DNA of 39,485 nucleotides. It comes from Opitutales bacterium (GTDB taxonomy: Bacteria > Verrucomicrobiota > Verrucomicrobiia > Opitutales > T3Sed10-336). Position numbers and translations under genes: made by a program. The DNA lies in assembly GCA_007130045.1 (NCBI GenBank), contig SLTG01000024.1, positions 1 through 39,485 of the forward strand, read 5' to 3'. Of the stretch, positions 1 to 39,485 are shown one piece after another. The first letter of the stretch is position 1. The number at the start of each line of letters is the position of its first letter. The notes under the pieces are model-generated. The model was given only the letters and a program-made list of their open reading frames with translations, had not been told where the DNA came from and searched no databases.

Positions 1-34
1 ATTTGGTGTAAACCTTCTTACCGCTAACTTTCAT
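1..34 (-). CDS. Start of an unidentified gene, cut by the window edge
   Basis: On the minus strand an ATG at 34 is preceded, at good spacing, by a strong Shine-Dalgarno (CAGGAGG). It opens a frame reading MKVSGKKVYTK, which runs off the window. Eleven codons are too few to identify the product. The lysine-rich start and the accessory setting (dead genes and a toxin-antitoxin pair next door) would suit a transposase or another mobile-element protein, but this is only a guess. The ribosome site is itself one arm of a long hairpin, annotated separately. Confidence 0.45.
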   Translation of the reverse strand, partial: MKVSGKKVYTK

Positions 35-38
35 TTTT

Positions 39-104
39 AATGGCCTCCTGTTTTGGGTTGTTTTTTGTTTGACGATTAAACTCTAACCCAATCAGGAGGC
101 CATT
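39..104 (-). promoter_or_regulatory. Leader hairpin that can bury a ribosome-binding site
   Basis: Read on the minus strand, 104-85 can pair with 59-39: twelve perfect pairs (AATGGCCTCCTG with CAGGAGGCCATT), a small 1x2 internal loop, then seven more pairs (TTGGGTT with AACCCAA), closing a loop of about 25 bases. The Shine-Dalgarno of the partial gene starting at 34 lies wholly inside the twelve-pair stem. Several insertion sequences use such a structure to block translation from read-through transcripts. A simple terminator is less likely, because no T-tract follows on the minus strand. Confidence 0.5.
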
Positions 105-159
105 TTCAAGGTTTTGTATCCGGAATTTATTAACAAATTTTTGGGACTATAGGGTCGAT

Positions 160-480
160 TTATCGGAAAGCATTTCTTGAAACCGGGCCATTGAAATCGG
201 CACATCGTGTCTTCAAGGTTCTCGATAGGGAATAGGACGACGGTTTTGGGCGATTATTCCCGGAAATATACAATTGGTGTGTTCGTCGGTCACATAGAGG
301 TAAATCATTACCATCGACGCACCATGACTGACACATCGACCGAATCCCTGGCATCATTTCTGTTCCGCTGGCGAGCACATAAGGCCGGAACCGGACCGCG
401 GTGAGGCCATAAAAGAAGTTGGTGAGGTTGAAAGGAATCAGCGGACTGAGCCGGAACAGAAGTATCAGACGGGCCCTCAT
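160..480 (-). pseudogene. Frameshifted fragment of a VTT/TVP38 (DedA-like) membrane protein
   Basis: The first ~45 codons match the conserved core of VTT-domain (TVP38/TMEM64, DedA-like) inner-membrane proteins: RLSPLIPFNLTNFFYGLT followed by VRFRPYVLAS and MMPG. Directly after MMPG the reading frame stops making sense, and the family-like continuation MVMIYLYV appears in a neighbouring frame, which indicates a frameshift near 345-350. The N-terminal part expected before the conserved core is missing; the ATG at 480 overlaps the stop of the preceding broken gene. With a truncated front and a shifted back this is almost certainly a dead remnant. Only fragments are visible, so the exact subfamily is uncertain. 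Confidence 0.6.
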
Positions 481-695
481 TAGCCAATGGCGTGATCCAA
501 TGCCCGAAATTCCGGCTTGTCGCGGATAAACTTGATTTCCGGCAATTTCAGCTCCTTCAGTTTTTTGTCCAGAAGGATCTTGAAGAGACTTTGGTAGGGT
601 ACGCCCCGGCGATTCGCTTCACGTTAGAGGGCCAAAAGCAGGGATTCGGGCATGCGAAGATTCATGACCGCCGTCGATGGTTTCAACCGGGGCAT
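480..695 (-). pseudogene. CopG/BrnA-like antitoxin interrupted by an in-frame stop
   Basis: From an ATG at 695 the minus strand reads MPRLKPSTAVMNLRMPESLL and onward in one frame to a stop at 482-480. It is interrupted by a TAA at 626-624 (codon 24). The continuation (REANRRGVPYQSLFKILLDK) completes the ribbon-helix-helix pattern seen in CopG/BrnA-type antitoxins, where a lysine or similar residue normally stands at the stop position. A single base change is therefore enough to explain the break. It lies directly downstream of the intact VapC, and no toxin of its own is visible. The frame is otherwise undamaged, which suggests recent inactivation or a sequencing error. Confidence 0.6.
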
Positions 696-732
696 GTCGA
701 GCGCCGAAAGGGCCGCCGGTTGCCGAGTCCAT

Positions 733-1137
733 TTATCCCTTCTCCGGAACAATGAGTTCGAGCCCCTTCACTACGTCGAAATGACGGCGGTTGCGGCTAA
801 CGAGTGGCTTCTGTAAATACAAGGCCACTGCGGCGATCCAAAGGTCGTTCTGGCCGATGGCCTTATAAGCTTCGGCAGCATCTGTCTGCAACCTGGCGCA
901 CATTCTTTCATAGACGGGGATAACCGGAACGGGATCGCAAACGGGAATGCCTATCTGCAGAAAGAGTTCGATTGTCGCCGGATCGTGGTTCGCCAAGGTC
1001 GCCCCGTGCCAAAACTCGCCGAGGACGATCCAGGGCAAGCCGATTGTCTTCGACTGGTTGGCGTGCGCATACCGGCGAGCCCATGCCTGTTTTCTCCAGA
1101 GGCCGACAAGAAATGTAGTATCGGCGATCAGATCCAT
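733..1137 (-). CDS. vapC: VapC-type PIN-domain RNase toxin
   Basis: This 134-residue protein has the size and layout of a PIN-domain ribonuclease toxin, which cleaves RNA (often tRNA or rRNA) when freed from its antitoxin. The acidic metal-binding residues are in place: Asp6 in IADTTFLV, Glu41 in VLGEFWHG and Asp98 in GQNDLWIAA. The usual C-terminal SRNRRHF stretch follows at 114-120, before the last beta strand. Its ATG lies inside the end of the antitoxin gene (10-base overlap), so the two are translationally coupled. All catalytic positions are intact, so it is probably active. The RNA target cannot be read from the sequence. Confidence 0.88.
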   Translation of the reverse strand: MDLIADTTFLVGLWRKQAWARRYAHANQSKTIGLPWIVLGEFWHGATLANHDPATIELFLQIGIPVCDPVPVIPVYERMCARLQTDAAEAYKAIGQNDLWIAAVALYLQKPLVSRNRRHFDVVKGLELIVPEKG

Positions 1138-1361
1138 GGATCCGCCTTTGCGCTGGAGCGATCATCAACGGTTTCCTGCAAGATCGCATCCTTATCGTCA
1201 GCCGGTGCCCCCCTCTCCTCGGCAAACCGTGCCAGCGCCCCCAAAGTGCCGGCCTCCGGAACAACACGCTTGATCACTTTGGAAAAGGAATCGTCCGGAA
1301 ATCGCTTCCATCTCTTGAGCCTCCGGTAGGCGTCTTCATCGAGCGTAATCGTCTTTTTCAT
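1128..1361 (-). CDS. vapB: VapB-type antitoxin
   Basis: A 77-residue acidic protein beginning MKKTITLDEDAYRRLKRWK, the N-terminal beta strand and first helix expected of a small DNA-binding antitoxin. The acidic C-terminal half (AEERGAPADDKDAILQETVDD) is the likely toxin-wrapping segment. I chose the ATG at 1361. Longer in-frame starts at 1373 and 1445 would put the promoter palindrome inside the coding region and add non-conserved sequence. There is no convincing Shine-Dalgarno; the candidate promoter places the transcript start on this ATG, so a leaderless mRNA is possible. VapB-type antitoxins usually repress their own operon together with VapC. Confidence 0.82.
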   Translation of the reverse strand: MKKTITLDEDAYRRLKRWKRFPDDSFSKVIKRVVPEAGTLGALARFAEERGAPADDKDAILQETVDDRSSAKADPWI

Positions 1362-1367
1362 GCTGCT

Positions 1368-1396
1368 ATTCATGCATGCATGAAACGGTCTGTCAA
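1368..1396 (-). promoter_or_regulatory. vapBC promoter with a 16-bp palindromic operator
   Basis: A consensus -35 TTGACA lies at 1396-1391 (minus strand), with a 17-base spacer and a weak -10 ATGAAT at 1373-1368. Between and over these elements sits a perfect 16-base palindrome, TTCATGCATGCATGAA, at 1369-1384. A palindrome covering the -10 is where an autorepressing VapBC complex would bind. The predicted start of transcription coincides with the antitoxin ATG at 1361. Confidence 0.55.
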
Positions 1397-1899
1397 GCCG
1401 TCCGGTTGGGGGTGTCAGCGCGCTCCTTTTCCCAACTCGCCACATCCTTCGTCCTTACTCGGACAACAGCCCTAATATTGCAGACGTCTTGTGGCAAAGG
1501 CTTTTTAAGTTCTTTGCTTCCAGGATGTTTTGAAAATTTATGAGAATTTTCAAAACATTTGGCCCGAATTGGTTGTTCTGGCGGGGAAAAAGCCGTCACA
1601 CCTTGGCCGCGGAAGCGGCGAGGAACAGGGTGCGCGTGCGTGAAGCGCGCCGAGCCTTCCGGCGGTTTTAATTTGCTTTGATTTTGAAGCTGCGATCCTG
1701 GGTATCGTCCCGGCCTCGAAGATGTCCCATGGATCGCGGAACAACTCCGCCGCCACGGAGGCCGTTAAGGATGGAATGGAAGGTCGCGGAGCGCCTATGC
1801 CGTCAACACCGCTTCAGGAACGGGTGCCTGGCCAGCTAAATGCAATGTCACTCTCCCGAATGTCAACTGGCCCGCGCGCCGGTTGGCTTCTTCCCGTTC
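1397..1899. other. Gene-poor stretch between vapBC and the dehydrogenase gene
   Basis: About 500 bases with no convincing gene. Short open frames exist on both strands (for example 1393-1599 and 1550-1756 minus, 1722-1931 plus), but they lack recognisable domains or good ribosome sites. The only clear structure is the perfect AT-rich inverted repeat at 1525-1558. A consensus TTGACA at 1866-1861 (minus strand) has no suitable -10 after it. Confidence 0.6.
1525..1558. repeat. Perfect 14-bp AT-rich inverted repeat with a 6-base centre
   Basis: ATGTTTTGAAAATT at 1525-1538 and its exact reverse complement at 1545-1558 flank the centre TATGAG. Fourteen perfect pairs in a very AT-rich block stand out from the GC-rich surroundings. 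The arm-6-arm layout resembles tyrosine-recombinase or Xer core sites, but the sequence does not match the dif consensus I know. An operator or a bidirectional transcription stop are alternatives. Confidence 0.6.
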
Positions 1900-2916
1900 C
1901 TACGTGCTCCGGTCGTAAACCTCCGGAGTAATCACCGATTTCAACGACCCTCCCGACAGGTAAGCCTTCAGGTTTTCCATCGCAAAGGTACCGGCGTCCC
2001 TCCGCCGGTCCCAGGTTGGGCCGGCCTGGTGGGGGCAGAGCATGACATTCCGCATGCCACGCAAAGGCGAGTCGGCGGGCAGGGGTTCCTTCTCGAACAC
2101 ATCCAGCCCGAAATGCAGCCGACCTTCGGCTGCCAGGCGGGCCACCGCATCTTGATCTACGACCGATCCCCGTCCCACGTTTACAAAGACACCGTCTTCG
2201 GGCAAAAGGCGAAGCAGTTTTTCGTTGACGATTTTGTGATTGGCCGGAGTCTTCGGGGCCAGTTCCACCAGGACTTGGGACGAAGAGAAAAGTTCTTCCA
2301 GGCTGTTCGCCCGGCGCACGCCCAGGGATTCGAGAACGTCGTCGGGCACGCTGGGCGAGTAGGTGCTGATATCGACATCGAACGGCCTCAAAAGCGGTAC
2401 CAATTGCCGGGATATTGCTCCGAAACCATGCAACCCGACAGAACGGCGAAAAAGACTGTACACCTTGCTGTCTTTCGATTTCCAGGCACCCTCATTGTGC
2501 ATGGCATGTGTCCAATACGCCGTCCGTCGCAGACAGGAGAGAATCAACATCAGCGCCCCCTCGGCAACTGTGCGGCTGATGGAATCGCCCCAGTTTGTGA
2601 CGAGCAGTCCTTTTTCCAGAAGCGCTCTGGGAATGCGGCTTTTCACCGTACCGGTAAGGTGACACACGTACCGGGGACTCAATGCTTCGGTGTCGCCCAG
2701 GCTCGGCGGAAGCGGCGGGGTCGACCAGGCCGAAACCAGAACATCAGGTCGTTCGTCGGCGAGGAGTGATTCCCATTTTTCACTATCCAGCGAGGCGGAG
2801 TCGACGCGTCGAAAGCCCGGCAAAGACGAAAGCCACTCACCACTTTCGCCCGGCAAAAAATTGGTCCACTCAAGGTCGGAGAGGACGACAAGAATTTTGG
2901 TGTTTTGTTGATTCAT
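1900..2916 (-). CDS. D-2-hydroxyacid dehydrogenase, NAD-binding
   Basis: A 338-residue member of the D-isomer-specific 2-hydroxyacid dehydrogenase family, which reversibly reduces 2-oxoacids with NAD(P)H in the cytoplasm. The Rossmann nucleotide-binding motif GLHGFGAISR is at 161-170. The catalytic triad is visible: Arg249 in NVGRGSVVD, Glu275 in DVFEKEPLP and His296 in CPHQAG. A good Shine-Dalgarno (AGAGGA) sits about 8 bases before the ATG at 2916. The gene stands alone, with ~270 bases to the next gene upstream, so the context gives no clue to the substrate. Length and motifs resemble glyoxylate/hydroxypyruvate reductases and phosphoglycerate-dehydrogenase relatives, but the ACT or regulatory domain of SerA is absent. 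Confidence 0.85.
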   Translation of the reverse strand: MNQQNTKILVVLSDLEWTNFLPGESGEWLSSLPGFRRVDSASLDSEKWESLLADERPDVLVSAWSTPPLPPSLGDTEALSPRYVCHLTGTVKSRIPRALLEKGLLVTNWGDSISRTVAEGALMLILSCLRRTAYWTHAMHNEGAWKSKDSKVYSLFRRSVGLHGFGAISRQLVPLLRPFDVDISTYSPSVPDDVLESLGVRRANSLEELFSSSQVLVELAPKTPANHKIVNEKLLRLLPEDGVFVNVGRGSVVDQDAVARLAAEGRLHFGLDVFEKEPLPADSPLRGMRNVMLCPHQAGPTWDRRRDAGTFAMENLKAYLSGGSLKSVITPEVYDRST

Positions 2917-3052
2917 TAGTTAATCCTCTAAAATAGATGCTGAAGACTCCAGCAAAAACCTTCGATCGAACCCGGTAAAAAAGTGGCACCCCAAACGATC
3001 GATCCCGGAATCAACGGGTGAGGATAATGGTTTCATGGGAAATCAGGGAAGG

Positions 3053-3064
3053 CAACCCGGGTTG
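3053..3064. repeat. 12-bp perfect palindrome in the 2917-3187 gap
   Basis: CAACCCGGGTTG is its own reverse complement. It lies between the end of the polysaccharide export gene (3188) and the start of the dehydrogenase gene (2916), both on the minus strand. It has no loop, so it is not a typical terminator; a protein-binding site is possible. A second small hairpin (GACCG, ATC, CGGTC) is at 3144-3156. Nothing else is recognisable in this 271-base gap. Confidence 0.3.
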
Positions 3065-3187
3065 GGGAAATTCCGGGCGCTCAATCTGAAAGAGTGGTGA
3101 AATTCCGCGAAACCGCGAACCAACCGCACGGGACGCGACGACTGACCGATCCGGTCGGGCGGGCCCTTGCCGGCGCGCGGCTTAGCC

Positions 3188-4147
3188 TCAGAATATGCGT
3201 TCGCGCACGTAGATGACGTCGCCGGGAAGCACGTGGAAGCGTTCCGGGCTTTGGCGCCGCCCTGTAATCATCGCCTCGACATCGACGGAAAAGGTACGTT
3301 CATCGCCGTTTTCCAGAATCCGGGTTACCTTGACGTCATCCTGGCGGGCGATGTCCCTGAAACCTCCGGCCCGCGACACCACTTCCACAATGTCCATCCG
3401 GTTGCGCTCGATCGGAAACTCCTGGGTTCCCTGGCGCGCTACGGCGCCAAAGATTGAGACCTCTTTGGGAGCGTACTCGGCGACCCGGATAGTGACGACC
3501 GGGTTTCGAAGAATCCGGTTCTCGACATAAAGTCTTTCGATGAAGTCTTCGGCTTCGCGAACGCTCATCCCGGCAATTGCCTGATTTCCAAGCAACGGTA
3601 TGCGAATTTGCCCGGAACCATCGATCCGCTGCGTTTGGGAAAGGTCCTCGTCAAATACCTCAAACTCGACCTGATCGCGCACCGAAAGGCGGTAATTGCG
3701 CTCATCGAACTCGCTCGGGGTCTCCGATGCGGGTGCGGGTGCGGTTCGTTCGGTCGTAATGAAAGACCGTGTTTCGGGATCCCATTGGATCTGCTCAAGG
3801 GAATCCCAACGAATGGGCTGACGGGGCTCGATCGGTTCTGCAACCTCCCCGGCTTCACCCGAAGGTGATTCCGTCTCGTCTCTTGGGGTGACCACGAGTT
3901 GCCGCGTTTCCGGATCCCACTGGATCTGATCGCCCGCCCCCCAGTCAATTCGTTCCCGTTCGGCGGAATCGGCGACAACAAACACCCGGCTTTCCGCGTC
4001 CCAGCGAACATCCTCGGCGGATCGCCAGTCGATCGGTTGCTGTCCGGCTGAATCGACGGCTGCGATGCCGGGTACTCCGGAAACGAGGGTGAGCGAAAGC
4101 ACGGTTGCCACCGTGCGAAAGAATGAATGGTCGAGTGGATGACTCAT
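3188..4147 (-). CDS. Polysaccharide export protein (Wza-like) with triplicated N-terminal repeat
   Basis: This 319-residue secreted protein has a signal peptide (about 1-30). The polysaccharide biosynthesis/export domain runs from ~150 (NYRLSVRDQVEFEVFDED) through IDGSGQIRIPLLGNQAIAG, and an SLBB-type domain follows (EVSIFGAVARQGTQEFPIE, ~229-247). Such proteins form the periplasmic or outer-membrane conduit for exopolysaccharide. Two features are unusual. There is no lipobox cysteine, although Wza is a lipoprotein. Residues 38-131 carry three copies of a ~21-residue unit built on I-D/R-W...WDPETR, at 38-58, 66-86 and 111-131. A strong Shine-Dalgarno (AGAGGAG, 4163-4157) precedes the ATG. The outer-membrane barrel gene lies just upstream, suggesting joint work in envelope polysaccharide export. 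Confidence 0.82.
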   Translation of the reverse strand: MSHPLDHSFFRTVATVLSLTLVSGVPGIAAVDSAGQQPIDWRSAEDVRWDAESRVFVVADSAERERIDWGAGDQIQWDPETRQLVVTPRDETESPSGEAGEVAEPIEPRQPIRWDSLEQIQWDPETRSFITTERTAPAPASETPSEFDERNYRLSVRDQVEFEVFDEDLSQTQRIDGSGQIRIPLLGNQAIAGMSVREAEDFIERLYVENRILRNPVVTIRVAEYAPKEVSIFGAVARQGTQEFPIERNRMDIVEVVSRAGGFRDIARQDDVKVTRILENGDERTFSVDVEAMITGRRQSPERFHVLPGDVIYVRERIF

Positions 4148-4218
4148 AGCGATTTTCTCCTCTTATTGGAAGGTGGTGAACTGAAAATAATGATTAACGA
4201 ATTCGAATATGGAGGAAC

Positions 4219-4247
4219 AAGATAGTACAAAGGATCTCCTGTGTCAG
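4219..4247 (-). promoter_or_regulatory. Promoter of the polysaccharide export gene
   Basis: On the minus strand, -35 CTGACA (4247-4242) and -10 TATCTT (4224-4219) are separated by exactly 17 bases. This gives a leader of about 65 bases before the ATG at 4147. A cluster of CGTTCAA half-sites lies 20-44 bases upstream of the -35, the position of an activator site. Confidence 0.45.
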
Positions 4248-4266
4248 GATACGACAATCTCAAATG

Positions 4267-4291
4267 CGTTCAATGGCGGTTGAACGTTCAA
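4267..4291. promoter_or_regulatory. Three CGTTCAA half-sites upstream of the export-gene promoter
   Basis: CGTTCAA at 4267-4273, its inverse TTGAACG at 4280-4286 and CGTTCAA again at 4285-4291 form two overlapping inverted repeats, including the perfect palindrome TTGAACGTTCAA (4280-4291). They lie after the stop of the barrel gene and before the export-gene promoter. They could be an operator or a weak stem-loop ending the barrel transcript; no T-run follows, which favours an operator. Confidence 0.4.
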
Positions 4292-4296
4292 TTGCA

Positions 4297-5499
4297 TTAG
4301 AAAGTATACCTGGTGGAAAGTGCCACGGTGTGACGATCGAAGACGACATCCCTTCGCTCCAAATCCCCGTGTGTATAGGTGTAATCCAAACTGCCATCCC
4401 AGTTCCTTGTGAACGAATACGATAATCCGGCCCCCGCAGTGTACGTATGATCCCGATCGGTTTCAACCCCGCGAAATTCGCGGAGACGGTACCTTGTGTA
4501 CACGTCCCCGCTCATCTTCGGTGTCAGTCGCTGTGTCACGCCCAGCCGCACGGAGGTTCCTTCAACCGTGCGGCCCTCGGGAGAGAGATCCACGTCCCGG
4601 GTCCCGTCGAGACTGACGACGGTATTCGCGCGCGCCGCCCAATCGAGTCCCGTTGCGAAGATAAGCCGGACTCGCCCCCGGCCTTCGCCCCGGACGACGT
4701 GCCTGGTGAGGAACCCGACAGAGGCGTTGCCGCTTACTCTTGCCGTCATATCTCCCGTTGCGCCGACCGTCACCCCCTGGTCGATTGTTTCCCGCCTTTC
4801 CCGGTCGGCTGTGCCCGGACTTGTGGACCTGCCAAGGCGATAGGTGAGGTCGAAATCAAGGTTCTCGGAATAGAAATAAACCGCGCCCAAACGCCCTTCG
4901 ATCCTTTCCACCCGGATGAACCGCGTCCGGTCGGTGCGGGAGTAGCGAAGGGAATTCCTGAGCCCGACCCGTTCGTTGATGCGATACGAGGTGTCGATTG
5001 ATCCCGTGTACCGTTCGCGGGTGATCCGCTCGTTCAGGGTTTCGCTCAGAGTGCTGTCCTGGCTGTACTCAACGCTGACTCCGCCTCCCATCCGGGATCC
5101 TGGAGAGACGGGATACCCTGCGCTCATGGCGGCATAATAATTCTCGAAGTGCTCATCGGTCAGATCGAGAAATCGTCCGATTCTGACGCCTGTACTGACA
5201 CTGAGATCCACCCGTCCCGCACGACGCACATACTCCAGTTCCGGATTCAATATAAACAGAACATCATCTTGGGCATCTTCCGATGCAAAGACGTTCGAAT
5301 CATACGTTGCCGTCCCACGCGTGTGCAGGAAGAGCTCTCCGCGGGCGATCTCGTAGAATGAGCGGGCTTCAGGAGCGAGCATGAAGGATGAGAATAGAAT
5401 CAGCGCACAGAATGCGAGACGGAGAGGGCGCCGCGTTCGACGGCGTGAGAGCGAACACGCCGGACCCGACGTGCCGTCCTCCGAGATCGATTGATACAT
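4297..5499 (-). CDS. Outer-membrane beta-barrel protein, exopolysaccharide-associated type
   Basis: A 400-residue protein with an arginine-rich N-terminus, a hydrophobic signal segment (LRLAFCALILFSSFMLAPEARS, ~26-47) and then alternating amphipathic beta strands to the end. It finishes in TVALSTRYTF, a terminal aromatic beta-signal recognised by the BAM machinery. The opening GTATYDSNVFASED resembles barrel proteins encoded in exopolysaccharide clusters (VpsM/EpsM-like, putative porin type 2). It sits upstream of the Wza-like export gene on the same strand, 150 bases away, which supports a role in polymer passage or secretion. No enzymatic motif is visible. The ATG at 5499 has no clear Shine-Dalgarno, so the start is somewhat uncertain. 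Confidence 0.72.
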   Translation of the reverse strand: MYQSISEDGTSGPACSLSRRRTRRPLRLAFCALILFSSFMLAPEARSFYEIARGELFLHTRGTATYDSNVFASEDAQDDVLFILNPELEYVRRAGRVDLSVSTGVRIGRFLDLTDEHFENYYAAMSAGYPVSPGSRMGGGVSVEYSQDSTLSETLNERITRERYTGSIDTSYRINERVGLRNSLRYSRTDRTRFIRVERIEGRLGAVYFYSENLDFDLTYRLGRSTSPGTADRERRETIDQGVTVGATGDMTARVSGNASVGFLTRHVVRGEGRGRVRLIFATGLDWAARANTVVSLDGTRDVDLSPEGRTVEGTSVRLGVTQRLTPKMSGDVYTRYRLREFRGVETDRDHTYTAGAGLSYSFTRNWDGSLDYTYTHGDLERRDVVFDRHTVALSTRYTF

Positions 5500-5708
5500 G
5501 CAGGGAACACTAGGTTATTTCACTGCGGCAAACAATAAGGAATAGTGCGGCGTATGAACTAGGGGAATCCCCGATAATAGGTACCCGAAGCCGGACTGCG
5601 GCATTACCGGTGCGGAGGGACCGGCCGAGCCGGTTTCGACGGTTCCCCATGGAACTGGGCAAATCCGCGGGTTGCACCGAAGGGAGCACCGTTGGGCGGG
5701 GAAGCCGA

Positions 5709-6173
5709 TCAGCTCATGCGGGCGATGAGAATGAGGCCGGCGATAAGGATCAGCAGGTTCAGACGAAGGGCGATTTTCTGAAGTCTCTTCCACTCCTTCT
5801 GTTCGCGGGACCGTTTCTGTTCTACGGGCGGCATCTGCTCGATGACCGATTTCAGGCCGTTGAGCTTCGGAAGGAAAAAGAAGCGGCACACCGCGCTTGC
5901 CGCGATGATGACGAATCCGGCCGGAATGGCCACCCAGCGGTCGAATTGCATCTGTAACTGGGTCGCCGCAAGCAGGATAAGGATTCCGCAGGCAATGCCG
6001 AGATAGTAGTAGCGCGGAAAAAGGGCACCGGTCACTTTCACCCGGTTCTGGGGGTCCAGAATTTTGTTCAGCGTCGGAGCGACGAAGAAATTGAAGTAAA
6101 CCACTTTCCCGACCACGACCGCCGCGCTGAGGATAACGAGAAACTTTGCCAAAAACGATATCAGAGTTTCCAT
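5709..6173 (-). CDS. DUF4149 integral membrane protein
   Basis: A 154-residue protein with four predicted membrane segments: about 8-30, 54-72, 81-100 and a last one near 134-152. A charged, lysine-rich loop (KSVIEQMPPVEQKRSREQKE) precedes the last segment. The pattern and the motif VYFNFFVAPTLNKIL near the end of helix 1 fit the DUF4149 (TMEM205-like) family, whose function is not established. It starts 8 bases after the end of hflX on the same strand, so the two are probably co-transcribed. About 210 bases downstream, before the barrel gene, hold no gene I can support. Confidence 0.7.
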   Translation of the reverse strand: METLISFLAKFLVILSAAVVVGKVVYFNFFVAPTLNKILDPQNRVKVTGALFPRYYYLGIACGILILLAATQLQMQFDRWVAIPAGFVIIAASAVCRFFFLPKLNGLKSVIEQMPPVEQKRSREQKEWKRLQKIALRLNLLILIAGLILIARMS

Positions 6174-6180
6174 GGATTCG

Positions 6181-7482
6181 TCAGACCGCGACGGCGGGTT
6201 CGCGGTGATACTCGAACTCCTTCATCTGGTTTCGGATCTGTACGGGGAGTAGGCATTGGAGGAATACCCCCTCAGCTTCGACTTCCTTCAATTGGATGCA
6301 GTCGAGCTGATGAAGTTTGTTGATTACATCGTAACGATCGTGCGGGATGAGCAGGCTGATCTCGACGATATCGTCGGAGACCATCGCGGCGCATTTTTCC
6401 AGGAGCTCCTCGATTCCAAGGCCGGACCGGGCGCTCACAAAGCAGGCGTTCGGCGCCTGGAGTCTCAGCGCATTGAGGCGAAAATCCCCGTTCGCGCACC
6501 GGTCGACTTTGTTGAAAACGGTGATGATCCGTTTTTCATGGGCTCCAAGGCTGTTGAGCACCTCCATGGTTGTGCCGTGGTGTTGTTCGACCTCCGGGTT
6601 GCTCAGGTCGAGAACGTGAACGAGAAAGTCGGACAAAACCGCTTCTTCGAGGGTGGCGTGGAAAGCGTCAACCAGGTTGTGGGGAAGCCGGCGAAGGAAT
6701 CCGACGGTGTCGGATAAAAGGAGTTTCTGGCCGGTCGCGAGTTGGCACTGCCGGGTGGTCGGGTCCAGCGTGGCGAAAAGCTTGTCCTCCGCCGCGACAG
6801 AGGCGCCTGTAATCGCGTTGAGGAGGGAGGATTTCCCCGCATTTGTATAACCGACGATCGCCGCGGTGGGAACCGGCTTTTTCAGGCGTTTCTGGCGCTG
6901 AATCCCGCGCTGTTTGATCACGGTGGCGAGGTCCCGCCGCACCCGGGCGATGCGGTCCTGCACCATTCGGCGGTCGGCTTCCAACTGCGTTTCCCCCTGG
7001 CCGCGCATGAGAGTGCCGCCGCCGTGTTGCCGGCTCAAGTGGGTCCATGCACGTTTCAGGCGGGGCAGCGAATAATTCAGTTGCGCAAGCGTCACCTGAA
7101 GCTTCGCCTCCCGAGTCGTCGCGCGCTTCATAAAGATATCGAGGATGATCTCCTGCCGGTCAATCACGCAAACCCCGGATTCGTTCTCCCAGTTGCGTTG
7201 TTGGGCGGGCGAGAGATCGTCGTCGAATACGATCAATTCGATTTTCCGTGCCTTGACCTCTTCGATGATTTCAACGGCCTTGCCCTTTCCGATCAGGTAA
7301 TGGGGATTCGGTTGTCGAAGCGGAATCACCCGCCGTCCCCCGACTTCGATATCGAGCGTTTCGACCAGTTCGGTCAGCTCGTCCAGGAGATTCTCGCCAT
7401 CCCCCGGCTCCATGTGGGTTCGCTGAATTCCGATCAGTAAAGCGTTCTCAACCTGTCTGGGTTTTTCTTTTACCTCAAACAT
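6181..7482 (-). CDS. hflX: Ribosome-associated GTPase HflX
   Basis: A 433-residue HflX GTPase, a stress factor that splits stalled 70S ribosomes. The N-terminal HflX domain (YLIGKGKAVEI, FDDDLSPAQQRNWE, DRQEIILDIF) is followed by the glycine-rich linker GGGTLMRGQGETQLE (154-168). The GTPase domain shows G1 GYTNAGKSS (211-219), G2 LFATLDPTTRQ, G3 DTVGF (258-262), G4 NKVD (324-327) and G5 SARSG (350-354). The length is usual for the family. It heads a probable two-gene unit with the DUF4149 protein and has a plausible promoter at 7502-7529. No Shine-Dalgarno of note precedes the ATG. Confidence 0.95.
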   Translation of the reverse strand: MFEVKEKPRQVENALLIGIQRTHMEPGDGENLLDELTELVETLDIEVGGRRVIPLRQPNPHYLIGKGKAVEIIEEVKARKIELIVFDDDLSPAQQRNWENESGVCVIDRQEIILDIFMKRATTREAKLQVTLAQLNYSLPRLKRAWTHLSRQHGGGTLMRGQGETQLEADRRMVQDRIARVRRDLATVIKQRGIQRQKRLKKPVPTAAIVGYTNAGKSSLLNAITGASVAAEDKLFATLDPTTRQCQLATGQKLLLSDTVGFLRRLPHNLVDAFHATLEEAVLSDFLVHVLDLSNPEVEQHHGTTMEVLNSLGAHEKRIITVFNKVDRCANGDFRLNALRLQAPNACFVSARSGLGIEELLEKCAAMVSDDIVEISLLIPHDRYDVINKLHQLDCIQLKEVEAEGVFLQCLLPVQIRNQMKEFEYHREPAVAV

Positions 7483-7501
7483 TCAATAATTCCGATGCTT
7501 T

Positions 7502-7529
7502 AAAATACCGCCTTTATCTTCTCCGTCAA
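7502..7529 (-). promoter_or_regulatory. hflX promoter
   Basis: On the minus strand, -35 TTGACG (7529-7524, five of six consensus bases), a 16-base spacer and -10 TATTTT (7507-7502) predict a start near 7495, about 12 bases before the hflX ATG. Confidence 0.45.
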
Positions 7530-7643
7530 TGGGAATTCCGAGAATCGGCGGGGATGCCGATGCGCAGCTGGGTTTTTAAGTCGTTAGGGACAAGGAGTAT
7601 AGGGGGTTTGGCGACGCATCGACGACCGGATTGCCGGGGTTGT

Positions 7644-8885
7644 TCAATCTCCGTTGCACGCGGACGGGTCAAACAGCCGGTTTTCGGACAGGCAACGGGC
7701 GAGTGCATCCATCAGGATGTGAAACGAATCGGACCCTTGAAGCTGTTGATGGGCTGTGAGCAGCCGGGTGCTGAGATTGCCTGTGTTGAGAATGCGTTCG
7801 ATCACTGCTGCGGCCGGAGCCGGTAGAGATCCTCCGTTTTTCTCGAATACGTGCCGCCAGAATCCGCCGGCGGTTCCAACCGATTCCGCAAGACCAAACG
7901 CCTCGGGGATTTCGGAAAGTACAATCGGCGCCCGGGTCCCGGACCGGATCACCTCGTCGAGCTGCCGTCGTCTTTCCCGGGCGGATGAATGCCGCACCCA
8001 TTGCTCGAGGTCGCTTTCCCGGCCTTCAACGAGGTGGCGGAGTGCCGCGATGAAGAACTGCGCAAGCGCAAGGTCGGCCGCGGGGCATTCCTGGACGTCA
8101 AGCAGCCGTACCTCGATCGCGTTTCGGTCGAAGCGGGCAATCGCGCCCCGCGAGTTCAGCCATTCATGCCTGATAATACCCTCCGGATCAACTTCGGCCG
8201 TTTCCCGGAACATCGGCTGGAGAATCTTCTCCTCGTACTCGGCGCGCGAAAGAACCGCCTCCGGAATCACCTCTCCGGTGATCGATGGAAACAGGTCCTG
8301 GTTGTGCTCGTAAATCTCGAGCCTTGTGTCGGTCAGGCCCGTAACGACCCTTTCCCTGAACGGGCTGCCCGCGGTGAGGGCGGGCATGAGTGGCAGAAGG
8401 AGGATTACCGCGGAATGGAGAAGGGCGAACTCGTGGTCGCCGGCGAAGGGAAGGTTGATGTGGGAACTCTGAAGATTCAGCCAGCCGTGACTCCTGCAGT
8501 TGAAAATGGAATCGTAAAGGGAGTAGATTTCCCGTCCCTCGTGCGGCCAGGTGAACGATTCCGTGGCGGGGTTCATTGCCGGGTGCATAGGCCCGGGCAG
8601 GAGGCGGGCGCCGCGCGACTCAAGCTGCCTGTTGATTCGTGTTATCGCCTCTACGAACTTTTCCTCCTGGCGCTTGAAATCCGACGTCGGCGACGCGCTT
8701 TTGAGTTCGATGACGTGCGCGGCGAGCTCGTTGGACAGTCCGCAGCCGCCGACTTCGCATTCGTTGAGGGGAGCGCCGCAGAAGTCGGATATCAATTTGT
8801 CCGCGATCGGGGCCACGCTGCAATCGGCATTCCGGACAATCATATATTCCAGTTCGATGCCGAATTTCTCAAAAAGGCGCAGCAC
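7644..8885 (-). CDS. GCS2-type carboxylate-amine ligase (glutamate-cysteine-ligase family)
   Basis: This 413-residue protein belongs to the GCS2 glutamate-cysteine-ligase-like family (COG2170 type), ATP-dependent enzymes that join a carboxylate, usually glutamate, to an amine. The N-terminal strand KFGIELEYMIV (7-17) carries the metal-binding acidic pair. SHINLPFAG, TDTRLEIYEHNQDLFPSITG and NAIEVRLLDVQECP are typical core segments. The start is GTG at 8885, only 3 bases after the TGA of the ATP-grasp gene. It is the last gene of a three-gene cassette (peptidase, ATP-grasp, GCS2). Pairing of two amide-bond-forming enzymes with a peptidase suggests a short peptide or amide product. Cysteine need not be the acceptor, and no glutathione synthetase of the classical type is nearby. 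Confidence 0.82.
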   Translation of the reverse strand: MLRLFEKFGIELEYMIVRNADCSVAPIADKLISDFCGAPLNECEVGGCGLSNELAAHVIELKSASPTSDFKRQEEKFVEAITRINRQLESRGARLLPGPMHPAMNPATESFTWPHEGREIYSLYDSIFNCRSHGWLNLQSSHINLPFAGDHEFALLHSAVILLLPLMPALTAGSPFRERVVTGLTDTRLEIYEHNQDLFPSITGEVIPEAVLSRAEYEEKILQPMFRETAEVDPEGIIRHEWLNSRGAIARFDRNAIEVRLLDVQECPAADLALAQFFIAALRHLVEGRESDLEQWVRHSSARERRRQLDEVIRSGTRAPIVLSEIPEAFGLAESVGTAGGFWRHVFEKNGGSLPAPAAAVIERILNTGNLSTRLLTAHQQLQGSDSFHILMDALARCLSENRLFDPSACNGD

Positions 8886-8888
8886 GGA

Positions 8889-10382
8889 TCAACCCCCTTC
8901 CTTCTGGGCCGGCGCCTTGTTTCTTTCGATACGTCGCAGGAATTCATGCATGATCCGCCTGTATAAATCCCCGTTGAGAAACGAATCTTCGACGCCGGTT
9001 TCAATGTTCGGGTTGTCGTTGACCTCGATTACGTAGATGTCTTCGCCCCGTTGTTTCAAGTCCACCCCATAGAGTCCCTTGCCGATCAAAGCAGCCGCGG
9101 CGAGCGCGCATTGCATAACCTCCGGAGGAGCATCGCCCAAGGCAATCGCATCGAACCCGCCCTCCTCGAAGCGGCCTTCTTTTCCGTGATTGTAGATTTG
9201 CCAGTGTTCGCCGGTCATGTAGTAGCGGCAGACGAACAGAGGCTCACCGTTGAGAATGCCAACCCGCCAGTCGAATTCGGTGGGAAGAAACTCCTGGGCA
9301 AGGAGCAGATCGGAGGATCTCAGCAGGCGGTGAGCGGTCCTTTGGAGTTCCCGGCGGTCGTCCACTTTGAATACACCCAATGAAAACGCGCTGTCCGGGA
9401 TTTTGACCACCAGAGGAAAACCAAGGGCGGCGGCGACCTGGTCGATGTTCTTGGCGTAAAGTATCGCCGTCCTCGGAGTTCGGATACGGTTCTTCCGAAG
9501 GAGCTCGTGCAGGAAAACCTTGTTGCAACAGCGCCGGATCGAGTCAGGGTCGTCGATCACGGCCATACCTTCGCGCTGGGCTTTCTCGGCGAACCGGTAG
9601 GTGTGGCCGGTCATGGATGTCGTTTCCCGAATGAACAGGGCGTCGAATTCCAGGAGACGCGGGTACTCCGTGCGGGTGATCAACTCGACGTTGATACCGA
9701 CGTCCCGTCCTGCCCGGACAAAGGACCGAAGGGCCTTCTTATCGGAGGGCGGATGTTTCTCGTGAGGGTCGTGCAGGATGGCGAGATCGAAGCCGAAGCC
9801 GCTGCTGCCGCGACTGCGTCCGCTGCTCCAGCGCTTGCTGAGAAATCCGTCCACGGCCTCGCGCACTTTGTCGAGGTGGTTGACGGGAACTTCGCTGAGT
9901 CCAAGAGGTTTGAGTGACTTCATTTCCCATCCCCGTTCGCGGTGGCGGGCGAACTCCACGCGAAAGAGGGGGCAGGGAAACAGGGAGAAGAGCTGTTGGG
10001 CGAGCCGGGCATGACGTTCGGCGAGATTCAGGCCGAAATAGACGCTCAGCGTGAAGGTTGGCTGGGTGATTCGGGCGAGACTCTTTTGAATCAATGAATC
10101 CAGTTCGTCTATTTCTTCCGCGTAAATGCGCCTGCTGGAAAGGTTGTGAAGGGTGCGGGCGGAAGCCATGACCCGGTGTCGGCGCGCCTCGGCGAGGAGC
10201 GAGATGAAGTAGCCGGTGCTCAGACTGTGACGATGACGGCACAGATTGATGATCTTGTATCCGGAAGTCGTGTAAGCGTCGTTGACAAAAAACTCTTCGG
10301 CGGAAACGACGTCGTAGCCCGTCCACTCGGGTGACCAGTCTTTCAAGTCGTCGACGACAATCAGTTTTCGGGATGGCTTCAC
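8889..10382 (-). CDS. RimK-like ATP-grasp ligase with RLAN-type N-terminal region
   Basis: This 497-residue protein combines a long N-terminal region (~1-200) typical of RLAN-type RimK relatives with a C-terminal ATP-grasp domain (~285-490). ATP-grasp landmarks are CNKVFLHELLRKNRI (from ~286), FPLVVKIPDSAFSLGVF (~322-338), LAQEFLPTEFDWRVGILNGE (~361-380) and the metal-binding IEVNDNPNIETGVE (~452-465). The enzyme should activate a carboxylate as acyl-phosphate and couple it to an amine, as RimK and cyanophycin or peptide ligases do. I place the start at GTG 10382, overlapping the stop of the peptidase gene by 4 bases (GTGA). The earlier in-frame ATG at 10478 would overlap the peptidase gene by 100 bases. 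The GCS2 ligase follows after 3 bases. Confidence 0.85.
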   Translation of the reverse strand: MKPSRKLIVVDDLKDWSPEWTGYDVVSAEEFFVNDAYTTSGYKIINLCRHRHSLSTGYFISLLAEARRHRVMASARTLHNLSSRRIYAEEIDELDSLIQKSLARITQPTFTLSVYFGLNLAERHARLAQQLFSLFPCPLFRVEFARHRERGWEMKSLKPLGLSEVPVNHLDKVREAVDGFLSKRWSSGRSRGSSGFGFDLAILHDPHEKHPPSDKKALRSFVRAGRDVGINVELITRTEYPRLLEFDALFIRETTSMTGHTYRFAEKAQREGMAVIDDPDSIRRCCNKVFLHELLRKNRIRTPRTAILYAKNIDQVAAALGFPLVVKIPDSAFSLGVFKVDDRRELQRTAHRLLRSSDLLLAQEFLPTEFDWRVGILNGEPLFVCRYYMTGEHWQIYNHGKEGRFEEGGFDAIALGDAPPEVMQCALAAAALIGKGLYGVDLKQRGEDIYVIEVNDNPNIETGVEDSFLNGDLYRRIMHEFLRRIERNKAPAQKEGG

Positions 10383-11077
10383 GGCTCGGGGAGGGAAACG
10401 GTTAACAGATTCGCGTCGTACGTGACAATCCCAAGCATGACGGAATTGATGAACCGATGGGTGTTCACCCGGTAGCAACCGCGCGGGTTGAAAGGATTTC
10501 CCTTGTAGGGATCCGATATCACGATCTCGTCGGTTTCCTCCTCGAAGCCGTTGACGACGACAAAATGGCCGACCGGGAAACCGGCGACGTCGTCGGTTTG
10601 GCCGTCGGGAAGCTCGCGAACCGTTTCGTAAAGATAGGTGGCGCTCAGTCCGGTCAGAATCGGGGTGCCTTTGGAGAGGAGGCGATGAACGAGCCGTGGA
10701 GTGAGGTCGTGAAAACGGAGACGCCCGCCCAGGCGGAGGAAAGCGATATAGGATTCATGGGTTTCGACCAGCTTCGGGTCATCGAGAAGAGGAATGCGAC
10801 GCTGCAGCTTCTCGATCATTTCATCGGGTTCGAGATTCCACCATGTCGGATCGAAGATCTTCAGGTTGTAGGAGTAAGTGGTGGCCCGAAAGCCCTGCTG
10901 CAGGGCGTGCAGGGCGAGATGCACGGATACGGTGCCGCCTTCCTCGTCCCGTTCGATCTCATCGATCATTCTCTCAAGCGAGTAGTCCCTCCGATAAAAC
11001 CGATAGATCGCATGTAGGCAGGTGGGGCCGCAGGTCGATTCTGTCGGCTGGGCGCGCATCTCGAGAGGAATGTGCAT
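10379..11077 (-). CDS. C39-like papain-fold cysteine peptidase
   Basis: A 232-residue cytoplasmic protein (no signal peptide or membrane helix) with a papain-like catalytic set: Gln10, Cys16 in TESTCGPTCLHAIY, His171 in VGHFVVVNGFEE and Asp189 in VISDPYKGN. This matches C39-type or related peptidases, which cleave after double-glycine leaders or act on small peptides. It lacks the ABC transporter part of bacteriocin exporters. It is first in the operon, overlapping the ATP-grasp gene by 4 bases. It may trim, transfer or hydrolyse the peptide made by the two ligases. A -10-like TAAAAT at 11101-11096 gives a leader of roughly 12 bases; no good -35 is visible. Confidence 0.75.
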   Translation of the reverse strand: MHIPLEMRAQPTESTCGPTCLHAIYRFYRRDYSLERMIDEIERDEEGGTVSVHLALHALQQGFRATTYSYNLKIFDPTWWNLEPDEMIEKLQRRIPLLDDPKLVETHESYIAFLRLGGRLRFHDLTPRLVHRLLSKGTPILTGLSATYLYETVRELPDGQTDDVAGFPVGHFVVVNGFEEETDEIVISDPYKGNPFNPRGCYRVNTHRFINSVMLGIVTYDANLLTVSLPEP

Positions 11078-11148
11078 AATCCGCTTTGCATCTGTATTTT
11101 ATCGGACTTCAGCGGTTCCGCAACAGTCGAATTCGCTTCAACTTGTAG

Positions 11149-11178
11149 TTGTCTTGGCGGCGATCGATCTTTGATTAT
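11149..11178 (+). promoter_or_regulatory. Candidate apaH promoter, predicted leaderless
   Basis: TTGTCT (11149-11154) and GATTAT (11173-11178), 18 bases apart, each match four of six consensus bases. The predicted start falls on the ATG at 11185, which has no Shine-Dalgarno before it. Confidence 0.3.
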
Positions 11179-11184
11179 GGGCAC

Positions 11185-11985
11185 ATGGCGACTTACGTGA
11201 TCGGAGACGTGCACGGCTGTTACAGAACGCTGCAGGCGTTGCTGGAGCAAATCGAGTGGCGCCCGATGGGGGACCGGCTGATCTTCACCGGCGACCTGAT
11301 TAACGGACCGGACTCGCTCGGGGTATTGCGCTGGGCGCGGGACAATGACGTGGAATCGGTGCTGGGAAATCACGATATTCACTTTCTCGGCGTCATAAAC
11401 GGAGTTCGGCGAGTCCGGCGGTCGGATTCTTTCAGCGATCTCCTGGAGGCGCCCGACTGCGGCGAACTGGCCGATTGGTTGCGCACGCGCCCCATGTTCA
11501 TCCGTATGGAGAACGCCGCCGTCGTTCACGCCGGACTCCTGCCCGCATGGACCCTTGATGCCGCGGAGCGTTTGGCGCGCGAAGTCGAGGATTCGTTGAG
11601 CGGCGAGGGGATCGGGGCGTTTCTCGGTGATCTTTTCCGTAACGATCCCGAATTCTGGTCGGATGGGCTCCCGCGCGCCGATCGGTTGAGGATTGCCGTC
11701 AATGCGATGACCCGGATGCGCGTTGTCTCGCCGAAAGGCGGGATCGACTTGACTTATAAGGGCCGTCCGCCGGGGCGCGCGGAAGGACCGGTGCCGTGGT
11801 TTGAGGCGCCGCGTGCGTGGGACTCCGGCGTCGAGATTTTCTTTGGCCACTGGGCCGCCCTTGGATTCTACCAGGGAAACGGAGTCGTCGGGCTCGATTC
11901 GGGCTGCGTTTGGGGAAACGAGCTGACCGCCTTCCGCCTCGAAGACCGGGCGGTTTTCCGGGAAGAATCGGAGCGGATGAGGTAG
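11185..11985 (+). CDS. apaH: ApaH-type symmetrical diadenosine tetraphosphatase
   Basis: A 266-residue calcineurin-like phosphoesterase with the metal-binding motifs in order: GDVHG (7-11), GDLINGPDS, GNHD, VVHAGL, FGHWA and GLDSGCVWG near the C-terminus. This layout is that of ApaH, which hydrolyses Ap4A to two ADP and can also decap Np4-capped RNA. I use the ATG at 11185, because the family begins MATYVIGDVHGC; an in-frame ATG at 11149 adds twelve non-conserved residues. The gene is divergent from the peptidase/ATP-grasp/GCS2 cassette and convergent with RNase R. The length is slightly under the usual ~275-280 residues. Confidence 0.9.
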   Translation: MATYVIGDVHGCYRTLQALLEQIEWRPMGDRLIFTGDLINGPDSLGVLRWARDNDVESVLGNHDIHFLGVINGVRRVRRSDSFSDLLEAPDCGELADWLRTRPMFIRMENAAVVHAGLLPAWTLDAAERLAREVEDSLSGEGIGAFLGDLFRNDPEFWSDGLPRADRLRIAVNAMTRMRVVSPKGGIDLTYKGRPPGRAEGPVPWFEAPRAWDSGVEIFFGHWAALGFYQGNGVVGLDSGCVWGNELTAFRLEDRAVFREESERMR

Positions 11986-12173
11986 CGAGACCTTGTTCAA
12001 GACGGTCTTCCCGTACGGATACTCACTTTAGTTGACACACCCCGCGATCCTGGACGAGCCGTGGTCAGGGCATGGCGGCGCTCCTGAAATCCGATACCCG
12101 GCGCGAACATGGACAGGACGGCAGGGTTGGCGAGATACGAGGTTTCAACCGAACCTCCAGCCGCGGGCTCCGT

Positions 12174-14444
12174 TCACATGTCGGCCAGGCGAAAGTCGAT
12201 TTGGCGTTTGAAGCGGTCCACGCGTTCGGTCACCACTTCCACGGTCTGACCGACCTCGAATTTTCTCTTTCTGCGTTTTCCAACGAGCTTGTTTCCGTCT
12301 CCGTGAAGCAGGTAATGATCGTCGCTCATCGTTGAGATGTGAACGAGCCCGAAGGTTTGGGCTTCGACCAGTTCGACGAACATCCCGTGATTCTTGATAT
12401 CCGTTATCGCCGCCTTGAAACGGGTTTTCTCCTTCCTGGACAGCTCGCGATCGAAGAACTCCAGCTGCTTGATTTTATTGTGTTCGCGTTCGGCCTCGGT
12501 GCTGTTCTGTTCGGTGATCGAGATGTGCTCGGCGATTCCTTCGAGGTCGGCCTGCGTGTACTTCCGCGTGCGGTGAAGCGGGTTTCGCTTCTGATGGCGG
12601 CTGAGGAAGTTTTCGAAAATCCGGTGGACGACGAAGTCAGCGTAACGCCGGATCGGGGAGGTGAAGTGAGTGTAGTTCCGCTTGGCAAGCCCGTAGTGAC
12701 CCTTTGGCTCGGCAAGGTATTTCGCCTGCTTCAGACTGCGGAGGAACTGAATCCGGTGGATGTAGCCCTGCGGATGTTCCTTGATCTTTGTGAGCATCTT
12801 CGTGATCTCCGGCTTGCTGGTGAGGTCGCCAACCCGGATGCCGTTGGTCGCCAGGTATTCGCGGAATTCGTTCAACCTGTCCTCGTCCGGTTTGTCGTGT
12901 ACCCGGTAAACGGCGGGAACGGCGTGGTCCTTGAGTATCTTTGCGATCGCTTCGTTGGCCAGAAGCATGTACTCTTCGATCAACTGATGGCTTTCATCGT
13001 ATTCGATAAGCTCCATGCGGTCGGCGTAGCCGTTTTCATCGACGAAGATTTTGACTTCGGGCATGTCGAGATCGAGGCTGCCGCTGCGCATTCGCTTTTG
13101 CCTCAGGCTGCCGGCAATGCTCCATAATCCGCGGATCGAGGACTGAAGCTCTTCCAGTTCCGGGTCGGACAGCGAGTCGAGTGCCCGCCCGGTCGAACCG
13201 GTCTGGTGGGCCGGGGGAAGAGGGAGCTGGCGCGCCTTGTTGAGATCGTCCTCCTTCAGCAGCGTGTACGCCTGCCGGTACGTCAGCCGCTTGCGGCTGC
13301 GAATGACGCTGTTGGCGAATTCAACGTGATGAATTTTGCTCCTGGATAAAGTAACGAGGACGCTTTTCGTCAGGCGGTCCTCGCCCTCTTTCAGACTGCA
13401 GAGGCCGTTGGAGAGCTTGTCGGGAAGCATGGGGACCACCGTCCCGATCAGGTAGGTCGAATTGCCGCGGCGGCGGGCCTCGACGTCAAGGGCGGTGCCC
13501 GGCGCGACGTATGCCGCCACATCGGCGATGTGAATTCCCACGCGGTACCGGCCCTGGGAAAGGTTCTCGATCGATAGCGCGTCGTCGAAATCCTTCGAGT
13601 CGTCCGGATCGATCGTAAACGTGATGTTGTCGCGCAGGTCGAGGCGTCCATTGAGGTCCTTTTCCTTCACGCGATCCGGCAGGGAGGAAACCTCCTTGAA
13701 TACCTCCTTCGGAAACGTCGGGTCGAGGTCGAACTTGCGGAAAATCGCTTTGAGTTCGGCGCCGGGTTCATGGGTTCTGCCCAGGACTTCGACCAGGTCG
13801 CCTTCCGGATTGACGTGTCGCTGTTTCCATTCAATCAGTTTGATCACAACCTTGTCGCCGACCTTGGGAGTCGGTTTGATCGACGTTTTCCGCGGGTCGG
13901 GAACGATGATGTCGTTAACCAGACGCGGGTCGTCCGGAATCACGTAATGAAAGAGCTTGGCTTTCTCCAGGGTTCCCGTGATCAGTGTGCGGCCGCGTTC
14001 GAGAATACGGATCACCCGGCCGAAGACCTCTTTGTCCTTTTCGCCTTTGGATCCGCGGCCTGAGGAGCGGCGACGATGCCGGCTGGGTGCGTCCATCAGC
14101 CGTACCAGCACCCGGTCACGGTGCATGGCGACCCAGGTGTCTTCGGCGCTTATCCTGATCGGGGCCTCGTCCTTTTTGTCGAGATGCGGGTCGGGAATAA
14201 GGATCGCGGCGCCGCTCTGCCGGAAGTGGATCGTGCCGCTTACGAGGTTGGCATCCTGTGGAATACAGAGGCGGTTCTTCTTGATTCGTGCGATGTACCC
14301 TTTTGTCAGAAGGGTTTCAATGACCTCGTCAAACTCTTGTTCCTCCTTCCGGGTCAATTTGAGCGCTTGCCCCAATTCGTTCTTTCGAGCCGGAACGTAG
14401 TCGGTGCGGCGCATGTATTGGATGATTCTGTCTCTTAAGAGCAT
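12174..14444 (-). CDS. rnr: Ribonuclease R
   Basis: A 756-residue 3'-5' exoribonuclease of the RNB family, acting on structured RNA. A winged-helix start (RDRIIQYMRRTDYVPARKNE) and two cold-shock domains precede the RNB domain. Its catalytic cluster DPDDSKDFDD carries the four aspartates (equivalent to 272, 278, 280 and 281 of the E. coli enzyme). A C-terminal S1 domain (GMFVELVEAQTFGLVHIS) and a basic stretch (KRRKRKFE) follow. I prefer the ATG at 14444 (MLLRDRIIQ); an ATG at 14462 adds six residues. Neither has a clear Shine-Dalgarno, and the promoter at 14450-14478 would start transcription on the chosen ATG. Catalytic residues are intact. Confidence 0.93.
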   Translation of the reverse strand: MLLRDRIIQYMRRTDYVPARKNELGQALKLTRKEEQEFDEVIETLLTKGYIARIKKNRLCIPQDANLVSGTIHFRQSGAAILIPDPHLDKKDEAPIRISAEDTWVAMHRDRVLVRLMDAPSRHRRRSSGRGSKGEKDKEVFGRVIRILERGRTLITGTLEKAKLFHYVIPDDPRLVNDIIVPDPRKTSIKPTPKVGDKVVIKLIEWKQRHVNPEGDLVEVLGRTHEPGAELKAIFRKFDLDPTFPKEVFKEVSSLPDRVKEKDLNGRLDLRDNITFTIDPDDSKDFDDALSIENLSQGRYRVGIHIADVAAYVAPGTALDVEARRRGNSTYLIGTVVPMLPDKLSNGLCSLKEGEDRLTKSVLVTLSRSKIHHVEFANSVIRSRKRLTYRQAYTLLKEDDLNKARQLPLPPAHQTGSTGRALDSLSDPELEELQSSIRGLWSIAGSLRQKRMRSGSLDLDMPEVKIFVDENGYADRMELIEYDESHQLIEEYMLLANEAIAKILKDHAVPAVYRVHDKPDEDRLNEFREYLATNGIRVGDLTSKPEITKMLTKIKEHPQGYIHRIQFLRSLKQAKYLAEPKGHYGLAKRNYTHFTSPIRRYADFVVHRIFENFLSRHQKRNPLHRTRKYTQADLEGIAEHISITEQNSTEAEREHNKIKQLEFFDRELSRKEKTRFKAAITDIKNHGMFVELVEAQTFGLVHISTMSDDHYLLHGDGNKLVGKRRKRKFEVGQTVEVVTERVDRFKRQIDFRLADM

Positions 14445-14449
14445 CCCAC

Positions 14450-14478
14450 TTGATACGCACATTTACCGGCAAGTTCAA
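14450..14478 (-). promoter_or_regulatory. Candidate rnr promoter, predicted leaderless
   Basis: On the minus strand, TTGAAC (14478-14473) and TATCAA (14455-14450) are 17 bases apart, four of six matches each. The ATG at 14444 begins six bases after the -10, the usual distance to the transcription start. Confidence 0.3.
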
Positions 14479-14663
14479 GCTTTCGGAATTGTGAAGGACA
14501 CTAAGAAACAGGGCACTGAGGGCGTCGCCGAGGGATTTCCGTCAATCGATTCCGGTGTTCGGGGAGTGACCGGTCGCAGTCCGCGATTCGCCGACCTGCA
14601 AAACTTCGGGGCGGAGAGATTTTTATTTGGACGAGCGAGTATCGGACTGTTTACTGGACACTC

Positions 14664-16109
14664 ATGAAAATCGTCCATGCCGCGGGAGAACTGTTTCCGT
14701 ACATAAAGACCGGCGGACTTGCCGATGTCGTCGGTGCGACGACCCGCACGCTTGCCGAATACGGACACGAGGTCGCCGTCTTTCTTCCGGGGTACCGTTC
14801 GATACTCGATCACCCGGACATGGTCAATGCGAAGAGGCTTTGTTCGTTTGGGGTGGACATGGGAAGCGATATTCAGAAAGGCGAGGTATTGTCTCTGAAT
14901 ATTCGGAAGAACCTGACTCTTCACCTGGTATGCAGGGACGAGTATTTTGACCGCAGTTATCCGTACGGGCGGCCGGACAGGGATTACGACGACAATGCGG
15001 AGCGTTTCATTTTCTTTTCCAAGGCCGTGGTCGAAGTATTGATCCGGACTTCTCTGAAGCCGGATATCGTTCACTGCCACGACTGGCAGGCCGCGCTGGT
15101 TCCGATTCTGGTTCGGATCGAGGAGCGTCGCCGCGCGAGCGCAATTGCCGGGAAAACCGTATTTACGATTCACAACCTTGCGTTTCAGGGGATTTTTCCC
15201 CGCAAGGTATTCGGATTGACGAATCTTCCGGACGAACTCCTGAGCATGGATGGCCTGGAGTTCTACGGGCAGGTCAATCTCCTCAAGGGAGGGATCCTGT
15301 TTTCGGACAGTCTGACAACGGTCAGTCCGACCTATGCACGGGAGATTCTGACGCCCGAATTCGGTTGTGGAATGGATGGCGTGCTGGCTTTGCGATCCGA
15401 GGACCTGGTGAGCATTTTGAATGGGATCGACTACGAAGTCTGGAACCCGGAAACCGATCCGTACCTTCCGGCGACCTACAGTGTTTCCAACCTCAAGGGA
15501 AAGAACGCCTGCCGCCGCGCGCTGCTACTGAAATGTGGAATGGACGAAGGCTACACGGGACCCGTGTTCGGGATCATATCCCGGTTCACCCAACAAAAGG
15601 GAATCGACATATTGCTCGAAACGAAGGACTTTTTTTCGGGTGACCGGGCGCGGCTGATACTCCTCGGAAACGGGTCCACCGAGTACAGGCGGAGAAGCGT
15701 CGAGTTCGCGAAGGCGAACGACGGGGTCGTTTACCTCGGTCCCAGGCACGATGAAGCCGTAAGTCACCTGATCGAGGCCGGCAGCGATTTTTTTCTCATG
15801 CCGTCGGTCTTCGAGCCTTGCGGACTGAACCAGATGTACAGCCAGCGGTACGGAACGATACCGCTTGTGAGCCGGGTCGGCGGGTTGGCGGATACTGTCG
15901 TCGATATCGGCGAGTTTCCGGACGAAGGGACGGGAATCCAGTTTCCGCCCAGTGATCCGGAGGCGTTTCGAAAAGCACTGGAGCGGGCCGTTACACTGTT
16001 CGAGGATAAGAAAAAGATGGCCGGGGTGATCGAGCGGGCGATGAAAAAAGATTTCAGTTGGAAAACCGCCGCCCGCGCCTACGAGAAACTGTACACGGAG
16101 ATCCTTTAG
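14664..16109 (+). CDS. glgA: Glycogen synthase (ADP-glucose type, GT5)
   Basis: A 481-residue GT5 starch/glycogen synthase that transfers glucose from ADP-glucose to a growing alpha-1,4-glucan. The N-terminal ADP-glucose-binding motif KTGGLADV (16-23) and the segments VHCHDWQAALVP, IHNLAFQG, SDSLTTVSPTYAREI and SILNGIDYEVWNP are all present. The C-terminal active-site stretch MPSVFEPCGLNQMYSQRYGT contains the catalytic glutamate, and RVGGLADTV follows. Length and motifs are normal. No other glycogen gene is adjacent. A weak promoter (TTGGAC at 14627, TTTACT at 14650) would leave only one or two leader bases. Confidence 0.95.
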   Translation: MKIVHAAGELFPYIKTGGLADVVGATTRTLAEYGHEVAVFLPGYRSILDHPDMVNAKRLCSFGVDMGSDIQKGEVLSLNIRKNLTLHLVCRDEYFDRSYPYGRPDRDYDDNAERFIFFSKAVVEVLIRTSLKPDIVHCHDWQAALVPILVRIEERRRASAIAGKTVFTIHNLAFQGIFPRKVFGLTNLPDELLSMDGLEFYGQVNLLKGGILFSDSLTTVSPTYAREILTPEFGCGMDGVLALRSEDLVSILNGIDYEVWNPETDPYLPATYSVSNLKGKNACRRALLLKCGMDEGYTGPVFGIISRFTQQKGIDILLETKDFFSGDRARLILLGNGSTEYRRRSVEFAKANDGVVYLGPRHDEAVSHLIEAGSDFFLMPSVFEPCGLNQMYSQRYGTIPLVSRVGGLADTVVDIGEFPDEGTGIQFPPSDPEAFRKALERAVTLFEDKKKMAGVIERAMKKDFSWKTAARAYEKLYTEIL

Positions 16110-16135
16110 GCCGGGGAGGGCGCCTCCGGGCTTTA
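16110..16135 (+). terminator. Terminator after glgA
   Basis: Right after the glgA stop, GCCGGGGAGG and CCTCCGGGC pair around a GCG loop (GGAGG/CCTCC core, one small internal loop, GCC/GGC base), followed by CTTTAT. It is a GC-rich hairpin with a short T-run, typical of factor-independent termination. Confidence 0.5.
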
Positions 16136-16137
16136 TC

Positions 16138-16166
16138 TTGACTTTTTGACCTTAGATACATAAAAT
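16138..16166 (+). promoter_or_regulatory. cysH promoter
   Basis: TTGACT (16138-16143) and TAAAAT (16161-16166), each five of six consensus bases, are separated by exactly 17 bases. The predicted start near 16173 leaves a leader of about 33 bases before the cysH ATG. This is the best sigma70-like promoter in the window. Confidence 0.6.
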
Positions 16167-16205
16167 TGAATTGACGGCGGGCGTTTTCGTTTTAAGAGTA
16201 GAGAC

Positions 16206-16925
16206 ATGTTCGCGCAGACGGAGGAATTGACGGATTTGAACCGGGAGCTGGAATCCCGGGGCGCCGCCGAACGTGTACAATGGGCTTTCCGTCGGTACGG
16301 GTCCCGATTGGTTTTGAGCACAAGTTTCGGAATCCAGTCCGCGGTAATGCTGCACCTGGTGACCCGGATTATTCCGGACATCCCGGTGATTTTCGTGGAT
16401 ACGGGGTACCTGTTTCCCGAGACCTATCGTTTTGCGGAAAGTCTTCGGGAGCGATTGAATCTGAACCTGAAGAAATACCATCCTTTGCAGAGCGCCGCCG
16501 AACAGGAAGCCCTTTACGGGCGTCTGTGGGAGCAGGGCGTGGACGGCCTCGAACGGTATAATTTCATCAACAAGGTGGAGCCGATGAATCGCGCGCTCAC
16601 GGAACTCGGCGCCGAGGCCTGGCTTGCCGGACTACGCCGCTCCCAATCCAGCACCCGCGCGCACCTGAAGGTTCTTCAGGTTCAGAACAAGCTCCAGAAG
16701 ATCCATCCGATCATCGACTGGAGCGATCGCGACACTTACCAGTATCTGAAGAAAAACGGATTGCCCCAGCACCCCCTTTGGGAGAAGAGTTACGTTTCGG
16801 TCGGTGACTGGCATTCGAGCGCTCCCCTGACGGCAGGCTCCAAGCCCGAAGAGACCCGCTTCAGCGGTATTAAACGCGAGTGCGGTCTGCACGAGCTGTC
16901 CGGCCAGATCGATTTCCAGATCTGA
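16206..16925 (+). CDS. cysH: Phosphoadenylyl-sulfate (PAPS) reductase
   Basis: A 239-residue enzyme that reduces PAPS to sulfite with thioredoxin in assimilatory sulfate reduction. The PP-loop [14 protein letters not shown] (~39-52) binds the nucleotide. [25 protein letters not shown] and [14 protein letters not shown] are family signatures. The single catalytic cysteine lies in RECGLHE near the C-terminus. The paired cysteines that hold the iron-sulfur cluster of APS reductases are absent, so PAPS is the likely substrate. The gene appears to have its own promoter and no other sulfate-assimilation gene beside it. Confidence 0.9.
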
Positions 16926-16964
16926 ACGCCAACCCGGCGTTCCATTCAGCCCATTCCCGATCGG

Positions 16965-18323
16965 TCAGACGTCGTAGGTCGTTCCCGGCACAGGATCGAC
17001 CAACTTGATCTTTGGAGCGACTTTTTCGATCGTTTCACGAAACCATTCCCGGGCGGGCGGATCGCCGTGGGTAAGGACAATGGCGCGGGGTTCCGCCGCC
17101 ATGGCGAATTCGATCAGTTCGTCCCGGTCGGCGTGTCCGCTCAGTTCAAATCGTTCAATCCTCGCATTCATCGGGGAAACAAAATCGAGGGCGTCAAAGG
17201 CGAATTGTTCGGCTTCCGGGGATTCGAGCATTTTGCCCCCCGGCGTGTCCGGATCGCAGTAGCCCACGTAACAGATCGAATTCCGCTCGCTGCCCAGCAG
17301 GCAGGACGCAACCTGGTAGGAGGGGGTTTTTTCGACGAGCATCCCGCTGCTGACGACGTAGATCGCGTTCTCCTTGAGATCCCGTCCCGGTTTCAGTTTG
17401 CGTGGGAGGGGCTTTATCTTAAGTTCCTGAAGCAGTTTTCGCCGGAATTTCACGAGTCCGCTCCGTTTGGAGATCTGGTCGAAATAATCGGCCAGATCCA
17501 TTCCCAGTCCGGAGCAGAAAATGGGCGACTCGACAAGCCCTCCCTCATTCCGTGCGTCACGCAGGATGGTGAGGATTTCCTGCATTCGACCCAGCGCAAA
17601 TACGGGGATCAGGCACGAACCGCCGCCCTGCAGGGTTTGGTTGACGGTATCGAGCAGACGCCGAACCTCGCTTTCCCGCGTTGCTTCGGGAGAGCGCTCG
17701 GTGTCTCCTCGCGTTGTTTCGAGAACGATCGTGTCGAAATGGTGCGGGGGGAAATGAGCGCCTTTCAGAATCCGCTGGGGTTCAAAAAGGACGTCGCCGG
17801 AGAAAAAGATCCGGCGTTTGTTGTGAGTGAGCTGCAGGCCGGCCGCGCCGACGATGTGGCCCGCCGAAAAAATGGTGATCTCAAGCGTTTCGCCGTCTTT
17901 CTTGAGCATCTCCGGCCGGTCGAACTTGAGAGCGCGAAACTGGCTGCCCAGACGATCGATTTCCTCGTGTGAGAAGAGTGGATACTCGGGGATCGAATGC
18001 TCTTCCCGCTGCCTTTTCATCACGTTACAGGAATTGTGGAGCATGCGCTCCGCGAGCACCTGGCTCGGCATACTCATCAACACCTCCGTATCGGGACGAT
18101 CCCTCATCACTACGGGCAGCGCCCCCAGGTGGTCGAGATGGCAGTGGCTGAGAACGACAAAGTCCAGACGCACGTCCTTGATACGCGAAAAGTCGGGAAG
18201 CGCTCCGAACCCGACCTTCTTCGGATGAAGACCGGCGTCCACGAGGAACTTGAAGGAGCCCAGTTCGCAATAAAGGGAATTGGCGCCAATCCCGCCCTCC
18301 CGGTTCAAGTCTGTAAGTTTCAT
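16965..18323 (-). CDS. Beta-CASP metallo-beta-lactamase ribonuclease (CPSF-like)
   Basis: A 452-residue protein of the metallo-beta-lactamase/beta-CASP family related to CPSF/Ysh1-type RNA nucleases. The zinc-binding HCHLDHLGALP motif (~60-70) is followed by SAGHIVGAAGLQL and FSGDV, then the beta-CASP cap (LIPVFALGRMQEIL, SSGMLVEKTP). FELSGHADRDELIEF and IVLTHGDPPARE complete the catalytic site at the C-terminus. These enzymes usually act on RNA, as endo- or 5' exonucleases. No KH domain is present, unlike archaeal CPSF. It lies 141 bases downstream of thiS on the same strand, and that gap contains no gene. Confidence 0.85.
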   Translation of the reverse strand: MKLTDLNREGGIGANSLYCELGSFKFLVDAGLHPKKVGFGALPDFSRIKDVRLDFVVLSHCHLDHLGALPVVMRDRPDTEVLMSMPSQVLAERMLHNSCNVMKRQREEHSIPEYPLFSHEEIDRLGSQFRALKFDRPEMLKKDGETLEITIFSAGHIVGAAGLQLTHNKRRIFFSGDVLFEPQRILKGAHFPPHHFDTIVLETTRGDTERSPEATRESEVRRLLDTVNQTLQGGGSCLIPVFALGRMQEILTILRDARNEGGLVESPIFCSGLGMDLADYFDQISKRSGLVKFRRKLLQELKIKPLPRKLKPGRDLKENAIYVVSSGMLVEKTPSYQVASCLLGSERNSICYVGYCDPDTPGGKMLESPEAEQFAFDALDFVSPMNARIERFELSGHADRDELIEFAMAAEPRAIVLTHGDPPAREWFRETIEKVAPKIKLVDPVPGTTYDV

Positions 18324-18464
18324 TTATCCGTATCCCAAGGCTGCTCAAGCAAAGACACAAGCCGATTTACCTGCGATTCGCTTCCGTCGTTCGAGTCCGG
18401 GTCGATCCGGCGGCCGGTACGGGCGGCGGCGCGCGCCTCATATTGAAATCCGCGCGGAATGCCG

Positions 18465-18683
18465 CTATCCGCCCGCCGTGATCCGCACGATCTCCAGTTG
18501 GTCGCCGTCGTCGAGGACGGCGGTGCGGGTCTCGGACGGGGTGAGCGCTTCACGGTTCCTCTCGACCACCACCATTCCAGGCTCGAATCCCAACTCCTCC
18601 AGGAAATCGCTCAACCCGCGGCCGGCGGGAACGGTGAAACTCGTTCCGTTCGCGGTAATCCGTATGCTCGTTTCGGTTTTCAT
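18465..18683 (-). CDS. thiS: Sulfur carrier protein ThiS
   Basis: A 72-residue ubiquitin-fold protein ending in RITAGG, the C-terminal Gly-Gly that is adenylated and converted to thiocarboxylate to carry sulfur for thiamine-thiazole synthesis. The hydrophobic pattern (GRGLSDFLEELGF, MVVVERNREAL, DGDQLEIVRI) matches ThiS/MoaD folds. The ATG at 18683 lies 23 bases after the thiH stop, so thiH and thiS form an operon. ThiG and ThiF, which usually accompany them, are not in this window. The size is slightly above the usual ~66 residues. Confidence 0.9.
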   Translation of the reverse strand: MKTETSIRITANGTSFTVPAGRGLSDFLEELGFEPGMVVVERNREALTPSETRTAVLDDGDQLEIVRITAGG

Positions 18684-18706
18684 CACTCTTGATTCCCTTT
18701 CAAATC

Positions 18707-19867
18707 CTACCGCGCGAATGCGGAGGAGACAAGCGATTGGTCGAAATCCTTCCACACCGGTTCGTACCCGCGGGCACGAATGATTCCGGCGAATTCGGCC
18801 GGCGTGCGTTCGTCTGAGATGTGGAACTGCTCGCCTTCCTGTTCGCGGGTCCGTCTCCATTCGTTCTGATTGAAACTGCTGTAACCGCCCGGTTCCGTGC
18901 TGGAGCCGGCGGACATCGAAGTGACGCCGAGAGTGATCAATCCGTCGCGCAGGTGCGGCGGTTCGCGGGTCGAAAGCACGATTCCGGCGTGAGGAAGGAA
19001 CATGCGGAGCGCGCAAAGGGCCTGCACGAATTCCCTGTCGCTCATCGAAAAACGGGGCTTGAACTCGCCCGGTGCGGGGCGGAGCCGCGGCAGACTGATG
19101 TTGATCTGTGCCTGCCAGCATTGGCGCGTCAGGTACTGGGCGTGCGCGGCCAGCGCGATAACTTCCCAGCGCCAGTCGTACAGCCCCAGCAAAGCGCCGA
19201 TGCCGAGGCGCCGGAAACGGGCGTGGTAGGCGCGCTCCGGCGTTTCCATTCGCCAGTGGAAACGGTTCTTCGGCCCCGCCGGATGCATTTCCTTGTACGT
19301 CTCACGGTGATAGGTCTCCTGGTAAACGACCAGGCCTTCACAGCCCGCTTCAACCAAAGGAACGTATCCGTCCGCTTCCAGGGGGCCGAGCTCCAGCGCC
19401 ACGCTCGGCATGATCGGGAGCACCCGCCGGACCGCTTCTTCAACGTATCCGTTGGAGACGTATTTGGGGTGTTCGCCGGCGACGAGCAGAATCGATCGAA
19501 ATCCCTGGCGGGCGAGCGCTTCGCTCTCTTGCGCCACCCGTTCAACCGGAATCGTTATCCGGGGAATATCAACATGGCGCGAAAACCCGCAATACTTGCA
19601 GATGTTCACGCATTCGTTTGAAAGATAAAGTGGAGCGAACAGCCGGATCGTCTTGCCGAAATGTTTCTGCGTGATCCGCTGGGAATGCCGCGAGGTCTCC
19701 TCGACGTGCCCGGTCGCTTTCGGCGAGACCAGCGCCGCAAACTCGGCCAGCGTTTCGGCCCGGCCGCGACGGAGGATAGGGAGGAGCGTCCGTTCGGTCG
19801 TGTCGAGCGACTGCTGCCGTAGCGCGTCGAGCGGAAGATTCGAAAATATTTCAGTAAAACCTGTCAT
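18707..19867 (-). CDS. thiH: 2-iminoacetate synthase ThiH (radical SAM)
   Basis: A 386-residue radical-SAM enzyme that cleaves tyrosine to dehydroglycine (2-iminoacetate) and p-cresol for the thiazole of thiamine. The iron-sulfur cluster motif is the CxxxCxxC of ECVNICKYCGFSR (Cys86, 90 and 93). Further family segments are LVAGEHPKYVSNGYVEEAV, VYQETYHRETY, INISLPRLRPAPGEF and STEPGGYSSFNQNEW. I place the start at ATG 19867 (MTGFTEIFSN), which has GGAG about 8 bases upstream. The frame is open for 53 codons more, but without family similarity. It is followed by thiS. No TPP-riboswitch pattern was seen in the 136 bases upstream. Confidence 0.92.
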   Translation of the reverse strand: MTGFTEIFSNLPLDALRQQSLDTTERTLLPILRRGRAETLAEFAALVSPKATGHVEETSRHSQRITQKHFGKTIRLFAPLYLSNECVNICKYCGFSRHVDIPRITIPVERVAQESEALARQGFRSILLVAGEHPKYVSNGYVEEAVRRVLPIMPSVALELGPLEADGYVPLVEAGCEGLVVYQETYHRETYKEMHPAGPKNRFHWRMETPERAYHARFRRLGIGALLGLYDWRWEVIALAAHAQYLTRQCWQAQINISLPRLRPAPGEFKPRFSMSDREFVQALCALRMFLPHAGIVLSTREPPHLRDGLITLGVTSMSAGSSTEPGGYSSFNQNEWRRTREQEGEQFHISDERTPAEFAGIIRARGYEPVWKDFDQSLVSSAFAR

Positions 19868-20003
19868 CGCATCCACTCCAATCAAAACATTCGGAGCGGG
19901 AGTGTCAAACGGACTGCGACCAACCGCCTGTCGACGGTTTGTTGTCCCGGTGGTACCCGATTTCCCGGTTGAAAATCCCGCAAGACGCCCGTAGGTTTCA
20001 ATT

Positions 20004-21032
20004 ATGAAAGCGGAACGATTGCCCATTCCGGCGCATTACGACCCCGAGCGGGCGGGAGAAATCCGGAAGGCGCCGTACGCCGAACGGATTGCCGAAGCCG
20101 AGGCGTGGGCCGCCGAGCACGCGATTCCTCCGGCCGCGGATGACGCCGTCACCGTCTCCCTCGTTGTCGTCGACATGCAGTACACCTTCTGCCATCCGGA
20201 CTTCGAGATGTACGTTGCGGGTTCCTCCGGGACCGGCGCGGTCGACGATGTGCGAAAACTGTGCGAGTTTATTTATCGCAATCTACATCGAATTACACGC
20301 ATCTGCCCCACGATGGACACCCACGGCCCGATGCAGGTCTTTCATTCGCTGTTTTGGGTGGATGAGCAGGGGCGGCATCCGGATGCTTTGACGACGATCA
20401 CGGCGGAAGATGTCGAGAGCGGAAGGTGGAAATTCAACGAAGCGCTTGGACCGGCGCTCGGGATCACCGCGGACCAGGGCCGCCGCAACGTCGAGCACTA
20501 CGTGAGAACGTTGAAAAAGAACGAAAAGTACGACCTCACAATTTGGCCCTATCACGCGATTCTGGGAGGAATCGACCACGCCCTGGTTGCCGCCCTGCAG
20601 GAGGCGGTCCTCTTTCATTCGGTCGTGCGGCGTTCCCGTCCCGATTACCAGGTCAAGGGCGGCAATCCGTTCACAGAGCATTACTCCGTGGTCGGGCCGG
20701 AAGTCGAGACCGACGCAGACGGCGCCCGGCTTGCAGGCGAAAACCGGGGGCTGACCGACACGATATTGGAGTCCGACCGGGTGATCATCGCCGGGGAAGC
20801 GAAGAGCCATTGTGTGGCCTGGACCATCGACGACCTTCTGAAAAAGATTCGTGATCGCGACGAATCCCTGGTTCGAAAAGTGTTTTTGCTCGAAGACTGC
20901 ACCTCGCCGGTCGTGATCCCGGGCATCGCCGATTTCACGCGGGAAGCCGACCGCGCCTTCGAGCGTTTTCGGGAGGCCGGGATGCACCTCGTCCGCTCGA
21001 CCGACCCAATCGGGGAGTGGCCGGAGCCGTGA
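20004..21032 (+). CDS. Nicotinamidase-like cysteine hydrolase (isochorismatase fold), long form
   Basis: This 342-residue protein has the cysteine-hydrolase core of nicotinamidases. The catalytic triad is Asp57 in VVVDMQYTF, Lys218 in VKGGNPFTEHYS and Cys270 in AKSHCVAWT. Metal-ligand residues sit in MDTHG (Asp105, His107), and WPYH (181-184) matches the WPDH signature. The KGGNP and WPYH motifs favour nicotinamide over isochorismate. It is about 130 residues longer than E. coli-type PncA, with a ~45-residue N-terminal extension and a long insertion between 120 and 180. It converges on pncB (next gene, opposite strand), so the two could convert nicotinamide to nicotinate and then to the mononucleotide. 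The substrate is inferred, not proven. Confidence 0.78.
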   Translation: MKAERLPIPAHYDPERAGEIRKAPYAERIAEAEAWAAEHAIPPAADDAVTVSLVVVDMQYTFCHPDFEMYVAGSSGTGAVDDVRKLCEFIYRNLHRITRICPTMDTHGPMQVFHSLFWVDEQGRHPDALTTITAEDVESGRWKFNEALGPALGITADQGRRNVEHYVRTLKKNEKYDLTIWPYHAILGGIDHALVAALQEAVLFHSVVRRSRPDYQVKGGNPFTEHYSVVGPEVETDADGARLAGENRGLTDTILESDRVIIAGEAKSHCVAWTIDDLLKKIRDRDESLVRKVFLLEDCTSPVVIPGIADFTREADRAFERFREAGMHLVRSTDPIGEWPEP

Positions 21033-21176
21033 AGGGGAGCGTTGCCGGAGTTACAGTGTGCCGGATGAGCGGAGGACATGACGAGGCAAGCCGGAGAACG
21101 GGCGATATACCGGAGCCAGGAAACAGGGAAAAGTTGCCCGGATACACGCTTACAAAGTCCCCGGAGGCGGCCGATT

Positions 21177-22538
21177 TCAGGAATCCGGATTTCGGAAACG
21201 GGCGGCGATTTCGTCGCGGTCGCGGCGGAGTTTTGGGCTGACCTCGACCGGATAGCCGGGCTCGGCGGGAGCGAGGTGTCGAAGGGTTTCAGGGAGCGCC
21301 GCAATTTGTTCCCGTGCATGGCGACGGGAATCTTCCAGTGAAACGTTTCCTTCATCCAGTCGCTTTCCGCCCCCCATAACGGTTTGGAGGAGGGGGATTC
21401 CCTCATGCGTTTCGTGGGCGTACGCCAGGACGTCGCCCGCCGCGGCGCCGTTGGAAAAGCGCCGGAAAACCTGTTTTCTCCCCGGAAGGATGTCTTTCTC
21501 GCTGGACAGCTTGATTCGTCCCTTGCCGTCGTATTCGACCAGCTTATACACGGTGTCGAGGTAGGGGAAGTCGCTCGAAACTCCCATGCCCGTGCCGACG
21601 CCGTAGCCGTTGACCGGCGCGCCCGCTTTCCGCAGGCGGGCTATCGCATATTCATCGAGGCTGCTGCTCGCAAAGATTCCGACATCCTGAAGGCCGGCCT
21701 CGTCGAGCAGGCGCCGGCTTTCCCTCGCCAGGGTTGCCAGGTCGCCGGAATCGAGGCGGATCGCCCGGACCCGGAAATCCCCGCCGAGACGCCGGGCAAG
21801 ATCGATGACCCCGCGAACGCCCTCCAGCGTGTCATAGGTATCGACGAGCAACACGGTTTCCGGGTAGATCCGCGCGAATTGCCGGAAGGCTTCGGCTTCG
21901 TTTTCGTGCGCCTGAATGTAGCTGTGAGCCATGGTGCCCCTGACGGGGATCCCATAGGTTTTTCCGGCGAGAAGGTTGGAGGTGGCGTCGACGCCGGCAA
22001 GGTGGAATGCGCGGGCGCCCTTCAATCCCGCGTCGACTCCGTGCATGCGGCGCAGTCCGAAATCGACGACCGCGGCGTCGCCCGCGGCGTGGACGACCCG
22101 GGCGGCCTTGGACGCGGCGAGGGTTTGAAAGGTGATCTGGTTGAGGAGGTACGTTTCCACGACCTGCGCTTCGGCGATGGGCGCTTCGACTTCCAGGATA
22201 GGTTCGTTGGGAAAAACCGCGGTCCCCTCGGGAACCGCCCGGACGGTTCCGGTAAAGCGGAACGTCTTGAGGTGCTCGAGATCGTGTCCGCGAAAGGGGG
22301 GCAGACCCGACAGGTAGGCGATGTCATCGTCGTTAAACGTCAGGCTTTCGAGGAATCCGAGCGCGGAATCGAGACCGGCGGCAATGAGAAAATTCCGGTT
22401 CTCGGGCAGCTTCCGCACAAAAAGGTCGAACACGGCCGTCCCCTCCATTCCCTCGCGGCGATACGCGTGCAGCATCGTGATCTCGTAAAGATCGGTCAGG
22501 AGCGCGCGATCCTCGTGTTGAACCATTTGTTTACTCAT
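21177..22538 (-). CDS. pncB: Nicotinate phosphoribosyltransferase
   Basis: A 453-residue enzyme that makes nicotinate mononucleotide from nicotinate and PRPP for NAD salvage. Family segments are LLTDLYEITMLHAYRREG near the N-terminus, AVFDLFVRKLPENRNFLIAAG, VDFGLRRMHG, GIPVRGTMAHSYIQAHENE (phosphorylation and substrate region), LVDTYDTLEGV, IRLDSGDLATLARESRRLLD and VNGYGVGTGMG (phosphate-binding loop). Length and order match the bacterial pncB family. A good minus-strand promoter lies immediately upstream and overlaps a 22-base inverted repeat; the predicted leader is only about 6 bases. Confidence 0.93.
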   Translation of the reverse strand: MSKQMVQHEDRALLTDLYEITMLHAYRREGMEGTAVFDLFVRKLPENRNFLIAAGLDSALGFLESLTFNDDDIAYLSGLPPFRGHDLEHLKTFRFTGTVRAVPEGTAVFPNEPILEVEAPIAEAQVVETYLLNQITFQTLAASKAARVVHAAGDAAVVDFGLRRMHGVDAGLKGARAFHLAGVDATSNLLAGKTYGIPVRGTMAHSYIQAHENEAEAFRQFARIYPETVLLVDTYDTLEGVRGVIDLARRLGGDFRVRAIRLDSGDLATLARESRRLLDEAGLQDVGIFASSSLDEYAIARLRKAGAPVNGYGVGTGMGVSSDFPYLDTVYKLVEYDGKGRIKLSSEKDILPGRKQVFRRFSNGAAAGDVLAYAHETHEGIPLLQTVMGGGKRLDEGNVSLEDSRRHAREQIAALPETLRHLAPAEPGYPVEVSPKLRRDRDEIAARFRNPDS

Positions 22539-22579
22539 TGCTTTTCAACGAAGATAATGAAATATCTTCGGCCTGACAA
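22530..22579. promoter_or_regulatory. Overlapping divergent pncB/waaP promoters in an inverted repeat
   Basis: For pncB (minus): TTGTCA at 22579-22574, 17 bases, TATCTT at 22556-22551. For the waaP-like gene (plus): TTTACT at 22530-22535, 17 bases, GATAAT at 22553-22558. Both -10 boxes fall in or against the left arm of an exact inverted repeat, CGAAGATA (22549-22556), ATGAAA, TATCTTCG (22563-22570). A regulator bound there would cover both promoters. Confidence 0.5.
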
Positions 22580-22597
22580 GCGGCGGGAGGTTTGGGA

Positions 22598-23524
22598 TTG
22601 AGATTTCACAATCCGGAATTCAGCAGTTGGTTTGCCGAATTCAGCATGAAAAACGACGCGGAGAACAGCACAACGGATTTTTGGTTGTCACCATTCTGGC
22701 GCGATCGATTTTCCGATCGGGCCGAGGCATGGGATAAGCTTTTCAGGTGGCCGGGGGAAACGGTGCGCAAGGTGAAAAGCCGGGAAACGGTGCGAATCGA
22801 AGCGTCGGGGAGGCGATTCTACATCAAACGCCACGGCGGAGTCGGCTGGATGGAAATCCTGAAGGATCTTGTTCGCCTGAAGCGTCCCGTCGTAGGAGCG
22901 CGGCCGGAATACGAATCTATCGGGCACATGCGCACCGCGGGAATCCGTACGCTCACTCCCGCCGGATTCGGTGAGCGGGGAGGAAACCCGGCGCGCCGCC
23001 AATCGTTTCTCATCACCGAAGAACTGGAGGGTTGGATCAAGCTTTCGCGCATCCACGAACACTGGGCAAAGCTTCAGCAAGAATCGTTGTCCTCGTATCG
23101 GAGAAGCCTGATTATCGAGGCGGCAAAGACGACCCGGCGGATGCACGAGGCCGGACTCAATCACAGGGACTACTACCTGTGCCACCTGCTCACGCCAGCA
23201 CGCGATTGCGCGGGCATTGAGCGTTCGAATCCGCCGGAACTTCTGGTTGTGGATCTGCACCGGATGCAACGACGCTCTTCCGTTCCGCGACGATGGAAAC
23301 AAAAGGACCTGGCCGCCGTGCTGTTCTCGGCGGCGCATTGGGAAGTGAGTCGAAAAGAAATCCTTTGTTTTATCCGGCACTACACCGGAGTTCGGTCGGC
23401 CGCGGCGGAACTGAGAACGAACCGGCGGTTCTGGCGAACCGTCCTCCGAAAAGCTGACCGGCTATATCGAAGGGGAGGAAAAGGCGAAACACTGCCGCTG
23501 CCGCAGGGGAAGGGAAGGGCATGA
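22598..23524 (+). CDS. waaP: WaaP/RfaP-like LPS core heptose kinase
   Basis: A ~308-residue protein of the LPS-kinase (Kdo/WaaP, RIO-like) family, which phosphorylates inner-core heptose on the cytoplasmic side. The kinase-like lysine region FYIKRHGGVGWMEILKDL, the catalytic HRDYYLCHLL and the metal-binding LVVDLHRMQRR are present, with the expected spacing. I choose TTG at 22598 as start: GGGAGG ends 7 bases before it. A TTG six bases earlier is too close to this site, and ATG 22646 lacks one. A phosphoheptose isomerase gene elsewhere in the window supports heptose-containing LPS. The C-terminus is basic and low in complexity. Confidence 0.78.
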   Translation: MRFHNPEFSSWFAEFSMKNDAENSTTDFWLSPFWRDRFSDRAEAWDKLFRWPGETVRKVKSRETVRIEASGRRFYIKRHGGVGWMEILKDLVRLKRPVVGARPEYESIGHMRTAGIRTLTPAGFGERGGNPARRQSFLITEELEGWIKLSRIHEHWAKLQQESLSSYRRSLIIEAAKTTRRMHEAGLNHRDYYLCHLLTPARDCAGIERSNPPELLVVDLHRMQRRSSVPRRWKQKDLAAVLFSAAHWEVSRKEILCFIRHYTGVRSAAAELRTNRRFWRTVLRKADRLYRRGGKGETLPLPQGKGRA

Positions 23525-23541
23525 CTTTTCCCTTCTCCTTC

Positions 23542-24671
<1,130 letters not shown>

Positions 24672-24675
<4 letters not shown>

Positions 24676-25868
24676 AATGCGGCGCTTTCAACAGGGAGCT
24701 CGCGAATATTCCATGGCAGTCCGTGTTGATTTAGGCGTTCCATGAACGGGTCGGGATCGAGTTGTTCCATGTTGAAAATCCCGTCCTTTCGCCAGGTCCC
24801 GTCCAACATGAGCATGGCGCCGATCATCGCCGGAACTCCGGTTGTGTAGGAGACCGCCTGCGATTTCACTTTCCGGTAGCACTCCTGATGGTCGCAGACG
24901 TTGTAGATGTGGATCTTCTTCGGCCGCCCCTCCTTCACTCCCTGGATCATGCAACCGATGTTGGTCTTTCCTTTCGTGCGCGGGCCGAGGGAGGCGGGAT
25001 CGGGAAGCACCGATTTGAGGAATTGGAGAGGAACGATCTTCCTTCCCTCGAACTCGACCGGTTCGATGGATGTCATCCCGACGTTCCGGAGCACGTTGAG
25101 GTGAGTCAGATATTTCTCGGAGAACGTCATCCAAAAACGGATACGCTTGAGACCTTCGATGTGCCTGACCAGGGATTCCATTTCCTCGTGATAAAGGAGG
25201 TGGATGTCTTTCGGCCCGATCTCGGGGAAGTCGTAAACTTCTTTAAGCTCCAGAGGTGTGGTTGTGACCCATTTTCCGTTTTCCCAATAGCGACCGTTGG
25301 CCGTGATTTCCCGAATGTTGATTTCCGGATTGAAGTTGGTGGCAAAGGGATAACCGTGATCGCCCGCGTTGGCGTCGAGGATGTCGACGTAGTGAATCTC
25401 GTCGAAGTAATGTTTCTGCGCGTACGCGCAGAACACGTTGGTCACCCCGGGGTCGAACCCGGAACCCAGGAGGCCCATGATGCCGGCTTGCTTGAACGGC
25501 TCGTCGTACGGCCACTGCCATTCGTAGGTGAAACTCGGCTCGTCGGGAGGTTCGTAACTCGCGGTGTCCAGGTAATCGACTTTTGCATCCAGGCAGGCGT
25601 CCATGATAGTGAGGTCCTGGTAGGGAAGGGCGACGTTGATCACAACGCCGGGTTTGAATCGACGGATCAGTTCGACGAGTTCGTCCTTGTTGTCGGCGTC
25701 GACCCGCGCCGTTTCGATCGGACGGTCGAGATCGCGCGCGATCGCGTCGCATTTCTCGAGCGTGCGGCTTGCCAGACAGATTTCGGAGAATACCTCCGGA
25801 TTCTGAACGCATTTTCGGACGACGACATTTCCGACGCCCCCGGCGCCAATAATCAGTACTTTACCCAT
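24672..25868 (-). CDS. Carboxynorspermidine dehydrogenase (saccharopine-dehydrogenase-like)
   Basis: A 398-residue NAD(P)-dependent enzyme of the saccharopine/carboxynorspermidine dehydrogenase family. It condenses aspartate semialdehyde with a diamine and reduces the imine to carboxy(nor)spermidine. The N-terminal Rossmann motif is VLIIGAGGVGNVVVRKC. DYLDTASYEPPDEPSFTYEW, GFDPGVTNVFCAYAQKHYFD and YTTGVPAMIGAMLMLDGTW are conserved blocks. Its last codons overlap the nspC start, so the pair forms one translational unit. The HTH gene ends 57 bases upstream on the same strand. Confidence 0.9.
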
Positions 25869-25925
25869 GGCAGGCGATTCTGGCGGGCATTCGGAATCGA
25901 TTCAAAGAAAAAAACGAATTCGGGT

Positions 25926-26564
25926 TCAGCGGCGTTTCCCGCGGTTTCCGCGCTTCCTGTCTTTTTTCTTCTTTGTCGGGGCGGATCTCTGGCGGGCGTG
26001 ACGTCCGGTGCGCTTTCCCGGCAGAGACGGAGATGGGTCACCGCGGAGCTTTGAGCGGGCGTCGGCAATGGCGGTTTCGTAGTCGGACAGGGAAAAGCTT
26101 TCATCGTCGTTCCCGGATTCCCGTACCGGTTGCGGCGGGCTCTTGCCGGTTGTGACGGCGGTGCGGGGATGCTTGACGGGCGCCGGGGCGGGCTGGGGAA
26201 CGCCCCACTCATCGAGGTACCGGGCGACGAAACGATAGGTGAGTTTGACTCCGGCTTCCCGGATGATCAATTGCCGGACCGCTTCGTAGCTCCAGTGGTC
26301 GAATGACGGGTGGAGTCCGGCTTCCGCGGGAGTTTGGCCGCGGACGACGCTACCGAGCCTTTCGCGGATTTCTTTGGGCAGGGGTTTGATTTTCGGGCGG
26401 CCGCGACGGGCCTGGAACGAGCGTTCGCCTTCCTTCCGGTACTGCTTGATCCACAACGAAATCGCCTGACGGCTGAGGTCCGTTTCGCGCGCGACCTCCA
26501 CTTGGGTTTTCGTCCCATCGAGTATCTCTCTGATAAGTTGCTTTTTTCTGTCTTTGGAAACCAT
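25926..26564 (-). CDS. Transposase-derived helix-turn-helix protein with basic tail
   Basis: This 212-residue protein has the N-terminal DNA-binding part of an IS630-type transposase: a helix-turn-helix (~8-42, LIREILDGTKTQVEVARETD and onward), an arginine linker RRGRPKIKPLP (53-63, AT-hook-like) and a winged helix (HWSYEAVRQLIIREAGVKLT to EWG, ~90-121). The DDE catalytic domain is absent. Instead there is a proline-rich linker and a strongly basic, lysine/arginine-rich tail (184-212) ending in RGNRGKRR. The ATG lies 5 bases after the trkH stop, so it is co-transcribed with trkA-trkH. The frame is clean and ends normally, so a domesticated DNA-binding protein fits better than a decaying transposase. 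Its function is unknown. Confidence 0.7.
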   Translation of the reverse strand: MVSKDRKKQLIREILDGTKTQVEVARETDLSRQAISLWIKQYRKEGERSFQARRGRPKIKPLPKEIRERLGSVVRGQTPAEAGLHPSFDHWSYEAVRQLIIREAGVKLTYRFVARYLDEWGVPQPAPAPVKHPRTAVTTGKSPPQPVRESGNDDESFSLSDYETAIADARSKLRGDPSPSLPGKRTGRHARQRSAPTKKKKDRKRGNRGKRR

Positions 26565-26569
26565 GGATT

Positions 26570-28045
26570 CTACGAAAGTTTCTTCCAGAGGGTGGGTAAG
26601 AACAGGACCAGGACCGCGAAAAGTTCGATTCTACCCATTATCATCAGGAGGGAAAGCAGTATTTTGGACGCGTCGCCAAGACTTCCGTAATTCTCGGTCG
26701 GTCCGATTTCCGCGAAACCCGGGCCGATGTTGAAAAAGCACGAGACGACCGACGAAATGCTTCCTTCGAGGCTTATATTCGGTTCTAAAAGAGAAAAAAC
26801 GATCACCCCGCCCATTGCGATCAGGCCGAGCAGCACGAGATAGATGAGTATGTTTTCACGCGTTCCGGAATCGATTGGTTTTCCGTTTGCGATAATGGGG
26901 CGCACGACGTTTGACCGAAAACTTTTTTCCACGTGCGTGAAGCAAATCTTGGTCGCGACGACAATTCGGATGACCTTCGCTCCGCCGGCCGTGGAGGCGG
27001 CGCAGCCTCCGATGATCATGAGGACAAGCAATACGGCCCGTCCGAAAACCGGCCATTGGTCGTAGTCGGCCGTGCCGAATCCGCTTGTGCTGGCTATCGA
27101 GACGACCTGGAAGACGGCGGTGCGGACCGGTTCGTGAATCCCGTTTTCGTTGCCGTCGAAAACCAGCAACCCGGCAACCACCGCCGAGGCGGCCAGAAGA
27201 ATGAAAAGGTAGGCGATGACCTCGGTGTTTTTTCCGGCCGGCCGCCATTCCCGGCGCAGGATCAGGAGATGGAAAAAGAAACTGATGCTGCCCAGAATCA
27301 TGAATACGATCATGACCCATTCGATCCCGGGAGAATTGAACGCCGCGATGCTGTCCGAACGCGTGCTGAACCCGGCCGTCGAAACCGTTGTGAACGCGTG
27401 GCAGACAGCGTCATACCAATCCATTCCGGCGAGTCGCAGGGAGGCGAAACAGGCGGCGGAGATCCCGATATAAAGAAAGAAAAGGCGGGCGACAACGCTC
27501 TGGATGCGGCCGTGGTGGAAATCGGCCGTTTTGGCCGACGACTCGTTGGTAAACAGAATTTTCCCCCCGGCCCCGAGGAAGCCGAGAATCGCCACGAAGA
27601 AGACGACGATACCGATTCCGCCGATCCATTGGCTGAACTGCCGCCAAAAGAGAAGGCTGCGCGGCCACTCCTCAAAACCCGTGAAGACGGAGGCCCCGGT
27701 GGTTGTAATGCCCGAGGATGACTCGAAAAGGGCGTCGGAGAGGCGGCAGCCGTCCATAATCAGGACGTAGGGAACGGCGCCCATGAGGGACGCCAGGATC
27801 CAGCCGATTCCCACCAGGCAAAGAGCTTCCTTTCGGAACATGCGGGGGGTCGCTCCCCGTCCGAGCAACCAAAGGGCGCCGCCGATAATAAAAGCCGCCG
27901 CCGCGCTCACCTGGAAACCCCGAATCGCGGTCGGCTCGCCGGGGTCGTCGCGATGCAGCAGCGCGATCGCCAGACAGACCAGAAACGCGCCGCCAAGGGC
28001 GCCGAAAATGAAACCGAGGAGCCGTGACAGGAATCGGTAATTCAT
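26570..28045 (-). CDS. trkH: TrkH/KtrB-type potassium transporter membrane subunit
   Basis: A 491-residue membrane protein with the four pore-loop repeats of the Trk/Ktr family. Selectivity-filter segments are TTTGAS (114-119), STAGFS (222-227), STSGFG (319-324) and NIGPGF (439-444), each in a helix-loop-helix unit. It forms the K+ (possibly Na+-coupled) channel controlled by cytoplasmic TrkA. The start is the ATG at 28045, overlapping the trkA stop by 4 bases (ATGA). The open frame runs further upstream, but that part is only the trkA gene in another frame. The HTH gene follows after 5 bases. Confidence 0.93.
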   Translation of the reverse strand: MNYRFLSRLLGFIFGALGGAFLVCLAIALLHRDDPGEPTAIRGFQVSAAAAFIIGGALWLLGRGATPRMFRKEALCLVGIGWILASLMGAVPYVLIMDGCRLSDALFESSSGITTTGASVFTGFEEWPRSLLFWRQFSQWIGGIGIVVFFVAILGFLGAGGKILFTNESSAKTADFHHGRIQSVVARLFFLYIGISAACFASLRLAGMDWYDAVCHAFTTVSTAGFSTRSDSIAAFNSPGIEWVMIVFMILGSISFFFHLLILRREWRPAGKNTEVIAYLFILLAASAVVAGLLVFDGNENGIHEPVRTAVFQVVSIASTSGFGTADYDQWPVFGRAVLLVLMIIGGCAASTAGGAKVIRIVVATKICFTHVEKSFRSNVVRPIIANGKPIDSGTRENILIYLVLLGLIAMGGVIVFSLLEPNISLEGSISSVVSCFFNIGPGFAEIGPTENYGSLGDASKILLSLLMIMGRIELFAVLVLFLPTLWKKLS

Positions 28046-29391
28046 TTCAGCATTTTGACCAGTTCGCGGGCGTTTTCCTTGCGAACGATAGCCACCACGC
28101 GGGCGCCCGCATGGATTCGGTCGTCGGCGCCTGGAACTTTGGTTTCCGATTTGTGTATTAGCGATACAATGACACAATCGCCCGGCCATTCGATTTCCCG
28201 GAGCTTCTTTCCGACGCACGAGCCCTTCGGACCGACCTTGATCTCGACGATCCTCCCGCGGTCGTTGGCTAGCCGGGCGAGTTCGATGTAGGGTTCCCGC
28301 GAGGTGTAACGAACCACTTCGTTCGCCGTCGCCACGCGCGGGGAGACGACCAGTTCGACCCCGAGGATGCTCTTCAGACCTTCGAGGACTTCGATATAGT
28401 CCGCCCGGTTGACCAGGAGCATCGTGTGTTTGGCTCCGAGTTTGGACGCCTGGAGGCAGGTCATGACGTTGTCCTCGTCCTCCTTGGTCAGGCCGATGAA
28501 ATAGTCGGCGCTCCCGATCTGCTCTTCTTCGAGCAGGCGCAGCGACGTGGCGTCGCCCCGGATGACCGTGACCCGGGGAAACTTCTCGGCCAGGTAGCGG
28601 CACTGTTTCTTGTCTTCTTCGAGGATACGGATTTTGAAACGCGGGTGGGTGAGCAATCGGACGAGCGCGATCGAGGCTTCGCCACCGCCGAAGAGCACGA
28701 TTCGAACCGCTTCGGTGACCATCTCCGGATCGAACAGCGGCTTCACCTCGAAGAGAATCTGGGACGGGCCGAAAAGCGTGACGTAGTCATTTTCCTGCAG
28801 GACGGTATTCGCGTTCGCCACCTCCTGTTCCTGTCCGCGCTGGACGTATCCGACCCGAACCCTGGGGTCGAGCTTGAGTTCGGCGAGTTTCTTGCCGATC
28901 ACCCGTGCTTTGGCTTTGACGCCGAACTGCTGCACTTCGATCTGACCGCGGCCGAGGTTCTCAACGGCCACCCTTCCGGGGTGCCGGATCTTCTTTGCCA
29001 GTTCGACGGCGGCGAGAGCTTCAGGATTCAGGAGGTAATCGATCCCAAAGTGGCTTTGATAGTTAAGAATGGAGTTGTCGGAATAGGTCTGATCGTGAAT
29101 CCGGGCGATGGTTGTGCCTGCGCCAAGTGCCTTGGCGAGCGAACAGGAAATGAGGTTGGTCTTGTCGTCGCTGGTCATCGCCAGGAGGTAGTCACAACTG
29201 TCGGCGCCGGCTTGTTGGAGCACTTCGACGGAGCTTCCATTGCCTTTGATTACGCGGACATCGAGTTCCTCGTCCACCTGGTCGGCGAGGGCGGGATCGC
29301 TTTCGATCACGCTGACGTCGTGATATTCCTCACTCAGGATCTCACAGAGATATCGGCCGACTTCACCTGCGCCGACGATCAGAATTCTCAT
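28042..29391 (-). CDS. trkA: TrkA-type potassium uptake regulator
   Basis: A 449-residue cytoplasmic NAD(H)-binding gating subunit made of two RCK units. The first RCK-N Rossmann motif is ILIVGAGEVGRYLCEIL (3-19) with acidic strand end VIESD. The second begins IVLFGGGEASIALVRLL (~232-248) with RILEEDKKQCRYLAEKF. An RCK-C domain follows each unit; the last ends in ARVVAIVRKENARELVKML. Full double-RCK length (~450) identifies TrkA rather than the single-unit KtrA. It is translationally coupled to trkH. Confidence 0.94.
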   Translation of the reverse strand: MRILIVGAGEVGRYLCEILSEEYHDVSVIESDPALADQVDEELDVRVIKGNGSSVEVLQQAGADSCDYLLAMTSDDKTNLISCSLAKALGAGTTIARIHDQTYSDNSILNYQSHFGIDYLLNPEALAAVELAKKIRHPGRVAVENLGRGQIEVQQFGVKAKARVIGKKLAELKLDPRVRVGYVQRGQEQEVANANTVLQENDYVTLFGPSQILFEVKPLFDPEMVTEAVRIVLFGGGEASIALVRLLTHPRFKIRILEEDKKQCRYLAEKFPRVTVIRGDATSLRLLEEEQIGSADYFIGLTKEDEDNVMTCLQASKLGAKHTMLLVNRADYIEVLEGLKSILGVELVVSPRVATANEVVRYTSREPYIELARLANDRGRIVEIKVGPKGSCVGKKLREIEWPGDCVIVSLIHKSETKVPGADDRIHAGARVVAIVRKENARELVKMLK

Positions 29392-29512
29392 GGATTTTAC
29401 CTTCGTTGCAGGTTGCGATCATGATGTGTCTATGGCGGCGACGTTCATGGCGTCTCAACTCGTTCTGCTCAATGGCGAATTTCATACGATGCGAAGCACG
29501 GGTGCCGCGGGA

Positions 29513-30070
29513 TCACGAGAATGCGGATTCGATCCGTTCACAGAAATAGTGGATCAGAACCAGGTGGGCCTCCTGGACGGCGGCGGTTTCCGTTCCTGGG
29601 ACGATTACTTCGCATTTTGCCAGGCCTTTCGCCTCGCCTCCTCCTTTGCCAAGTAGGGCGATCGACCCGATGTCGCGTTCGCGTGCGGTATGGAGGGCTG
29701 CGATAATATTGCCGGAATTGCCGCTGGTGCTCAGGCAGACAAGAAGGTCTCCGGGGCCGGCGAGACCCTCGATCTGACGGGAGAATACGGCGTTCCAACC
29801 GTAATCGTTCGCAATGCACGACAAGAGGGAGGGATCGGAATTCAGGGAGATGGCGGGGAGGGAGGCTCTGTCTCTCTTGTACCGTCCGGTCAGTTCGGTG
29901 GCAAAGTGCTGGGCTTCCGCGGCGCTTCCGCCGTTGCCGCAGGTGAAAATGCGGCGACCCTCCTTCAGCGTGTCGAGGATCAGTCCGGCGGCGTTTTCAA
30001 TCTCTAGCTCCGCCTCGCTCAGCGCGCTGATGGTGTTCCAGGTTTCCTGAAGTTTTTCGTCCAAAGTCAT
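29513..30070 (-). CDS. gmhA: Phosphoheptose isomerase GmhA (SIS domain)
   Basis: A ~185-residue SIS-domain isomerase converting sedoheptulose 7-phosphate to D-glycero-D-manno-heptose 7-phosphate, the first step of LPS heptose synthesis. The sugar-phosphate loop FTCGNGGSAAEAQHFATEL and the second motif LSTSGNSGNIIAALHTARE are typical, as are AISLNSDPSLLSCIANDYGW and the C-terminal QEAHLVLIHYFCERIE. I choose ATG 30070 (MTLDEKLQ); ATGs at 30085 and 30088 add five or six residues. None has a clear Shine-Dalgarno. It lies between plsC (49 bases or less) and trkA (121 bases) in a long minus-strand run. The WaaP-like kinase in this window acts on the same sugar. Confidence 0.88.
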   Translation of the reverse strand: MTLDEKLQETWNTISALSEAELEIENAAGLILDTLKEGRRIFTCGNGGSAAEAQHFATELTGRYKRDRASLPAISLNSDPSLLSCIANDYGWNAVFSRQIEGLAGPGDLLVCLSTSGNSGNIIAALHTARERDIGSIALLGKGGGEAKGLAKCEVIVPGTETAAVQEAHLVLIHYFCERIESAFS

Positions 30071-30118
30071 TTGCAGGCACAGCATCATCGTTTCAGGCGC
30101 AGCGAAGCGAGCCGAAAA

Positions 30119-30748
30119 TTAAGGCGGGGGCGGCGGAGGAATCGCTGCAATGGCGTCCATGATCCGCCGGGAGGCCTCCTGATAGCGGGATTCCGCCGAC
30201 CGGCCGGGATCGAAATCGTCAGGCGACAGCGGAGGGCCGAAGGCGACACTGACCGGGACATTCAGGTCGGGGACTTTCATATTCCGGCCGTAGGCTTTGT
30301 AGGAGCCATAGATGCGAACGGGAATGACCGGGACCCGGGACTTGCAGGCAATCATTCCGATGCCGGGTTCCGGCTCGCACAGGTTTCCGTCGAACGAGCG
30401 CGTCCCTTCCGGAAAGAAGAGGACACCACGTCCCTGTCTCAACGCATGAAGCACCCGCTTCACCGCCTGAATATCCGCTACACCTTCCCGGTCGACGGGA
30501 ATGGCGTGTACCGAGGAGAGGATCGATCCGATCAGGCCGGTTTTGAAGAGGGATTTTCGTGCGAAGTAACAGATTTCGCGCGGAACCAGACGTCCGATGG
30601 CGGGAGGATCGAAGAAGCTCGTGTGATTGGCGGCCAGGATAAACGGCCCCTTTCGGGGGATATGTTCAACGCCGGCCGCATCGCCGGGGAATCCGCCGTC
30701 GAATACGCAGTGCGACAGGAGTTTTCCAACGCTGTAAAGCCAGTTCAT
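30119..30748 (-). CDS. plsC: 1-acyl-sn-glycerol-3-phosphate acyltransferase (PlsC family)
   Basis: A 209-residue acyltransferase with the HX4D catalytic motif NHTSFFD (41-47), the substrate-binding FPEGTRS and the block VPVIPVRIYG. It should acylate lysophosphatidate to phosphatidate at the inner membrane. Its ATG overlaps the end of cmk by 4 bases, a common cmk-plsC arrangement. The protein ends in six consecutive prolines directly before the stop, which should slow the ribosome unless EF-P helps. Confidence 0.88.
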   Translation of the reverse strand: MNWLYSVGKLLSHCVFDGGFPGDAAGVEHIPRKGPFILAANHTSFFDPPAIGRLVPREICYFARKSLFKTGLIGSILSSVHAIPVDREGVADIQAVKRVLHALRQGRGVLFFPEGTRSFDGNLCEPEPGIGMIACKSRVPVIPVRIYGSYKAYGRNMKVPDLNVPVSVAFGPPLSPDDFDPGRSAESRYQEASRRIMDAIAAIPPPPPP

Positions 30749-31413
30749 GGACCTTCGTTGGAAATGATGCCGCTCACCTTTTCGATCACTTCTTCAAGGG
30801 TCATTCGGGTAGTATCGATCCTGACGGCGCCCTCCGGACAGATGAGCGGAGCGGATTTTCTGCCGGTGTCGAGCCGGTCGCGCTCTTCAACGCTGTCTTC
30901 CTCGCCCTGGTCGCTCCTCCTCTGCGAGCGGGCGGACGGGTCGGCGTCGAGAAAGAAACGGAAGTCGGCGTCGGGAAAAATGACCGAACCGATGTCGCGT
31001 CCTTCCATCACGATGCCGTCGAAACCGTTTTCCCGGGCGAAGCCGGCGTGGCCTCTTTGGTAATCGAGAAGGAAGTCGCGCACGACCTGCCGGGAGGCGA
31101 AGTGCGAGACCTGTTCGTTGACTTCCCGGTTGCGAAGTTCGGCGCCGGGGACTTCGCCGTCGATCGCCATGCGGGCTTCCCGGCTTCGAAGTTCGGTGGT
31201 AACGGCCGGGTTCTCGAGCGCTTCACGGATTTTGTCGGTTTCGTCCGGATGGAGCCCCCGCTTCAGGAGGTAGAGGGTAATCGACCTGTAGAACGAGCCG
31301 GTGTCGACGTACAGGAGGTGGTGGCGTTTGCTCAGCGCACGGGCCGTTGAAGATTTGCCGGCGGCGGCGCCGCCGTCGATGGTGACGATGATGAAGTGTT
31401 TAGCGAGCGCCAT
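30745..31413 (-). CDS. cmk: Cytidylate kinase
   Basis: A 222-residue NMP kinase that phosphorylates CMP/dCMP. The Walker A loop is DGGAAAGKSSTARALSK (~13-29), followed by YVDTGSFYRSITLYLLKRG, MEGRDIGSVIFPDADFRFFL and the C-terminal IDTTRMTLEEVIEKV. GSFYR replaces the usual GAMYR, a small variation seen in some lineages. It probably leads the run cmk-plsC-gmhA-trkA-trkH-HTH. The 179 bases between it and the upstream pnp stop hold no gene; a weak hairpin (GCCCGG with CCGGGC, 31515-31534) has no proper T-tract on the minus strand. Confidence 0.92.
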   Translation of the reverse strand: MALAKHFIIVTIDGGAAAGKSSTARALSKRHHLLYVDTGSFYRSITLYLLKRGLHPDETDKIREALENPAVTTELRSREARMAIDGEVPGAELRNREVNEQVSHFASRQVVRDFLLDYQRGHAGFARENGFDGIVMEGRDIGSVIFPDADFRFFLDADPSARSQRRSDQGEEDSVEERDRLDTGRKSAPLICPEGAVRIDTTRMTLEEVIEKVSGIISNEGP

Positions 31414-31592
31414 AATGGAAAGCCGTAAGAGTGCGGCAAGTCAGCGGAAAAAACAAACCAAACCTGAGGCTGTGTTTCAAGATCAGGATCGAAGACCCGC
31501 GAAAACAGCGCCCCGCCCGGATTACGGACCGGGCACGCAGTTGACCGGTTGGCTCGCGAAGCAATCCTTATGAAAACGGTGCGAGGTCCGGG

Positions 31593-33746
31593 TTAGCCTG
31601 GCGTCGACTCGTCTTCCGTCTTGCTCGCCTCCATCTCTGCGAGTGCGGCCTTGCGACTGAGGCGGACGCGCCCTCTTTCGTCGATCCCGATGCACTTGAC
31701 CCACATTTCGTCGCCGAGCTTTGCGACGTCTTCCGTCCTCTTGACGCGGAATTCGGCCAGTTCGGAAATGTGGACGAGACCTTCCTTCCCGGGCAGAACC
31801 TCCACAAAGCAGCCGAATTCTTTCACGCTGCGCACGACGCCGCGGTAGATTTTGTCGGGAATGATTTCCGCCGAGATCAGTTCCACTTCGGCAACGGCTT
31901 TCTCCATGGCTTCCTTGTTGTTGCTGTAGATGAAGACCTTCCCGCTGTCGTCGTCCGAGATGTCGATGGTCGCTCCAGACAGTTCGGTGATGCGGCGGAT
32001 ATTCTTTCCGCCCGGGCCGATCAGTGCGCCGATCTTCTCGGGGTCGATCTGGAGAGTCGTGATCCGCGGGGCGTACTGATTCATTTCCTCGCGCGGTTCG
32101 GAAATCGTTTCGAGCATCCTCTTGAGGATCTTCTGGCGGGCGTCGCGCGCCTCCAGAATCGCTTTGCGGGCGATATCGAACGGAAGACCGTCGATCTTCA
32201 GGTCGAGCTGGAAACCGGTGATTCCCTCGCTGGTGCCGGCGAGCTTGAAATCCATATCGCCGAAATGATCTTCGGCGCCAAGAATGTCCGTCAGCGTCTT
32301 GTATTCGTCGATCTTGCCGCTCTCGTTCTTTTTGCTGACCAGGCCGACGGAGATCCCCGCGACCGGTGCGATGATCGGCACGCCTGCGTCCATGAGCGAG
32401 AGACAGCCGCCGCAGATCGACGCCATCGAGGTGGAGCCGTTCGATTCCATGATTTCGGCGGTGATCCGGATCGAATACGGGAAGATGTCTTCGGCGGGAA
32501 TGACCGCGAGAAGCGAACGCTCCGCAAGGGCGCCGTGGCCGATTTCACGCCGGCCCGGGCCCATGATGCGTCCGGTTTCACCGACCGAATAGTGGGGGAA
32601 GTTGTAGTGAAGGATAAAAGACTTGGTCGTCGCGCCGCCGGTGAGAGCGTCGAGCGATTGGGACTCGCGCGCGGCGGCGAGGGTGGTCATGACCAGAGCC
32701 TGCGTCTCGCCGCGATTGAACAGGGCGGATCCGTGGACACGCGGCAGCACGCCGACTTCGCATCCGATTTCGCGAAGTTCATCGGTGCCCCGGCCGTCCA
32801 CGCGCTTTCCGTGATCAAGAATGTTGCTGCGATAGACTTCCTCCTGAATTTCCTCAAACGCGATGTCGATATCGTGATCTTCGAATCCGTCTTCGCCGAG
32901 TTCCTTCCTGACGAGTTCGGTCGTTTCCTCGATGACGGTGCCTACGGCCTTTTCGCGGGCCTGTTTTTTGTCGTTGAAAATGACCGCGGCCACCTTTTCG
33001 ACGGCGTTGCGCCGAACGATCTCGACGACTTCGGGTTTCGCGGTGACCAGTTCGAACTCGCGCTTGGGTTTGCCGGCTTTTTCCGCGAGATCCTTGATGG
33101 CCCGGATAATCGGCTGAATTGCCTGTTGAGCGAATTCGAGAGCCTCGATAAACCGCTCTTCGGGCAACTGGTCGGCGCTGCCTTCGATCATGAGCATCTC
33201 GGATTCGGTACCGACGTGGATGAGGTCCAGGGTTGACTCGTATTGCTGTTCGATCGTCGGGTTGACGACGAATTCGCCGTTGATTTCGCCAACCCTGACC
33301 GCGGCGATCGGGCCGTTCCAGGGAATGTCGGAAATCATCAGGGCGGCCGAGGCGCCGTTGATCATCAGAATGTCGGGTTCGTTCAGTGAGTCCGTGGAGA
33401 GGAGCATCCCGGCGACCTGCACTTCGTTCAGAAAACCTTTCGGAAACAGGGGACGAAGCGGTCGGTCGGTCAGGCGGCAGGTCAGAATCTCCTTTTCGGA
33501 GGGGCGTCCCTCACGCTTGAAGTAGCCGCCCGGAAAACGTCCGGCGGCGGCGAATTTCTCGCGGTAATCGACGGTGAGAGGGAAAAAGTCCTGGCCGGGT
33601 CGCAGGGTTTCGGCTGCGGTTGCCGCGATGAACAGAGTGGTTTCGCCGAGGCTGACCGTTACCGAGCCATTGGCTTGTTTGGCGATAGTGCCGGTCGAAA
33701 GGGTGATCCCCAACTCGTCGATGGTAATGTTGTGTTTCTGCTTCAT
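31593..33746 (-). CDS. pnp: Polyribonucleotide nucleotidyltransferase (PNPase)
   Basis: A 717-residue phosphorolytic 3'-5' exoribonuclease. Two RNase PH-like domains are visible: the first from [20 protein letters not shown] and [20 protein letters not shown], the second from [20 protein letters not shown] with [20 protein letters not shown]. They are joined by an all-alpha linker. A KH domain ([20 protein letters not shown]) and a C-terminal S1 domain ([19 protein letters not shown]) follow. The start is ATG 33746; 22 further upstream codons are open but not conserved. A perfect TATAAT at 33848-33843 predicts a leader of ~90 bases, in addition to read-through from rpsO. The rpsO-pnp order is widespread. 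Confidence 0.95.
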
Positions 33747-33842
33747 GGATGTGTGATACTTGATGCTGATTTTTATTTCGATCACAGCCCTCGACCGCTG
33801 GAAAATGAGCATACGTGAATACCGGGCGCGCCGGTCCCCCGT

Positions 33843-33848
33843 ATTATA
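33843..33848 (-). promoter_or_regulatory. Candidate -10 box of a pnp promoter
   Basis: Perfect TATAAT on the minus strand in the rpsO-pnp gap. No good -35 is seen 16-18 bases upstream, so this is either an extended or activator-dependent promoter or chance. A GC hairpin (ACCGG, CGCGC, CCGGT) follows in the predicted leader. Confidence 0.35.
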
Positions 33849-33898
33849 AAAGGGCTGCCTTCCGCAAACCTGATTGGGCTTTGTCGAGCCCTCATGGC

Positions 33899-34159
33899 TT
33901 ACCTGCGAATCTTCAGACGCTGAAGCAGTTCGTTGTACCGGTTCAGGTCTTTCTTCTTGATGTAGTCGAGCAGCTTCCGCCGACGGCTGGTCATTGCTAT
34001 GAGCCCGCGACGCGAATGGTAATCCTTGCGGTGGGTCCGCAAGTGCTCGGTTAATGAAACGATCCTGGAGGTCAGGATTGCGATTTGTACGTCGCTGGAT
34101 CCCGTGTCCTTGTCGTTGATCTGGAACTCTTTGATTATATCGGTTTTTTCTTCTGCCAT
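33899..34159 (-). CDS. rpsO: 30S ribosomal protein S15
   Basis: An 86-residue small-subunit protein that binds 16S rRNA early in assembly. The family core is complete: [59 protein letters not shown] and [15 protein letters not shown] at the end. The start is ATG 34159 (MAEEKTD); upstream codons are open but unrelated. It precedes pnp on the same strand. A 6-base-pair hairpin (AATCCC with GGGATT, 34187-34202) lies about 30 bases before the start and could take part in autoregulation, which is known for S15. Confidence 0.95.
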
Positions 34160-34502
34160 GCTTCTGTTGGTTTCATGATTTTTGGAAATCCCGTCCGGGA
34201 TTCGTAAAGCCAGCCTTGGAGCCGGTTCTACCGTTGAACTCCGGCGCCGCCGGAGAATCATGGAAACGCGATCCGAAATCGATCGGGTTTCTAACGCAAG
34301 GGGTATTCATTCTCACCTTGCCGATAAAGCGCAAGAGAAAAAAACGGACACTCATGCGAACCAGTTCAAGGCACAACGCGGTGAATTATCGGAGCCACCT
34401 GATTCCGCTCCGCCGTACCGGTCTTCCCACTCCGCCCTTTGCGGGACGGCACGCAGTGCGCGGCAACCAACAACGAACAACCGGCAAACCACACCCGATC
34501 GC
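34160..34502. other. Gap between clpX and rpsO
   Basis: These 343 bases hold no gene I can support. A GC-rich stem (CTCCGGC, GCC, GCCGGAG) is at 34239-34255 and a shorter one (AATCCC, GTCC, GGGATT) at 34187-34202. A minus-strand run of seven T follows CCG near 34350, but no strong hairpin precedes it. No convincing rpsO promoter was found. Confidence 0.5.
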
Positions 34503-35801
34503 CTACGCGGCGTCCTTCTTGGTGCTCTTCTGGGCCTTCTTCAGGCGCGGTTTCCTTCTGCCCTCGACGACGGCCCGGTCGATGATGACCTCGGAAACGT
34601 CCGCACGGTCGGGAAGTTCGTACATGCTTTCAAGCATCAGCTTCTCCATGATCGAGCGCAGGGCACGGGCGCCGGTTTTCAGCTCTTTCGCTCGAACGGC
34701 GATCGCCTGGATAGCGTCCCGGGTAAACCGGAGGGAGACGCCGTCCATCGCGAACAGTTTGCCGTACTGCTTGACCAGCGAGTTTTTCGTCTGCTGGAGG
34801 ATTTTTTCCAGGTCCGCCAATGAGAGCTCGTCCAGAACCGAGATGACGGGAAGGCGACCGATGAATTCAGGGATCATACCGAAGCGCACCAGGTCTTCCG
34901 GCGCGATTTTCTTCATAATCTGCTCGCCGTGCGGCCCGTCGTCCGACGAACCCTGCTTGGCGCCGTAACCGAGGACGTTGGAGCCTTCGCGGCGTTTAAT
35001 GATGTCGTCGAGACCCACGAAGGCGCCTCCGCAGATAAAGAGGATGTTCGAGGTATCGATCTGGATGTACTCCTGGTTCGGGTGCTTGCGTCCTCCCTGA
35101 GGGGGCACGTTGCAGACGGTGCCTTCCAGGATCTTGAGAAGCGCCTGCTGAACGCCCTCGCCGGAAACGTCGCGGGTGATCGAGACATTGTCGGTCTTGC
35201 GGCCGATTTTGTCGATTTCGTCGACGTAGATGATGCCGGATTCGGCCTTCTTCACGTCGTAGTTGGCGGACTGAAGGAGGCGAAGAACGATGTTCTCGAC
35301 GTCTTCACCGACGTAGCCGGATTCGGTCAGTGTGGTGGCGTCGGCGATTGCGAAAGGAACTTCGAGCGTGGTCGCCAGCGTCCGCGCGAGGAGCGTTTTC
35401 CCGGAACCGGTGGGGCCGATCAGGAGAATATTGCTCTTTTCCACTTCGACGTCGGAGAACTCCGCGGACATGGACGGCGTCTTCCTCGGGCCGGAGCGGG
35501 ATCTGAAAAGCAGTCGTTTGTAGTGATTGTATACGGCGACGGACAGAACCTTTTTTGCCTGTTGCTGCCCGATAATGAAATCATCCAGGACCTCCTTGAT
35601 CCGCGCGGGCTTGAGAAGATTGAAGCCGGGTTGCGTCCCGGAGGTGTTGGCATTGGGTTGCGTTTCCCGGTCTATGATCGTCTTGCACACATTGACGCAG
35701 GAATCGCAGATGTAAACGGCCGGCCCCGCGATCAGCTTCTTAACTTCGTTCTGCGACTTACCGCAGAACGAGCAGAGGGTGAGTTTGGATGATTTGGCCA
35801 T
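34503..35801 (-). CDS. clpX: ClpX, ATP-binding unfoldase of ClpXP protease
   Basis: A 432-residue AAA+ unfoldase. An N-terminal zinc finger (Cys10, 13, 32 and 35) is followed by Walker A GPTGSGKT (129-136), pore loop [11 protein letters not shown], Walker [12 protein letters not shown] and the arginine-containing [14 protein letters not shown] block. Two details are unusual: an insertion of about 18 residues ([18 protein letters not shown]) between the box-II region and Walker A, and a ClpP-docking loop reading NVLGYGAK where most ClpX have IGF. The start is ATG 35801, 16 bases after clpP. A lysine/alanine-rich tail ([12 protein letters not shown]) ends the protein. Confidence 0.95.
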
Positions 35802-35817
35802 AAGTGAAAGTGGTGTA

Positions 35818-36459
35818 TCAGACCGCGCTCTTAAGCTCCCGAGCTTCGTGCTTGTCTTCCACGACATTATCCACGATGCCGTAGGTTTTGGCTTCTTCGG
35901 CGGTCATGAAATAGTCGCGGTCGGAGTCCTTCTCGATCTGTTCGACGGATTTTCCGGTGTGCCTTGCGAGAACTTCGTTGAGGGTTTGTTTCCAACGGAG
36001 AACCTCCCTGGCCTGGATCGAGATGTCGGAAGTCTGGCCGGTCGCGTAGCCGGAAGGTTGATGGATCATGACCCGGCTGTTCGGCAGGGCGAACCGTTTG
36101 CCCTTTGTCCCGGCCGCGAGGAGGAGGGTGCCCATGCTGGCGGCCTGGCCGATGCAGTAAGTGACCACGTCGCAGCTCAGAAAGTTAATGGTGTCGTAAA
36201 TCGCCATCCCGCCGGTGACGACGCCGCCCGGGGAATTGATATAGACGTTGATGTCCTTCTTCGAGTCCTCCATTTGCAGAAACAGCATCTGGGCGATCAC
36301 CACGTTCGCCACACCGTCGTCGATCGGCGTGCTGATGAATACGATCCGGTCTTTGAGGAGCCGGCTGTAAATGTCCATGCTCCGCTCGCCGCGCGCGGTG
36401 TTCTCGGTAATGACCGGGACGTAGTAATTGCTTACGGGTGTTGCCTTTGAGTGTTTCAT
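35818..36459 (-). CDS. clpP: ClpP, proteolytic subunit
   Basis: A 213-residue serine protease. The catalytic triad is Ser108 in [11 protein letters not shown], His133 in VMIHQPSG and Asp182 in [27 protein letters not shown] forms the substrate strand and oxyanion region. Its ATG overlaps the tig stop by 4 bases (ATGA) and clpX follows after 16 bases, so tig-clpP-clpX is one operon of protein-quality-control genes. The N-terminal ~26 residues are likely the propeptide/axial-loop region. Residues are intact for an active tetradecamer. Confidence 0.96.
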
Positions 36460-37766
36460 TTATTGCTGTCTGAAAGGTTAGCCTGCTCGAGGAGGAAATC
36501 AAGTGTCTTGTCGAAAAGGATATTCTGCTGCATGAACCGCACCCGGTTTTCGTCCTTTTGCAGTTCCTTGACGATCTGGTCGGGTTTGGCGCCGGTACTC
36601 ATCGCCTCCTGCATGATGAAGCGCTGGGCGTCTTCGTTGTCCATTTTGACGTTTTCCTTTTCGGCGATCTTAAGCAGAATCATGCGAAGCTTGACCCGTC
36701 GCACCGCGGCGCGGCGGGCCTCCTCGTAAAGCTTCTCCTTGTGCTGTTCGAGTTCCTCCTCGCGAACGTCCTGCCGGATGTTGCGTTCGATGATCTGGCG
36801 GAGGATGGATTGGGTCTCCGCGTCGACGGCGGTTTCGGGCACCTCGAATTCGATCCTCTCAAGGAGGGCGTCGCTGAGTTGCTGTCGCTGCTTGCCGCGC
36901 CCCTCGGACTCCTTTCTCTGCGCAAGTTCCGTGCGGATCTGTTCCTTGAGCTGCTCGACCGATTCCACGTTGAGCCCCTTGAGAAACTCCTCATTCAGTT
37001 CGGGGAGTTTCTTTTCCCTGACCTCGATCATCTCGACGGCGTAAACCGCCTGTTTGCCGGCGAGGTCGGCCTCCTGAAAGTCATCGGGAAAGGTGACCTG
37101 AATATCCTTTTTGTCGCCGGCTTTGAGTCCGGCAAGCTGCTCGGCGAACCCCGGGATTCCGGCGTCCGCGCTGCCCACCTCTTCCCATGTGGCGGACTGA
37201 GTCCCGAATATCGGACGACTCGGAAGGAGATCCGCGAGCTTCTCTTCGCCGATCCTGCCCTCGTAAGAGAGTTTGACGTAGTCCCCGGTCCTCGCTTCGC
37301 GTTCCACGACACTGAAGTCGGCGCGTTGGTCGCGGATCGTCTGGATCGTGCTTTCGATTTCCTCGTCTTTCACTTCGGTATCCGGCTTCTCCACCGGGAT
37401 ACCCTTGTATTCGGGAAGGTTGAATTCGGGATGAACGTCGACCACGAAGGTGAGTTCGTTGTCCGCGCCGCGGTTGATGTCGTCGCCTTTCAGCTCTATC
37501 AGGTTGAAAACCTGGATCTCGGTTTCCTTGAGAGCGTTCCGGTAGGCGGAGGAGACGACCTTCTTTTTCAATTCCTCACTGATATCGCCGGCGAACCGTT
37601 GCGAAACCATGTTTCTGGGCGCGCGACCCGGGCGAAAACCGGGGATTCGGGCCTGCTTGGAGAACTCGTTCAGCACCGAATCGTGTTCCTTTTCGATTTC
37701 GTCCGCGCTCACGTTGACTACGAGCGCTTTTCTTGTCGCGTTTATGTCGTCGGTTCTGATATTCAC
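36456..37766 (-). CDS. tig: Trigger factor (ribosome-associated chaperone)
   Basis: A ~436-residue trigger factor that binds at the ribosome exit tunnel. The N-terminal domain shows [15 protein letters not shown], the ribosome-binding signature. A central FKBP-type PPIase region follows ([15 protein letters not shown] to the [19 protein letters not shown] block), then a long charged helical C-terminal domain. I place the start at GTG 37766 ([16 protein letters not shown]), where family similarity begins. The frame is open 76 codons further upstream but includes the predicted promoter. No Shine-Dalgarno is obvious. An inverted repeat lies just before the start. Confidence 0.92.
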
Positions 37767-37770
37767 TACT

Positions 37771-37826
37771 GTTCGTTGTATGAGATTAAACGAACCATTT
37801 GAAGGCACGGACGTGCGGGCGGTCAA
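37771..37826 (-). promoter_or_regulatory. tig-clpPX promoter and leader inverted repeat
   Basis: On the minus strand, TTGACC (37826-37821), 18 bases, TCAAAT (37802-37797) predict a start near 37790. The inverted repeat GTTCGTT (37771-37777) / AACGAAC (37789-37795), with an 11-base centre, covers this start and ends 5 bases before the GTG. It could be an operator or a leader stem-loop. Confidence 0.4.
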
Positions 37827-37905
37827 TGACATAATCCGGAATCGCGGCGCCGCCGCCGGGGGCGTTCCATTTGTGGCGTGAACGCCGCGGGTTACGTGGG
37901 AAAAC

Positions 37906-38595
37906 ATGACGTCCTGCAATTCGCGAATTCGCCCCTCCGTCCCGCTGGGCGACCGCACGGGGAGATATCTCGTTCTCGACGCCGGCTTGCCCAACGTTCA
38001 CGCCGGCGTGCTGTGCGGAGAAGGTTGGCTTGCGCTGGAGAGCCGCAGGGCCCCGGCGGTCGAGTCGCTGTTTGAATGCGTGGAAAAATGTTTGGACGGC
38101 TCGGGAACGCGGCTGGCGGATCTTGCAGGGTACCTTTACTGCGAAGGTCCGGGGTCGATCCTCGGGATGCGGATCGCATCGATGGCGATTAGAAGCTGGC
38201 GGCGATTCGAGCCCGGGAAAGTGACGCCCTGTTACAGCTACCGCAACCTGGAAATCCTGGCGGCCGCGCTTCTCGAGGACGGGACTAAACCGCCGTTCGC
38301 ATTGTTTTCCGACGCGCGACGCGGACATTGGAACTACCTGGAAGTCGGCGAACAGGGGTGTTGTCAGCCTGTGCGGCGGGTGACGGCGGATGAACTTGAA
38401 TCGTCGGGCGTGCCGTTGTGGCAGGCGGAGGAACCGCCGGCGTCCCGGGCGGCGCCCCTTCCCGCACGCGTGCTTTCGTACGAGCTCGCGGAGGCGGCGC
38501 CCTGGTTCTACCGTTACCCGTTGCTCCGCGAATCCGGGGAGCCCGAACCCTGGGTCATCCGGGAGCCGGAGTACCGGAAGTGGAAGCAGCCGTGA
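37906..38595 (+). CDS. TsaB-like protein (t6A tRNA modification partner)
   Basis: A 229-residue protein resembling TsaB (YeaZ), the partner of TsaD in making threonylcarbamoyladenosine on tRNA. The N-terminal actin-fold strand YLVLDAGLPNVHAGVLCGEG and the segment LYCEGPGSILGMRIASMAIR match the TsaB GPGSFTGLRIG signature. The C-terminal part is divergent, so identification rests on the N-terminal half. It is divergent from tig. Its last 41 bases overlap the end of the phosphatase gene on the opposite strand. The ATG at 37906 is the only early start in frame before the conserved strand. Confidence 0.65.
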   Translation: MTSCNSRIRPSVPLGDRTGRYLVLDAGLPNVHAGVLCGEGWLALESRRAPAVESLFECVEKCLDGSGTRLADLAGYLYCEGPGSILGMRIASMAIRSWRRFEPGKVTPCYSYRNLEILAAALLEDGTKPPFALFSDARRGHWNYLEVGEQGCCQPVRRVTADELESSGVPLWQAEEPPASRAAPLPARVLSYELAEAAPWFYRYPLLRESGEPEPWVIREPEYRKWKQP

Positions 38596-39310
38596 TCGTG
38601 CCCCGATCGATGAAAACCGCGATCGCAGTGGCATTATCGTGGCCGCCGCGTTCGTTGGCGGTTCGTATCAGATTCCGCACGATCGTTTCAGGGCTTCCGG
38701 CTTCGAGAATCCAGGCGTGGATTTCGTCCGGTTTGATGGCGAGCGTGACTCCATCCGTGCAGAGAAGAATGCGATCTCCGGAGGCGACGGTGTAGGTGTA
38801 CGCGTCGATTTCAATGTCCTCGATCTGTCCGAGGCAGCGGGTGAGGACATGGCTGTGGCGGCGGGGAATGGGTATCCGGGGATTGAAATCGGGGCGGCTG
38901 CGGATTTCCTGTTCCAGGGTGTGGTCGATTGTCAGTTGCTCGACCCGGTCGGGCGTGAATCGGTAAACCGCGGAATCGCCGACATGTGCGATGTCGAGTC
39001 GCTCTCCGGAAATGGCGGCTGCCGTCATCGTCGTGCCGATCCCCGTATCGGGATTCACTCGCCGGCCAAGGGTGAGAATCTCACGATTCATCGATTGAAG
39101 GAGCGGCTTGAGATGGAGCGGGTTCCAGTTTGCCGTGAGTTTCTCTTTGAGAATGGAGACGGCCGTTCGACTGGCGCGGGCGCCATACGGAAGGCCGCCC
39201 AGCCCGTCGGCCACCGCGAATACGGAATGCTTTTCATCGAGCAGGCAGGCGTCTTCGTTTCTCGCGCGAACGCGCCCGATATCGCTTAAACCGTAACTGG
39301 TGATCTGCAT
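38555..39310 (-). CDS. PP2C-family serine/threonine phosphatase
   Basis: A 251-residue cytoplasmic protein phosphatase of the PrpC/Stp type, dependent on Mn/Mg. The metal and catalytic motifs appear in order: RVRARNEDA (13-21), VFAVADGLGGLPYG, GIGTTMTAA, IAHVGDSAVYRF, LLCTDGVT and GHDNATAIAVF. All metal-binding aspartates are present. It starts 9 bases after the stop of the next gene upstream, with AAGGA before the ATG, so it is second or later in an operon that extends beyond the window. No partner kinase is visible here. Confidence 0.93.
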   Translation of the reverse strand: MQITSYGLSDIGRVRARNEDACLLDEKHSVFAVADGLGGLPYGARASRTAVSILKEKLTANWNPLHLKPLLQSMNREILTLGRRVNPDTGIGTTMTAAAISGERLDIAHVGDSAVYRFTPDRVEQLTIDHTLEQEIRSRPDFNPRIPIPRRHSHVLTRCLGQIEDIEIDAYTYTVASGDRILLCTDGVTLAIKPDEIHAWILEAGSPETIVRNLIRTANERGGHDNATAIAVFIDRGTITAASTSGTPAPG

Positions 39311-39319
39311 GAAGTCCTT

Positions 39320-39485
39320 CTATTCGCGTTTCGAGACCGCTTTCGGTTCCCCAACGGTCGTGACCGGGCCCTTCGGTGTCATGACCCCGTGCGGCGGGGA
39401 GGCCCCTGCCGCCGGGATGGGCTGAATCGCGCCAATGCCATCACATGCACTCTGCACTAGCAGCTTGCCGGACTTAGCCCGCGGG
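39320..39485 (-). CDS. 3' end of an unidentified gene, cut by the window edge
   Basis: The minus strand is open without a stop from the window edge to a TAG at 39322-39320, ending in EPKAVSKRE. The visible ~54 residues are rich in proline, glycine and alanine (AIQPIPAAGASPPHGVMTPK), like a flexible C-terminal tail. It lies 9 bases before the PP2C gene, so the two probably share a transcript. The product cannot be identified from this piece. Confidence 0.5.
   Translation of the reverse strand, partial: PRAKSGKLLVQSACDGIGAIQPIPAAGASPPHGVMTPKGPVTTVGEPKAVSKRE

Follow-up and report, generated by a model that had tools for sequence, protein, structure and literature searches.

What could a cysteine peptidase and two different carboxylate-amine ligases, encoded back to back, make or modify together? 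The question is raised by a locus in the window, the whole 39,485-nucleotide stretch analyzed here, whose host is a Verrucomicrobiota MAG. Open reading frames (ORFs) and Pfam domains place three genes on the minus strand, with the positions and identities proposed in the first-pass annotation: a C39/papain-fold cysteine peptidase or transpeptidase (10379..11077; 232 aa, ATG start), an RLAN plus RimK-type ATP-grasp carboxylate-amine ligase (8889..10382; 497 aa, GTG start) and a GCS2-fold (glutamine-synthetase-fold) carboxylate-amine ligase (7644..8885; 413 aa, GTG start). Both junctions, also on the minus strand, are exactly as that annotation had read them: the peptidase stop and ATP-grasp start share a 4-base GTGA overlap (10379..10382), and the string TGA-TCC-GTG (8883..8891) holds the ATP-grasp stop, a 3-base gap and the GCS2 start. 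Judged from the sequence, the peptidase, ATP-grasp and GCS2 genes form one operon; promoter and terminator scans returned nothing usable at the cassette start. The flanks are hflX (the next gene after GCS2), a divergent metallophosphatase and RNase R, in agreement with the earlier remark that no transporter or precursor gene is adjacent.

Conservation of the gene order in relatives had been named beforehand as a check, and the order is kept. Fifty loci of the RLAN subfamily to which the ligase belongs have sufficient flanking DNA; in 45 of them, drawn from at least 10 phyla, the three genes lie together on the same strand, and the other five lack one or two of the three. The median gaps between cassette genes are 5.5, 2 and 4 nt. 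The cassette GCS2 occurs in 5 of 145 Verrucomicrobiota genomes, all five of which have peptidase, ATP-grasp and GCS2 together. A literature search found no description of this gene set; the 2009 amidoligase survey of Iyer et al., which lay outside that search, reportedly named RLAN and catalogued neighborhoods of ATP-grasp, GCS2 and peptidase genes, and such neighborhoods were probably listed there already. Beyond the three genes of the first-pass annotation, the analysis shows a frequent fourth enzyme and a division of the RLAN family according to partner.

The fourth enzyme has an N-formylglutamate-amidohydrolase fold (FGase) and is encoded directly after GCS2 in 31 of 41 loci; no other gene family is widely common to the cassette neighborhoods. 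The unit of peptidase, ATP-grasp and GCS2 put forward by the first-pass annotation is conserved, but this frequent companion had been overlooked. A linked FGase is absent in the lineage of the window, where the gene lies elsewhere in the genome, unlinked, on another contig (C44). Against a cassette FGase profile built without it, this sole FGase of the host reaches 216 bits, versus 67 bits with the general PF05013 model; by sequence it is of the cassette type. Only 3 of the 145 Verrucomicrobiota genomes carry a cassette-type FGase, and all three are among the five with the cassette GCS2 (hypergeometric probability about 2e-5, calculated by hand). Conversely, no FGase was found in 12 of the 16 cassette genomes searched that have no linked copy. 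We therefore rejected FGase as an invariant fourth component. The pair of hydrolases is not found in every cassette genome, although incomplete MAGs may account for part of these absences. Our reading of the sequences is that the locus encodes the core of a system that usually has four genes, for a C39-fold peptidase, an RLAN-ATP-grasp ligase, a GCS2-fold ligase and an FGase-fold amidohydrolase.

Both predicted amide-forming enzymes of the first-pass annotation have intact ligase motifs. The ATP-grasp ligase contains an RLAN domain at residues 30-175 (9858..10295, minus strand; PF14401, 132 bits against a gathering score of 25, E 1.8e-38) and a RimK-like ATP-grasp domain at residues 287-462 (8997..9524, minus strand; PF08443, 39 bits against 21, E 8.5e-10). 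Residues D441, E453 and N455 are invariant in 24 homologues and are likely metal/ATP residues. The score against the NCBIfam equivalog for the RimK S6--L-glutamate ligase (19.4 bits, cut-off 331) led us to reject that assignment; the rimK_fam subfamily model gives 62.7 bits with a cut-off of 143.4. The RLAN tree separates the cassette type almost perfectly from a sister subfamily partnered instead with GNAT or GNAT-C39 proteins. The earlier RLAN/RimK-like identity holds, but that sister subfamily had escaped notice. The GCS2 enzyme matches PF04107 with 87 bits against a gathering score of 21 (E 1.7e-24), and its GxExE signature (G9-E11-E13) is invariant in 37 homologues. Its AlphaFold2 model resembles YbdK (Z 39), plant GCL (Z 34) and Dop/PafA (Z 19-20).

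The peptidase matches Peptidase_C39_2 (E 5.5e-10) and C39 (E 8.8e-10) in Pfam, with no N-terminal extension preceding the catalytic motif. Q10, C16, H171 and D189 are invariant in 40 aligned peptidases, which bears out the intact Cys/His/Asp of the first-pass annotation and adds a Gln that is likely that of the oxyanion hole. The AlphaFold2 model matches C39 domains (Z 15-17.6), Alr0975, an enzyme that processes glutathione (Z 17.0, 160 residues), and PeiR; with the catalytic Gln, Cys, His and Asp, the predicted fold makes this a C39/papain-fold enzyme. Its likeness to a phytochelatin synthase-like transpeptidase is a predicted-fold match, and fold similarity is no proof of specificity. A double-glycine bacteriocin leader peptidase, similar in fold, was considered and rejected, as no ABC transporter or conserved small ORF neighbors the gene. 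The cassette genes are under purifying selection (dN/dS 0.07-0.19 against same-family genomes), which, together with the recurrence of the order across phyla and the mean pLDDT of 93 for both the peptidase and the GCS2 model, shows that the arrangement is not due to chance.

We propose, with a probability of about 0.5, that the product of the four-gene system is a short glutamate-containing peptide or amide, assembled without the ribosome and recycled within the cell. The RimK-type ATP-grasp enzyme would act on a carboxylate and extend it through an ordinary peptide bond, the added residue probably being glutamate, and the GCS2 enzyme would make the second amide at a gamma (side-chain) carboxylate. 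Cleavage of these amides would fall to the C39-fold and FGase-fold enzymes, whose catalytic residues are invariant in homologues, and the peptidase might also transfer them; such a product could thus be both assembled and degraded. The substrates, step order and reversibility are those that we infer for the pathway. Reading the sequences revealed no evident signal peptide in the cassette proteins, so the pathway is likely cytoplasmic. As a tentative extension, the product could be a glutamyl metabolite that occurs widely inside bacterial cells, or a glutamyl tag that is added reversibly, with enzymes dedicated to its degradation; RLAN ligases could be the core of two parallel pathways, one adding a gamma-glutamyl cap (GCS2/FGase) and the other an acetyl cap (GNAT).

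RimK relatives also modify proteins, and the system could serve reversible protein tagging, in which the ATP-grasp enzyme would add glutamate or a short tag, GCS2 would extend or branch it, and the peptidase and FGase would remove it. We regard this as rather unlikely, even though RimK and LysX are the nearest solved structures to the ATP-grasp domain, Dop/PafA are among the GCS2 matches and genes for ligase and hydrolase are paired. The closest parallel is ribosomal S6 glutamylation in Pseudomonas, where glutamates added by the RimK-type ATP-grasp are removed by a hydrolase, RimB (PMC12239564); the cassette differs in its extra RLAN domain, its additional GCS2 ligase and its hydrolases, a C39 cysteine peptidase and an FGase-fold enzyme where RimB is a retropepsin. 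The RloABC operon of P. aeruginosa (retropepsin, inactive transglutaminase membrane protein, ATP-grasp) likewise combines an ATP-grasp enzyme with a peptidase, but the cassette is without the membrane protein and retropepsin and has GCS2 and usually FGase. Pupylation uses a glutamine-synthetase-fold ligase related to GCS2 (PafA/Dop), yet the cassette comes without Pup or proteasome, its GCS2 is far closer to YbdK and plant GCL, and ribosomal, proteasome or regulator genes are not widely linked to cassettes. Next to the cassettes there is no short ORF, Pup-like or otherwise, that is conserved, and a Pup ligase assignment was rejected on this ground. The same search bears on a graspetide-like ribosomal peptide pathway, in which the C39 peptidase would process a precursor that is very short or encoded elsewhere. 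The combination of ATP-grasp and C39-type peptidase is known from ribosomal peptide clusters, and the peptidase matches bacteriocin-processing C39 domains. However, within 600 nt of either cassette end blastp-short, a crude search that very short or divergent peptides could escape, turned up no small ORF whose conservation reaches past close relatives. The cassette is also without a transporter, its gene junctions are too tight for a precursor and its closest ligases are RimK/LysX; with no linked precursor peptide we disfavor this reading and consider it very improbable.

Two small-molecule alternatives seem unlikely, both equally so and somewhat less probable than protein tagging. In a glutathione-like thiol pathway, GCS2 would make gamma-Glu-Cys, the ATP-grasp enzyme would stand in for glutathione synthetase and add a third residue, and the papain-fold enzyme would act like Alr0975. 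The three folds are those of cyanobacterial glutathione synthesis plus Alr0975, a primitive phytochelatin synthase, which there act on gamma-glutamyl peptides; the Z of 17.0 to Alr0975 agrees with this, as does the host, where glutathione synthetase is absent (a 1129-aa ORF reaches 20.2 bits with PF02955, whose cut-off is 23) and a search for a second GCS2 found none, leaving the cassette copy as the sole one. Against it, the ATP-grasp enzyme is of the RimK rather than the GshB type and carries an extra RLAN domain, and the GCS2 belongs to a distant subfamily, reaching at most 25.7 bits against NCBIfam glutamate-cysteine ligase models with cut-offs of at least 249; its top NCBIfam model is the YbdK family carboxylate-amine ligase (48.8 bits, cut-off 176.4). 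A strong glutathione synthetase is present in 7 of 25 cassette genomes and missing from 18, so the cassette is no simple replacement. On this distribution, the low GCS2 scores and the host's gene content we rejected ordinary glutathione synthesis, and the first-pass annotation's own counter-hypothesis, an ordinary glutamate-cysteine ligase, finds no support in the sequence data; the predicted product is not glutathione. The other alternative is a compatible-solute or storage dipeptide system like the NAGGN operon (AsnO, Ngg, peptidase), with an N-acetylated version made by the GNAT-paired sister RLAN subfamily. In P. aeruginosa that operon joins non-ribosomal dipeptide synthesis to a peptidase gene, and a GNAT-family protein also forms the peptide bond (PMC8070244). 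The cassette differs in having GCS2 and FGase and no asparagine-synthase-type enzyme; neither its three genes nor the families shared by its neighborhoods include a NAGGN-type AsnO amidotransferase or GNAT/ATP-grasp Ngg. Several cassette genomes bear sample names of soda-lake series or belong to halophiles, but record titles place other carriers in groundwater, sludge or soil, and the cassettes are not widely linked to any osmotic regulator or transporter.

Under our preferred reading of an intracellular glutamate-containing peptide or amide, a ligase and hydrolase set kept this tightly in at least 10 phyla points to a nameless metabolite or modification important to very different bacteria. 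Its carriers include the cultivable Pontibacter, Rhodohalobacter and Sabulibacter; with FGase and the partner-based RLAN split, these growable carriers open the product to a direct search by metabolomics.

Three minus-strand genes in the window encode a C39-fold peptidase (10379-11077), an RLAN-RimK ATP-grasp ligase (8889-10382) and a GCS2 ligase (7644-8885). The reading frames and tight junctions described in the first-pass annotation were confirmed in both coordinates and bases, and Pfam bears out the enzyme classes proposed there (C39-type peptidase; RLAN plus RimK ATP-grasp; GCS2). Searching the three proteins against NCBIfam assigned no equivalog: the ATP-grasp protein scores far under the cut-offs for RimK, LysX and glutathione synthase, and the GCS2 protein far under all those for glutamate-cysteine ligase. 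Among solved structures the ATP-grasp protein is closest to RimK and LysX. The loci nearest to that of the window come from Verrucomicrobiota MAGs (Opitutia, Puniceicoccaceae; 80, 78 and 65% identity for the ATP-grasp protein), and on this ground the host is regarded as a Verrucomicrobiota MAG too. Compared with genomes of the same family, dN/dS is 0.07-0.13 for the peptidase and ATP-grasp genes and 0.17-0.19 for GCS2.

Structure models of the peptidase and of GCS2 both have a pLDDT of 93. For the peptidase model the fold matches are C39 domains (Z 17.6; 134 residues at rmsd 1.9), Alr0975, a primitive phytochelatin synthase (Z 17.0; 160 residues at rmsd 2.4), and PeiR, a pseudomurein endoisopeptidase (Z 16.2; 146 residues at rmsd 2.2); because these scores lie close, peptidase and transpeptidase are not separable by fold. 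The GCS2 model matches YbdK-type proteins at Z 39, a plant glutamate-cysteine ligase at Z 34 and Dop/PafA at about Z 19-20. The GxExE signature reported for carboxylate-amine ligases of GCS2-type fold (PMC2588565) is invariant in the aligned cassette homologues.

A set of 84,980 genomes was scanned with the ATP-grasp query, giving at least 566 relatives; gene content was profiled in the best 80, which lean to near relatives and include many incomplete MAGs, and in loci from the host's relatives. Most loci profiled have the order peptidase, ATP-grasp, GCS2. Within the window's RLAN subfamily the complete same-strand set is kept in 45 of 50 adequately flanked loci and broken in five. With gene starts set by rule, median intergenic gaps are 5.5 nt (peptidase/ATP-grasp) and 2 nt (ATP-grasp/GCS2). 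The ATP-grasp and GCS2 genes lie ~0.95 and ~1.3 kb apart at L002:7471-8422 and L073:7480-8782, and in two Planctomycetota loci (L061:4116-5997, L068:3690-6000) the peptidase-to-ATP-grasp spacing is ~2 kb, where extra genes may have been inserted into the operon. By record titles, which can be wrong for MAGs, carriers belong to Verrucomicrobiota, Kiritimatiellota, Planctomycetota, Bacteroidota, Balneolota, Pseudomonadota, Thermodesulfobacteriota, Spirochaetota, Nitrospinota, Hydrogenedentota, Krumholzibacteriota and Tectimicrobiota.

Clustering the neighbour ORFs of 49 three-gene loci revealed one further widely shared same-strand family, an FGase of ~240 aa with the N-formylglutamate amidohydrolase fold (PF05013), whose closest match is the uncharacterised Atu2144 structure; the remaining clusters were antisense ORFs or occurred in at most four loci. 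Of 41 loci long enough to hold a fourth gene, 31 have the FGase directly 3' of GCS2 (median gap 4 nt), and in Legionella adelaidensis a RimK family protein, a glutamate-cysteine ligase family protein and an N-formylglutamate amidohydrolase are annotated as adjoining. Pairwise protein distances correlate between the parts of 31 four-gene loci (r 0.64-0.86), to which common species history contributes too.

In the window, hflX rather than the FGase comes after GCS2. The sole PF05013 gene of the host genome is unlinked (G000:C44:28862-29563; locus L102 about 1405-2136, minus strand) and is by sequence profile a cassette-type FGase, scoring 215.6 bits against the cassette profile built from the loci, 273.8 bits against alignment A3, which includes that same sequence, and only 66.8 bits against general PF05013. 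Unlinked cassette-type copies also occur in same-genus genomes. Among 145 Verrucomicrobiota genomes, cassette GCS2 occurs in five, each from a different family, and cassette-type FGase in three, all among those five (chance ~2 per 100,000; 10/497,640). A search of 16 cassette genomes lacking a linked FGase found none in 12, so the FGase is not a universal member.

From fold and context, the best reading of the cassette is a cytoplasmic pathway that would make and recycle a short glutamyl peptide or amide, because one transcription unit holds two enzymes that form amides and usually two that cleave them. The former would build the product and the latter would take it apart for recycling. RimK-RimB, a ligase with an opposing hydrolase acting on glutamate chains (PMC12239564), offers a precedent for this pairing, and the operon for the non-ribosomal dipeptide NAGGN, which includes a peptidase gene (PMC8070244), one for non-ribosomal peptide synthesis alongside a peptidase. 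As the first-pass annotation held, no precursor gene is adjacent: the three genes run into one another or sit end to end, and the 600 nt next to each cassette end hold no short ORF common to more than close relatives. The catalytic region of the peptidase begins at residue 10, and inspection of the three sequences by eye, with no signal-peptide program, showed no apparent secretion signal.

The main rival to this reading is that the cassette enzymes tag proteins. A further possibility, named in the first-pass annotation as contrary to its own proposal, is that GCS2 is an ordinary glutamate-cysteine ligase feeding glutathione. Ordinary glutathione synthesis was rejected: the host genome (3.4 Mb) has a single GCS2, that of the window, and no glutathione synthetase above cut-off, and a strong synthetase (>180 bits) is present in 7 of 25 cassette genomes but not in the other 18. 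The cassette is therefore neither the glutathione pathway nor its simple substitute.

RLAN was reportedly named by Iyer et al. in 2009, who are said to have listed neighbourhoods of such type, so the cassette is probably of a kind already known yet uncharacterised. The literature searched, outside which that study lies, yielded no published description of this gene set. Three points are new here: an FGase often joins the set as fourth component, and the host has a displaced copy; the cassette has been tested against glutathione; and RLAN ligases divide by partner type.

In RLAN relatives without GCS2, a GNAT acetyltransferase mostly adjoins the ATP-grasp gene, in many cases as a fusion with a C39-like DUF3335 domain. 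This sister subfamily, in which the fusion or a lone GNAT precedes the ATP-grasp gene (L006:4819-5943, L030:4784-5998, L018:5491-5976), is a separate, uncharacterised two-gene system. A tree of 88 RLAN ATP-grasp proteins, built by a quick search and weak at several branches, needs two changes of partner type, versus 21 with shuffled labels; one of the two involves L089, a sequence on a long branch. Beside the other GCS2-partnered proteins, the Verrucomicrobia lineage of the window forms a deep branch of its own. Cassette-type FGase was found in none of 14 GNAT-type genomes searched, some of which have distant FGases (about 100 bits). Two loci, L016 (sister subfamily, titled Synechococcaceae) and L007 (titled Phycisphaerales), fall inside Candidatus Competibacteraceae on the tree, probably through binning errors.

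Some carriers are halophiles, and many carrier MAGs have sample names (CSSed, T3Sed, PLM, DLM, GEM) that we take to be a soda-lake series. Trigger factor, ClpP and ClpX genes follow one another on the minus strand of the window (34503-37994), and genes for PNPase (31593-33812) and RNase R (12174-14462) lie at other places in it, which marks an ordinary housekeeping region. Amidoligases could conceivably use polyamines as their amine substrates, and a minus-strand saccharopine-dehydrogenase-family gene (24672-25868) possibly encodes carboxynorspermidine synthase, an enzyme of a polyamine route.
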